A DNA stretch of 44,860 bases from Candidatus Omnitrophota bacterium (GTDB taxonomy: Bacteria; Omnitrophota; Gorgyraeia; Zapsychrales; JANLHA01), in contig JAKQKX010000054.1 in NCBI GenBank assembly GCA_029560465.1, positions 1-44,860 of the forward strand, in the 5' to 3' direction. Each line of letters starts with the position of its first letter. The first letter of the stretch is position 1. Positions 1-44,860 of the stretch are shown here, one piece after another. The notes beneath the pieces are model-generated. The model did no database searches. It saw nothing but the letters and a program-made list of their open reading frames with translations, and was not told where the DNA came from. Both the position numbers and the translations under genes were made by a program.

Positions 1-778
1 TATATGTTAAAAAACTTTCTGCTTTACTCAGGACGCTTGCCCCCCCGTTCACATTAAGCGGATACGCTTCTGTGGCAACAATCCTCGACGGGTATTCGTA
101 ATCATCGACTTGCGTCCCGTCTCCCCAACTATCTAAGTCAAAATATGCAATTAAAGAAGAAGGCTGGATTGTTCTGCAAATTCCTTTTACTCGGGATTTT
201 CCCAATGTCTGCAAATCACTTACACTAAGTGTCCCCTGCCAAATACAAACATCATGGACAGTGCCCTTGAAGGCCGCCCAGGAAAAACCGATATCATCTG
301 ACTGTAGAGACCCTGACCCGATGGTGAAATTGTATGCCTGGGCCAACAAGAGATAATTGCCTGACGTTGTTACCCCGTCTTGCACCCCATTCAAATATAC
401 CGGAGACGCGCTATTTTGAGACCACATGCCCGTTAGTGCTATAGTTTGCCCGTCGGTTAAAAGCGTCGAACCGGTAGTACGTTCCCACACTCCACCTGAT
501 CGATACCAACACCAATAAGGATATCCACTCTCATTAAACCCTAGAGTAAATAGGCCACCGCTTCCATTCCCGACGATGATTTGTCCCCAAGTCCCAGTAG
601 TATAGTCTACATCCTCGGGGGTAACTACTACATGCACAGTTACCCCGGAAGTCGTAGAAGAAAGTAAGGAATTTCGCCACATAACATCATCACCCCCGGC
701 GAAGTATACCCCGGCATTACTTATCGAGGAGAATAATAATCCTAGCGACAATACGCTAATATTTATAAGGCGTCGCAT
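1..778 (-). CDS. Exported LamG-like (concanavalin A-like) protein, 3' end cut by window
   Basis: An open frame runs from an ATG at 778, preceded by AGGAGG at 785-790, to the left edge (259 codons, no stop). It begins with a Sec signal peptide (MRRLINISVLSLGLLFSS, then SNA). The body reads as a laminin-G-like beta sandwich: WYRSGGVWE, YLNGVQDG and FKGTVHDVCIWQGTLS match the usual LamG strand pattern, ending near SLIAYFDLDSWGDG. Such domains bind glycans in phage fibres and in secreted adhesins. It overlaps the preceding gene by 23 bases, so it is translationally coupled to the late operon. A signal peptide is unusual for a virion protein. If the window ends join, the frame continues 8 codons and stops at 44835-44837. 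Confidence 0.75.
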   Translation of the reverse strand, partial: MRRLINISVLSLGLLFSSISNAGVYFAGGDDVMWRNSLLSSTTSGVTVHVVVTPEDVDYTTGTWGQIIVGNGSGGLFTLGFNESGYPYWCWYRSGGVWERTTGSTLLTDGQTIALTGMWSQNSASPVYLNGVQDGVTTSGNYLLLAQAYNFTIGSGSLQSDDIGFSWAAFKGTVHDVCIWQGTLSVSDLQTLGKSRVKGICRTIQPSSLIAYFDLDSWGDGTQVDDYEYPSRIVATEAYPLNVNGGASVLSKAESFLTY

Positions 779-1085
779 TTTTAACCTCCTCAAGAGTTAT
801 TATCTTCTTGTCTATTAGCGCGGTTAATAATTTTTCAAAAGAGGGGATTTTAGTAAATGCTTCTTGAGCCGCCAAGATATCGGAACCCACTTTTGCTTTT
901 TCTTCCGCCGTCATTTCTCGTATCTCCCCGGCGACAACTTTAGTGTATATCGTCAAATCCCGTAATTGGGCTTCGGTGACTTCCAACATCCCGTTGGGCG
1001 ACACAGCCGCCCCGCTTTCCGGCAAGCTATAATGTTTTCTGATCAGGGCTCCCGTGGTCAGATTATATTCAATATAGTTAGGCAT
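756..1085 (-). CDS. Small late-operon protein of unknown function (109 aa)
   Basis: A hydrophilic 109-aa protein with AGGAGACAAAT directly before its ATG. It starts MPNYIEYNLTTGALIRKHY, followed by a predicted helical half (AEEKAKVGSDILAAQEAF; LLTALIDKKIITLEEV). No signal peptide, membrane segment or recognisable catalytic motif is seen. It sits between two exported, repeat- or LamG-type proteins and overlaps the LamG gene start, so it is likely co-translated with it. A role in appendage assembly (chaperone or small structural part) is a guess from position only. Confidence 0.6.
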   Translation of the reverse strand: MPNYIEYNLTTGALIRKHYSLPESGAAVSPNGMLEVTEAQLRDLTIYTKVVAGEIREMTAEEKAKVGSDILAAQEAFTKIPSFEKLLTALIDKKIITLEEVKNATPYKY

Positions 1086-1094
1086 ATTTGTCTC

Positions 1095-2810
1095 CTATTC
1101 ATAGATTAATCCTTCCCTCAGTTCCAGGTCGCCGGTTGCATCGTCAGTCCCGCCTCCTGATGCGTCGGCATCACGACAAACCTTTGCTACTATAATATCA
1201 AATTCTGCGCAGGCGTCTCCGTTTAGAGAATCATCCTTAGCTAAACTTAAATACCCAGCCGTGTTGTTGACCTTATCCGTTATATAGTCTACCGTACCAA
1301 AAGAATCTGTATCTACGTCCGCGCTGTCCCCCGGACTAACACACATCAAAGAAACAGCGAACGAAACATACTTAGTTCCTGTGTTAGCTTCGTTCATTGA
1401 GTACAAGGCCCTGAATTTTAACACTCCCCCGTTGTAAGGATACAGCATCGTGTGCCATTGAGCACACTCATCCGTCGCTGAATCGAACCGGCCAGCCCAT
1501 CTTCCAGTCGTATTTGAATCTATAACCATAGGATTGGTGCTCGGGAGTTTACCTTTCTCGGGATGCAAGTACCAAGTAAAGTTCGTAGCGCTTGCGCTAT
1601 CAAGAGTGCAGCTCCCGGAAGCGCAAGTGAATGCCCCAAAGTCTGCGTTCGCCATTTCCGCGGGATGAGTGATATCGTAATCAGTCCAGTTAATCCCGTC
1701 GAGTTTTTGCTCTGTTACTGTCGTCCAGTTTATCCCGTCGCCATTAGCGTAGTACGGCCAGTTTATGCCAATCAAATCGAGCTCTGTTATATCCGCCCAA
1801 TTAACTTCTTCGCCGCCGCCCCCGGCATAATAAGCCCAATTTATTCCATCAAGTTTGGCCTCTGTAAGTGTCGTCCAATTAATACCTCCCCCTTGAGCAT
1901 AATATTCCCAGTTTATCCCGGTCAAGTCTAGCTCAGTTATCACAGCCCAATTAATATCCTCTCCTCCGTCGAGATATGCCTCCCAATTTATCCCTGACAA
2001 AATAACCTCATTCACGGCGGGCCAGTTTATGTAATCATTAAGATATCGCAAATCAGTCCAATTAATATTTGCGTCGCCAATCTGGTCAATAGTCGTCCAG
2101 TTGATATTTAAGCCGCTGATTTGGTTAATTGTCGTCCAGTTAATATCTGCCCCTTTTATCAGCCCGGCGGTGATCTCTTGGCCGTCGAGACTTAAATAAT
2201 CTTGTCCGGCGAGAGTTACCTCGTCGTGGAGAACGCCGCTTCCGGTTAATTCATAATCAACCTCGTTATATGTGAACATTGCCACGCCATCGTCCCGGAC
2301 CCAATAACGTCCATAGCCAGGGACGTCCTCAGGCGCAGCCGCTAATTCTTTTAATCCGATTGACCCGCCATCTGTCCCATCCCCGGCTATAATCGTCCCG
2401 TCATTGTCAATTTCAAAGATCGTCGTCTCGTCTGATTTTTGGATTTTAATAATCGCATTTGTTTGAGTGCTATTCCCGCGGATAAGCATTTGTACTTGGT
2501 CTGCAACTCCTTTTATGGAGAATTTAGCAGAATCAAGCGGGGCTGTGCCGCCGATAACAACGTCGTATCCATCAAAAGACGGATATATTGTGTTCTCGTC
2601 GAGTTCATTCATTGTCCAATAAGTTTCTGCGTTGCCGGGAGGAGTGCTGCAAAAGATTGTCTCGCCGATGCCATAAATATATTCGCCATCTCCACACACA
2701 CCGGAAGGATATCCAAGCGCGCTTGGCTTCCGATATATGAGCACGCTTTGTGCCATTGTTACAGACGGGATTAATAATATGGCCATCAATGTCAAAACAA
2801 TTTTTCTCAT
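1095..2810 (-). CDS. Exported fibre-like protein with tandem INW repeats
   Basis: 571 aa. I start it at the ATG at 2810, because AGGAG lies 10 bases upstream; an in-frame ATG at 2828 would put that ribosome site inside the gene. It starts with a Sec signal peptide (MRKIVLTLMAILLIPSVTMAQ). The middle has about 13 short repeats built on I/V-N-W, spaced 11-14 residues and alternating between forms like NWxxITELDLxG and NWxxYxxGGG. This suggests a beta-solenoid or trimeric fibre shaft. The C-terminal about 180 residues look like a beta-rich tip domain (KYVSFAVSLMCVSPGDSADV, CRDADASGGGTDDATGDLEL) of a kind seen in environmental phage appendage proteins. Virion fibre and exported surface protein are both possible; the signal peptide favours export. 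Confidence 0.75.
   Translation of the reverse strand: MRKIVLTLMAILLIPSVTMAQSVLIYRKPSALGYPSGVCGDGEYIYGIGETIFCSTPPGNAETYWTMNELDENTIYPSFDGYDVVIGGTAPLDSAKFSIKGVADQVQMLIRGNSTQTNAIIKIQKSDETTIFEIDNDGTIIAGDGTDGGSIGLKELAAAPEDVPGYGRYWVRDDGVAMFTYNEVDYELTGSGVLHDEVTLAGQDYLSLDGQEITAGLIKGADINWTTINQISGLNINWTTIDQIGDANINWTDLRYLNDYINWPAVNEVILSGINWEAYLDGGEDINWAVITELDLTGINWEYYAQGGGINWTTLTEAKLDGINWAYYAGGGGEEVNWADITELDLIGINWPYYANGDGINWTTVTEQKLDGINWTDYDITHPAEMANADFGAFTCASGSCTLDSASATNFTWYLHPEKGKLPSTNPMVIDSNTTGRWAGRFDSATDECAQWHTMLYPYNGGVLKFRALYSMNEANTGTKYVSFAVSLMCVSPGDSADVDTDSFGTVDYITDKVNNTAGYLSLAKDDSLNGDACAEFDIIVAKVCRDADASGGGTDDATGDLELREGLIYE
1680..2150 (-). repeat. Degenerate tandem repeat coding for the INW shaft
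   Basis: On the plus strand the word CCAATTAAT or CCAGTTTAT (antisense of ATTAACTGG-like codons for I-N-W) recurs every roughly 33-42 bases, with paired longer units such as TCTGTTA(T/C)...GTCCA(G/A)TT. The repeats are diverged at the DNA level but strictly keep the codons for N-W, so selection acts on the protein. Confidence 0.7.
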
Positions 2811-2831
2811 TCTTGTTAGTCTCCTCATGGG

Positions 2832-3149
2832 CTATGAAATACCCGATTTGGCAAGCAGCTTCTTAACATCATTGGATAAGATGTTTAACTTTAACTGGAT
2901 GTCTGCAAATTGTTTCTCATTGTTTTCGTGGAGTATCTTGCATATCTTGACCTCGACGAACTTTTCATCTGCCGCTTTTTTAACCTCGTCGAGCCGCTCA
3001 AATATTCTTGTGTGTTTAGCATCTTCTAATTCACTGACTTTCTGGACCTGGTCATTGATCTGCTTATTTGTCCGGTATGCCGTCGTCGCCACGAAACCTA
3101 TTATGGCGAGGATTAACGTCGCAATCCCGATGAACTCTCCTAATCCCAT
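2832..3149 (-). CDS. Membrane-anchored coiled-coil protein (105 aa)
   Basis: It starts at ATG 3149 after AGGGGGCGTAA. One N-terminal transmembrane helix (residues about 4-25, GEFIGIATLILAIIGFVATT) is followed by about 75 charged residues with heptad character (KVSELEDAKHTRIFERLDEV; KQFADIQLKLNILSNDVKKL). This layout recalls hemolysin XhlA-type or holin-accessory proteins but also generic phage membrane proteins. It lies between a glycosyltransferase and the INW fibre-like gene, away from the lysis cassette, so a lysis role is uncertain. Confidence 0.65.
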   Translation of the reverse strand: MGLGEFIGIATLILAIIGFVATTAYRTNKQINDQVQKVSELEDAKHTRIFERLDEVKKAADEKFVEVKICKILHENNEKQFADIQLKLNILSNDVKKLLAKSGIS

Positions 3150-3857
3150 TTACGCCCCCTTTAATATGAGCTCAAAAGATTTTCCCCACAATATATTTTT
3201 TGCACGCCTGGCCTCGTGGACACTCACGTCGGACCGCGCGTGCTCAGCTCTATGGAAAAGATGCGTTTCGTCCGGGGCCGAATTATCAAAAGCCGGGTGG
3301 TAATGTTCAAGCTGTGCATCTTCGCAGAAACAGAACCGGCCAAGACACCGTGCAAATTCTTCAAGCTCCATGTCGCAGAAAAAAGCCCCGTAATCAGGGC
3401 AGAAAACTTTTCTGTCAGGGAACCGGTCAGCAAAGGCAGAACCTAAAAGCCCATAAGCCGCCTTTGCCGGTTGTCCGTCGGTGGCGTTTCTGATCTTAAA
3501 CCCGACAACGCCATCAAAATTAAACTCCTCAATTTTTGGGGCAGAGTTGTTGATTATGTTTTCGTCGAGATAAGTGTCGTCGGAGAGGTATAATAATGCG
3601 TCCGCGCTCATCCCACGAAGATAATCATTCCAGAAAGTTGAAGCCCGGAATCTTCCGGCGTAAAGATGCGTCTGGACAAAAGCACACCGGCCATAAGATG
3701 CGTCAAACTCATCTTTTTCTTGCAGGGATGAAAAGAAAATTTTGACAATAACAGAATAAGATGAGCTTGCTAAAATTACGTCGTGAGCTGACCTTAAGCA
3801 TTTAGCAAGCTTATCTTTTCTATTCCTCGTCGGGATTACAATGTCAATCTTTGTCAT
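3150..3857 (-). CDS. GT2-like glycosyltransferase
   Basis: 235 aa. The N-terminus MTKIDIVIPTRNRKDKLAKC is the typical GT-A nucleotide-sugar binding strand and loop of family 2 transferases. A DDT acidic motif in ALLYLSDDTYLD (near residue 97) fits the metal-binding DxD position. The C-terminal part has His-rich stretches (EHYHPAF; HLFHRAEH). It begins in a TAATG overlap with the stop of the upstream fused transferase, so the two are translationally coupled and probably act on the same glycan. Acceptor and sugar are unknown: host surface polysaccharide, virion protein or exported appendage are all possible. Confidence 0.75.
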   Translation of the reverse strand: MTKIDIVIPTRNRKDKLAKCLRSAHDVILASSSYSVIVKIFFSSLQEKDEFDASYGRCAFVQTHLYAGRFRASTFWNDYLRGMSADALLYLSDDTYLDENIINNSAPKIEEFNFDGVVGFKIRNATDGQPAKAAYGLLGSAFADRFPDRKVFCPDYGAFFCDMELEEFARCLGRFCFCEDAQLEHYHPAFDNSAPDETHLFHRAEHARSDVSVHEARRAKNILWGKSFELILKGA

Positions 3858-5248
3858 TAAGTCCTTAGCGTACGAGACGCTTGATGCTGTTCAATCACCG
3901 GCTCAACGTCCGGATTTTGAAGCCCAATAATATAACAATACTCCGGCCCGAGATCTTCAAATGTGATCTTCCCTTCCTTGCGATATTTATCCAGGACCTC
4001 TTGGAAAAACGGCTGCTCCCCAAAGGTCCGGCGCTCTCCGCCTTTTAACAGCTTCTCGACGTCTGCGAGGAAAGCGCGGGTGATGTCGTTATTTTTAAAA
4101 AACATCACCGAAGAAATAAACTCTGTCCCGTTGCGATAATGACCCGCCATATCTGCCGAGCAAGTTAAGAGCTTATCCGGCGAGGACACAACAACAGCGT
4201 CGGCGTCAATCCAGACAACATTCCTGCCTGGATATCTATCGAGCATTTTTAAGATAAACTGCGGCTTAAACTTTGTGTTTGCGTCCCAATCCCCGCGGCT
4301 CTTAACCGGCGAGACGTCATAGTCCAAAGAAAGCCGATCTAATGTTAAGCGCAAGTTGTCAGCATATTTTTTATATCCATTCTCCGGCGTGAAATAATTG
4401 ATAAAAATCGGCTCGTCCTCTTTCTTTGTTCTTTCGACCTTCTTTAACTTCGCCGGTTTCTTCGCGGGTTTTTCTTCGACGGGGTTGAGCTCGGCGGGAA
4501 TATCCCCGAACTCAAAAACTTTTAATGCGCTGTTTTTATTGCAGTTGATAATTCTCGCCCCGAACTTCCTGAACTCGTCGGAGTTTTCCTCGTAACATTG
4601 CAAGTGATAATCATGGACATTCTCAGCCGGCTCGCTCGGATATCCATTATGCCATCGAGGCCCAGAGAAGTCATACCCCAAAAGGTATATTTCAGACGCC
4701 CCAAGAAGCAACGCCAGGTTAAGAGCACCAAACCCGGAGTTTGTCCCGCACCCAAGCCCTTCCTCGAGATTCTGTGAAAGTCCTGGGCGGCCAATACTCT
4801 GTGCAATAAAAATGTCCTCAGGGAGCGGGGCCGCGTTTAAATCGCCCCAGATCTTAATCGCTTTTGATGCGTTAAAAAGGTCTCTGTCGTCGGGGCCAGT
4901 CTCGCCCGACTCAATCCACCCCCACAACCTCGGATCCATCCCATAAATGATTTCTGGGTCTAATAACCTAAACGCCAGGTTAATCCCGATTGTATGCTCC
5001 CCCTCTAAAAGCTTCGGGTTAATCTTCCGTACGCTTGACCCGCCCCCGACGATAAAACAACGCTCACCGGCCCACATTCCTTGACGCAAGACCTCGGTTA
5101 TTTTCCGGCGGTTCTGAATCATCTGCTCTTTCAATTTCCGCGTCCCAGGATCATGTATTTGACTCATGGTGATAACTTTGTTCTTCTTCGGCGGCTCTGG
5201 TTGCCTGTTTGTGAGTCCCGGTAATTTTGACATTGAAATAAAGCCCAT
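3857..5248 (-). CDS. Two-domain DUF115-like plus glycosyltransferase protein
   Basis: I place the start at ATG 5248 (GGAGG six bases upstream), giving 463 aa; a longer frame to 5368 would overlap the capsid gene. N-terminal domain (about 64-250): CFIVGGGSSVRK, HTIGINLAFRLLDPEIIYGM and GFGALNLALLLGASEIYLLG match the DUF115/MAF-like Rossmann fold found in motility accessory factors and many phages. A Lys/Pro/Glu-rich linker (about 256-278) leads to a C-terminal glycosyltransferase domain (about 280-463) with NVVWIDADAVVVSSPDKL, where DAD is the probable DxD motif. It sits directly downstream of the major capsid gene, so it would be made late. It probably transfers sugar to a surface or structural component (inference). 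Confidence 0.75.
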   Translation of the reverse strand: MGFISMSKLPGLTNRQPEPPKKNKVITMSQIHDPGTRKLKEQMIQNRRKITEVLRQGMWAGERCFIVGGGSSVRKINPKLLEGEHTIGINLAFRLLDPEIIYGMDPRLWGWIESGETGPDDRDLFNASKAIKIWGDLNAAPLPEDIFIAQSIGRPGLSQNLEEGLGCGTNSGFGALNLALLLGASEIYLLGYDFSGPRWHNGYPSEPAENVHDYHLQCYEENSDEFRKFGARIINCNKNSALKVFEFGDIPAELNPVEEKPAKKPAKLKKVERTKKEDEPIFINYFTPENGYKKYADNLRLTLDRLSLDYDVSPVKSRGDWDANTKFKPQFILKMLDRYPGRNVVWIDADAVVVSSPDKLLTCSADMAGHYRNGTEFISSVMFFKNNDITRAFLADVEKLLKGGERRTFGEQPFFQEVLDKYRKEGKITFEDLGPEYCYIIGLQNPDVEPVIEQHQASRTLRT

Positions 5249-5272
5249 CATTTCCCTCCGGGTTAGACTCGC

Positions 5273-5294
5273 CGGGGAGAGTTGCCCCTCCCCG
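5273..5294. terminator. Hairpin between capsid and glycosyltransferase genes
   Basis: CGGGGAG (5273-5279) and CTCCCCG (5288-5294) form a 7-bp stem with an 8-nt loop. On the plus strand it is followed by ACGGAATTTTC and a run of T. On the minus strand, the coding direction here, there is no T run. It may act as an mRNA stability or attenuation element downstream of the capsid gene, or as a terminator for antisense transcription. Confidence 0.4.
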
Positions 5295-5327
5295 ACGGAA
5301 TTTTCTTTTTTTTGTGTTATGCTCGTG

Positions 5328-6293
5328 TTATGCGATTGAACATTTCTCAACCTGGTCCGTGTCGCCAATAGCCGCGCCGTATCTCATCCATCCGGCGACG
5401 GTATCAGCATAAAGCAACGGGTCAAAAAGGTTGTAAAGCGTTAAATCCATTCTGTTCCCGCCCTTGATCTTTTTCTTCGGCAGACAAACATAATAATAGC
5501 TGTTTGACGAGAGCATCAGAGAAAAGATCGGCCGGACAGTAAAAACAATGCTTCGGCTCGACCCGGCGAACGCCTGGTTGAGTTGAGTCATTGCTTTATT
5601 AACTCTCGACATCAATGCCAGCGGAGCAAGCAGTATCAATTCTGTGTTCGCATTGACGCCATATCCCTTGTCCTTAACGGCGGTCAAAATCGCGAGCGCT
5701 GCGGCGTTGATCGTCTTGATGTCGCGATTGACTTCTGTGTCCGTCGAGGTCCCTTGCCAAGTTGTCGTATTCGTCACGGCCTCAATCAAGGCATAATGCG
5801 CCGCGGCACGTTGAGAATACGCCTTATTTCTAAACTCAATCGCGGTGTCCTCGATTTGCCAATATTGGCGGTCGTCAAACCAGGTCCGGTCCCAATTTAA
5901 CCCGCCGCCGTATCTGTCAAACTCGACAGAAACAACGCTCCCGCTTGCTTTGTAAACCTTGATCTTATCCCCGACGGGAATTTTCGAGAACGTCAACCCT
6001 GACGTCACGTCGAGAATTTTAAACCCGGGTTCGGTCCCGCCCGTAAAATCCCGAATGTCAAAAATCTGCTCATATCCGGTGTCCCAATCCGGCGTCGCAT
6101 GATACTTCTCAAGGACAGCAATAATGTTGTCCGGGAAGTCACCTTTCGTCGTGAATTGCTGCATGGCGAGCTTGAACTCTTTGTTGCGTTCTGGGACACG
6201 CATAAAATGCTGAAAGGCCCCACTCAGCTTTTTGATATGATCGGGGTTTTGGAAATTAACCTTCGACCAATCTCTGATAATTTTACCCTTCAT
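5328..6293 (-). CDS. Major capsid protein
   Basis: 321 aa, start ATG 6293 after GAGGTGGAATAG. Position (after terminase, portal, protease and decoration genes) and content identify the HK97-fold shell protein. It has an N-terminal helical segment (ERNKEFKLAMQQF), a central region rich in E-loop and P-domain-like strands (GDKIKVYKASGSVVSVEFDR), a long central helix (EDTAIEFRNKAYSQRAAAHY) and the C-terminal A-domain ending MRYGAAIGDTDQVEKC. That ending resembles the usual capsid C-terminus in Mu/HK97-like phages. Function is assigned from family pattern and synteny; there is no signal or cleavage motif visible. Confidence 0.85.
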   Translation of the reverse strand: MKGKIIRDWSKVNFQNPDHIKKLSGAFQHFMRVPERNKEFKLAMQQFTTKGDFPDNIIAVLEKYHATPDWDTGYEQIFDIRDFTGGTEPGFKILDVTSGLTFSKIPVGDKIKVYKASGSVVSVEFDRYGGGLNWDRTWFDDRQYWQIEDTAIEFRNKAYSQRAAAHYALIEAVTNTTTWQGTSTDTEVNRDIKTINAAALAILTAVKDKGYGVNANTELILLAPLALMSRVNKAMTQLNQAFAGSSRSIVFTVRPIFSLMLSSNSYYYVCLPKKKIKGGNRMDLTLYNLFDPLLYADTVAGWMRYGAAIGDTDQVEKCSIA

Positions 6294-6336
6294 CTATTCC
6301 ACCTCCGTAGGATTTTCTCGTTTATAAAAAATTAAG

Positions 6337-6684
6337 TTACGCCGCGATGTGGCCCGATAAGCTGATCTCAAGCGTCGTGTCGGCAGATTCCCCGACCACA
6401 TTCGCACGCCCGCAAAGTGTGTTTCCTGACGCCACGCTTGTGACAGCTTTCGCGGATTCGTTGTAATAGACCTTATCTCCGGCGGCAAACGTGACCCCGG
6501 CAGATTTCGGGACAACAATCTTCTCGCACTCATAAATAAGTGCGGTTTCCTCGTCGAGCTCAACAGTGTTGACGATAATGCCGACTGTGTCCTCGATTTT
6601 CTCCATCGCCCCGGCGGTATACCCCGCAGAGGGAGCCGTCACCTTAAACGACTTAAAGTTAGGGTTACGAATTTCCAATCCCAT
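6337..6684 (-). CDS. DUF2190-like capsid decoration (cement) protein
   Basis: 115 aa, with GGAGG before ATG 6684. The pattern GDKVYYNESAKAVT, then GNTLCGRANVVGESADTTLEISLSG, matches the small beta-barrel DUF2190/head fibre family that trimerises on the capsid surface of many siphophages. It lies between protease/scaffold and major capsid genes, the usual place. A sequence search would settle the family. Confidence 0.75.
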   Translation of the reverse strand: MGLEIRNPNFKSFKVTAPSAGYTAGAMEKIEDTVGIIVNTVELDEETALIYECEKIVVPKSAGVTFAAGDKVYYNESAKAVTSVASGNTLCGRANVVGESADTTLEISLSGHIAA

Positions 6685-6757
6685 TTTATAGACCTCCCGT
6701 TATTTTTTAGAAATTTAGTTAATCCTCCCGGTTCTCGCCGGGGCGTAAACTCCGAAA

Positions 6758-7942
6758 TTAATCGGGGATAAAATCGTTCTTCTTCGGGTCCTCTAAGACG
6801 TTCTCGATATTTTCTTCTTCGTCTTTTTTCTTATCTGTCGGCGGGGTCCCAGGGGTTTCATTCTCCTTATTTTTATCGTCGGCAGGTTTACCGTCTACGG
6901 TAACTTTGGCCTCAAACCCGTAAAGCTTCCCCATCTCGACGTACTCTTTCGCCTGGGTATCAACAAACTTCTCGAGCTCGGCTTTAAACTCGGCGTCTTT
7001 CTTGTCCGACTTAAAAAGCGGGATGTTCTTGTTGACATACTGCACAAATTTCTGGTCGAGCTTTTTCTCGCCCGCGATTGAAGTAAAAACATCCCTGACG
7101 ACCCCGGCGTTCGCCTTAATCGCAAGCTGTTTGTTCTCGTCCTGGATTTTTGAAAACTCACCCTGGAGCTTTGAGTTTTCTTCCCGCGCCTCACCGAGCC
7201 GTTTCTCAAGCCGCTTTACATGCTCATATTCTGTCTGCTTAGCTTTCCTCGCCGGGTCAGAACTTATGATTTCTTCCTCTGAAAAAATATCCGACGGGCT
7301 TAACCGCATTTTTAAAATCGCCTCTTTGATCTGCTCTTTTGTAAATTCTTCCATCTGGTGCATCCTCCCATTTTTATGGGTGAACATCTGCAATGCCGCC
7401 TGCAGAGTAGCCCCCGGCATAGCAGGAGTATCAATCTTATGATTGCTCAACGCCAGGCCGGTAATGTTTGATAAACTCACAACGCCCATTGACCCGTCGC
7501 TATTTTCCTCGGCCTCAAAATTCCCCTCGAGGGACGCGATATCAAGGTCAACGGACCTGTATTCTGGTTTTATATAAACAGCGGCTAACGTATGCAAAAC
7601 CCCGCTGATCTTTTGGATGGTTTTCCCGACGACCTCGCCGACAGAGTCCCGGTTTACATGGCTGTTTGTCTGCGGTTGATGCCGGTTAAATGCCGGTAGG
7701 CCAAGCCGGAGCCGGTTGAACATCTGGACAATGATATCCCGAGCATAATTTAAGATTTTCATCCCGACGCCCAGGACCGTCGCATTTGCTGACCCTTCAT
7801 GCCCGACGGAGAAAACACGGAACTCCGGGTGCGGGTCTGTGTCTCTTATTCGCTGCAAAGTCTCCGACGGAATCATATCTAAAATTTCAGATTGCGCCAT
7901 TTGCTGTAATTCACATTTTATATAAACACGCTCTCTTTTCAT
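6758..7942 (-). CDS. Prohead protease fused to a scaffold-like C-terminus
   Basis: 394 aa; start ATG 7942 after GGAGG. The N-terminal half (about 40-190) contains RHQPQTNSHVNRDSVGEVVG and a strand-rich core (GVLHTLAAVYIKPEYRSVDL), consistent with a phage capsid maturation protease (Mu I-like or U35/U9-type; the catalytic residues are not certain to me). The C-terminal half is a long charged coiled coil (about 225-275: KRLEKRLGEAREENSKLQGE) ending in a highly charged tail (DDKNKENETPGTPPTDKKKD), as in internal scaffolds. A protease with a covalently attached scaffold is common (lambda C/Nu3, Mu I/Z). The stop overlaps nothing; the start overlaps the portal gene by 4 bases (ATGA). Confidence 0.7.
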   Translation of the reverse strand: MKRERVYIKCELQQMAQSEILDMIPSETLQRIRDTDPHPEFRVFSVGHEGSANATVLGVGMKILNYARDIIVQMFNRLRLGLPAFNRHQPQTNSHVNRDSVGEVVGKTIQKISGVLHTLAAVYIKPEYRSVDLDIASLEGNFEAEENSDGSMGVVSLSNITGLALSNHKIDTPAMPGATLQAALQMFTHKNGRMHQMEEFTKEQIKEAILKMRLSPSDIFSEEEIISSDPARKAKQTEYEHVKRLEKRLGEAREENSKLQGEFSKIQDENKQLAIKANAGVVRDVFTSIAGEKKLDQKFVQYVNKNIPLFKSDKKDAEFKAELEKFVDTQAKEYVEMGKLYGFEAKVTVDGKPADDKNKENETPGTPPTDKKKDEEENIENVLEDPKKNDFIPD

Positions 7943-9282
7943 TCCGCATCCTCCGTGCCCTGGGCGTCGAGCTCTTGCTCCCGAAGCTTGATACTTTCAA
8001 GCGTTAATCTTGCCGCCTCTTCCGCGGAAGATTTAATCGCTTTAATGTCCGCGTTCGGGATTAACCCGACGAGATAATCAAGGTTTATCGCATTTGCCTG
8101 ATATAAAGGCAGCCATATATCGACGAGCTCCTTGAGCTTTTCAGCCGTGATCTGCGGGATGTTACAAGTGACTGTTCCCGGCGTGAACGTCGTGCCAAAC
8201 TCCTTATTTGACAATTCCAGGGCTTTTGTGAAGAGCTCTTCATAAACTCCGACCCATGTCCGGCGCTCTTTATTCGTCGCGGCGATTATCAATTCAAAAA
8301 GGTCCGTCGACGTGCTTCTATTTGACATCAGGTCCGGGAGGCCAAGAAAATGGACCGGGATGCCTGTAACCCCACTAATAATTTTTGCGTTCGTAACAAA
8401 TTCTTTTATAAGATTCTCGGCGTGCGTGCCGTCGATGCTAACAAACTTTAAGGCAGCTTTTGCCAATACAATATATTTCCCAATCTTCCAGTTTGTTTTT
8501 GATATCCGTTTATCGAGGAAATCCGCGGCGGCTTCATCTTCACATTCAAAAACCGGCGTTGGGCTTGCGAATAAATTGTTGATGCCTCTCAAATCCTTTA
8601 ATGCTTTATCCGCGTCCTCGAGGTTTCTTAAAATCGTCGCGACACGCGGCATGATTTCGTTGACTTTACCTACTCGCCCGGAAAATTTCTTATACACGAA
8701 CCTGGGCTTTTCTATGGTCTTCTCCCCGACGGAATCTTTATACTTTACCGCCACATAATCCTTATAATCTTCGGGGTTGACTTCGACATTATATTTATAA
8801 GTGTTGTATGACAAGAACCGAAGGTCAACCTGCTTTTTCTCTTTGTTCGGGTGGAGTTTAAATAAAATCCTTCCTTCGATTTCGGCTTCCTTAGCGAACT
8901 CCTGCGCCCCTTCCTCGTCGAGGTCGTTATAAGTGATAAATCGTTCGATAAATTCAACCTCTTTTTTAAATTGTCCTTTCTCCCCGACGAACGACCGCCC
9001 GGTGGCGGGGTCAATTTCGCTGACCTGGATCCCGTCGCCCATGGTAAAAACCGCGCGGAGGTCGATCACCTCTTTTGCCTGGGCGCATCCCCACTCTGCC
9101 GCGCCTTCATATTTTCTGCTTAATTCGGCAATCGCCTTGTCTTGACTTTGATATGGGTTTCCTGTCGCGCGAGTTGACTCCTCATCCATCCCGGCGAGCA
9201 TGATGTTCATTTTATAAAATGACTGTTGCAGCTCGACCAGTTTGTTAAGGACCTTCTTATGTTCTTTCTTGCTAACAAACAT
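7939..9282 (-). CDS. Portal protein
   Basis: 447 aa, immediately after the large terminase and ending in an ATGA overlap with the protease/scaffold gene. It has the typical portal layout: wing beta strands with GRILFKLHPNKEKKQVDLRF, the stretch NAKIISGVTGIPVHFLGLPD leading into STSTDLFELIIAATNKERRT (clip and stem helices), and a C-terminal crown helix (EEAARLTLESIKLREQELDA). It would form the dodecameric DNA channel at one capsid vertex and bind the terminase. No strong Shine-Dalgarno is visible; coupling to the upstream stop 3 bases away is likely. Confidence 0.85.
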   Translation of the reverse strand: MFVSKKEHKKVLNKLVELQQSFYKMNIMLAGMDEESTRATGNPYQSQDKAIAELSRKYEGAAEWGCAQAKEVIDLRAVFTMGDGIQVSEIDPATGRSFVGEKGQFKKEVEFIERFITYNDLDEEGAQEFAKEAEIEGRILFKLHPNKEKKQVDLRFLSYNTYKYNVEVNPEDYKDYVAVKYKDSVGEKTIEKPRFVYKKFSGRVGKVNEIMPRVATILRNLEDADKALKDLRGINNLFASPTPVFECEDEAAADFLDKRISKTNWKIGKYIVLAKAALKFVSIDGTHAENLIKEFVTNAKIISGVTGIPVHFLGLPDLMSNRSTSTDLFELIIAATNKERRTWVGVYEELFTKALELSNKEFGTTFTPGTVTCNIPQITAEKLKELVDIWLPLYQANAINLDYLVGLIPNADIKAIKSSAEEAARLTLESIKLREQELDAQGTEDAE

Positions 9283-9285
9283 GAT

Positions 9286-10746
9286 TTATTTCTGCCCTTT
9301 CTGGTAGACATCATAATTATTTGTCGACGAGAAAAACGCCGCCCCGCCCGTGGCTGCTTTAATCGCGAAAGTAAGAGCGTCAACATCATCGTCAATATCA
9401 GAACCGCTCCCATCAAAAGATATAAGATGGTCGACGAGCTTCGCGACCCTGGGGTTCCCGAGCTTAAACCTTACCGTGCCATTTTCAATCAGCGGCGAGA
9501 TTTCATTAACACGCACAACCTTATCCGTCGTAGTTGTTTCTGCTCTCACCGGGGGATGACTTCCAGTTTTGGGGTCGCGCCCGACTTCATCAATACGCTG
9601 CTTAATAGATTCCCCGGCGTTGTTCGCCTCTAATTTTATCAATCTATATTTCTTCGCGGCGTGTTGGGCATTGACGTATTTTGAAAAGCCATACACGCTG
9701 ATTTTTTCAAGGAAACAATCATCAACATATAGATACCCTTCCCAATCCTTGCAGACATCAACCATGCTCGTGTTATCAGCCGTTGTTTTCGCCGAGGTCG
9801 CCGTGTCAACCCCGCCAAACCGCTCATATTCTATCGGGAGTTTTTTATAATATTTAATCCACTCACGTTTAATGATTTGTGATTCTGGGTCATCCGGGGT
9901 CCCGCGGAATAGCGCGTTGAAAAATTTTGTCCCGATAGTCTTCTTGATTTTTGATATCGCCTCGACGTCATATCTTTGCGGCCATAATGCCTGTCCTTTT
10001 TCCCTGCCGAGCGGGTCATTATCCCCGGCGATCGCTTCCAAGTTAATAACTTCCCATTCGTCCGGCTCTTCTTTTAAAATTCTCCCCGCGAGGTCGTCTT
10101 GATGCCACCGCGCCATCATTAAAATAATCGCACCGCCAGGCTCAATTCTCGTCGAGGCAACAGATTGATACCAGGAATAAACTTTCTCACGATAAGTTTT
10201 TGAAAATGCCTCAATATGGTTTTTGACGGGGTCGTCAATTATAAGGACATTCGCGCCGAACCCTGTCGCCCCACCGCAAACACCGACGGCCATTAACCCG
10301 CCACGAAAACCGAAACCCATTTCCCACGATTTAACCCCGCGGGACCTGGGGTTTGTTGACACGCCGAACACCGCACGATATAATTCATCCTCGACGAGCC
10401 CGCGGGCTTGCCCCGAGAACTCCTCGGCCAAAGAAGAAGCATAAGACGCGAGGATTACATTATTGTTTGGGTTGCGGCCAAGATACCACGCCGGGAAATT
10501 TACAGAAACAAGCTTTGACTTCCCGTGTCTCGGCGGGCAGAAGACCATTAACTTTTTTATCTCGCCGCGCTCAACACGCTCAAGTGCGTTTGCAATATGG
10601 ATTAAATGGTCAGATTTTTTGTAATATGAGTTTTGCAACAGACAGAATGGGATAAGCTTCCGTCGGGAGAGCTCAAAACTTGCATGAAGCGCTAACAGCT
10701 TATCGCTTCGAGAGTACTCTTTCAAGTAATTGGTCAACTTCGTCAT
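9286..10746 (-). CDS. terL: Terminase large subunit
   Basis: 486 aa. Walker A is CPPRHGKSK (about 70-78), Walker B VLIIDDP (about 168-173), and a coupling motif lies near ILMMARWHQDD. The RNase H-like nuclease has Asp in GGVDTATSA (about 314), Glu in KLEANNAG and a third acid cluster in SDIDDDVDALTFAI. It packages DNA through the portal and cleaves concatemers. The gene overlaps the small subunit by 47 bases. AGGAG abuts the ATG at 10746 with no spacer, so the TTG at 10737 (9 bases after AGGAG) is an alternative start. Confidence 0.93.
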   Translation of the reverse strand: MTKLTNYLKEYSRSDKLLALHASFELSRRKLIPFCLLQNSYYKKSDHLIHIANALERVERGEIKKLMVFCPPRHGKSKLVSVNFPAWYLGRNPNNNVILASYASSLAEEFSGQARGLVEDELYRAVFGVSTNPRSRGVKSWEMGFGFRGGLMAVGVCGGATGFGANVLIIDDPVKNHIEAFSKTYREKVYSWYQSVASTRIEPGGAIILMMARWHQDDLAGRILKEEPDEWEVINLEAIAGDNDPLGREKGQALWPQRYDVEAISKIKKTIGTKFFNALFRGTPDDPESQIIKREWIKYYKKLPIEYERFGGVDTATSAKTTADNTSMVDVCKDWEGYLYVDDCFLEKISVYGFSKYVNAQHAAKKYRLIKLEANNAGESIKQRIDEVGRDPKTGSHPPVRAETTTTDKVVRVNEISPLIENGTVRFKLGNPRVAKLVDHLISFDGSGSDIDDDVDALTFAIKAATGGAAFFSSTNNYDVYQKGQK

Positions 10747-11167
10747 CTCCTAATCGTTCGATAAATCTCGCCTCTTCAATCCGTTGCATAACTTGCATCT
10801 CTTGCGTTTGTTGCATCTGGATATTATTGCTGTTAATTATCGACGGGACATGCCGCCACCTGTCCGGAGCTTTGTTGCAGAGATAAAAAATATAACATGC
10901 GGCAGAGGCAGATTGACTAAGGAGTTTTGACTCAAAAGCCCGCTCAACTCTTTCGACTCTTAAATCTGCCGCCGTCCCCATTGTCCGCTTAACGAGGAGA
11001 TCAAGACGCTTATTCCAATATTTCGAAAAATCTCTTTCGCGGGTACGCCAAAGACGTAATGTTTCATGTGATTTAAAACCCGCGGACTTCATCGCGTCGA
11101 TTAGAAACGCCCCCTCCCGGAGGTGTTTGATAATCAACCGCACTTTGTATCTTTTGACGTATGCCAT
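10700..11167 (-). CDS. terS: Terminase small subunit
   Basis: 155 aa directly upstream of terL and overlapping it. The N-terminal half is a DNA-binding helix-turn-helix (EGAFLIDAMKSAGFKSHETL then RLWRTRERDFSKYW), followed by a helical oligomerisation region and a Gln-rich stretch (NNIQMQQTQEMQVMQ) before an acidic tail likely to contact TerL. It recognises the packaging start and regulates the large subunit. The ribosome site GGAG lies directly after the T-tract of an upstream terminator-like hairpin, so entry into the late operon may be controlled there. Confidence 0.8.
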   Translation of the reverse strand: MAYVKRYKVRLIIKHLREGAFLIDAMKSAGFKSHETLRLWRTRERDFSKYWNKRLDLLVKRTMGTAADLRVERVERAFESKLLSQSASAACYIFYLCNKAPDRWRHVPSIINSNNIQMQQTQEMQVMQRIEEARFIERLGDDEVDQLLERVLSKR

Positions 11168-11183
11168 TTTTCTCCAAAAAGAA

Positions 11184-11209
11184 AGCCGAGTCCCGCGAGG
11201 AACTCGGCT
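11184..11209 (-). terminator. Intrinsic terminator or attenuator ahead of the terminase operon
   Basis: AGCCGAGT (11184-11191) and ACTCGGCT (11202-11209) form a perfect 8-bp stem with a 10-nt loop. Read on the minus strand it is followed by TTCTTTTT and then by the GGAG ribosome site of the small terminase. It lies between a candidate late promoter (11242-11270) and the first late gene. Confidence 0.7.
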
Positions 11210-11241
11210 ATATGAATTAAACTGATTGCGTGGACGCTTTT

Positions 11242-11270
11242 ATTATTTCTTCATTTTGCCCGCCTTTCAA
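11242..11270 (-). promoter_or_regulatory. Candidate late promoter (TTGAAA-17-AATAAT)
   Basis: On the minus strand TTGAAA (11265-11270) is separated by 17 bases from AATAAT (11242-11247). Transcription would start near 11235, about 25 bases before the terminator hairpin. It is upstream of terS and directly downstream of an HTH regulator gene. Confidence 0.5.
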
Positions 11271-11293
11271 GAAAAAAAATTATTTATGCTTTT

Positions 11294-11548
11294 TTATTGC
11301 CCTTCCCACGGCTTTGTTTTCCCACGGTCGAGGAGAAAAATGTCGCCGAGGTCAAGCCCCGTTACCGCGCAGATCCGCTCTTTATAAATGTCCGACGGAC
11401 ACTCCGGCGATTTCTCGCTGAGCCACCGGGACACCAATGCTTCGTTGCAATGCACGGCCCGGGCAAAATCCCGATGCCCCCATTGTTTCATTTTCAGCCA
11501 TGTTTTTATTTTCCCTCCGTCGAGGGAGATCGCGTTTGATTTTTTCAT
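11294..11548 (-). CDS. Small XRE-type HTH regulator (84 aa)
   Basis: The core GHRDFARAVHCNEALVSRWL reads as helix-turn-helix helices 2 and 3 of the XRE/Cro family, followed by the usual Cro-like helix (DIYKERICAVTGLDLGDIFL). It starts at ATG 11548 after GGAGATATATCAGCA. As the last gene before the late promoter and terminator it is a good candidate for a late-gene regulator. No oligomerisation or cleavage domain is present, so it is Cro-like rather than CI-like in size. Confidence 0.7.
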   Translation of the reverse strand: MKKSNAISLDGGKIKTWLKMKQWGHRDFARAVHCNEALVSRWLSEKSPECPSDIYKERICAVTGLDLGDIFLLDRGKTKPWEGQ

Positions 11549-11563
11549 TGCTGATATATCTCC

Positions 11564-11857
11564 TTAATTAGGGCACATTTTCGCAAAATCCCACGAGGAC
11601 GCGGTCCCTTGTCGCGCCTTCCCGTCGGTGATTAATTTCCTCGCGAAATCCAGGCACTCTTTAACTGTGTGAAATTGGGCGAAATCATCCGACGTGTCAT
11701 ACAGGATTATCGCAAAAATTTTTTGGGTGCCACAATAAAACACAATCGCTATTTCTGCCCCCTCAAACCCGAGAATCGGATAAGGGTTATACGATAGATA
11801 CCCGTCTGCTAATTGAGCCACACGGTTGCCAGTGCATCTAGTTTCCCATGTCAGCAT
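11564..11857 (-). CDS. Hypothetical protein (97 aa)
   Basis: Start ATG 11857, four bases after AGGAGG. A compact mixed alpha/beta protein: YNPYPILGFEGAEIAIVFYC, KIFAIILYDTSD, then a helix (TVKECLDFARKLITDGKA). Such a beta-hairpin plus helix pattern is frequent in small phage proteins of unknown role. No catalytic motif is seen. It shares the 16-base word CCCGTCGGTGATTAAT (11621-11636) with the intergenic region at 13199-13214. Confidence 0.6.
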   Translation of the reverse strand: MLTWETRCTGNRVAQLADGYLSYNPYPILGFEGAEIAIVFYCGTQKIFAIILYDTSDDFAQFHTVKECLDFARKLITDGKARQGTASSWDFAKMCPN

Positions 11858-11886
11858 ATTTCCTCCTTCCGCGACTAAGCACGGTT

Positions 11887-12372
11887 TTAATAATTTAAAC
11901 CAACTATTTTAAGAAATTCTTGTTTCTGCGCCAAGGCGGCCCTGGCGTCCAAGGCGTCCCTGGCGGCGGCGGAGGCGGCGTCCAAGGCGTCCCTGGCGGC
12001 GGCGGAGGCGGCGTCCAAGGCGGCCCTGGCGGCGGCCCAGGAGGCCGAGGAGGCGGCCAAGGCGGCGTCCAAGGCGGCGGATCGAATGCTTTCATTTCTC
12101 GTCGTTAAATATTCCTCGACGATAGGGGGCATATCCCACAGGTGCTTGACGCTTAGTGCGCACCAGCAGGCAAACTCACGCCATTCTTTTTCATATTGAG
12201 GTTCTGCTCTGCAACACCATATAGCATCAAGCAGCCCATTAGACTCTACGATCACCGCATAAGGCAATGGCTCATCATCGGCTTTCGTCTTGCCGAGATG
12301 ATTAAGGAGTTTTTCCCATCCATCTTTACAGGGCGAATGAGATTTTATCCTATTAAGCGTTGTTGTTATCAT
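11887..12372 (-). CDS. Paralogous protein A with Ala-rich repeat tail
   Basis: About 161 aa, starting at ATG 12372 by alignment with its paralogue at 23026 (MITTTLN versus MLKTTLN); a TTG start at 12432 is possible. The core KADDEPLPYAVIVES...WCCRA...WREFACWCALSVKHLWDM is shared with the paralogue, and 94 bp are identical. The C-terminal third is an alanine-rich helix of 11-residue units (ALDAASAAARD) encoded by 33-bp tandem repeats, absent from the paralogue. Similar Ala-rich repeat tails occur in proteins with putative immunity-like domains; this is only a resemblance. Function unknown. Confidence 0.65.
   Translation of the reverse strand: MITTTLNRIKSHSPCKDGWEKLLNHLGKTKADDEPLPYAVIVESNGLLDAIWCCRAEPQYEKEWREFACWCALSVKHLWDMPPIVEEYLTTRNESIRSAALDAALAASSASWAAARAALDAASAAARDALDAASAAARDALDARAALAQKQEFLKIVGLNY
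11935..12078 (-). repeat. 33-bp tandem repeat, GC-rich, coding for Ala-rich helix
   Basis: The unit is about 33 bp (GCGTCCAAGGCGTCCCTGG followed by CGGCGGCGGAGGCG), present as two nearly perfect copies plus degenerate ones. It encodes ALDAASAAARD. It is far more GC-rich than its neighbours, which makes copy-number change by slippage likely. Confidence 0.75.
12091..12184. repeat. Left arm of a 94-bp perfect inverted repeat
   Basis: Its reverse complement is identical base for base to 23229-23322. It encodes the WREFACWCALSVKHLWDM to YLTTRNE core in both paralogues. Identity ends sharply on both sides. Confidence 0.9.
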
Positions 12373-12463
12373 TTTTTCCCAACTTTCTTTTATAACCCCC
12401 CGGCCCCGCGGGTGCGGGCAAGGAGCGACCAACTCGCCGGGGAGGATAGGTCAGTTGTCAATC

Positions 12464-13075
12464 TTACTGTTTTGAGCCGTGACGGATCCTCACCCACCGA
12501 CCGCCTATAGACGTGTACAATTTCCCCTCCCGGGCCAAAGCCAAGTATTGCGCCCCAGCCTCAACGTCAGCGGCGATCTTAGCCGCTTGCGCCTCTTTCT
12601 CGCGGCGGGCAAACTCTGCTCGCCACACCTCACCTTGCTCGGCGTTATCCTTAGCAATAATCGGCTTGAAATAGTTACTGTCTATTACCTTGTCGGCCAA
12701 TAAGTTATCCAGGTCTGCCTCTGACACAATCAGCTTGTCCGCCTCGATTGGGACTTGGACCTGATGCGCCTTGTCTGTCTCTCCCAAGATAGTATCTTGA
12801 TCTGATATAGTGCGGTGCGGACAATACTCCCACGATATTATGCGACGGGCGTCGTCGCAGTAATCCGGATCGTGATATCCACCGCTCCGCGCCGGGGATA
12901 TGTAGATATATCCGGACCCGTCCTTGCGCAGGTGGACGTACAGTATAATCTTATCTATAAGCTTATGGCTGTTAATCTCGATCATAGTAGCTTGATGCTC
13001 TGGTTGAGGGTTGCCTGCGATGAGGTACGTTTTGCGGGCCTGCTCTGATAGGTTGTAATAGATTGTTAGTTTCAT
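12464..13075 (-). CDS. Hypothetical protein driven by a consensus promoter (203 aa)
   Basis: Start ATG 13075 after GGAGCGACC. The N-terminal two-thirds is strand-rich (MKLTIYYNLSEQARKTYL; DKIILYVHLRKDGSGYIYIS) with Cys/His residues (HDPDYCDDA, EYCPH) that might bind metal. The C-terminal part is a charged helix (RAEFARREKEAQAAKIAADV) followed by a short basic end. No known domain recognised. It is preceded by a perfect TTGACA/TATAAT promoter and a leader hairpin (13091-13104) next to its ribosome site, so it may be one of the most strongly transcribed early genes. Confidence 0.65.
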   Translation of the reverse strand: MKLTIYYNLSEQARKTYLIAGNPQPEHQATMIEINSHKLIDKIILYVHLRKDGSGYIYISPARSGGYHDPDYCDDARRIISWEYCPHRTISDQDTILGETDKAHQVQVPIEADKLIVSEADLDNLLADKVIDSNYFKPIIAKDNAEQGEVWRAEFARREKEAQAAKIAADVEAGAQYLALAREGKLYTSIGGRWVRIRHGSKQ

Positions 13076-13133
13076 GGTCGCTCCTTTTTTGCCCCGTTGG
13101 GGGCGGTTAACCTTGATCTGCTCACCTACCTCT

Positions 13134-13161
13134 ATTATACGCACATTTTGCAGAGTGTCAA
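13134..13161 (-). promoter_or_regulatory. Perfect sigma70 promoter
   Basis: Minus strand: TTGACA (13156-13161), a 16-base spacer, TATAAT (13134-13139). It drives the 203-aa gene and those after it. The leader contains the hairpin GCCCC-N4-GGGGC (13091-13104) beside the ribosome site. The stretch 13166-13264 upstream shows no gene; it is AT-rich and holds a 16-base word repeated at 11621. Confidence 0.8.
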
Positions 13162-13264
13162 GCATTTTTTTATTAATCGTTGATCACAAGTAAGTCGGCC
13201 CGTCGGTGATTAATAATAATTATTTTTTCACGTCGGGGTTTTTGCATTTATAGAATGTCAATTA

Positions 13265-13468
13265 TCAACTACGTTTTGCCGATACCGGCCCGTGGATATC
13301 TTTAAAATGCTCGTCGTCAATTATTGTCTGGGCGAATTTTACAAACTTTTGCCCGTCCTCAGTGAGCCCGACGTCAATAACCTCAAGCCAACACCCGCCG
13401 ATATTCCACATCCGTTTTTTTTCAAAAACAACCGGGCCCTCGCCGCTGTAAATAACTATTTTCTCCAT
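13265..13468 (-). CDS. Hypothetical protein (67 aa)
   Basis: Start placed at ATG 13468 with GAGG about 7 bases upstream; the longer in-frame start would overlap the previous gene. It starts MEKIVIYSGEGPVVFEKKR and is a small beta-rich protein (WNIGGCWLEVIDVGL, QKFVKFAQTIIDDEHF). No motif recognised. Last gene of the operon segment upstream of the consensus promoter. Confidence 0.55.
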   Translation of the reverse strand: MEKIVIYSGEGPVVFEKKRMWNIGGCWLEVIDVGLTEDGQKFVKFAQTIIDDEHFKDIHGPVSAKRS

Positions 13469-13484
13469 CGCAATCCTCACTTTT

Positions 13485-13772
13485 TTAAAATAATTCTTCT
13501 TGGTTTTTTTCCCCATCGAGGACAAGCCTCGATATCCGCACTTTCTTTTTCGTCCTCTCGTCGATAACGTACCCGCATTGTTTTAATATTTTTAATGCAA
13601 TAAGCTCCGATATCCTGGGCCGCACGTCGTCCATGTCTTCCCACCCGCCGAGCTCTTTAACCTCCCGGTCCGTCAGCGGGCGAGAGTACAACTGAAAAAT
13701 CAATAGGATTTCTTTATGGCGCTTGGTTATTTTTAAATTCTTAAACGCCGCGACGGAATTTTCATGTATCAT
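13485..13772 (-). CDS. Winged-helix DNA-binding protein (95 aa)
   Basis: ITKRHKEILLIFQLYSRPLT, then DREVKELGGWEDMDDVRPRI and SELIALKILKQCGYV form a winged helix: helix 1, helix 2, recognition helix (DDVRPRISELIALKIL), and a wing (DERTKKKVRISRL). This is the small phage wHTH type that follows a domain cutting pattern like MarR or Rep regulators. Start ATG 13772 with GAGG 8 bases upstream. A transcription factor or replication accessory role is likely, target unknown. Confidence 0.65.
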   Translation of the reverse strand: MIHENSVAAFKNLKITKRHKEILLIFQLYSRPLTDREVKELGGWEDMDDVRPRISELIALKILKQCGYVIDERTKKKVRISRLVLDGEKNQEELF

Positions 13773-13775
13773 CCT

Positions 13776-14012
13776 TTATCCCTCGAGAAAAGCATTGATA
13801 GCTGAACCGCAAAAAAGAATCCCGACGGAGAAGACGACAAAACATGAGAAATAATGAAGAATCTTTAATGCCGTGGCCTCCCCGTAAAATATTGCTCCGG
13901 TCAGAATAAAAAGTCTATGCGACCAGAATATGAGCCATCCACCGGCGAGGAAGAAAAGGATTATCAACGCCGTCATTAAAACTAAATATATCCGGCTATG
14001 TTCTAAGTCCAT
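13776..14012 (-). CDS. Small membrane protein, two TM helices (78 aa)
   Basis: Two hydrophobic helices (about residues 9-29, YLVLMTALIILFFLAGGWLI, and 55-72, FSCFVVFSVGILFCGSAI) linked by a region with KILHY. Start after GGAG. It is next to another small membrane protein (14015-14179) in the early operon. Early phage membrane proteins often act in superinfection exclusion; that role is only inferred. Confidence 0.6.
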   Translation of the reverse strand: MDLEHSRIYLVLMTALIILFFLAGGWLIFWSHRLFILTGAIFYGEATALKILHYFSCFVVFSVGILFCGSAINAFLEG

Positions 14013-14014
14013 TT

Positions 14015-14179
14015 TTAATTTTCTCCTTTCAGCGTCGCTAGTACCCCGATAAAAAGCAAAGTGACAAAGACGGCCCCGTCCCCGTTTCCAAGCCTTGAAA
14101 TCGGGTTCCCGACGAAGTGGTATAAGATAAGACTTAAAGTTGTTGCAATTAAAGTGTTTTTAAATATTGCTGTTATCAT
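14015..14179 (-). CDS. Small membrane protein (54 aa)
   Basis: ATG 14179 after GGGGGAACC; stop TAA 14015-14017; 54 codons. The peptide begins MITAIFKNTLIATTLSLILY and ends FVTLLFIGVLATLKGEN, giving two short hydrophobic helices around a Gly/Pro turn (VGNPISRLGNGDG). Its tail contains the GGAG ribosome site of the next gene. Likely translated given the coupling; function unknown. Confidence 0.6.
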   Translation of the reverse strand: MITAIFKNTLIATTLSLILYHFVGNPISRLGNGDGAVFVTLLFIGVLATLKGEN

Positions 14180-14199
14180 GGTTCCCCCTTTATTTTATA

Positions 14200-14361
14200 T
14201 TATTCGCCATTACTGCAACCCGTTTTTAGCTTAAGCTCGTCTGTGATTTTTTTGATATGTTCACGATACCGACGGGCATCTAGTTTAATCCGTAAGCGGT
14301 AGGTCATAGCTTTTGAAAAACAGATAACGCTTGCTGATTCTGGTTGTCTATTCTTTCTCAT
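14200..14361 (-). CDS. Small basic protein (53 aa)
   Basis: ATG 14361 (AGGAAA just upstream) overlaps the end of the RusA-like gene by 14 bases. The stop TAA is at 14200-14202. It starts MRKNRQPESASVICFSKAM and is rich in Arg and Lys (YRLRIKLDARRYREHIKK). It could bind nucleic acid. No family recognised. Confidence 0.5.
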   Translation of the reverse strand: MRKNRQPESASVICFSKAMTYRLRIKLDARRYREHIKKITDELKLKTGCSNGE

Positions 14362-14761
14362 TTTCCTGGTCCTTGTAAAAGATTGAAATTTCTGCGCGTG
14401 GGTTTTTCTTGTCGATTCCTGACGGGAAGAGGAGGACGTCGCCGGTAACAGCCCATCTGTCGTCCTTGATTATTTTTGCATCGACGAGCGTGTCGAAAAT
14501 AGAGTCAGATGCGTTTGTAAGGGCACGGCGCTGATTTGATTCGAAGAAGAAGAATATCATAACACATACAGCTTTTCTAATTGTTGGTGGCCGACCAGGA
14601 GTCAACCCGATTAAGTCAAGCGTTTTTTTATTCCATGCTGAGTATGCTTTTCCTGGGATATTACTCGGGATTGGTCCAGGGAGTGTGAGTCGAAATTCCT
14701 CGATGGAAGCAAAGCCGTATATATCAGAAAACAGATTAATATTATTATTATAATCGAACAT
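14348..14761 (-). CDS. RusA-like Holliday junction resolvase, atypical acidic site
   Basis: 137 aa. The order FRLTLPGPIPSNIPGKAYSA, VCVMIFFFFESNQRRALTNA, DSIFDTLVDAKIIKDDRWAV and AEISIFYKDQ follows the RusA fold: first strand PGPIPS-N, central strand, then the N-x6-D and the IIKDDR segment. RusA dimers cut four-way junctions using Asp residues. Here the usual first acid (D-L-D/T-N) reads A-L-T-N, so one or both catalytic Asp positions appear substituted, while DD in KDDR is kept. It may be inactive or may use another acid. The AGGA ribosome site is before ATG 14761; it directly follows the replication initiator gene. Confidence 0.65.
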   Translation of the reverse strand: MFDYNNNINLFSDIYGFASIEEFRLTLPGPIPSNIPGKAYSAWNKKTLDLIGLTPGRPPTIRKAVCVMIFFFFESNQRRALTNASDSIFDTLVDAKIIKDDRWAVTGDVLLFPSGIDKKNPRAEISIFYKDQENEKE

Positions 14762-15445
14762 TCAAAAGTCCTTTCCGAGCGCTTTATCGACGATTGCTTC
14801 TGCGATTCCACGCATGATTAGATGGTTTTTAATCTCGGGATTTTTGAGACCGATATTGCGGAGGATTTCGATCTCAATTTTGACACTTTGGGGAGAGTAA
14901 CAATCGTGAGGGAAGGCAGGTTGACTTATGGGTTGATCTTGGGTGCATATAATATTAGACGCACGCGCGCGCGCGAATTGTTTTTTGTTTTTTGTTTTCT
15001 TGGGGGGCTGTACTGACTCTACCTTCTCTGTGTGGACTGACTCTACCTCCTCTGTGTGGGCTGACTCTACCCCAGAGTCACTACTGACCCTACCCATTGG
15101 TAGAGTCTGCGCTGACTCTCCATCCGGCTTTATGGCCCATTCATCATAATTTTTTTGGATGGAATACCGGGATGGTTTCTGCGGATCCCCTAACTCGCGC
15201 TTAATCATGTTGTTGGCAAGCAAGAACCTTGTTGCGCGATTAACATTCCCCCGGTTCATATTGGTAGCCGAAGAAATAAAGCTAATAGACATATCAACGC
15301 TCTTTCGTCCATTATATCCGTAGATGTTTCTCATAATAGTATCAAGCACACGTCTTGCCGACGGAGGGATATTTCTTTTCATTAATGCTTCAAGCAATTC
15401 ATTTGATATCGCCGTGTAGCCGTTTTCTTTTTGTGGATTTGCCAT
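14762..15445 (-). CDS. Lambda O-like replication initiator
   Basis: 227 aa from ATG 15445 (no clear ribosome site; a TTG at 15481 is an alternative). The N-terminal domain (about 1-110: YTAISNELLEALMKRNIPPS, FISSATNMNRGNVNRATRFL, SRYSIQKNYDEWAI) is a phage replication protein O winged helix that binds the origin. The middle is a low-complexity linker encoded by direct repeats (ESAHTEEVESVHTEKVESVQ) that may themselves be the origin iterons, as in lambda. The C-terminal about 40 residues (GLKNPEIKNHLIMRGIAEAI) probably recruit a helicase loader. No helicase gene was seen, so the host helicase is likely used. Confidence 0.8.
   Translation of the reverse strand: MANPQKENGYTAISNELLEALMKRNIPPSARRVLDTIMRNIYGYNGRKSVDMSISFISSATNMNRGNVNRATRFLLANNMIKRELGDPQKPSRYSIQKNYDEWAIKPDGESAQTLPMGRVSSDSGVESAHTEEVESVHTEKVESVQPPKKTKNKKQFARARASNIICTQDQPISQPAFPHDCYSPQSVKIEIEILRNIGLKNPEIKNHLIMRGIAEAIVDKALGKDF
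14950..15121. other. Candidate replication origin within the initiator gene
   Basis: Direct repeats with core CTGACTCTACC start at 15013, 15037, 15061, 15084 and 15112 (the last two imperfect), the first three with exact 24-bp spacing. An inverted copy GGTAGAGTC lies at 15099-15107. Beside them is a T-rich strand (14980-15000) and an alternating (GC)n run (14961-14976) that could unwind or form Z-DNA. This matches the lambda plan of iterons plus AT-rich element inside O. Confidence 0.6.
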
Positions 15446-15505
15446 AATAATATTATTAAGTAAGGGCGGCGAGGAGAACAACCGCCCGGAATCGTTAAAA
15501 TAGAT

Positions 15506-15853
15506 TTATGACTTTTTATTTTTAAACTTTACCCTGTCGGGTGTTGTGCGGCCACGGACAAACTCGACGATGTTCCCCTGGTGGTTAACTTTACTTTTAT
15601 TAAGTTTTTTCATTTCAGAGATCCAGGCGATTTGCGCGTCGACATATTTTTCTTTAGCGACGGCGAGGTTTTCTCGCGTTCTAATGAGGTCATCGCTTGC
15701 TGTGTATAGCGGGGAGTCAAATTTAGTTTCAAAGAGTTCCGGGTTCCCGTGGGCATCGTGACGGGCATATCCTCGATTTTCCGACGACATGCTTTCGTTG
15801 ATCTCGCCGGTGTCTACGTTGTCTTGGAATGGGAGCGAATTAACTTTTTTCAT
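15506..15853 (-). CDS. Hypothetical early protein (115 aa)
   Basis: Start placed at ATG 15853 with AAAGGA 8-9 bases upstream. The N-terminal 60 residues are polar (MKKVNSLPFQDNVDTGEINE). A central helix (TRENLAVAKEKYVDAQIAWI) and a short strand region (NHQGNIVEFVRGR) follow. The last part resembles small phage proteins with a single wHTH-like or beta wing, but I do not recognise a family. Located between the initiator and a zinc/AT-hook protein. Confidence 0.55.
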   Translation of the reverse strand: MKKVNSLPFQDNVDTGEINESMSSENRGYARHDAHGNPELFETKFDSPLYTASDDLIRTRENLAVAKEKYVDAQIAWISEMKKLNKSKVNHQGNIVEFVRGRTTPDRVKFKNKKS

Positions 15854-15910
15854 TGATTTTATCCTTTCTGTTTTTATGGTTGGCATCATGGCTTGAATTT
15901 AGGGGTTTTT

Positions 15911-16267
15911 CTAGCCTGGCAGCTCTGCCATTAAACGATCTTTCTTTGGCCGCCCCCTTTTGCGGCCAGGGACTTTATTCTGTGCCACGGGCTTATTTTC
16001 GCGGGTTTCTGCTGTCTTGACATTCCGTTTAAGCCCGTAGATTTCTGCATGTCTTTTTTCTTTGTGTTTTTTTGACAGACGGTCGCACATGGCATAGGGC
16101 GAGAAAAAATAGACCGGGCACTCACCTCCGGCGATGCAATCAACCGCCGGTGAGAAATCGCTGCACATATAACATAGGGCATAGATTGCTTTTTTTCTCG
16201 TGAGTTTTACCCCTGCTTTATAGAGCGCGTATTCTTTCCGCCCCTTGAATTTTGACCTAACCCTCAT
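15911..16267 (-). CDS. Cys-rich protein with C-terminal AT-hook (118 aa)
   Basis: Cys residues in AIYALCYMCSDFSPAVDC and GGECPVYFFSPYAMC (C32, C35, C44, C50) follow the C-x2-C...C-x5-C-P-x-Y pattern common in small phage zinc proteins. The C-terminus PGRKRGRPKKDR contains the AT-hook core RGRP, which binds the minor groove of AT-rich DNA. The start overlaps the stop of the repeat protein upstream by 4 bases (ATGA), so it is coupled. A DNA-binding accessory in replication or recombination is likely; partners unknown. Confidence 0.65.
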   Translation of the reverse strand: MRVRSKFKGRKEYALYKAGVKLTRKKAIYALCYMCSDFSPAVDCIAGGECPVYFFSPYAMCDRLSKKHKEKRHAEIYGLKRNVKTAETRENKPVAQNKVPGRKRGRPKKDRLMAELPG

Positions 16268-16566
16268 TCTTCCCCCTCCTGGATTTCAATATAATCCGCA
16301 TGAATATTGACATATCGCAGTGCGTCCCCATTCTGCTCGACGGCGGCGAGACATATCTGTCCCGTCTGATCTTTGACATATCGCAGTGCGCACCCATTCT
16401 GCCCGACGGCGGCGAGACATATCTGTTCCGTCTGATCTTTGACATATTGCAGGGCGTACCAAGTCTGCTTGACGGCGGCGAGACATTGTTTTTTGTCATA
16501 CCACTTTTTAAACTTTTCGCCATCAATCATAAATATTTTATTGCTACTTTTAAATGTAATCTTCAT
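16264..16566 (-). CDS. DUF4116-like tandem-repeat protein (100 aa)
   Basis: After a short N-terminus (MKITFKSSNKIFMIDGEKFK) come three 22-residue repeats of the form QICLAAVxQNGxALRYVKDQ. They resemble the helical repeats of DUF4116-type proteins, which probably form a small alpha solenoid for protein binding. Both ends overlap neighbours by 4 bases, placing it in a tight operon between the ATPase and the AT-hook protein. Confidence 0.7.
   Translation of the reverse strand: MKITFKSSNKIFMIDGEKFKKWYDKKQCLAAVKQTWYALQYVKDQTEQICLAAVGQNGCALRYVKDQTGQICLAAVEQNGDALRYVNIHADYIEIQEGEE
16308..16505 (-). repeat. 66-bp tandem repeat (three copies)
   Basis: Units begin at TGACATAT(C/T)GCAG: 16308, 16374 and 16440, exactly 66 bp apart, with most differences at single bases. 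They encode the 22-residue DUF4116-like units. No spacer diversity, so this is not a CRISPR array. Confidence 0.85.
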
Positions 16567-17900
16567 TCTTCCCCCTCCTCATCTCTTGGTTGGTCTGCCT
16601 TTTTAACCTCTACCCCGTCGACAGAAATAATCTCCCCGTTCTCGATAAAGATCCCGATCTGCCCGGATTCGTCGACTTTCTCGACCCAAATTTCATACCC
16701 CTCACTTTCAGCGAGGGAACAGATTGCGCGGAAGTTATCACTATCCAACAACGACCCGTCGCGGATAACGAGGACCTTAATGTCGGGACTTAACGCCATT
16801 GCCATTTTTGTAAAGATGATAATTTTCTGCCCGTCGCTTGCGACGTCAATCGGCTTGCCGTTATAGAACACCTCATCTTCTGTTAAGCTTAACCCCTCGA
16901 CGGGGAATGTGCATTGAGCGACGCGGGTTTGTTTGTCTTGCTCAATGCGTTCGAGTTTTTGAGTAAGTTTTTCGCTCTCGTCCTTGTATTTTTCGGCTTC
17001 TTTTACCGCCCGGCGGTATCTGATTGCGTGCCGGATTTTTGCGTTTGTTTCCTCGAGCGTCTCGATTTCTTTTTCTGCGTCGAGAATCTGGCTGGCGCTG
17101 ATCTCGTCCGGGAAAACGATTGCCTCTATTTTAGTTTTAATGTCGTCGATCTCTTGCGTTTCCATCACAATCTTTTTCTTAATCTCTTCAATTTCCTTCT
17201 CCATCAGCTCCCGGTTTTTGTTCTTTGCTTCAACAAGATCAATGAGCCGCCTCTTCCCATCAGAAACTTTCTCGAAAATTGCGCGTTTCTCCCGGAGGCG
17301 GTTAAGGTTGTTTAGCTTCTCCTTAAAAGTTATTTCTTCGTCGGGCGTTTCTGGGGCGGGGGCCGTCATCTCTTTTAGCTGAGCGATTGCGGCACGGATC
17401 CTGTCGTTAACCTTTTTCCGCTCTTCTCTGACTAACGATTCTTCTTCTTTCAGGTCCGCGAAATCGAGACCGACAAGCTTAGAAAGTGTTTCGTGAAATT
17501 TTTTCTTATCGTCATTTAACATCAAGAGGAGTTTCATCGGGTCAACCATTTTCCCGGTGAGTTCGTTGAGGAATGTTTGTGGGGAAGAGAAGGACCTTTT
17601 ATTCCCGTCGGGGAGGATTTCAAAGACTTCTAACGCCTCACCTTTCGGCGTCCATCTTTTGCGGATTTTTATACTTCCGAGGTCGAGCGTCGCGACGGCT
17701 TTTTCTTCCCCGGAGAGGATTGGCATTTTTAATTTCAGGCCCTCAAGCAACGCCTGGATGATATCCAGGATGTTTGATTTTCCGGCCCCGTTTTTCCCTG
17801 TCAAAACAACAACCTTTTTGTCGGGAGTTATTCTGACTGCCCGGAGGTTGAGCACGTTCCGGGCCGTTAATTCGACAATCGTCAGCGGTTTTTTGTCCAT
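16563..17900 (-). CDS. RecF/SMC-like AAA ATPase
   Basis: 445 aa. Walker A GKNGAGKSN lies at residues 35-43 after a RecF-like N-terminus (TIVELTARNVLNLRAVRITP). Long coiled-coil arms span about 195-340 (LREKRAIFEKVSDGKRRLID; MEKEIEEIKKKIVMETQEID; EAEKYKDESEKLTQKLERIE). The C-terminal lobe has a signature-like VASDGQK and a Walker B-like KVLVIRDGSLLDSDNF. It probably acts in recombination or repair with the nucleases upstream, or in DNA end handling. A full head-arm-head layout in 445 residues is typical for phage versions. Confidence 0.8.
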   Translation of the reverse strand: MDKKPLTIVELTARNVLNLRAVRITPDKKVVVLTGKNGAGKSNILDIIQALLEGLKLKMPILSGEEKAVATLDLGSIKIRKRWTPKGEALEVFEILPDGNKRSFSSPQTFLNELTGKMVDPMKLLLMLNDDKKKFHETLSKLVGLDFADLKEEESLVREERKKVNDRIRAAIAQLKEMTAPAPETPDEEITFKEKLNNLNRLREKRAIFEKVSDGKRRLIDLVEAKNKNRELMEKEIEEIKKKIVMETQEIDDIKTKIEAIVFPDEISASQILDAEKEIETLEETNAKIRHAIRYRRAVKEAEKYKDESEKLTQKLERIEQDKQTRVAQCTFPVEGLSLTEDEVFYNGKPIDVASDGQKIIIFTKMAMALSPDIKVLVIRDGSLLDSDNFRAICSLAESEGYEIWVEKVDESGQIGIFIENGEIISVDGVEVKKADQPRDEEGEE

Positions 17901-17934
17901 TTGTCCACGCCTTTCTGTTTAATTTTTGAGGTTT

Positions 17935-18636
17935 TTATTTAATCCCTGTTGTGAGATTTAACCAGTTGCAATATTCACAATCCGGGCTTGATTCCGGACG
18001 CGGGCCGTTTAAAATATCGACGGCAGTTTTAATGGTTTCTCTTGCCCTATCCGTCGAGCATTTGATCTCAAAAACTTTTCTTTTAAAGAGCATAACGATT
18101 TGATCGGCGGGCATTTCTTCTTTTATCGTATTGATCTCTTCACACGCGAGCGCAGGGTAAAGATACAGCAAAAATGCCCGATTATTGACTTTAAACCCGT
18201 TCACCGAAAAAAGCAAATTATAGATGTCCATCTGTAATTGATAATATTCGCTTCCGTCTGTCTTAGGTTCACTCCCTTTTGTTTTCACGTCGAGCGGGTC
18301 AACAGAATTGTCAACCTGGACAAGGAGATTATCAATCGCGCCATAAACAGCGACGTCCAGCCCCTTGTCCTCAAACATCGGGGCGGTCCGCCAGAATTGC
18401 CAGCGTTTAAGTTTTGCCGCATCTGCGTACAATTTTCCCGGGACCTCGCCGGTAAGAATCGGCGGCAGACTCCCGCAATAATTAGCGAGATATTTTTTCA
18501 TCACGATATCAATCCCGCCGGGGAGTGAAGGAAACGGGCCTCTTGGCCGAGCGATTCCGTTCATATTGATATCATAAAAGCACCTCGGGCACTCTCTTAA
18601 CACGTTTAATTTACTCGGGCTTAGTGTGAATTTCAT
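17935..18636 (-). CDS. Cas4-like PD-(D/E)XK nuclease with Fe-S cysteines (first of two)
   Basis: Start at ATG 18636 after AGGATCCAAG; 233 aa. The N-terminal LRECPRCFYD and C-terminal PDCEYCNW supply four Cys for a Cas4/AddB-type Fe-S cluster. The nuclease core is present: GAIDNLLVQVD (motif Asp), PLDVKTKG (the D-x-K) and YYQLQMDIYNLL (Q-x3-Y motif). It probably resects DNA ends for recombination. Gene order: second nuclease, putative annealing protein, HTH, this nuclease, ATPase. Confidence 0.75.
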   Translation of the reverse strand: MKFTLSPSKLNVLRECPRCFYDINMNGIARPRGPFPSLPGGIDIVMKKYLANYCGSLPPILTGEVPGKLYADAAKLKRWQFWRTAPMFEDKGLDVAVYGAIDNLLVQVDNSVDPLDVKTKGSEPKTDGSEYYQLQMDIYNLLFSVNGFKVNNRAFLLYLYPALACEEINTIKEEMPADQIVMLFKRKVFEIKCSTDRARETIKTAVDILNGPRPESSPDCEYCNWLNLTTGIK

Positions 18637-18952
18637 CTTGGATCCTTTTTGTTTTTTCAACGATTTCCCAATTTTTATTCCATACGCCGAGCTGCTCAAG
18701 AGCCCAAGTCAAAAACATTTTTGGGTCTGCCCCGACGAGTTTAGCGAACTTTAACGCGATGGCCGGTGTGACTCTATTCGCGCCATACACCACCCCCTTA
18801 ATGAGCCCATCGGAGACATGCAACCGCTCTGCTAATTTGGTATAAGTCAGTTTGTTGTCAACCCGATATTTTATAAGTGCCTCAATCGGATTTCCCGGGT
18901 TCTCTTTTGGTTTGACTCTTGTTTTATACATGGCCCGCGGCTGGTCGTCCAT
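18611..18952 (-). CDS. XRE-type HTH protein (113 aa)
   Basis: The HTH reads DNKLTYTKLAERLHVSDGLI, then KGVVYGANRVTPAIALKFAKL, with an unusual short linker between helices 2 and 3. An N-terminal basic arm (MYKTRVKPKENPG) and C-terminal helix follow. Start after GGGGGGAGAA. It overlaps the next gene by 26 bases, which includes that gene's ribosome site. A regulator or DNA-binding accessory of the recombination operon. Confidence 0.7.
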   Translation of the reverse strand: MDDQPRAMYKTRVKPKENPGNPIEALIKYRVDNKLTYTKLAERLHVSDGLIKGVVYGANRVTPAIALKFAKLVGADPKMFLTWALEQLGVWNKNWEIVEKTKRIQDEIHTKPE

Positions 18953-18966
18953 TTCTCCCCCCGAGG

Positions 18967-19962
18967 TTATTGATTCTTTTTCCCTTGTGGTTTATCCGGG
19001 GCGGTATGTGTCGCCGGGTCCCCGGCAGAAAGATCGTTTATCTCGTCGGCAGAAATCCCGACATTATTTTCATCCTCAACAATCTCTCCGTCCTGGACCC
19101 GCGTTTCTAAGACTTTCGCCCAGGTCGTTTCCCCGTCTTTGATCGCGTTGTAGACTTGCTGTAAATCCGCGATGTCATCCTGGCGCGCTTGCATTGGGGG
19201 CTTTTGTAAATATTTTTCAACGTCCGACGGGGTTATCCCGAGTTTTGCAAAAGAGTCCAACACTTTCCGCAAGAACGCCATCGGGTCACTTGCAATTTTT
19301 GTCCTTGCTGTCTCTTCGCATTTTATCCTTGCCTCGTCGAGAATATGAGACGGAATGAGCCGCAAAGAGTTGTTCCTGATTGCTTTTGATACGTTGGCCC
19401 CCTGCTTAACTTTTACCTCATCTTCCGTCGCCACGACGATTGAGATTTTTTCGCCGTAAGAATTTAATCTCTCGCCGAGGACCTCTCGTCCTACGGCGCT
19501 TTTTCTTTCGACAGTCTTTTCAATAATGATATCCTCGCTGTAAGGGATGTTCGCCTCGAGGTCATAGCAGATCACCCTTACAATCCGCACGCGCGCAGAA
19601 TCAAAAATAATGTTCTGAATTACTTTAATGTTTCGCCAATTTCTAATCATCTCCTCGGCGAACCTGATCGACAAACCACGGATGGTGTCCTTCCCGATAG
19701 GTTTTTTGTAGATTGATTTCTCCGCGAAAACAGGGTTTCCACAGGCCCGCAAAATCCCGACCCGCGCGTCCTCCTCATTGCGTTTATTTAGTTGTGCCAG
19801 GGCAAACCCCGCCTTGACTTCTGCTTCTGTCTGCGCCGCGACCATCTCCGACGCAGTTGACCCCGTTTGAGAAATCGACCTGCTTCCGAGGTCCTCTTTA
19901 ATCGTCATTGAGTTTTGCTGCGGTTGTAAGGCCTTTGATGATGTCGTCTTTTGTTCTTCCAT
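18967..19962 (-). CDS. Phage protein of the recombination module, putative ssDNA-annealing protein
   Basis: 331 aa, ATG 19962 after AGGAGGGGTGG, overlapping the previous nuclease by 65 bases. The stretches LRACGNPVFAEKSIYKKPIG, GLSIRFAEEMIRNWRNIKVI, NNSLRLIPSHILDEARIKC and DSFAKLGITPSDVEKYLQK match a widespread phage family I know from siphophage recombination regions but whose activity is not proven to me. Flanked by two PD-(D/E)XK nucleases, the obvious hypothesis is a single-strand annealing (RecT/Erf/Sak-like) role. The C-terminal about 60 residues are acidic and low-complexity, as in annealing or SSB proteins. Confidence 0.6.
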   Translation of the reverse strand: MEEQKTTSSKALQPQQNSMTIKEDLGSRSISQTGSTASEMVAAQTEAEVKAGFALAQLNKRNEEDARVGILRACGNPVFAEKSIYKKPIGKDTIRGLSIRFAEEMIRNWRNIKVIQNIIFDSARVRIVRVICYDLEANIPYSEDIIIEKTVERKSAVGREVLGERLNSYGEKISIVVATEDEVKVKQGANVSKAIRNNSLRLIPSHILDEARIKCEETARTKIASDPMAFLRKVLDSFAKLGITPSDVEKYLQKPPMQARQDDIADLQQVYNAIKDGETTWAKVLETRVQDGEIVEDENNVGISADEINDLSAGDPATHTAPDKPQGKKNQ

Positions 19963-20878
19963 CTTTCCACCCCTCCTGTTTAACTTTTTTAGGTTTTTTA
20001 TTTAACGGCCTGTCCTTATTTACATACGGGCATCTACCCGACGCGAAAAATCCGCAAAATTCCGGTGTGCAGAGGTAATCCGACGGGCTTGCCGGCGTAA
20101 ACATCCCGGCGCGGATGATCTTGCACGCCTGGTTAAACCGGCGAAACGCGACAACAAAATCTTTTATTTCACGACGGGAATAATGCGACACACAATAAGC
20201 CGCCCTCGTTTTTGTCGGTTTTATAATGCTATCTTGAGCAACAAAATCCGGGACTTTTTTCTTGCCGGACTCGAGCCATTTATAAAGAGCATAAAAAGTG
20301 TATTGCTCCGAGCAATCAACCTCCTGTTGCCCGAGGTTGGTTTTCCTGGTCTTTGTGTCGCGGATCCCTTCGCCGATTATAGTCTCGCCAGGGCAGGTTT
20401 CTTTATCTGGTGTTTTCTTATCCTCGTCGACATCAATCTGCCCGGCGAAATCATAATCATATCCCTGTGCTTCAATAACAAACTTTTTCTCGACGGATAT
20501 CGGCTGAATATTCGGGGCCACGTCATAATGATATGCTTTTGAGCAATCAATCGTCTGGTCCATTGCAGCGCCTTTTGCTCTTTTCATGCCGAGGAATTTC
20601 TCTTCTTCGTTTAGGACGACAGGTGAGTTATCCCAGGCGGCGAGGAAACTGTCGCGGGCGACATCCTCAACGATTGATTTGTCCAATAATGACCCTTTAT
20701 CTATTTTGTTCTGGAGGTTCTTTGCATTTGCGGCGTGAGTCCCTGTGCCGATAATAAGAGGTGTTGTTTGAGGTTCCCTCTCACCGTTTAACACGACGAG
20801 AGAAAACTTATATCCGCACCGATATAATAAAGCAAGATGCGATTGGTGCAGCTGCGGTTTATTTGTTTTTTTGTCCAC
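19898..20878 (-). CDS. Cas4-like PD-(D/E)XK nuclease (second)
   Basis: 326 aa, apparent GTG start at 20878. Core: YDYDFAGQIDVDEDKK (motif Asp), GEGIRDTKTRKTNLGQ (D-x-K) and DCSEQYTFYALYKWLE (Q-x3-Y). A Cys near residue 21 (LYRCGYK) with C-terminal CTPEFCGFFASGRCPY would complete an Fe-S cluster. It is larger than the nuclease at 17935 and shares only motifs with it. It probably degrades or processes double-stranded ends for the annealing protein encoded directly after. Confidence 0.75.
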   Translation of the reverse strand: MDKKTNKPQLHQSHLALLYRCGYKFSLVVLNGEREPQTTPLIIGTGTHAANAKNLQNKIDKGSLLDKSIVEDVARDSFLAAWDNSPVVLNEEEKFLGMKRAKGAAMDQTIDCSKAYHYDVAPNIQPISVEKKFVIEAQGYDYDFAGQIDVDEDKKTPDKETCPGETIIGEGIRDTKTRKTNLGQQEVDCSEQYTFYALYKWLESGKKKVPDFVAQDSIIKPTKTRAAYCVSHYSRREIKDFVVAFRRFNQACKIIRAGMFTPASPSDYLCTPEFCGFFASGRCPYVNKDRPLNKKPKKVKQEGWKDGRTKDDIIKGLTTAAKLNDD

Positions 20879-20890
20879 GGCTCACGACTA

Positions 20891-21613
20891 TTATTTAAGA
20901 TTGTCGACGTGATTTCTCGCGCGGCGTCCTGTTTGTTTGTACCAAAGAGAATCGCGCATCTGTTCTGCGGCGGCGGGATAATCCAGGGACTTAATCGCTT
21001 CCCGGAGTTTTATAAATTTAAACAATCTCTGCCGCCCGAGGTTATAAGCCATATCAATAATGATGTCTTGCCTGGCAACCCCAATTTTTCCCCATGTGTC
21101 CGCCCCGACAAAATCTATCGCGTCTTTTTCTGCGTTGGAATAGATCACATCAAAGACGACATCCGCCTCCTGCCTTGAAATTGATCTTTTCCCGAAAACA
21201 ATTTCTCCGTCGAGCAATGATCTTATAAAACTATCGTCGAGATTGAATCCATATCCTACTGTTTTATGCCCGGAAGGGCAGGAATAAATCTTTGCCCGGA
21301 ACCCTTCAAATTCTTTTGTCATTTTCTTTCCGGCCTCTGACGCATACGCGCAAAAAGATGACGATAAAATCAAAGAAAAGATGAAGATTATCTTATATGC
21401 CACCGGCTTAAAAAACAACCGGAGCGGCTTGCCAAAAATCAAGTGCATCTCGGCGAGAGTATTGGCGTCCGGCGTCGTTGACTCCCGCTCCCAATTATAG
21501 ACAGTCCTGCCGGTGCATTTACAGCCCCGAGACGTGAGCCGCTGCGCAAGATATTTTCTTGACATCCCAATTTCTTCCCGGAATTTCTTAATATTTTTAC
21601 CGAGTATTTTCAT
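20891..21613 (-). CDS. XRE HTH - membrane segment - GH24 lysozyme fusion
   Basis: 240 aa in one frame. Residues 1-62: XRE/Cro HTH (KKFREEIGMSRKYLAQRLTS, GRTVYNWERESTTPDANTL). Residues 72-92: hydrophobic segment (AYKIIFIFSLILSSSFCAYA) that can be a signal peptide, SAR or anchor. Residues 97-240: GH24 muramidase with the E-8aa-C-5aa-T catalytic arrangement, E103, C112, T118, in KEFEGFRAKIYSCPSGHKTV, then GYGFN and the C-terminal WYKQTGRRARNH. Cys in place of Asp is normal for many GH24 endolysins and keeps activity in T4 lysozyme. N-in topology would leave the HTH in the cytoplasm and lysozyme in the periplasm. It is in the early operon, not the lysis cassette, and overlaps the previous gene (21597). 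Confidence 0.85.
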   Translation of the reverse strand: MKILGKNIKKFREEIGMSRKYLAQRLTSRGCKCTGRTVYNWERESTTPDANTLAEMHLIFGKPLRLFFKPVAYKIIFIFSLILSSSFCAYASEAGKKMTKEFEGFRAKIYSCPSGHKTVGYGFNLDDSFIRSLLDGEIVFGKRSISRQEADVVFDVIYSNAEKDAIDFVGADTWGKIGVARQDIIIDMAYNLGRQRLFKFIKLREAIKSLDYPAAAEQMRDSLWYKQTGRRARNHVDNLK

Positions 21614-21827
21614 TCTTATCCTCTCTTGTTTTTTTGCCCCGCTTTCTCCTCGCTTGTCCCGTCGCTCTTTCGTCCCTTGATAGACTTATCCGGATTCTCT
21701 TTTTCCCCCGTCGCTGAAAGACCTCAATCTTAACGTCATGCACCAACCCGCAATCACAACACATTAGCGAGAACCCCCGTAATGGGACAACAAAGGATTC
21801 GCCATTAATTAACTCATAATATTCCAT
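21597..21827 (-). CDS. Small zinc-ribbon-like basic protein (76 aa)
   Basis: The N-terminal half has SLMCCDCGLVHDVKIEVF, a C-x2-C-x3-H type metal site. The C-terminal half is strongly basic (RISLSRDERATGQARRKRGK). Good ribosome site (GGTGGTGAAAA). It is probably a nucleic acid-binding early protein. It overlaps the HTH-lysozyme gene start by 17 bases, so both are expressed together. Confidence 0.6.
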   Translation of the reverse strand: MEYYELINGESFVVPLRGFSLMCCDCGLVHDVKIEVFQRRGKKRIRISLSRDERATGQARRKRGKKTREDKNENTR

Positions 21828-21830
21828 TTT

Positions 21831-21962
21831 TCACCACCCGCCCCGCGATTTATCCTCTTCGCGTTCTTCATCCTCACCCTCGCGGATATCGTCAAACATG
21901 TCCGCAATCGTGTTCCCGCTTGAGTTTTTCCTTAATATGTTTTCCCGGTCTTTATGGTCCAT
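21831..21962 (-). CDS. Small acidic early protein (43 aa)
   Basis: First leftward early gene. I choose ATG 21962 (after GGGGGTGGAT) since the frame upstream would run through the promoter; ATG 21974 is the alternative. The peptide (MDHKDRENILRKNSSGNTIA, then DDIREGEDEEREEDK) is very acidic at its end. Function unknown. Confidence 0.5.
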   Translation of the reverse strand: MDHKDRENILRKNSSGNTIADMFDDIREGEDEEREEDKSRGGW

Positions 21963-21984
21963 ATCCACCCCCATTTTTGTTTTC

Positions 21985-22013
21985 ACTCTACCAGATTCCC
22001 GGGAAGAAGTCAA
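21985..22013 (-). promoter_or_regulatory. Leftward early promoter (TTGACT-17-TAGAGT)
   Basis: Minus strand: -35 TTGACT (22008-22013), 17-base spacer, -10 TAGAGT (21985-21990). The spacer holds the 10-bp palindrome TTCCCGGGAA (21996-22005), a candidate operator. It would drive the whole leftward early operon from 21.96 kb. Confidence 0.6.
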
Positions 22014-22036
22014 GAAAAAAAATTCCGCTTCTTGAC
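22009..22036. promoter_or_regulatory. Dyad between divergent promoters
   Basis: GTCAAGAA (22009-22016) and TTCTTGAC (22029-22036) are exact inverted copies, each covering one -35 element. A dimeric HTH protein binding here would affect both promoters. Part of the symmetry is inherent in two facing TTGAC elements. Confidence 0.5.
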
Positions 22037-22060
22037 AAAAAATTTCATTTGTGGTATTCT
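22032..22060 (+). promoter_or_regulatory. Rightward promoter (TTGACA-17-TATTCT)
   Basis: TTGACA (22032-22037), 17-base spacer, TATTCT (22055-22060), followed by AGGAGGGG and the ATG at 22091. It drives the plus-strand operon starting with a glycosyltransferase. Confidence 0.75.
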
Positions 22061-22090
22061 GTGGCATAACATCAACAGGAGGGGAAAAGC

Positions 22091-22852
22091 ATGGTTGAAT
22101 GTCCGCTATATGTTACCCGCACAAGAGCAGAGGTCAAATATCCCAAGAGGCCCACGACGACACTTTTAATGTTCACACTTAACGAGATTGACGGAATGAA
22201 AAAGTTGTGGCCGAGCATAAATTTTTTAGTGCCCGGGTGGATTGACCAGATTTTAGTTGTCGACGGGGGGTCAACGGACGGGACGATTGAGTTTATGACG
22301 GAGCACGCCATCCCGTTCTTTATTCAAGAGAAGCCGGGGACCGGCGCGGCCTTTTTTGAATCGTTCAAAAAAGTCACCTCCGACATTTTAATCGTTTTCT
22401 CGCCGGACGGAAATTCAGACGTTTCACGCATCCCGGAGTTAATAAAATTTATGACGGAAGGGTTTGGTCGTTTCTCTGATATCGTAATTGTGTCAAGATA
22501 TCTGGAGTGGGCGAAAAGCTACGACGACGATCTTGTGACTAAATTCGGCAACTGGATGTTCACGGGCCTTTTTAACTTTTTATTCGGGGCAGAAATATCC
22601 GATCTGCTTGTTATGTATCGCGGATATTGGATGCAATCGCTAAAGTTATTGGATTTGTCGACGGGAAGCGACGCCTGGGGAACGCATATTTTGGCGAGAG
22701 CTATCGGATCGGGGATGCACATTTCCGAGATCCCTGGCAACGAACCGAAAAGAATCGGCGGCGTGCGTAAAATGCGCCCAATCAAAAACGGGATTCAAGA
22801 GCTGAAAATGGTCTTAAAGGAATGGCGATGGTTAAATTCATCATGGCAATAA
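22091..22852 (+). CDS. GT2 glycosyltransferase, DPM1-like type
   Basis: 253 aa. LLMFTLNEIDGMKKLWPSIN, then QILVVDGGSTDGTIEF are the classic family 2 strand and VVDGGSTDGT motif. KPGTGAAFFESFKKVTSDIL, then FSPDGNSD supply the second acidic (DxD-like) site. The C-terminal part is soluble with no membrane anchor, unlike most polyprenyl-phosphate transferases. First gene of the rightward operon, close to a strong promoter, so made early. Probably modifies host envelope glycans or supplies sugar for later virion or surface modification. Confidence 0.8.
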   Translation: MVECPLYVTRTRAEVKYPKRPTTTLLMFTLNEIDGMKKLWPSINFLVPGWIDQILVVDGGSTDGTIEFMTEHAIPFFIQEKPGTGAAFFESFKKVTSDILIVFSPDGNSDVSRIPELIKFMTEGFGRFSDIVIVSRYLEWAKSYDDDLVTKFGNWMFTGLFNFLFGAEISDLLVMYRGYWMQSLKLLDLSTGSDAWGTHILARAIGSGMHISEIPGNEPKRIGGVRKMRPIKNGIQELKMVLKEWRWLNSSWQ

Positions 22853-23019
22853 ACAAAGAAAACAGCGAGAAGCGCCAAAAACCCGAGGAGTGGATCTGCT
22901 CGTTTTGCCGACGGGAAGCAACTGTCCATGAGGTCACAAACAGCAAGCATGTTTATTACTGCTCTGGACATTGGGATATCCGGATAGGGTATAAAGCGCG
23001 ACAACCTGGGAAAGGGTGA
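22828..23019 (+). CDS. Small zinc-ribbon-like protein (63 aa)
   Basis: Start at ATG 22828 (AAGGA 8 bases upstream, inside the end of the glycosyltransferase gene). ICSFCRREATVHEV, then KHVYYCSGHWD gives a C-x2-C...C-x2-H metal-binding pattern. Overlap with the previous gene implies coupled translation. Confidence 0.6.
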   Translation: MVKFIMAINKENSEKRQKPEEWICSFCRREATVHEVTNSKHVYYCSGHWDIRIGYKARQPGKG

Positions 23020-23025
23020 GTTGAT

Positions 23026-23544
23026 ATGTTAAAAACAACGCTTAATAATCTTGATAATTCTATGTTTGAGTTCCCGGGTTTTTGGCATCCGGAGAGAGAA
23101 AAACTGCTCGCAGCGCTAAAGAAAACAAGAGCTGACGACGAGCCGGTTCCTTATTCATTTATCGTCGAGACTTGTGGGTTGCCTGCGGCGGTTTATTGTT
23201 GCCGGGCAGCGACAAAATATTATCATGTATGGCGTGAGTTTGCCTGCTGGTGCGCACTAAGCGTCAAGCACCTGTGGGATATGCCCCCTATCGTCGAGGA
23301 ATATTTAACGACGAGAAATGAAGAAATAGCAGAAAAAGCATGGGAGTTAACAAGAGCGATCAACCCGCGGCCCTATAGCGGAAATCTCGCATGTTTGGCT
23401 GCGCTTTATGCCGCAAACTTCCCAGAGTATTTAGAGAAACATTTGGCAGCTGCTCTTGTCGCAGATTACGCCTTGCGGTTTGCGCTCTTGGCAGGAGCAG
23501 ACATTAACCCGCTGACAAAAAAGTTTTTAGAATTGGTTGGATAA
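23026..23544 (+). CDS. Paralogous protein B (172 aa)
   Basis: Start after GGGTGAGTTGAT. Paralogue of the gene at 11887: KTRADDEPVPYSFIVETCGL, YCCRAATKYYHVWREFACWC, ALSVKHLWDMPPIVEEYLTT. The C-terminal half differs (ARAINPRPY-like region with NLACLAALYAANFPEYLEKH) and lacks the Ala-rich repeat of paralogue A. Helical throughout. The shared core suggests a binding domain with swapped tails. Function unknown. Confidence 0.65.
   Translation: MLKTTLNNLDNSMFEFPGFWHPEREKLLAALKKTRADDEPVPYSFIVETCGLPAAVYCCRAATKYYHVWREFACWCALSVKHLWDMPPIVEEYLTTRNEEIAEKAWELTRAINPRPYSGNLACLAALYAANFPEYLEKHLAAALVADYALRFALLAGADINPLTKKFLELVG
23229..23322. repeat. Right arm of the 94-bp perfect inverted repeat
   Basis: Exact reverse complement of 12091-12184. 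Both copies are in frame and code for the same peptide in paralogues A and B. Confidence 0.9.
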
Positions 23545-23561
23545 AAAGGAGGATGGGAAAA

Positions 23562-24122
23562 ATGAACCTCTACGAAATGCCGAAAACGGTTGTGCATCTT
23601 AAGTCAGAAGAAGAGTACGGCGAGTATAACAAAATGAGGTTGGATGCGGGATGGAATAAATGTCTCTTCTCTTGGAAAATGATGAAGGAAGACAACTTGT
23701 GTCATGCGATAGGAAACATAAGTAATTCTATTAATATTGACATTGTAAAAAAGTATAGCTACAAAATTCTAACCTTCCCGGAATTAAAAGCATTGCTAGA
23801 GGATAAAAAGTCCCCGAAGCCAAAGGCAACGAAACGGCGTGAGCCAAGAAGCCGGGATGAGATTCGCAATGATTTATTAGCGCTCGAGCTTGAGAATATA
23901 AAACTTCCCGAAAAATATCTCAGCTCTCGAATGACACAAAAGCCAACGGCAAAGAAGCCAAAGTATTTCTTGGAAGTGAGATGTTGTTCAATCCTACTCG
24001 TCGGGAAGAATGGTTTTTCAATGAGCACACGTTTCCGCAGGTATAAATCCATTCGGGTCGCCAACCAACAAGCCAAGCGGCTTGCGGCGGCGCTGGGGAT
24101 TGAGGTTAGGGAGGCAAAATGA
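23562..24122 (+). CDS. Hypothetical protein with basic C-terminus (186 aa)
   Basis: Start placed at ATG 23562 (AAGGAGG 9 bases upstream); ATG 23553 sits on the ribosome site. N-terminal HLKSEEEYGEYNKMRLDAGW and SWKMMKEDNLCHAIGNISNS form a compact domain. A Lys/Pro/Arg linker (KKSPKPKATKRREPRSRDEI) leads to a C-terminal strand-helix region (SMSTRFRRYKSIRVANQQAK) likely to bind nucleic acid. No family recognised. AT-richer than its neighbours in the first half. Confidence 0.55.
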   Translation: MNLYEMPKTVVHLKSEEEYGEYNKMRLDAGWNKCLFSWKMMKEDNLCHAIGNISNSINIDIVKKYSYKILTFPELKALLEDKKSPKPKATKRREPRSRDEIRNDLLALELENIKLPEKYLSSRMTQKPTAKKPKYFLEVRCCSILLVGKNGFSMSTRFRRYKSIRVANQQAKRLAAALGIEVREAK

Positions 24123-24147
24123 AATTCAATTTTGAAGAAGAGGCGAA

Positions 24148-24282
24148 ATGAGCAGATATAACCTTTGTGAGCATTGCGCCAGGTGCGACGGGAAAACTTG
24201 TGAAGCCGACGGGAAGCCGGTTGATAAATCAGAGGACACAAGCGGGTGTCCGCATTTTGAAGAAATTGAGGAGGAGGAATAA
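24148..24282 (+). CDS. Tiny Cys-rich protein (44 aa)
   Basis: ATG 24148 to TAA 24280-24282. Cys residues in LCEHCARCDGKTCEADG and SGCPHFEE (C-x2-C-x2-C-x4-C...C-x1-H) suggest a zinc knuckle. It ends in an acidic run that holds the GAGGAGG ribosome site of the next gene. Confidence 0.55.
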   Translation: MSRYNLCEHCARCDGKTCEADGKPVDKSEDTSGCPHFEEIEEEE

Positions 24283-24283
24283 A

Positions 24284-24598
24284 ATGCCTAGACCTGAAAA
24301 GCAAGACTTAAACAAAAATTATGCGGATGTCCCAGGAGTAGGACAAATGAGCATGCCGGAAAAGGTGTGTTACAACACGGCGATAGAGCTGTATACGAGT
24401 TGGCTCTCCTCCCCCGAGGTGCGGGAGGGGATTGCGGAAATATTGGCGGACATGCGTGGTTTTCGTCACGGCATGCCAAAAGTTAAAAACGTTTTATCTA
24501 TATTGCCTAAAAAATTAAAGGATGAAGTTTTTGACGATGCCGCCGCCGTCGTCAAGTTCCTGGTGGAATGTGCGCCCGCCCAAACGAGAGAGGAATAA
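24284..24598 (+). CDS. Hypothetical helical protein (104 aa)
   Basis: Start at ATG 24284 after GAGGAGGAATAAA, overlapping nothing. MPRPEKQDLNKNYADVPGVG, then all-helical segments (KVCYNTAIELYTSWLSSPEV; LSILPKKLKDEVFDDAAAVV). Function unknown. Confidence 0.6.
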   Translation: MPRPEKQDLNKNYADVPGVGQMSMPEKVCYNTAIELYTSWLSSPEVREGIAEILADMRGFRHGMPKVKNVLSILPKKLKDEVFDDAAAVVKFLVECAPAQTREE

Positions 24599-24603
24599 AC
24601 CTC

Positions 24604-24735
24604 ATGGACAAACCCGAAGCCATATTAGAAGCAATACGGGCCTGCGAAGTCGGGGCAGAAGTTAGAATCCACAACTCCGACGGAAGCGTGTGGTGTATGT
24701 TGAAGGTGGTTTGCAAGGAATTGGGAGGAGTATGA
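24604..24735 (+). CDS. Small hypothetical protein (43 aa)
   Basis: ATG 24604 to TGA 24733-24735. MDKPEAILEAIRACEVGAEV, then RIHNSDGSVWCMLKVVCKEL: a helix followed by a beta hairpin. The stop contains the GGAGG region of what follows. Too short to assign. Bases 24736-24813 hold no further gene apart from the first 12-bp repeat copy. Confidence 0.4.
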   Translation: MDKPEAILEAIRACEVGAEVRIHNSDGSVWCMLKVVCKELGGV

Positions 24736-24777
24736 TAATGATTTATCCCACTGTCTTACTTGGAACAGAGTGAAACA

Positions 24778-24789
24778 TTGAACCCTAAA
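24778..24789 (+). repeat. 12-bp direct repeat flanking the methyltransferase (left copy)
   Basis: TTGAACCCTAAA, identical to 25437-25448. Read from its TTG, it encodes MNPK, the same start as the 45-aa gene after the methyltransferase, then stops after nine residues. Confidence 0.7.
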
Positions 24790-24813
24790 ATTCATACGGA
24801 ATGGAGATAATTA

Positions 24814-25440
24814 ATGCCTAGTAACATTGAAATATATAATATGGACTGTATGCAAGCCATGAAGCAGATGCCAGACAAGGCGTTTGACTTGGCGATTGTT
24901 GACCCGCCGTATAGACATGATAACGAGAATCAACCAACACAAGATATGAGAAATACCTGTAATCGGTTTGTAAAAGTTCGAATGTTGGGCGACAAACCAA
25001 CAAAAGAGTTTTTTGAACAACTTTATCGAATATCAAAAGAACAAATTATCTTTGGTGCAAACAACTTTCAGCTTCCACCATTTAAAGGGTTTGTTGTTTA
25101 TAAAAAAAAGACAATAAGCGAAGAATTTACAATGTCTATGTGCGAAATTGCGAGCTTGTCAGAAGGCCTTGGAACTGTATCGAAATGGGTTGAACTTGCC
25201 CCACAAGATAAAAACAGAATCCACCCCACCCAAAAGCCAGTAGCCCTATACAAATGGCTTCTCAAAAACTACGCCAATCCCGGCGACAAAAGACTGGACA
25301 CTCATTTAGGTTCCGGCTCAATCGCAATCGCCTGCTACGATATGGGACATGACCTTGTCGGATATGAGATAGACAAGGAATATTTTGATGCTGCGGTTAA
25401 AAGAATTGAAAATCATAAAAAACAAGGGCAACTATTTTGA
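24814..25440 (+). CDS. DNA adenine (or N4-cytosine) methyltransferase, beta class
   Basis: 208 aa, start ATG 24814 after GGAG. DPPY (motif IV, residues 30-33) precedes HPTQKPVALYKWLLKNYANP and DTHLGSGSIAIACYDMGHDL (motif I, about 162-175), the circular order of beta-class amino methyltransferases. Small target-recognition region (about 34-90), so a short target such as GATC-like is expected. No partner restriction gene. Probably an orphan enzyme protecting phage DNA. Base composition is AT-richer and lacks the CGACG words common around it, and it lies between 12-bp direct repeats, so it looks like a recent insertion. Confidence 0.85.
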   Translation: MPSNIEIYNMDCMQAMKQMPDKAFDLAIVDPPYRHDNENQPTQDMRNTCNRFVKVRMLGDKPTKEFFEQLYRISKEQIIFGANNFQLPPFKGFVVYKKKTISEEFTMSMCEIASLSEGLGTVSKWVELAPQDKNRIHPTQKPVALYKWLLKNYANPGDKRLDTHLGSGSIAIACYDMGHDLVGYEIDKEYFDAAVKRIENHKKQGQLF

Positions 25441-25448
25441 ACCCTAAA
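25437..25448 (+). repeat. 12-bp direct repeat flanking the methyltransferase (right copy)
   Basis: TTGAACCCTAAA, the start of the 45-aa gene; identical to 24778-24789. Confidence 0.7.
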
Positions 25449-25574
25449 CTCCTACCGACAATATTAATCACAATCCAGTTATTCGCATCAATCCCGTATG
25501 GGATTCAGGGCGATTGGCGACGGTGCTTATACTGGATATTCGCGGCGGGGATAAATGCAGTTGTTACGTATTGA
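25437..25574 (+). CDS. Small membrane protein, TTG start (45 aa)
   Basis: TTG at 25437 overlaps the methyltransferase stop (TTGA). It reads MNPKLLPTILITIQLFASIP, then YGIQGDWRRCLYWIFAAGIN, with two hydrophobic segments separated by GDWRR. This layout matches a widespread family of tiny phage membrane proteins. Stop TGA 25572-25574. Ribosome site AAGGGC is inside the methyltransferase end. Confidence 0.6.
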   Translation: MNPKLLPTILITIQLFASIPYGIQGDWRRCLYWIFAAGINAVVTY

Positions 25575-25583
25575 AATAAACGT

Positions 25584-25771
25584 GCGGGCGTGGCGTTCTG
25601 GGAAAACGCTAATCAGATTATGGAGCTTCCACAGGTTGCCGCTGGGGAAAACCCACTCTTAAGAGTGACGGACATTAGCCGAGGTCACGAACTTACGTCG
25701 GAGTGGAAGATAAAACAAGGCGTCGGCACACGCCTATCCATAGTTAAGCAGGTTCAAATCCTGCCGCCCGC
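25584..25771 (+). ncRNA. tRNA-like structured RNA with large insert in the anticodon-arm position
   Basis: Perfect 7-bp acceptor: GCGGGCG (25584-25590) with CGCCCGC (25765-25771), next base T as discriminator. U8 and G9 follow, then a D-arm GCGT/ACGC (25593-25596, 25606-25609) with loop TCTGGGAAA containing GG. The T-arm GCAGG-TTCAAAT-CCTGC (25748-25764) abuts the acceptor and carries the invariant TTC. No CCA is encoded. In place of an ordinary anticodon arm there are 137 nt with a 9-bp helix (25616-25624 with 25737-25745), a 7-bp helix CTTCCAC/GTGGAAG (25626-25632 with 25703-25709) and hairpins at 25643-25655 and 25719-25734. The acceptor and U73 resemble bacterial tRNA-Gly, and CUUCCA looks like a Gly UCC anticodon loop. 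Could be an interrupted tRNA-Gly, a tmRNA-like chimera or a novel RNA. Confidence 0.5.
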
Positions 25772-25797
25772 TTCCCGCAGGGGAAAGGAGGTGAGTT

Positions 25798-25935
25798 ATG
25801 GACCTATTTGAATTTTTATTTACTATTTTTGTTCTAATTCCGACAGGTATTATCTTATGGAAGATCGCTATTATGAAAACACCAGAAGTAATGGAATTGT
25901 TTACTAAAAAGAGGGGCAAAAAATGCAGAGAATAA
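25798..25935 (+). CDS. Small membrane protein (45 aa)
   Basis: ATG 25798 after AGGAGGTGAGTT. MDLFEFLFTIFVLIPTGIIL, then WKIAIMKTPEVMELFTKKRG: one N-terminal transmembrane helix and a basic tail. Overlaps the following glycosyltransferase gene by 13 bases. It might anchor or assist the next two transferases; unproven. Confidence 0.6.
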   Translation: MDLFEFLFTIFVLIPTGIILWKIAIMKTPEVMELFTKKRGKKCRE

Positions 25936-26738
25936 ATAATCCAAGAATTAATGTGCCTGTCGAGATCAGCTTAATTGCATCATCAATCAGGTTTTGGCTG
26001 TGGGCGCCGTTTATAAATTCCCTGCTTGATAACGACGTGACTTTTGAAGTTATTCTCGTCGGAGATTTTGAAGAGAAAGCTGTTGAGGTCCACAAGGCGA
26101 TATCTGCAAGAATGAAAGACACGCAAGTTTTTAAGATCATCCGCACGGGGCATATTAAACCGGCACAATGTTATGAAATCGCGCGTCGGGCCGCTGTTGG
26201 CCGGTTAATACATTGGACAGCGGACGATTGCGAATATTCGCCAAAGGCCCTTGATAACATTTGCAAGTTTTATGATATGTTTATCAGCCGGGGGTGTGTA
26301 TCACAAGACCTGATTCTTTCAATCCAGACAATCGAGAGCGGGTATTTTTTCAAGATGGACGACCACAGATTTTTCTATAAAGACCAATCTTCTCCGTTGA
26401 TGGCCCCGCTCGGTGTATTGCGCCGGGAATATCTTGATTCTCTCGGCGGATTTGACAGGCGGTTTGTTTCCGGGCAGTGGGAGAATGATGTTGTTATGCG
26501 CTCTTATGCCGCCGGGGGGACAGTTGCCGTTTATTCCGGGGCCGTTATCACAATAGACCACCATGAAAAGCACCTCGGGAATCTTGGGAGCAAATTTAGG
26601 TCGGCATACTTAGAGGACAGGGGGGTCTTAGAAAGTTTATGGCCCGGGGGGAAGATAAAGAAAGAGGTGGATCTTGAGCCATATTCGGATGAATCAATTT
26701 TAACAAAGTCACAGGGGAACAGGGGGATTTGGGTATGA
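25923..26738 (+). CDS. GT2-family glycosyltransferase
   Basis: 271 aa. VEISLIASSIRFWLWAPFIN, then FEVILVGDF follow the GT-A nucleotide-binding region. LIHWTADDCEYSPKALD carries the DDC-type acidic motif. GGFDRRFVSGQWENDVVMRS is the family 2 acceptor/base region (G-G-F-D...E-N-D). No membrane helix. Ends in an ATGA overlap with the next transferase, so the two are coupled. Confidence 0.75.
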   Translation: MQRINNPRINVPVEISLIASSIRFWLWAPFINSLLDNDVTFEVILVGDFEEKAVEVHKAISARMKDTQVFKIIRTGHIKPAQCYEIARRAAVGRLIHWTADDCEYSPKALDNICKFYDMFISRGCVSQDLILSIQTIESGYFFKMDDHRFFYKDQSSPLMAPLGVLRREYLDSLGGFDRRFVSGQWENDVVMRSYAAGGTVAVYSGAVITIDHHEKHLGNLGSKFRSAYLEDRGVLESLWPGGKIKKEVDLEPYSDESILTKSQGNRGIWV

Positions 26739-27481
26739 TTGACATTTCAATTTTTTTGCCGTTTCGTGAGAGGTTAGATTTTTTTGCCAAGTTAATGGAC
26801 TCACTCAAAAAAACAACCACTAACCCCGAGAGAGTTGAGCTTGTGATTGCCATTGACAATGACGACACGCCGGTCATTAATCAGATCGGGAACCTCGTCG
26901 AGAATAACCTGCCTTTTGATTTAAGGTTTTTATTGCGCCAACGAGGGGAACACATGATAAAAACGTATATCAACCCGGCGGCGAGGATATGCAGGGGTCG
27001 GTTTCTTTTGGCGTCGAGCGACGACGCTGTTTTTAAGACTGTCGGATGGGACAGGATTTTATATCAAAAGATGGACGACGCATTTTTAAGAGACGGCGAC
27101 GACATCCACCTGGGGTTAATTAACGACGGGATAAATAGGACGGACGAGGACCCGCTATTCCCGCGCTTTTCTTGTTGGCCTGTCTTGGGGCGAGAAATGC
27201 TCCTGGCTAAAGGGAATTATATTTACCATGAGCATTTTAACTTCTGGGGCCTCGATTGGTTCTTGGCTGATGTTTTCCGACGGATGAAACGGCTTGTATC
27301 AATAACGGATGTCTTGATTGACCATTATTCCGTGCATACAGGACAACGGGCCAGGGACGAAAATTATGAACGGTTTGCTAAAGTCAAAACCATATACGAC
27401 GACGCTTTAGTCACAGAAGAATCGCAACGGCTTATTGACCTTATTTTTGAGATCAGGAGGCAGAAAGGAATAAATACATAA
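26735..27481 (+). CDS. GT2-like glycosyltransferase
   Basis: 248 aa from ATG 26735 (overlapping the upstream stop). IDISIFLPFRERLDFFAKLM, then LVIAIDNDDTPVI, and GRFLLASSDDAVFKTVGWD with the DD motif. NFWGLDWFLADVFRRMKRLV resembles the catalytic-base region. Its last 29 bases overlap convergently with the membrane protein gene on the other strand. Confidence 0.75.
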   Translation: MIDISIFLPFRERLDFFAKLMDSLKKTTTNPERVELVIAIDNDDTPVINQIGNLVENNLPFDLRFLLRQRGEHMIKTYINPAARICRGRFLLASSDDAVFKTVGWDRILYQKMDDAFLRDGDDIHLGLINDGINRTDEDPLFPRFSCWPVLGREMLLAKGNYIYHEHFNFWGLDWFLADVFRRMKRLVSITDVLIDHYSVHTGQRARDENYERFAKVKTIYDDALVTEESQRLIDLIFEIRRQKGINT

Positions 27482-27935
27482 TCACCCCGACGTTGAGGAA
27501 GATTGAAATAAAAAATTCTTCGGCGGGAGATTCAAGCGGATTTATTACGCCAAGATAAACTGTCCAGATCGCCACTCCGAGATGTACCGGAAAAACCTTC
27601 CACCCCCCCAGGAGAAAGCAAAGAAATGCCCCGGCGAGGAGATTAACAAAGACATACACCGAGCGGTTGAATATTTTACTAAAGAAAACATCCCCGCCAT
27701 ATCCGAAATGGAACCCGATAGATATTAAAGGCCATGTGGCAATGAGAGGCCAAGAGAAAAGCCCGCGCCAAAATGCTGTTCCGCAGATCGTCAACGCAAG
27801 CACAAAAGACCCAAAGAATCTTCGCCATGCTTTCCATTCACGCCCGCCGACAGAATAAAGGACGGAAGAAATAATAAGCCCAACCCCTGCGGCCCCGCAT
27901 TGCCAGATAGTCAAATATTCTTGTTGTAACGACAT
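27453..27935 (-). CDS. Multi-spanning membrane protein (160 aa)
   Basis: Four to five hydrophobic segments: AAGVGLIISSVLYSVGG; FFGSFVLALTICGTAFW; YVFVNLLAGAFLCFLLGG; EFFISIFLNVGVIMYLFLSA. A loop with Arg/Lys (GREWKAWRRF) fits the inside-positive rule. Downstream of the lysis genes in the late operon. Might be an accessory lysis or exclusion protein. Start lacks a clear ribosome site; it may be coupled to the small gene ending 4 bases before. Confidence 0.6.
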   Translation of the reverse strand: MSLQQEYLTIWQCGAAGVGLIISSVLYSVGGREWKAWRRFFGSFVLALTICGTAFWRGLFSWPLIATWPLISIGFHFGYGGDVFFSKIFNRSVYVFVNLLAGAFLCFLLGGWKVFPVHLGVAIWTVYLGVINPLESPAEEFFISIFLNVGVIMYLFLSAS

Positions 27936-27938
27936 TCG

Positions 27939-28082
27939 TTAGAGCGCTCTGATGATTTCATAAAGAGTCCCGCCGACGAGATCGTTGATGATTTTCAAAA
28001 TTTCTTTGATCTGGGCGATATTGACCTGTTTTTTCTTGCCTTCTTTTTCTGAAATTTTAACAGCAAATTCTGTGATTTTCAT
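27939..28082 (-). CDS. Small conserved-looking cytoplasmic protein (47 aa)
   Basis: ATG 28082 to TAA 27939-27941: MKITEFAVKISEKEGKKKQV, then NIAQIKEILKIINDLVGGTL ending YEIIRAL. Amphipathic helical. Its start overlaps the end of the lipoprotein (28079) by 4 bases. Function unknown; co-translated with the lysis genes. Confidence 0.55.
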   Translation of the reverse strand: MKITEFAVKISEKEGKKKQVNIAQIKEILKIINDLVGGTLYEIIRAL

Positions 28083-28294
28083 TGTAGGTTAACCCCTTTT
28101 ATTTTAGCGTTCAGGATCCTGTCAACAGCCCGGTCACTCAATAGAAACCCGTCAAATTCCGTCGTGATAGTTTCCCCTTTTTTTGTCCTGACGATTTCTT
28201 TTTGATCGAGAACGTATGTCGTCGTTCTTGTACTGCTAACGCACCCGGTCAAAAGCATCAATAAAATCAGAAGCGTCACCTGTTTTTTTAGCAT
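28079..28294 (-). CDS. Outer-membrane lipoprotein, putative o-spanin (Rz1-like)
   Basis: 71 aa. Signal peptide MLKKQVTLLILLMLLTGC with lipobox LLTGC at C18, followed by a short periplasmic part. It starts inside the 3' end of the inner-membrane gene (59-bp overlap, different frame), as Rz1 does with Rz. The two together would bridge the envelope and fuse the membranes after holin/lysozyme action. Less Pro-rich than classical Rz1, so this rests on position and lipobox. Confidence 0.7.
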   Translation of the reverse strand: MLKKQVTLLILLMLLTGCVSSTRTTTYVLDQKEIVRTKKGETITTEFDGFLLSDRAVDRILNAKIKGVNLQ

Positions 28295-28418
28295 TGTCTA
28301 AATCCTCTTTTGCTTTCTCTGCCTGTTCCCGACGATAAGCGCTTTTCTTGTCGTGATATTTAAAGATGCCAAGCATAACAAGAAGAAGCGCCCCGATTAC
28401 TGCGAGGATTTCTTTCAT
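28236..28418 (-). CDS. Putative i-spanin (Rz-like), short
   Basis: 60 aa: N-terminal transmembrane helix (KEILAVIGALLLVMLGIF) followed by a charged coiled coil (KYHDKKSAYRREQAEKAKED LDNAKKTG). That is the plan of an inner-membrane spanin subunit, although shorter than lambda Rz. Overlaps holin (ATGA) upstream and the lipoprotein gene downstream. Confidence 0.65.
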   Translation of the reverse strand: MKEILAVIGALLLVMLGIFKYHDKKSAYRREQAEKAKEDLDNAKKTGDASDFIDAFDRVR

Positions 28419-28597
28419 TGTGATTTTGTCGAAGAGCTGATCGCGTCGCGAATAGCCCCGAGCCCGAGAGCATTAAGAACCAACCAAACCCATTCCGGGA
28501 TTACAATCCCGAGCGCAGACAAACACGCAGTAACCCCAATCCCTGCGGCAATGATATACGTTTTTTTCCCATTAAGAAATTTTATAATTTTATCCAT
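28415..28597 (-). CDS. Holin-like protein
   Basis: 60 aa. FLNGKKTYIIAAGIGVTACL, then IPEWVWLVLNALGLGAIRDA: two hydrophobic helices with a short turn and a basic N-terminus, the class II holin pattern. First gene of the lysis cassette after the fibre gene; GGAGG before ATG 28597. No endolysin is in the cassette; the only lysozyme found is the HTH fusion at 20891. Confidence 0.7.
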   Translation of the reverse strand: MDKIIKFLNGKKTYIIAAGIGVTACLSALGIVIPEWVWLVLNALGLGAIRDAISSSTKSQ

Positions 28598-28628
28598 CGT
28601 CCCAACCTCCTATTTACCTTGTTGAAAT

Positions 28629-29657
28629 TTATCTATCAATCAACGCACGGACATGAATCCCGGCGGGAAGTTTCTCAACCATCACGGGTTTTTTATCAGA
28701 AAATAAGCCAGTATGGAGAGGCGAGAATTTCTTCTCTCTTGAAAGATCAACCCTGGCGAATCTTTTGTGAAGTGTCGTGAGAATACTACCTCTTTTTGTC
28801 GTCGATCTTTTTAATTCTTCGGCTTCGTCTTTCCCGAGGACAACAACCTCTTTGTCGTCAAAATTATTCCCGATAAACGGGTGAGGGAGCGCGGCAATAT
28901 CCCCGCCATTATCATAAGCCGGATGATCTGCGGCGGCATAAGCATATTCAATCACGCCAGTGTTTTTGTCGACAAGGAGAAAAACCCATAAATCTTGTCC
29001 TGACGCTGTGACATATCGTTGTCTGGCGTATGTCGTCCCTGGGTTTGGCGGGTCTGGGATATATTTAATTTGAGTCCAGAACCCATAAGAACCGCCTGGC
29101 AGAATAAGATTATTTGTCCCGCCAATCCAAATAGGCGTTATATATTCCGTAAGCTGATTGAATGGCATCTCTTTCGCGATTTGTGCAGATACGCTTGATA
29201 CAGTCCCGTAGTATGATACCTCACCAGTCGTTGCCTTTAATTTCGAAGTCGTCACGCTCTCGTCCGGGATATTCCCAACCCCGGAATATTTTAATTTTTT
29301 CCTTGCGTTCCCTGCTTGCGAATCTTCAATAACAAAAAGATCGTCTGCGTGCGGGGTTTCTTTTTCTGTGAGCGTATTTATAACAGTTATGGCGTTCGCT
29401 AGATTTGCCGTCGGGAGAGCCCCCGCCCCGGAAGGAACGCTCGACAACGCCGTGAGAGCTGCGCCGCTAACTTTCCCGGCGGTTGTGATCTGCGCCAATT
29501 TTGTGTCAGCAATCGCCGCAGACGAAGCGACCTTAGCATTTGTGATCTGCAAGAGTGCCGTCGTAAGCTCTTCAATCGCGGCCCAATTCGCGCGGCAAAG
29601 CCCAGGAAAATTAATTAGCAACTCATCATCCGCGGGGATGCTTTTATCCCATGCCAT
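28629..29657 (-). CDS. Tail fibre protein
   Basis: 342 aa, start ATG 29657 after GGTGATAAAA (a GTG lies 9 bases upstream). The N-terminal part shows the repeating pattern of phage fibres: MAWDKSIPADDELLINFPGL, NWAAIEELTTALLQITNAKV, SSAAIADTKLAQITTAGKVS. A collagen-like or coiled middle precedes a beta-rich C-terminal receptor domain (WIGGTNNLILPGGSYGFWTQ). Located after the tail-tip genes and just before holin, the usual site. Confidence 0.75.
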   Translation of the reverse strand: MAWDKSIPADDELLINFPGLCRANWAAIEELTTALLQITNAKVASSAAIADTKLAQITTAGKVSGAALTALSSVPSGAGALPTANLANAITVINTLTEKETPHADDLFVIEDSQAGNARKKLKYSGVGNIPDESVTTSKLKATTGEVSYYGTVSSVSAQIAKEMPFNQLTEYITPIWIGGTNNLILPGGSYGFWTQIKYIPDPPNPGTTYARQRYVTASGQDLWVFLLVDKNTGVIEYAYAAADHPAYDNGGDIAALPHPFIGNNFDDKEVVVLGKDEAEELKRSTTKRGSILTTLHKRFARVDLSREKKFSPLHTGLFSDKKPVMVEKLPAGIHVRALIDR

Positions 29658-29925
29658 TTTTATCACCGCCTTTTTTTTGTTTACTGTAAATTTTTTTCAT
29701 CTCATCTATTGTTATGATCTTCGCCCCGCGTTTTTTTAATTCTGCTATCCAACACGGCGGGCAAGCGGCGAAAGATTGCGCATAATTCGCCGCCTGTTCT
29801 TTGCAGGTGAATACCGGCGGGGCCGGGTCGTAATGATCTTGCAAGATGATTGAGCCCGATACCCTCACATAAGCGAGGACATCAATTTTCTTCCCGCAGT
29901 AAGCGCAGACAAGTTTTTTTTTCAT
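29644..29925 (-). CDS. Small zinc-binding protein (93 aa)
   Basis: LVCAYCGKKIDVLAYVRV and FAACPPCWIAEL supply C-x2-C...C-x2-C, a likely zinc ribbon (with another Cys in FTCKEQAANYAQ). Overlaps the next gene by 14 bases and starts in an ATGA overlap with the previous one. Role in tail assembly unknown. Confidence 0.6.
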   Translation of the reverse strand: MKKKLVCAYCGKKIDVLAYVRVSGSIILQDHYDPAPPVFTCKEQAANYAQSFAACPPCWIAELKKRGAKIITIDEMKKIYSKQKKGGDKNGMG

Positions 29926-30158
29926 TGTTTTCTCACCCTTTCAGCTATCCCCTCGACGCTTCTTGTGGTGTCAATTATCGTGTCAATTATTCCGGTCATG
30001 TTTATTTTTGAAAAGTCCATGCCTTTTATCCCGATGCTCTTCTTCCCGGCGGTGGTTTTCCCGTCAATGACCTCAACATAAATAAGAACCCCGTTTCTAA
30101 ACTGTCCTTCTCCGTCGATATTAATAATGATCTTCTGCGGCCTGATTTCTTTTGCCAT
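29922..30158 (-). CDS. Hypothetical tail-region protein (78 aa)
   Basis: IIINIDGEGQFRNGVLIYVE, then AGKKSIGIKGMDFSKINMTG: a small beta barrel followed by an amphipathic helix (GIIDTIIDTTRSVEGIAERV). Between the large tail-tip protein and the zinc protein. Could be a tail-tip accessory. Confidence 0.55.
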   Translation of the reverse strand: MAKEIRPQKIIINIDGEGQFRNGVLIYVEVIDGKTTAGKKSIGIKGMDFSKINMTGIIDTIIDTTRSVEGIAERVRKQ

Positions 30159-30161
30159 TTT

Positions 30162-33100
30162 TTATACCCCGTAAGCGTGCCATTCAAAGGTCCCGACCAC
30201 CGCGACCCCGTCGGCATCATAAAGTTTTACTGTGAATCCGGTTGTGTCTTTATCCTCAAACCGGAAATATATCCCGTCGCCAGTTAATATTTCAATATGG
30301 ACGTTCGGCTCTTGATGAAAATTTGCGTTGAACAATACTTCAATGCCGTCATTCGCGGAAACAACCTCATCATCCCCCCGGTCGTTTATGTCTGGAAGAT
30401 CAGCCCAATAATTAAACTTCGTGCACGCCAACGCCATGTCAACGCCGCTCCGCGTCAACGTGACTCTAAACTTAAAATATCGGCAATAATAATCCCCCTT
30501 CTGATATGGGGAGTAATCCGTCCACGTAATATCATCTTCCGACGTTGAGATTTCAAGCCCATAATTCCCGGCAGTCTCTTCCTCTCCGAGGAACCGGAGC
30601 GTCGTGCTGCTATTAAACTTTCTCTCCGGGTCAGAATTAAAAGCTATGTCCCCGACAATCACAATGTAAATATGAGCCAAAAAAGAAAAGCTCGCTAAGA
30701 ACCCTAAATCTCGCGTTGGGGTTTCATAGGTTCCGCTTACTTCTCCGTCGGAGATTATAAGATAGTCGTTAACATCAACTTCTGTGTCGTCCTTGTCCCC
30801 GGTCCAGTCTGGTTCTTCTGCGAACTCGGCAATCAAATTTCTAAACGGGATATTATCAACAGTAACAACCGCCATCTTCGCGTTGAGCGAGTAATTGCCT
30901 GATGTGTCAATGGCTTTTATCCAGAATCGCTGTTCCTCGCCGAGCCGGAGATCAGAACTCATATAAGTGTTGCCCTGGACAAAAGCGACATGATCGCCAT
31001 TATTGAATGATAGCCCGGTCCTGATTTCGTACCCCCAGAGGTCGAGATCATCAACATGAATCCACCCGAACCTTAAAAGGATTAAGTCTTGGTTGACAAT
31101 AAACGTATTAACATCCGACGGCGGCGCTGATTTCCCAAACGGCGTTATTGCCATCTGCGGAGAAGAGCTGATCTGATTTTCTGCGCCGTTTGTTGAGACG
31201 GAAACAACACAAATTTTATAAGGGTGAAGATCAACTATCCCGCCGACAATCTGGAAATGGTCGTTTGATGTCTCACCTTGATATTGCCAGCTCTCCCCGT
31301 CGTCGTCACTAAGATATATTTTTGCTTTCCCGTAGGCGCTTATGACATTGATCCCAGGTTGAGGCAGCGGCTTCGTAAACCAGACATCAATCCCGGCCTC
31401 AATCGAGCCATCTTTCATCTTGACGAGCCGCTCAGTAACAGCTAAATCTTCAACGTTCGGGACAACGCGCGATAAATGAGAATAATTCGGCGTCGGGATA
31501 GCGACCGCCGTGTCGTCATAAACTGACGAATTATATTCAAGGGTATTTAGACTCACTTCCCCGCGCTTTTCGCGCTTAATCCCGAGGAGCCGGAAGGGTT
31601 TTGTTACAATATTAATTTTCCCAAAAGCATAATCTTCATAGTCCGCAGGGGTAGAAGAAAAAGCCGGTCTGACTTCAATTAAGTTTCTAATCCCGTCGGC
31701 GCTAATAACCGTCCGCTCTTCACTCGTCCCGTCGAGATGTTGTATAAGGAGTGCATATTGTGTCGCCGGTTCAAGCAAGACATCCCTGTCTAATAAAACT
31801 GCGGAACTCGTCGAGCCAGGGAGCACCTTCCCGGAATATCCCCATTGAGGGACATCATGCGAGACATTTATTAAATCGCCCGGCTGACAACGGATCCCGG
31901 CAAGCGCAGTCTTGAAGCTTGAGCCCCGGTTAATGTATTTACTAAGCCAAAGCGCATACCTCCCCTGGCGTAGTGCGTAAGATTTTTTAGTAATAAAAAG
32001 GCGGGCCCTTTTAATATTTCTCGGGTCGCCAGCGGCTAGAGATTCCCCGTCCTCGATTGTCACGGTTTCATTCGCATAATCCAAATCTTTGTCCCTGTAT
32101 TCTATCTCAATAACATTATAAATTTCTGTCCGGGATTTCCACGTCTGGGAAAAGCTGTCTTTGACAATGTTTCCCATCCCGAACGATTGGACGGCTTGCC
32201 CTGGTCGGTCAATACTGACGGAGAACCCGTTTGATGAATAAAAAACGAAGCCCTGATAGATCGCGGAAATCTGCGTCATAAAATCACAAGCTTTTGTCGA
32301 GCTGTCGACGACAATATCACAACGAAACCGCTTTTCGAAATTCCCTTCACCGTCATTGACCTTTTCTTCACAATAAAGCGCACATTGTAACATCTGAGAT
32401 TCATTGATTCTTTCGTCGGGGAGAAATTTCCCCATCCCATATCTTTTATTCTTCATAGCATCAAGCTGACACCAGATAGGGTTTGCGCAAAACCCTGTCC
32501 TGTAAGATTCGCCGTCCCAATAAAGAGCAGAATCATCTTCAAATAAACGGAACACCTCGGCATCTGGGTCATAATAATAAGCTTCCCAATCAACAGGGTC
32601 GCCGTCTTCTTCATCCAGGACATCCGGCATTGAGACAGTTGCGTCCTCGACGACAAAAGTAATATTCGGCGTCGCGTCGCTGATCTGGTTTGTCGCCAAT
32701 AATTTTATCGCAAAAAGGGCGGTATTGGGGTATATCAAATCTTCGCTTACTATTTCATCAATCGTCGCGAGAAAGACATCGCAGACATAATAGTCGGAAC
32801 TGTCTATCGAATTTTTTGTTACCCGGATATCGTATTGCCCAGGGGTGAGCCCACGTTTGTTATATACATGCCTCACCGCGCTCCTGGATAATGTCGTCAC
32901 TTTTACATCTGGTGTAACCGTCGTCCATTCCTCAGCGGAATGTAGCTTATACTCGACGACGTATGAAGCCCACCAGGCAAGACTTGCCCCTGTGTTTGGG
33001 TCAATGCGATATAGCCCGTTTGGAAGCGTGACATAAATGGAGAACCCGTCAACTTCAAGCCCTTCTGTCGTATATGAATACGGGTCGTCCATCGGGAGCT

Positions 33101-33824
33101 CGACGTTAATAGGATGCGGGGAATGTAACTCTTCAAACCCGCTTATAATTTCCTGATCGTTTGTCCCGAGTCTTGTTTCAACGGTAACGTCCGAATAATT
33201 CTCTATCGGGTTCCCGTCAATCATAATGTTTGAGATAGACCTGATCGGGCCTTCACATACTCCAATTAAAATATTGAGGTATTGATTTAACCCGTCGGCA
33301 GATACGAACTGATTGAGGATATTCCCGCCGGTGCGATGCCGCCCATATATTTTTTTAACTGGGATCCCGACCTCTTGGACCGTCTGAATCTGGTCCCATC
33401 CATAAGTAGGGGAACTCTCGTCGAGCCCTAGCCCGTCGAGCCCATAGCTCTTTTTTCTTGCCATTGAAATCGCCTGATATATCGAGTACCCAGAGGAGAG
33501 CGCCATCCCTGCGGTCATAATCGGGTGGAGTTTTGCGAACTTTACTGCAGCTGTCGCGGCTTTTACTAAAAGCATTAACCCTTTCCAAATAACAGCCCCG
33601 ATAGCATCTTCGATTTTTGGAGTAATGATTATTTCAGATTTCTCGTTGACTAACGTTTCGAGGTTGTCAACAACTCCACCGTCGAGGACAATATCAATAT
33701 CTTTGTCAAGGAACCCGGAGTCCTTTATATACTCGCCGACAGTCTTCCCCCTGGAGTATTCAAACGTTTTTGTCTGATGCTCCCGGTCAAATCTTATTGG
33801 ATAATATTTCAGTGTAACCGGCAT
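30162..33824 (-). CDS. Central tail-tip protein (gpJ-like)
   Basis: About 1220 aa. Start chosen at ATG 33824 (MPVTLKYYPI, AGGT upstream); ATG 33872 would overlap the NlpC gene by 86 bases. Regions in order: ubiquitin-like N-terminus; hydrophobic helix (AVKFAKLHPIMTAGMALSSG); J-like body (IPVKKIYGRHRTGGNILNQF; GVCEGPIRSISNIMIDGNPI); fibronectin-like modules in the second half (PSDVNTFIVNQDLILLRFGW; EIRTGLSFNNGDHVAFVQGN); and a C-terminal beta-rich end (YFRFEDKDTTGFTVKLYDAD). It forms the tail hub and probably attaches the fibre. Host range would be determined here. Confidence 0.8.
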   Translation of the reverse strand: MPVTLKYYPIRFDREHQTKTFEYSRGKTVGEYIKDSGFLDKDIDIVLDGGVVDNLETLVNEKSEIIITPKIEDAIGAVIWKGLMLLVKAATAAVKFAKLHPIMTAGMALSSGYSIYQAISMARKKSYGLDGLGLDESSPTYGWDQIQTVQEVGIPVKKIYGRHRTGGNILNQFVSADGLNQYLNILIGVCEGPIRSISNIMIDGNPIENYSDVTVETRLGTNDQEIISGFEELHSPHPINVELPMDDPYSYTTEGLEVDGFSIYVTLPNGLYRIDPNTGASLAWWASYVVEYKLHSAEEWTTVTPDVKVTTLSRSAVRHVYNKRGLTPGQYDIRVTKNSIDSSDYYVCDVFLATIDEIVSEDLIYPNTALFAIKLLATNQISDATPNITFVVEDATVSMPDVLDEEDGDPVDWEAYYYDPDAEVFRLFEDDSALYWDGESYRTGFCANPIWCQLDAMKNKRYGMGKFLPDERINESQMLQCALYCEEKVNDGEGNFEKRFRCDIVVDSSTKACDFMTQISAIYQGFVFYSSNGFSVSIDRPGQAVQSFGMGNIVKDSFSQTWKSRTEIYNVIEIEYRDKDLDYANETVTIEDGESLAAGDPRNIKRARLFITKKSYALRQGRYALWLSKYINRGSSFKTALAGIRCQPGDLINVSHDVPQWGYSGKVLPGSTSSAVLLDRDVLLEPATQYALLIQHLDGTSEERTVISADGIRNLIEVRPAFSSTPADYEDYAFGKINIVTKPFRLLGIKREKRGEVSLNTLEYNSSVYDDTAVAIPTPNYSHLSRVVPNVEDLAVTERLVKMKDGSIEAGIDVWFTKPLPQPGINVISAYGKAKIYLSDDDGESWQYQGETSNDHFQIVGGIVDLHPYKICVVSVSTNGAENQISSSPQMAITPFGKSAPPSDVNTFIVNQDLILLRFGWIHVDDLDLWGYEIRTGLSFNNGDHVAFVQGNTYMSSDLRLGEEQRFWIKAIDTSGNYSLNAKMAVVTVDNIPFRNLIAEFAEEPDWTGDKDDTEVDVNDYLIISDGEVSGTYETPTRDLGFLASFSFLAHIYIVIVGDIAFNSDPERKFNSSTTLRFLGEEETAGNYGLEISTSEDDITWTDYSPYQKGDYYCRYFKFRVTLTRSGVDMALACTKFNYWADLPDINDRGDDEVVSANDGIEVLFNANFHQEPNVHIEILTGDGIYFRFEDKDTTGFTVKLYDADGVAVVGTFEWHAYGV

Positions 33825-34233
33825 ATTTATACCTGTAAAACCCTTCAACTTTTTCTTTCCATCCGTCGTCATTAATTCTGCTAATAACGACGCCGGAAGA
33901 TTTTAAACAATGAATGAACTCCCACCGATTAATGACAATCCCGACATGCCTTGTGGCCCCATCAACATCCCGGAAGAACACCAAATCAAACGGACGCTTA
34001 TTCTCTCGACGGAGCTTTTTCCAGTTATAATGATAATGTTCACGGAATAAATCTTTCCCTTTTTCCCGGGCCCCTGGGACGTATGCCCCTTTAAGATCAA
34101 ATAATTTTATTCCCCAAATTTCGCGGAAAGCCAGGATAACAAGCCCGAGGCAATCAACACCGTTTCTGTCCCGCCCATCTTTGAGGAATGGGATGCCTAC
34201 ATAGCCGAACAATTTGTCTCTTTCAGATGACAT
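33787..34233 (-). CDS. Tail-tip NlpC/P60 cysteine peptidase
   Basis: 148 aa. Catalytic Cys in NGVDCLGLVILAF (about C28), His in TRHVGIVINRW, and a third polar residue likely in the following strand (FIHCL). Such proteins sit in the tail tip of siphophages and degrade peptidoglycan during DNA entry (gpK-like). Gene order gpL-like, NlpC, J-like is the lambda order. Confidence 0.75.
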   Translation of the reverse strand: MSSERDKLFGYVGIPFLKDGRDRNGVDCLGLVILAFREIWGIKLFDLKGAYVPGAREKGKDLFREHYHYNWKKLRRENKRPFDLVFFRDVDGATRHVGIVINRWEFIHCLKSSGVVISRINDDGWKEKVEGFYRYKYAGYTEILSNKI

Positions 34234-34834
34234 AAATTTTCTGTGTAGGAATAGACGGGAACCCCCCGAATCTCCGATAATTATTTAATGCTTTACAGCT
34301 TGCCTTTGTTTTGTTACACGGGCCACCCTCGCCAGAATATCCGCACTCTTCCGAGCCGAAATCCCATTGGCAAGAATTTCTCGAATAAATTCTCGCCGGG
34401 ACGGTTACATTCATTACATTGACTCTTGGGAGGAGAGTAATAGTAACGGATTTCTGATCTGCCGAATAGCTGTCTATCGTGTATATAAAATCTATTTTAT
34501 CGTCGGGTGAGGCAAGTAAATCTTTAAAGACCATCCTTATCCTAAAATCCTTGCCTCGCCAATCAAAATCTTCGAGGTAGCTCTGCATTAATCTTGAGAT
34601 ATTTGAGATCGTGACTTTTACAAGGTCAATCTCGAGATCAGAATTTTCTCCGATAAGATCATGCGAAATCGGGAACGCTTCATAAGTGACGCCGTCAAAA
34701 ACTACGTCTTCATTCCAGGCCGAATAGTTTAGGTCTTCACCAAGCCCGTTATAATTTATGACAGTATAGAGATATATCGGGGCCTTATATTTTTTGTTGA
34801 GCTCTTGGATGAAATCGGCGGTCGCTTCTAACAT
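34223..34834 (-). CDS. Tail-tip protein with Fe-S type Cys motif (gpL/DUF2163-like)
   Basis: 203 aa, start ATG 34834 (GGGAG 9 bases upstream). The C-terminal SCQWDFGSEECGYSGEGGPC, then NKTKASCKALNNYRRFGGFP matches the four-Cys domain that binds a [4Fe-4S] cluster in lambda gpL. N-terminal strand-rich domain (YLYTVINYNGLGEDLNYSAW; FRIRMVFKDLL). Works with M-like and NlpC proteins at the tail tip. Confidence 0.75.
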   Translation of the reverse strand: MLEATADFIQELNKKYKAPIYLYTVINYNGLGEDLNYSAWNEDVVFDGVTYEAFPISHDLIGENSDLEIDLVKVTISNISRLMQSYLEDFDWRGKDFRIRMVFKDLLASPDDKIDFIYTIDSYSADQKSVTITLLPRVNVMNVTVPARIYSRNSCQWDFGSEECGYSGEGGPCNKTKASCKALNNYRRFGGFPSIPTQKIYVI

Positions 34835-35154
34835 CTTTCGAACTCCCACTCGCACCAGAAATTCCCGTTAGACTGTTTTCTTGCCATTGGTCCGGAAAAC
34901 CGGACAGTATATTCGGTGTCGTCGAGAAAGCTTGTAAACGTAAACTCGGAATATTCCCCGTAATGAGCAGTATAAAAATCAACGTACGCTTGGGCCTGTG
35001 CTTTTGTGAGCTTCGGAGACCGGAGCCGGAAGCCCATTATTATTTTCTCATGTAAAAGCCGCCGCTCCTCGACGCCGTTCTCCATTTTTGAAATTTCAAC
35101 GGCTGTCTGGATGACCTCTTCGGTCTCTTCAATAGCAAGGGCAAAATCGCTCAT
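34828..35154 (-). CDS. Minor tail protein (gpM-like)
   Basis: 108 aa between tape measure and gpL-like genes, with ATGA and 7-bp overlaps on both sides. RLRSPKLTKAQAQAYVDFYT, then GEYSEFTFTSFLDDTEYTVR and NGNFWCEWEFER: the short mixed strand protein seen at this place in lambda-like tails (DUF2460-like). Confidence 0.65.
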   Translation of the reverse strand: MSDFALAIEETEEVIQTAVEISKMENGVEERRLLHEKIIMGFRLRSPKLTKAQAQAYVDFYTAHYGEYSEFTFTSFLDDTEYTVRFSGPMARKQSNGNFWCEWEFERC

Positions 35155-36497
35155 CTTAATTTTACCTCTTTTCTGATCGGGCCATTATTGAGTGAGCTTA
35201 ATGTAACAGCATTTATAATAACGCCGGTCCCCTCTTCCCCGGACATCGCCGCCGCAATGGCCTCCGGGGTTATCATGTTATAAATCATAATCGGTTTTGT
35301 TTCGCTGTTTTCTTTGGAATATTTCGCCGGTTTTACTTCTTCTCCGGCGTGTAATTTATAGACGCCCGTATATGGGACATAATTCGTCCCCTCGGCGAGG
35401 CCGAAAGCCGGTTTTAACCCAGGGAAAGATGCTGTCAATGGGTTTATGATGGCATAATACATAAAAATCTTGGCGAAGACATCCGACAACATTTTGAGGA
35501 GAGAATTTCCCCAATCGGCAAAGACCTGTTTTAATTCGCTTAATTGCCCCGAGAAAACATTAAAGAAAAGTGAGCTTATTGAATCTGACATCCCCGTCGC
35601 CATCCTCTTGGCGATATCCTCGCCGAGCTTACCGAAGTTTGATAGCTCAACAATCGCGTCTTTTAAACTTTTCTGAAACCCCGCCGAGAACTCTGTCATT
35701 TTTCTATTAAATGTATCTACCCAAGTAAATGTTTTTACGCCCTCATCGGAAAGTTGTTTGTTTGCCCCGCCGCCACCAACAACAATCTGCCCGAGGTCCA
35801 TCGTCGGGATATTCCCCGCGATGCTCTTCTTCCTGAATATCCCGATAAAGCTTTCCCATTTCTCGAGCAACTTTTTTTCCTCAAGCCACATCCACATTTT
35901 TGTGAATAGGCCATCTTCGCCGCTCAACGCCTCATTCAACCCGGACATCTCTGAGATTTTCTCGCCTATTTTCCACCCCGCGAAAGCCGCGCCGACAACA
36001 GAGACGAGGGGAGAGATCTGCACTAAAGCTCCTGCGACCTTTAATAGCACGCCAGCGACAACAAGCCCGACGACAGAAAGTCCAGTAAACCTGAAAATCG
36101 TTTCTTTTAACGAAGGGTTAAAATTGTCAAGACTTAAATTCAATCCTTTTAATGTGTTATTGAATTTATCAAGAACGGGGAGAAAAGCATTTGCGAAATT
36201 CGCTTGTATTCTCTTTATCTCGTCGCCCATAGTATTTAAACGCATCTGGAAAGAATAATTCTCTTGAGCTGCCGTTCGGATAGATAAGGCAAAGGGGGTC
36301 ATCGCTAATGTCCCGAGCATTGCGATTCTAGTCCCAAGAGATGATATTTGTCTGCCAGTTTGCTTGAAATTCTCGCCCATCCTGGCCGTCTTTTTCTCCA
36401 TGCTGTCCATATCGTCGAGACCTTTATTGACAGAAGCATCCCAATCTTTTCTGTCAAGCACCATTTTCCCGACGACAGCGCCAAGATCAAAAGCCAT
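35151..36497 (-). CDS. Tape measure protein (short)
   Basis: 448 aa. N-terminal helical, Met-rich start (LDDMDSMEKKTARMGENFKQ), GRQISSLGTRIAMLGTLAMT, then hydrophobic segments (GLVVAGVLLKVAGALVQISP; VVGAAFAGWKIGE), a long amphipathic helix (AFLPVLDKFNNTLKGLNLSL) and a C-terminal region with GTNYVPYTGVYKLHAGEEV, typical of tape-measure ends. At the usual about 0.15 nm per residue it would give a tail of about 65-70 nm. GGAGGTGAGATAA before ATG 36497. Confidence 0.8.
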   Translation of the reverse strand: MAFDLGAVVGKMVLDRKDWDASVNKGLDDMDSMEKKTARMGENFKQTGRQISSLGTRIAMLGTLAMTPFALSIRTAAQENYSFQMRLNTMGDEIKRIQANFANAFLPVLDKFNNTLKGLNLSLDNFNPSLKETIFRFTGLSVVGLVVAGVLLKVAGALVQISPLVSVVGAAFAGWKIGEKISEMSGLNEALSGEDGLFTKMWMWLEEKKLLEKWESFIGIFRKKSIAGNIPTMDLGQIVVGGGGANKQLSDEGVKTFTWVDTFNRKMTEFSAGFQKSLKDAIVELSNFGKLGEDIAKRMATGMSDSISSLFFNVFSGQLSELKQVFADWGNSLLKMLSDVFAKIFMYYAIINPLTASFPGLKPAFGLAEGTNYVPYTGVYKLHAGEEVKPAKYSKENSETKPIMIYNMITPEAIAAAMSGEEGTGVIINAVTLSSLNNGPIRKEVKLR

Positions 36498-36502
36498 TTA
36501 TC

Positions 36503-36808
36503 TCACCTCCCCAAAGATGTTTTTTTTAATGCGGCCCAATTCTCCCGGATAATCGTATCGCGCCCGACGTCTAATTCCCTGATCTTCGATTTAATCTCAT
36601 TTTCCATTGCCTTAATATTGTCCGTCCCTGGGTCAACGGCTGCCCTCATTGTGACGAGCATTTTCATCTGGTCATATAGAGATTTCTTTTTAGCGTGTTT
36701 CGCCCAGAAATATAAATCCCGAATATCAAGATTCAGAATCTCTCTATATGTGAACTGCCCGGGGAAAGCTGAAACGATTGCGACAATCGCGTCAAGTCTC
36801 CCCGGCAT
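36503..36808 (-). CDS. Tail assembly chaperone, frameshift extension (GT-like part)
   Basis: 101 aa: MPGRLDAIVAIVSAFPGQFT, REILNLDIRDLYFWAKHAKK, then a charged helix. It follows the G-like gene with a TAATG junction, and a slippery A AAA AAC precedes the junction in the correct phase for -1 frameshifting, so it is probably mainly made as a fusion to the upstream protein, as lambda gpGT. It loads the tape measure and is lost from the mature tail. Confidence 0.75.
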   Translation of the reverse strand: MPGRLDAIVAIVSAFPGQFTYREILNLDIRDLYFWAKHAKKKSLYDQMKMLVTMRAAVDPGTDNIKAMENEIKSKIRELDVGRDTIIRENWAALKKTSLGR

Positions 36809-37086
36809 TAGTTTTTTGAAGAAACTCCCGCCTCGATCTCTTGAGTAATAAACCGCAGCGCTTTCATGGTTGTCCGGACATCATACTTTTTGAGCTCATC
36901 AACCGGAGCCCCTGTCAAGGCGCTTAATTGCAAATATACAGCGTCGAGAGTTTTTTCTTTCCCGGCGTTGTCGGATTTCTCAATTAATTCCCCTGTTAAT
37001 TTTTGAATCGAAAAAACCTTATCGCCTAGCTGAAGCTCAATCGGTCCGGCGAGTTGATCTTGTTCGTCCATATTAAACTTTGCCAT
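36808..37086 (-). CDS. Tail assembly chaperone (gpG-like)
   Basis: 92 aa: IELQLGDKVFSIQKLTGELI, LDAVYLQLSALTGAPVDELK, ALRFITQEIEAGVSSKN. Located between tail tube and tape measure, with a good ribosome site GGAGGGCTTCAAT. Ends at the slippery sequence with stop TAA. Confidence 0.75.
   Translation of the reverse strand: MAKFNMDEQDQLAGPIELQLGDKVFSIQKLTGELIEKSDNAGKEKTLDAVYLQLSALTGAPVDELKKYDVRTTMKALRFITQEIEAGVSSKN
36811..36817 (-). promoter_or_regulatory. Programmed -1 frameshift site A AAA AAC
   Basis: Minus strand, zero frame TCA AAA AAC TAA: the heptamer A AAA AAC is the canonical X XXY YYZ slippery site. After a -1 slip the reading continues CTA ATG CCG, exactly in frame with the downstream gene at 36808. 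Classic tail chaperone frameshift. Confidence 0.75.
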
Positions 37087-37122
37087 ATTGAAGCCCTCCC
37101 TCGTCGGTATACCGACGGAATT

Positions 37123-37617
37123 TTATACTACTGCCCCGCCGAGTTGATATAGCCCGTTGTTTTTTGTCGAATCCGGGTATGCGTTAAAAATCACCTTATA
37201 GACTCTCTGACTCTCTGCGTCAAAAATTAACTCAATATCCGGGATTGGAGATGCCTTAAATATCGTCAAAGAATCCTCTTGAGGCACGCCATCAACGAGC
37301 GGGGTTATTATAAGTTGTTTTGCATAGGCGGCCCGCTGAATCCCGACGTAGTTACATACTCGGATATGCGAGCCGAAACTCGACGCACCAGGGAGGACAA
37401 TCATTAATTGTGCCAATGTGCTTCTTGTCATCGGGACTTCGACCTGGATTGACCGCCCATTAATGATGTGATCTACCGGGGTCGCGCCGGCCTGATCTTC
37501 TTTGACTTCCGTCTGAACAAGACTATCCCGGAAAGTTACCCCCCCGTGTGTTTTTCCGATATCTACCCCGTCAAAAGTTATTTGACAAGGGCCGAGGTCT
37601 TTTAAAACTGCGCTCAT
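37123..37617 (-). CDS. Major tail (tube) protein
   Basis: 164 aa; strong ribosome site AGGAGGGAGACAC. Beta-rich: LGPCQITFDGVDIGKTHGGV, TPVDHIINGRSIQVEVPMTR, LIITPLVDGVPQEDSLTIFK, VYKVIFNAYPDSTKN. It matches the tail tube family that stacks as hexameric rings in siphophages. Followed by the chaperone pair and tape measure in the standard order. Confidence 0.8.
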   Translation of the reverse strand: MSAVLKDLGPCQITFDGVDIGKTHGGVTFRDSLVQTEVKEDQAGATPVDHIINGRSIQVEVPMTRSTLAQLMIVLPGASSFGSHIRVCNYVGIQRAAYAKQLIITPLVDGVPQEDSLTIFKASPIPDIELIFDAESQRVYKVIFNAYPDSTKNNGLYQLGGAVV

Positions 37618-37631
37618 GTGTCTCCCTCCTT

Positions 37632-38030
37632 TTAGGGTTCTCTTATTCTAAAAATAAAGTTTACGCTAAACTCCCATCGCCCGGCTTCATCTTGCCTTAA
37701 CGATTGCGGCGGGTTCTGTGCCTCAATAAATTCGGCTATGTATGCTTCTTCTCCGACGACAGGAAGCGTAATCTGTGCTTTGGATTTAAGAAAATCATAA
37801 ATCTTAAAAATGTCCTCGCGGGCGTCCCAATAACTTATTGCCCTTGATAAAACCTGGATTCCCTTCGCGATCTTGTCCGGGAGATATGGGTCAGTTTGCC
37901 CGCCGCCACTCTCAAGGATTGTGACGCACCGGTCTTGTGAGTTTGACGGCCTGAACCCCGCAAAAAGATTTGTGTCAATAACAAACTCTGCGTTGTTGTT
38001 CTCAATATATGTCGCGATTGATTTAATCAT
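37632..38030 (-). CDS. Tail terminator / completion protein
   Basis: 132 aa: MIKSIATYIENNNAEFVIDT, TILESGGGQTDPYLPDKIAK, IQVLSRAISYWDAREDIFKI, FSVNFIFRIREP. The pattern fits phage minor capsid/tail terminator proteins (gpU-like, PF12691-like) that cap the tail tube at the capsid joint. ATGA overlap with the upstream gene. Confidence 0.75.
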   Translation of the reverse strand: MIKSIATYIENNNAEFVIDTNLFAGFRPSNSQDRCVTILESGGGQTDPYLPDKIAKGIQVLSRAISYWDAREDIFKIYDFLKSKAQITLPVVGEEAYIAEFIEAQNPPQSLRQDEAGRWEFSVNFIFRIREP

Positions 38031-38488
38031 ATTATCCCCAAAGATTTTTTTATCCTATTAATGACAATCTCTTTATAAATTTTTCTGTTTAAAACCATCT
38101 TTGTTTCTACATATTTATTCCCCGCCGAGGGTTCTTGAAAATTTGCCGGGACCTCATGCCACCTCGCCGCATAAGGAACGTTGAAGCCGAGAACCCCGAT
38201 AATTTTTGAATCCTCAAGTGACATTGAAAACGTCCGGAGTTTGAAATCTGTTTTCTCGCCGGGGATTTCTGGCTGCTCGACTTCCTTATTCTGGACAAAG
38301 ATTGACGCGGACCCGCGCAGGAACCCTTCATCAATCGGGGCAGTTGGGCGCTCCATAATCGAATCATGTTTTAATTGCAAGAGCGCCGCACCTATACCTT
38401 CTTCCGCGCCGGACATGGCAAGCTCATCAAATTCACGGAGCCGGGCCCTGACTTTATCTGTGCTGACTTTAAGAAGAATTTTAGCCAA
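38027..38488 (-). CDS. HK97 gp10-like head-tail connector
   Basis: 153 aa. I place the start at TTG 38488: AGGAGG lies 7 bases upstream, whereas a longer frame reads through the previous gene. ARLREFDELAMSGAEEGIGA, ALLQLKHDSIMERPTAPIDE, GFLRGSASIFV, VPYAARWHEVPANFQEPSAG, KYVETKM match the neck/tail-completion protein family. Joins capsid vertex and tail. Confidence 0.75.
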   Translation of the reverse strand: MAKILLKVSTDKVRARLREFDELAMSGAEEGIGAALLQLKHDSIMERPTAPIDEGFLRGSASIFVQNKEVEQPEIPGEKTDFKLRTFSMSLEDSKIIGVLGFNVPYAARWHEVPANFQEPSAGNKYVETKMVLNRKIYKEIVINRIKKSLGII

Positions 38489-38777
38489 GAAACGCCTCCT
38501 GCATTGAGTTATTAATAAATGCCGCCTGTTTTGTAAGCATAAGAATCGGGTGAACAACCCCGTCAATGATTATTTTATCAGAGACATCAATAGACAGATC
38601 AGGCAAAAGAACGCTCGCCGAGGAAACAACCATTTCCCCGCGATAATCCCGTATCATTTTATTTTTAAACTCGACTCTCGCCTTGACTATCGTGTCGGTA
38701 TATAGCCGTTCGCCCCAGGTATTATTCCCATAACTCCGACGGAGAGTAACTGATTTATTCATATACGCATTAAACAT
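38481..38777 (-). CDS. Head closure / head-tail joining protein
   Basis: 98 aa from ATG 38777 (8-base overlap with the minor head protein). SVTLRRSYGNNTWGERLYTD, IVKARVEFKNKMIRDYRGEM, SSASVLLPDLSIDVSDKIII, DGVVHPILMLTKQ is the SPP1 gp16/HK97 gp7-type beta barrel stopper protein pattern. Confidence 0.7.
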   Translation of the reverse strand: MFNAYMNKSVTLRRSYGNNTWGERLYTDTIVKARVEFKNKMIRDYRGEMVVSSASVLLPDLSIDVSDKIIIDGVVHPILMLTKQAAFINNSMQEAFLG

Positions 38778-39708
38778 ATTTAAGCTCGCTTTCAAAATCC
38801 TTAAAAGTGTCAACGCTTTTTGAAGAAAGACTAAACCTTGAAGAATTTCGATAAAGCCCTTTCGCCGTTAAATATTCTTTTGTCACCGGAAGAAGAACGT
38901 GTCGGCAGTTTGGATGATACGGGGGCCGCTCTTCTAATACCGGGAAATCCGGGTTCGTCCCAGAGACTGAAAAAATCTTTCCCTGGAACGGGTCGCAAAG
39001 ATCACAAGACCCGGAATGGACAGAAACCTGGACGAGATCAATCCCATATTGCAACGCAGAATTTACGCTCGCTGTATTGGACGCCTCCATAAACCTCGCC
39101 CGCGTGACCATCCGGCTATATGCCTCCGGGAGATAATTCTTACCATTGATTGTTATGAGCCGCTCGTCGTCAATCCTTTTCTTAAATTCCTCTGCCAACC
39201 GGCCGGATATCTGCCGTCGCGTCTGCCCTTCAATCATCCCCTCGGCGAGCATTTTAGAAATCTGCTTATCCTCAATTAATTTTTGCTGTGTCATTTTTAT
39301 AATGTTTGTGATGTTCCGTTTTATTGATTGATTCGCCGTAAGAAAATCAATCGTCATTGAATCAACGAGCACATTGATTGCGCTCTTATGAATAACAGCG
39401 TCGTAATTAACATACCTGGAAACATTAAGTGCCCGGATCCTATCTTGCGATAGATCAAGCCCGGCGTAATAAGCATGGGCCCCGGCTTTTTTAGCCCAAT
39501 CTCTAACAACCTGGTTTAAGGATATTATCTCGGCGTTGATCTGCGCTAATAAATATTCTGTCCTGGCTTTCTGGTAGTCCGTTAAGTCCATTAAATTTAT
39601 CTGCCTAAGGAGCCGTTTTTTTGACGCCCGGTAAATGGCAACAAGCTCCTCGATCTTTTTCTCGAGGAATATTTCACGCGCAAACCCGCGCAGCTCATTA
39701 AACGGCAT
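38770..39708 (-). CDS. Minor head protein (SPP1 gp7 / Mu F-like)
   Basis: 312 aa. The N-terminal helical region (EKKIEELVAIYRASKKRLLR) is followed by a domain with RMVTRARFMEASNTASVNSA, then SVHSGSCDLCDPFQGKIFSV and PPYHPNCRHVLLPV, i.e. the C-x2-C...H-x2-C zinc-like motif of phage minor capsid proteins. Such proteins attach to the portal and can be ejected with DNA. TAATG overlap with the upstream connector. It is unusual to find it well after the capsid gene, unless the genome is circularised. Confidence 0.75.
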   Translation of the reverse strand: MPFNELRGFAREIFLEKKIEELVAIYRASKKRLLRQINLMDLTDYQKARTEYLLAQINAEIISLNQVVRDWAKKAGAHAYYAGLDLSQDRIRALNVSRYVNYDAVIHKSAINVLVDSMTIDFLTANQSIKRNITNIIKMTQQKLIEDKQISKMLAEGMIEGQTRRQISGRLAEEFKKRIDDERLITINGKNYLPEAYSRMVTRARFMEASNTASVNSALQYGIDLVQVSVHSGSCDLCDPFQGKIFSVSGTNPDFPVLEERPPYHPNCRHVLLPVTKEYLTAKGLYRNSSRFSLSSKSVDTFKDFESELKYV

Positions 39709-40430
39709 TAATTAACGTCCTCCAGATCATCCCTGGTTATTTCTCCGGTATAAAACCCGCATCCCTGGTCATAGGCGCTTAACAATAAAAGCACCTCTGG
39801 CGGGATGGGGAGCTTCCCACGGATTGATGCGTCGTAAGTTTCTTTAGATATCCCCGCCGAGAGAACACCTTGCGCTTGCAGGCCCAGGCGCCTAAGAGAA
39901 TCTTGTCCATGAATCGCTAAATATAAAGCCATTTCGCACTGTGCTTCTTTCATAGCGGCAGATGCTGCCGTCGGGAAGCTAAACCTCGTCGAGCCCGTGA
40001 GCTGTTTGTATGCCGTGATTATCAGCGCTTTTTTATCTCTATCCGTTGTCCCGTCCCAAACATCACTTGCCCCGAACCTTGTCGCGAAGTATATCTCTGC
40101 TTCCTCGGCTGTTACCCAAGTATTGACGCCGACCTCAAGCCCCTCGCCCCAATCGTCCCCGGCCGGGGCAATGCTTTCCCCGACGACTCGATAAAACTCC
40201 TCACGCTTGCTGTTAATCGTTGCGTCGTTCGCCTTGAGAGTTAATGTGCCAAATTCAACAGGAATAAAATCCGGGACTTTCCATATCTCATCACGGACAA
40301 AAACCATATCCCCAAGCTGAACAACGTCGCCGGATGTGTCGAAAATAACATAAGTAACGGCGTCCGTTTCCGCGGACTCAGGAATTGGGATAAGAAGATC
40401 AGCCTTTTCATTCAGCGTTATATTAATCAT
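39708..40430 (-). CDS. Head-tail adaptor (gp6-like / DnaT-like fold)
   Basis: 240 aa. C-terminal half TWVTAEEAEIYFATRFGASD, VWDGTTDRDKKALIITAYKQ, LTGSTRFSFPTAASAAMKEA, QCEMALYLAIHGQDSL fits the adaptor helical bundle (head-tail connector gp6 or DnaT-like phage family). The N-terminal about 80 residues are an extra beta domain (FIPVEFGTLTLKANDATINS). GGAGGGCGGTTG before ATG 40430. First of the connector block. Confidence 0.7.
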   Translation of the reverse strand: MINITLNEKADLLIPIPESAETDAVTYVIFDTSGDVVQLGDMVFVRDEIWKVPDFIPVEFGTLTLKANDATINSKREEFYRVVGESIAPAGDDWGEGLEVGVNTWVTAEEAEIYFATRFGASDVWDGTTDRDKKALIITAYKQLTGSTRFSFPTAASAAMKEAQCEMALYLAIHGQDSLRRLGLQAQGVLSAGISKETYDASIRGKLPIPPEVLLLLSAYDQGCGFYTGEITRDDLEDVN

Positions 40431-40444
40431 TCAACCGCCCTCCG

Positions 40445-41617
40445 TTATCTACCGCGAGATTGTTTAATCAGCGCCGGGAGATCATGCCCCGCTTGTCCGG
40501 CGGTATAAGAGCCAGGGATTTCGATCATCCAGGGGTCCCCGGCAGCAGCCGCCCCTTTTAAATATGTCCCGGCAAGCCCGGCAGAAGAATACGCAGAAAT
40601 ATTATAGTCCCAGACATCAGCCGCAGTTATTCCTGTCCCGGATCCCGCGAGAGAAACTTGTCCGTCGAGATAATACCCGAATGTCCCGGGGTTGGCATAC
40701 CCGCTTTGGAGTTCATTCCAGATAGCCGCAATCCCGGCAGAGCTTAAAGAATAATCTGATTTATCGTTATTTGTATCAATCGTCCCGCCGGTGATCTCTC
40801 TTGTTTCATAATCCCAGACATCCGCGGCGGTTAAACTCGATGAACCGGCAGCGCTTACTTGTCCGTCCAGATAATAGCCGAATGTGCCATCGGTTATATG
40901 CTCGCTTTGATCTTCGTCCCAGACGGCGTCTACAATATCCGCAACAGTTAACCCCCCGCCTGCGGCGTTATCGGCGATCTCTTTGACAACGGACCCAGAT
41001 ATCGCAGAGGCGTAAGTCGTCGTTGAGCTTGTGTCAAAGAAATCCGCGAGCGCCTCCGCCGTTAATCCCGTAATACTCCGAGACTCAACAGCCCAAACAG
41101 AGGCGGCTGTTATATCGTTTAGCGCGTCGAGCGTTGTTTTTGTGCCGGAAATTGAATACCCTTCCTTGTCATTATTCGTCGCGACAGTTACTTGATTTGA
41201 AGAATAATCGAAAGTGCTCGTCCCGATATCCTGATAAGAAACCAACAGCGATTGGTGGTCGCCGTAATCATAGCTCGCGTTGTTAATCAAAAAGAGATAT
41301 TGTTCTGCGGTCGTCTCGCTCGCCGGGGGATTATAAAGATAATAATAAAACCCCTCGGTCGAATCTTCCGAAAGTTGAATTGCCTTTGTCGTCCATCCCG
41401 ACGCCTTAAAAGTTGAGTCGTCAAAATCAAGCCAATATCCGTCACTCTGTTTTTGAATCTTTAACGTCACAGTTTCCGACGGGACATGAGCGCCAAAAAC
41501 GTCGAGAATATGATAGACTAACCGGTAGTTGTCTTGAACGTTCCTTATTACCGCCAGGCACGGCGTCGTAATTAAAAGGAGCGCAACAGCCACAAAAAGC
41601 ACACTCAACCTTTTCAT
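40445..41617 (-). CDS. Exported repeat protein (VWDY/GTFGYYLDGQV repeats)
   Basis: 390 aa; Sec signal peptide MKRLSVLFVAVALLLITTPC with LAV after. The N-terminal beta domain (FGAHVPSETVTLKIQKQSDG; YYYLYNPPASETTAEQYLFL) resembles domains in environmental phage structural proteins. The C-terminal half repeats AADVWDY, then GTFGYYLDGQVS two to three times. Good ribosome site (AGGAGGGTCGAGAAG). Exported, or a virion appendage that goes through the Sec path; the signal peptide makes the first more likely. Confidence 0.65.
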   Translation of the reverse strand: MKRLSVLFVAVALLLITTPCLAVIRNVQDNYRLVYHILDVFGAHVPSETVTLKIQKQSDGYWLDFDDSTFKASGWTTKAIQLSEDSTEGFYYYLYNPPASETTAEQYLFLINNASYDYGDHQSLLVSYQDIGTSTFDYSSNQVTVATNNDKEGYSISGTKTTLDALNDITAASVWAVESRSITGLTAEALADFFDTSSTTTYASAISGSVVKEIADNAAGGGLTVADIVDAVWDEDQSEHITDGTFGYYLDGQVSAAGSSSLTAADVWDYETREITGGTIDTNNDKSDYSLSSAGIAAIWNELQSGYANPGTFGYYLDGQVSLAGSGTGITAADVWDYNISAYSSAGLAGTYLKGAAAAGDPWMIEIPGSYTAGQAGHDLPALIKQSRGR

Positions 41618-41643
41618 TCTTCTCGACCCTCCTAAGAGTATGA

Positions 41644-44600
41644 TTATTTTAGGATTGTCCCCTTAAGGATAACTCTCCCCTTAAAAAGGATACTATATTC
41701 TTCTTCCTCAACCGGCGTCTCCGACGGGAACAACAGGGAATAAAGATTCTGTGTAAGCGTCTTAGCGGTCCCTGTAAAATTGCCATAATTAAACGCTTCA
41801 TCATCCCGAGTCCCAGGCGTCCCATCCGCGCCAAGTTCGGTGTTCTCAACGCTGTTATGCTCATTGTCAGACATTGTCAGCCACCCGAAATTCTGCCCTT
41901 CGGAGTTACCGCTCCCGACATCCCAAAGATTAAACCAATTCTGCCCGAGAAAACAGTAATGCCCGGCGGAGTTTTTATAGTTATATTTTACAACAGAATC
42001 GTCGTAATAATCCTGTGCACGGATTTCTTGCGTCATGTGGATTAATGGTTTTGACGGGCACCCGGAAAAGTAGTTGCCTTTCGCGATAACGTATTCTGTC
42101 GAGGCCGGGAGCCAATGGTTGAGGTTGATACACCGATACCCATAACATGACCGCCCAACTGCATTAGCACAGGTATAATGCCCACCAACACAGTAAGCTT
42201 GTCCAAGAGTTATTTGAGTAGGAGTTACTTCCGCAAGGTCAGTCCGTAACCGGCAAGAATATCCGGACCCGTCGGTTCCTTCCGCAAAGGTTTTGTTTGA
42301 AACAACCGATTCAGATCCGCTAGCCCCAACTAATTTTCTGTGCCATTGTGAGTGCTCCCACGGGTCATAAAAATCAGCGTCGGAGTCATAGAGAATATTA
42401 TACGAGCGTAATTCATAGTTTATGCTATTTCCCGTAACCCCTTCGTCAACGAGATAAAGCTTGTCAGTTAATAATGCCCCGTTCCAAACCGCACCCTCGC
42501 GCCCTCCGTGAAAAGCCACGTCGGAACATACAACCGGCTCGGCGTCCATATTGCAGAACACCGTCGCGCACCACCTGGCAGAGCCAGGCGTACACGCATT
42601 ATCAGCAAGTGCAAGTGTAGTTGCGGCGTGATATGGTCCCCTATCAACCACAACCGTGTCGCTTGTATCAGAATCCAGGACGATTTTACCTGTGTTCCCG
42701 GATTCGTTGGTGACGCCGCGGATAAGGACAGTATACCGCACTTCCTCGACGGAACCGGATGCTCCTCGCGGTGAATCGACTTCCGCATGATGCCAAAAGC
42801 TATTTAGCCAGATCGGCATTGAAGTTTCACCGGAAAGATTCAAAGGGATTTGCATATCGCCCATAGGCACTATCGCATCAAAATATTTCTCAGAAAAATC
42901 CTCCGACATAAACCCATACCACCGGGCGTATTTTTCATGGATGTCTTTATCGAAATCCTGCTTGAATGTCACAGTGAGCTTTTTGTTTCGGAACCGTGCA
43001 TCCATCCATGACGAGTATGTCTTCGCCCACCGACGCCAAAAGAGTTCTGACATTGTGTTCATATCAAGGAGCACTTGCGGAGGGGTTGAGGATTCCGGCA
43101 TAGATGCCGTTTCATAAGCCGTTAAATCTGTTATGTTAGCATTTGAAGAATTTTTAACATGGCCGTAGACTTCACCGATTGTTGATAATGTCGCCGAGGT
43201 ATTTGCTTCCGCTGTTAAATTATCCGCAGAGCTTAATGTCATTGATGTTGCAGTATAGGAGACAACTTCATAGATGCCGTCGTTATTAGATGAACCGGTT
43301 ACTTTGATATAATTTGGCACTGGCGAGAAATCCCATGTGTCGCCGGAGATTGTGATTGTGTCGGGGTTAGAATTTGAGAATGATATATTTGAGCTCCCGG
43401 TTTTCGTGTCGGTTGAGTCTGCATTATCACATTTATAAACTTCTTCCCACGTCTCAAAATTTGTCCCCCAGGCGGTGTTTAAATTTGAAAGCGCCGCGGA
43501 GTCTTTTTCAGAGGAAACATATCCCGCCACCCCGGGCCAATCGCTCCAAATCGTTGTCTCGTCGCTTCCGTCGAACATAATGTTTGAAACAAAAACGCTC
43601 TCTCCCCCGTCGGTATATTCAGCGCGGAGAAAATTAGTATAGAACGCTTTCGTTTGGCTTGTTTCCGTTCCGTTATTAACTCTCGACACGAACGGATGAA
43701 ACCCGGAATGAATTGCCCCGTGATTAACCCGCGCACCAGATGTGTTAAACTTCCAATCCACAAAACCTGTTGTTGCGTTATATGTTGAGACCATATTAAC
43801 GTCCGGCTCATCCTCGACTTTAAGCCCCATGCAGTACGGAGACGCGGCGCAGTTCTTCCATCCGGAATTATAAGGCGTAATGTGATACGCCTGTTGTGTC
43901 GCACCCATAGCCGGGAACGCCCCGGAATCAAGCGTCGCCCAGATTGCCGTTTCAAAATCGGGGTCAAAAACATCATGGATAATTGTTCCGGGCTGAACCT
44001 CGACGACACTTGAATATGACCAACTGTAACTTGGCCGCCAATATAATGATGGGCGCACAAGCGGCAGATACGGCATATAATATTCGCTTGTCACGTCTGG
44101 GTCAGCGCCAGGATATAAGGCCGGGTTGATGTACTCGACGAGGGCGTTAAAATGCCATCCTTTAACAGTTGGGATTCTGTGCATTTCATAGGGGTCTGTG
44201 TTCCCATATTTATAAGCGAGGACTTGATTAAGCGTGTACCCGTGTGGGTCAACACCTTTCCCGTTATTGTTCGCCCCCGCATAAAAATTATTTATCCCCT
44301 GAAAGAGCCAAACATTGTCTTGCGGTGAAGTTAAAACATACCTGTCCCCCTCAAGATGCGGGCCCGGCCAATCTTCCAAAATCCTGTACTCATCATCCCC
44401 GTCGTTGTAGTCGTTCAGCCCTCGGTAATCCCCGCCTGTCCTGTCCGACTCCATAACAGTTATCGTATTAGAAGTATTCCCGACGATCTCAAAATACATG
44501 TGCGTCCCGACGTTGGGTTGGAGGTTATAACCGATAAATTGGTCAGGAGTCCAGCTCTGCGTAGTGTCGGTCAAGGTTAGCGCTGAAACGCTCGTCGCGT

Positions 44601-44799
44601 GAGCGCTCCCGTCGGCGTTACGGTTGACCGTCGTTATCGTCGAGACCGGTTTATCAGCAAACCCACCGAACCCGTCGAGGTTATCCGGCGCTGCAAAAGC
44701 CGGTGGCACAACAGGCGAAACTGTCGCGCAAGAAACAACAACTAAACACAGGACTAAAAGACTCGTTAATCTACTCATAATGACACCCCATTTTTTCAT
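41644..44799 (-). CDS. Giant exported lipoprotein with glycoside hydrolase-like region
   Basis: 1051 aa. Start ATG 44799 after GAGGGGGCTAT. N-terminal signal with lipobox-like VVVSC (about C23). The middle has a TIM-barrel-like stretch typical of GH42-type or related hydrolases: FYTNFLRAEYTDGGESVFVS and LNTAWGTNFETWEEVYK, with acid residues (VEDEPDVNM; MSEDFSEKYFD) whose catalytic role I cannot prove. About 16 Cys in the C-terminal third (GGHYTCANAVGRSCYGYRC) suggest disulfides, which require export. Ends in EEEYSILFKGRVILKG. Probably polysaccharide-active or a surface adhesin; it is the first gene after the circular junction. Confidence 0.65.
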   Translation of the reverse strand: MKKWGVIMSRLTSLLVLCLVVVSCATVSPVVPPAFAAPDNLDGFGGFADKPVSTITTVNRNADGSAHATSVSALTLTDTTQSWTPDQFIGYNLQPNVGTHMYFEIVGNTSNTITVMESDRTGGDYRGLNDYNDGDDEYRILEDWPGPHLEGDRYVLTSPQDNVWLFQGINNFYAGANNNGKGVDPHGYTLNQVLAYKYGNTDPYEMHRIPTVKGWHFNALVEYINPALYPGADPDVTSEYYMPYLPLVRPSLYWRPSYSWSYSSVVEVQPGTIIHDVFDPDFETAIWATLDSGAFPAMGATQQAYHITPYNSGWKNCAASPYCMGLKVEDEPDVNMVSTYNATTGFVDWKFNTSGARVNHGAIHSGFHPFVSRVNNGTETSQTKAFYTNFLRAEYTDGGESVFVSNIMFDGSDETTIWSDWPGVAGYVSSEKDSAALSNLNTAWGTNFETWEEVYKCDNADSTDTKTGSSNISFSNSNPDTITISGDTWDFSPVPNYIKVTGSSNNDGIYEVVSYTATSMTLSSADNLTAEANTSATLSTIGEVYGHVKNSSNANITDLTAYETASMPESSTPPQVLLDMNTMSELFWRRWAKTYSSWMDARFRNKKLTVTFKQDFDKDIHEKYARWYGFMSEDFSEKYFDAIVPMGDMQIPLNLSGETSMPIWLNSFWHHAEVDSPRGASGSVEEVRYTVLIRGVTNESGNTGKIVLDSDTSDTVVVDRGPYHAATTLALADNACTPGSARWCATVFCNMDAEPVVCSDVAFHGGREGAVWNGALLTDKLYLVDEGVTGNSINYELRSYNILYDSDADFYDPWEHSQWHRKLVGASGSESVVSNKTFAEGTDGSGYSCRLRTDLAEVTPTQITLGQAYCVGGHYTCANAVGRSCYGYRCINLNHWLPASTEYVIAKGNYFSGCPSKPLIHMTQEIRAQDYYDDSVVKYNYKNSAGHYCFLGQNWFNLWDVGSGNSEGQNFGWLTMSDNEHNSVENTELGADGTPGTRDDEAFNYGNFTGTAKTLTQNLYSLLFPSETPVEEEEYSILFKGRVILKGTILK

Positions 44800-44860
44800 A
44801 TAGCCCCCTCATTTATGCGTCAGTTGAGGTTCTGCTACCGCAAAAACAACAATAACCGTT

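Follow-up and report, generated by a model that had tools for sequence, protein, structure and literature searches.

Within the 44,860-nucleotide stretch of DNA analyzed here (the window, contig C79 of a genome bin of 103 contigs), a single uninterrupted reverse-strand frame of 240 amino acids, running from ATG 21613 to the stop codon at 20891-20893, encodes an XRE-type helix-turn-helix (HTH) domain, a hydrophobic segment and a GH24 lysozyme. This fusion is confirmed in the assembled sequence: the open frame, the Pfam and PHROG matches and the structural models all agree with the domain order proposed in an earlier note on this DNA. The gene probably encodes a T4-type endolysin that is exported through Sec and carries an XRE domain at its N-terminus; the fusion is probably accidental or recent. 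Taken in full, this reading describes a phage endolysin, a GH24 muramidase exported by Sec, whose signal would be cut after A91 and which carries the HTH ahead of that signal; we hold it with about even confidence. If the gene is real and wholly translated, its product would be a lysis enzyme with a regulator-like domain preceding the export signal. The features discussed below are listed in Table 1.

Table 1. Coordinates of the fusion gene, its parts and the associated features in the window.
Feature	Coordinates	Strand	Basis
Gene for the 240-aa fusion of XRE HTH, predicted signal peptide and GH24 lysozyme	20891..21613	-	open frame; Pfam and PHROG matches for both parts
XRE-type HTH domain, residues 1-68	21410..21613	-	HTH_3 E 4.3e-5; four-helix model; structural matches
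T6 run, codons 67-68, at which a slip or a single-base error would break the frame in two	21410..21415	-	codon listing; stops follow shortly in frames 1 and 2
Probable signal peptide for Sec export, residues 71-91 (VAYKIIFIFSLILSSSFCAYA), predicted cleavage ahead of S92	21341..21403	-	hydrophobicity profile; helix 70-88; fold boundary at 93
GH24 (T4-type) muramidase domain, residues 92-240; E103, C112, T118	20894..21340	-	PF00959; closest PDB entries in sequence and in fold
GAGAGG ribosome site ahead of ATG 21613	21620..21625	-	duplex energy -7.4 kcal/mol
Leftward promoter-like site TTGACT-17-TAGAGT	21985..22013	-	spacer contains TTCCCGGGAA
Divergent rightward promoter-like site TTGACA-17-TATTCT	22032..22060	+	sequence
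First small ORF of leftward operon, 43 aa from ATG 21962	21831..21962	-	read from sequence
Operon gene preceding the fusion, 76 aa, CDCGLVH motif	21597..21827	-	relatives in L180 and EBPR podovirus 1
Next operon gene, exonuclease-like	19898..20878	-	phrog_1218 E 6e-7; begins 13 bases past fusion stop
Putative small holin, 60 aa	28415..28597	-	position and hydrophobicity only; conserved in L053; no Pfam match
Putative i-spanin, 60 aa, N-terminal TM	28236..28418	-	position and sequence; conserved in L053
Putative o-spanin lipoprotein, overlapping i-spanin	28079..28294	-	phrog_1275 Rz-like spanin E 0.0014; conserved in L053

Both parts of the protein were recognized by homology. It matched an endolysin family (phrog_7, 3e-15) and a regulator family (phrog_8, 1e-8) in PHROG, and the source genome at one place only, the window locus itself. 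The HTH_3 family covered residues 8-66 with 23.9 bits, a narrow margin over the Pfam cut-off of 23. Because the HTH rows were misaligned and HTH confidence was poor in the full-length AlphaFold model, this domain was modeled apart, from an HTH alignment, yielding the four helices of an XRE-type domain (3-15, 19-28, 35-42 and 50-60; domain 1-60). Among the best structural neighbors of this model were the XRE DNA-binding domains of P22 c2, SinR and DdrO, at E-values of 0.02-0.2; none fell below 0.001, as weak values are expected for a 78-residue chain. Together, the Pfam score and the model uphold the XRE HTH that the earlier note had placed at residues 1-62. The Pfam matches of the fusion protein included no RodZ-type HTH family, and a RodZ-like identity was dropped for this reason. 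In Clostridia, XRE proteins that resemble the fusion HTH (L018-L020) have a hydrophobic tail at the C-terminus that probably spans the membrane.

The C-terminal part is a complete predicted muramidase domain, as had been claimed. Phage_lysozyme (PF00959) matched residues 100-231 (E 2.2e-10, 41.4 bits against a cut-off of 22.3), and the full-length model contains a helix at 70-88 followed by a T4-lysozyme fold from residue 93, with a pLDDT of about 95-98 over the lysozyme (about 97 for the domain). The GH24 motif is Glu(X)8(Asp/Cys)(X)5Thr (PMC8228626), and the triad E103-x8-C112-x5-T118 has precisely this spacing. T4 lysozyme and the lysozyme domain of T4 gp5 were the best PDB matches in both sequence and fold (7cn7, 6xc0, 1k28 and T4 lysozyme), although identity is about 20-26%, T4 lysozyme has neither an HTH nor an export signal, and the fusion has Cys in place of Asp20. 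Searching the source genome with the fusion protein (P0001) and with PF00959 gave one match each, the fusion gene in both cases, so that the statement that no other lysozyme exists in the window stands for GH24 genome-wide. No second endolysin was found among the scanned window ORFs, and the match of the NlpC/P60 protein at 33787-34233 is to a tail family. We do not favor the lysozyme as a tail or virion enzyme, as its gene sits among early-type genes and carries a predicted export signal.

The segment between the two domains bears directly on how the enzyme would work. Residues 69-92 read KPVAYK-IIFIFSLILSSSF-CAYA|S, which by a rule-based reading comprises n-, h- and c-regions preceding the catalytic domain; the hydrophobic core is 13 residues long, with a 13-residue Kyte-Doolittle mean of up to 2.4. 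In signal-peptide (SP) endolysins, n, h and c regions with a strong h-region are found, whereas SAR domains are weakly hydrophobic and have no c-region (PMC7692668). Given the strong h-region and the AYA|S c-region, residues 71-91 are probably a cleavable Sec signal peptide and not a SAR domain, where both the AxA site and the signal-peptide call were read from sequence by rule. The SAR-like helix that had been assigned to residues 72-92 is thus better described as a segment at 71-91 with a signal-peptidase site after A91. The predicted cut directly precedes the first lysozyme helix (93-103 in the model), and since the lysozyme fold starts just after A91, cleavage would leave a complete lysozyme. 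In SP endolysins the signal lies at the protein N-terminus; in the open frame it begins near residue 71, and it would be N-terminal only with a start at GTG 21403, which has no ribosome site.

The fusion protein has cysteines at 31, 33, 88 and 112, and a disulfide between C88 and C112 had been proposed to cage the enzyme. C88, near the segment end, would be lost on the predicted cut, leaving C112 as the sole cysteine and making P1-type disulfide caging unlikely in the mature enzyme. Cysteine at the catalytic Asp position also occurs with no membrane segment in front in nine relatives (L003, L006-L010, L154, L163 and L165), in most of which it is the only cysteine up to that point, and T4 lysozyme D20C is cited in PMC8228626 as staying active; for these reasons, Cys at this position is no sign of caging. 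SAR or disulfide caging was accordingly discarded as the leading model, on both the segment type and the cysteines of relatives that have no membrane segment.

We then considered where translation would begin, using the duplex energy of the upstream sequence with the 16S tail. The site ahead of ATG 21613 has an unremarkable energy of -7.4 kcal/mol, the median over 43 window genes being -8.5 kcal/mol, and with no good ribosome site further in, translation would begin there. GTG 21403 (codon 71) is a poor start (-3.2 kcal/mol), and ATG 21322 (codon 98) a moderate one (-5.8 kcal/mol). An internal start is the basis of one alternative, which we regard as quite unlikely: the fused frame is real, the working lysozyme begins either at GTG 21403 or at ATG 21322 (in the second case as a canonical endolysin that lacks a signal and depends on the holin for release), and the form with the HTH is a minor or separate product. 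The moderate energy of ATG 21322 suits this alternative, and secondary translation products are known for endolysin genes, as for CTP1L (PMC4777826). However, starting at M98 would halve helix 93-103, and E103 would then be preceded by only five residues, a shorter stretch than the relatives examined have; GTG 21403 lacks a ribosome site.

The frame itself could also be an artifact of a single base. Lengthening the T6 run to T7 would bring the HTH frame to a TAA right after FF, a natural end for an XRE domain, and would give the lysozyme a textbook 21-residue signal peptide (MAYKIIFIFSLILSSSFCAYA) from the GTG start. By this account, a one-base error or rare variant at T6 conceals two genes, a small XRE gene ending in LRLFF-stop and an overlapping lysozyme gene beginning at GTG 21403. 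It is a serious rival, and in its favor no fused relative appears in any collection that we searched. We nonetheless consider it unlikely, as the GTG has no ribosome site (though overlapping genes can be coupled) and a T6 run is rather short to cause homopolymer errors in most short-read assemblies. The gene is tightly packed with both neighbors, the preceding gene overlapping the fusion start by 17 bases, which argues against a chimeric joint within it. Should a one-base error prove to be the cause, the case would be a warning on reading fusions from single assemblies.

The earlier note had asked for the same architecture in other phages, and our searches returned no second case. No HTH+GH24 fusion turned up in IMG/VR, whether the query was the whole protein, either of its two domains alone or a GH24 profile built from nine sequences; GTDB contigs and plasmids contained none either, relatives being lysozyme-only or HTH-only. 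Among phages, none of 682 records covered 80% of the query, and the genomes examined at the order (81), phylum (384) and class (384) level likewise gave no fused protein. In 20 related virus records, all GH24 genes detected were of the L004/L005 type, and no HTH-endolysin fusion was described in the papers searched. The close relative phage in IMG/VR 3300003154 covers 3.2-15.0 kb (L023) and 25.8-43.4 kb (L053) of the window, and offers no independent copy of the junction. With no second example, there is no sign that the fusion is maintained by selection. A real frame would make this an unusual kind of Sec-exported GH24 endolysin, so far a single case.

The genomic surroundings match their earlier description, the fusion being the third gene of an operon that runs leftward from divergent promoter-like sites (Table 1). 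Downstream of it lie the exonuclease-like gene, a phrog_3657 gene, an HTH protein gene and others; in L017, which shares downstream early genes, no lysozyme precedes the homologue of the exonuclease-like gene. The spacer of the leftward promoter-like site contains one perfect palindrome, TTCCCGGGAA (21996-22005), whose count in the window does not clearly exceed the chance expectation. The operator search found no series of sites for the HTH.

These observations bear on the proposal that the lysozyme is tethered to the membrane and bound to DNA, coupling gene control to the envelope state, or that it is a SAR-type enzyme caged through C88-C112. Regulators of the ToxR/CadC type have an N-terminal HTH-class domain, one membrane segment and a C-terminal periplasmic domain. 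RodZ likewise joins an HTH-class N-terminus, one membrane segment and a periplasmic C-terminal domain (PMC3599482, PMC6946637), so the order in the fusion is topologically ordinary, and two cysteines are in principle available. Unlike in RodZ and ToxR/CadC, however, the periplasmic part of the fusion is an enzyme, the membrane segment looks cleavable, and the HTH matches HTH_3. The segment has the features of a signal peptide and not of SAR, relatives that have no membrane segment commonly carry Cys in place of the catalytic Asp, and no operator series for the HTH was found; we therefore judge this proposal very unlikely. Its bitopic form, in which HTH and muramidase stay joined so that phage transcription follows the state of the envelope or of export, or the lysozyme is held back by DNA binding until late in infection, appears to us more improbable still.

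Our preferred reading, the Sec-exported endolysin, gains from the arrangement of the lysis genes. As had been pointed out, the lysozyme lies far from the holin and spanins: the putative cassette is 7 kb away and contains no endolysin, either in the window or in L053, an IMG/VR relative that is 87-88% identical over most of the window from 25.8 to 42.0 kb and carries the same cassette. The fusion enzyme is thus probably the phage's ordinary lysis enzyme. (At 15890-16627 on its reverse strand, L053 has an extra DNA methyltransferase-like gene, which is absent from the matching window site, 27456/27464.) In the proposed mechanism, the HTH would stay in the cytoplasm while the C-terminal part is exported and released by signal peptidase as a mature periplasmic lysozyme of 149 residues. 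Lysis would then be timed by the holin and spanins at 28 kb through depolarization and disruption of the membranes, by analogy with Sec-exported endolysins such as Lys44. Lys44 of fOg44 is the prototype of the SP endolysins, and its holin sets the timing (PMC6116005). Besides the lack of a second example and the T6 run, two features count against this explanation: a folded domain of 70 residues ahead of a signal peptide is unusual, and an operon beside an early-type promoter region is an odd site for an endolysin.

The simplest view of the HTH is that it was captured from an XRE gene, most likely a small one that lost its stop, and now does little or nothing; lysis can probably proceed without it. 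DNA binding, possibly in autoregulation, may nevertheless persist, or the domain may slow export and so delay the enzyme. If the fusion is real and wholly translated, the domain could act as a new lysis-timing device by delaying export, or could regulate from the membrane.

Among known systems, the fusion protein shares with SP endolysins (Lys44 of fOg44 and that of Campylobacter Fletchervirus) a predicted Sec signal with a strong h-region and c-region before the catalytic domain (PMC6116005, PMC7692668), but differs in the 70 residues with an XRE HTH before the signal and in being a T4-type GH24 enzyme, the Fletchervirus one being a transglycosylase. SAR endolysins such as P1 Lyz and phage 21 R are likewise GH24 enzymes with a hydrophobic export segment, and P1 Lyz also has the E-C-T triad (PMC8228626); in the fusion, by contrast, the segment is strongly hydrophobic with a predicted cleavage site, the caging cysteine would be lost with it, and an HTH stands in front. 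SpmX, a localization factor of the lysozyme family, carries a GH24-related domain on a membrane-bound protein, and its NCBIfam model gave a weak match to residues 92-126 (E 0.013), far below the cut-off. In SpmX the lysozyme domain comes first, unlike in the fusion.

Several further features of the window were recorded. Rfam gave no match, no integrase was seen among the proteins scanned, and the window (1-44860) has no end repeats; the gene order, with all late genes also leftward, would suit a phage genome that is permuted or close to complete. The proteins encoded at 11887-12432 (-) and 23026-23544 (+) are paralogous over about 100 shared N-terminal residues (REFACWCALSVKHLWDMPPIVEEYLTTRNE...), the former ending in Ala/Asp-rich repeats (AALDAASAAARDALDA), and a small ORF at 16264-16566 (-) contains three near-identical repeats of ~22 residues (CLAAVEQNGCALRYVKDQTGQI type). 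Several glycosyltransferase-like genes lie on both strands (3150-5368, 22091-22852 and 25923-27481), many for a 45-kb phage, and two of them match PHROG glycosyltransferase/GtrB families.
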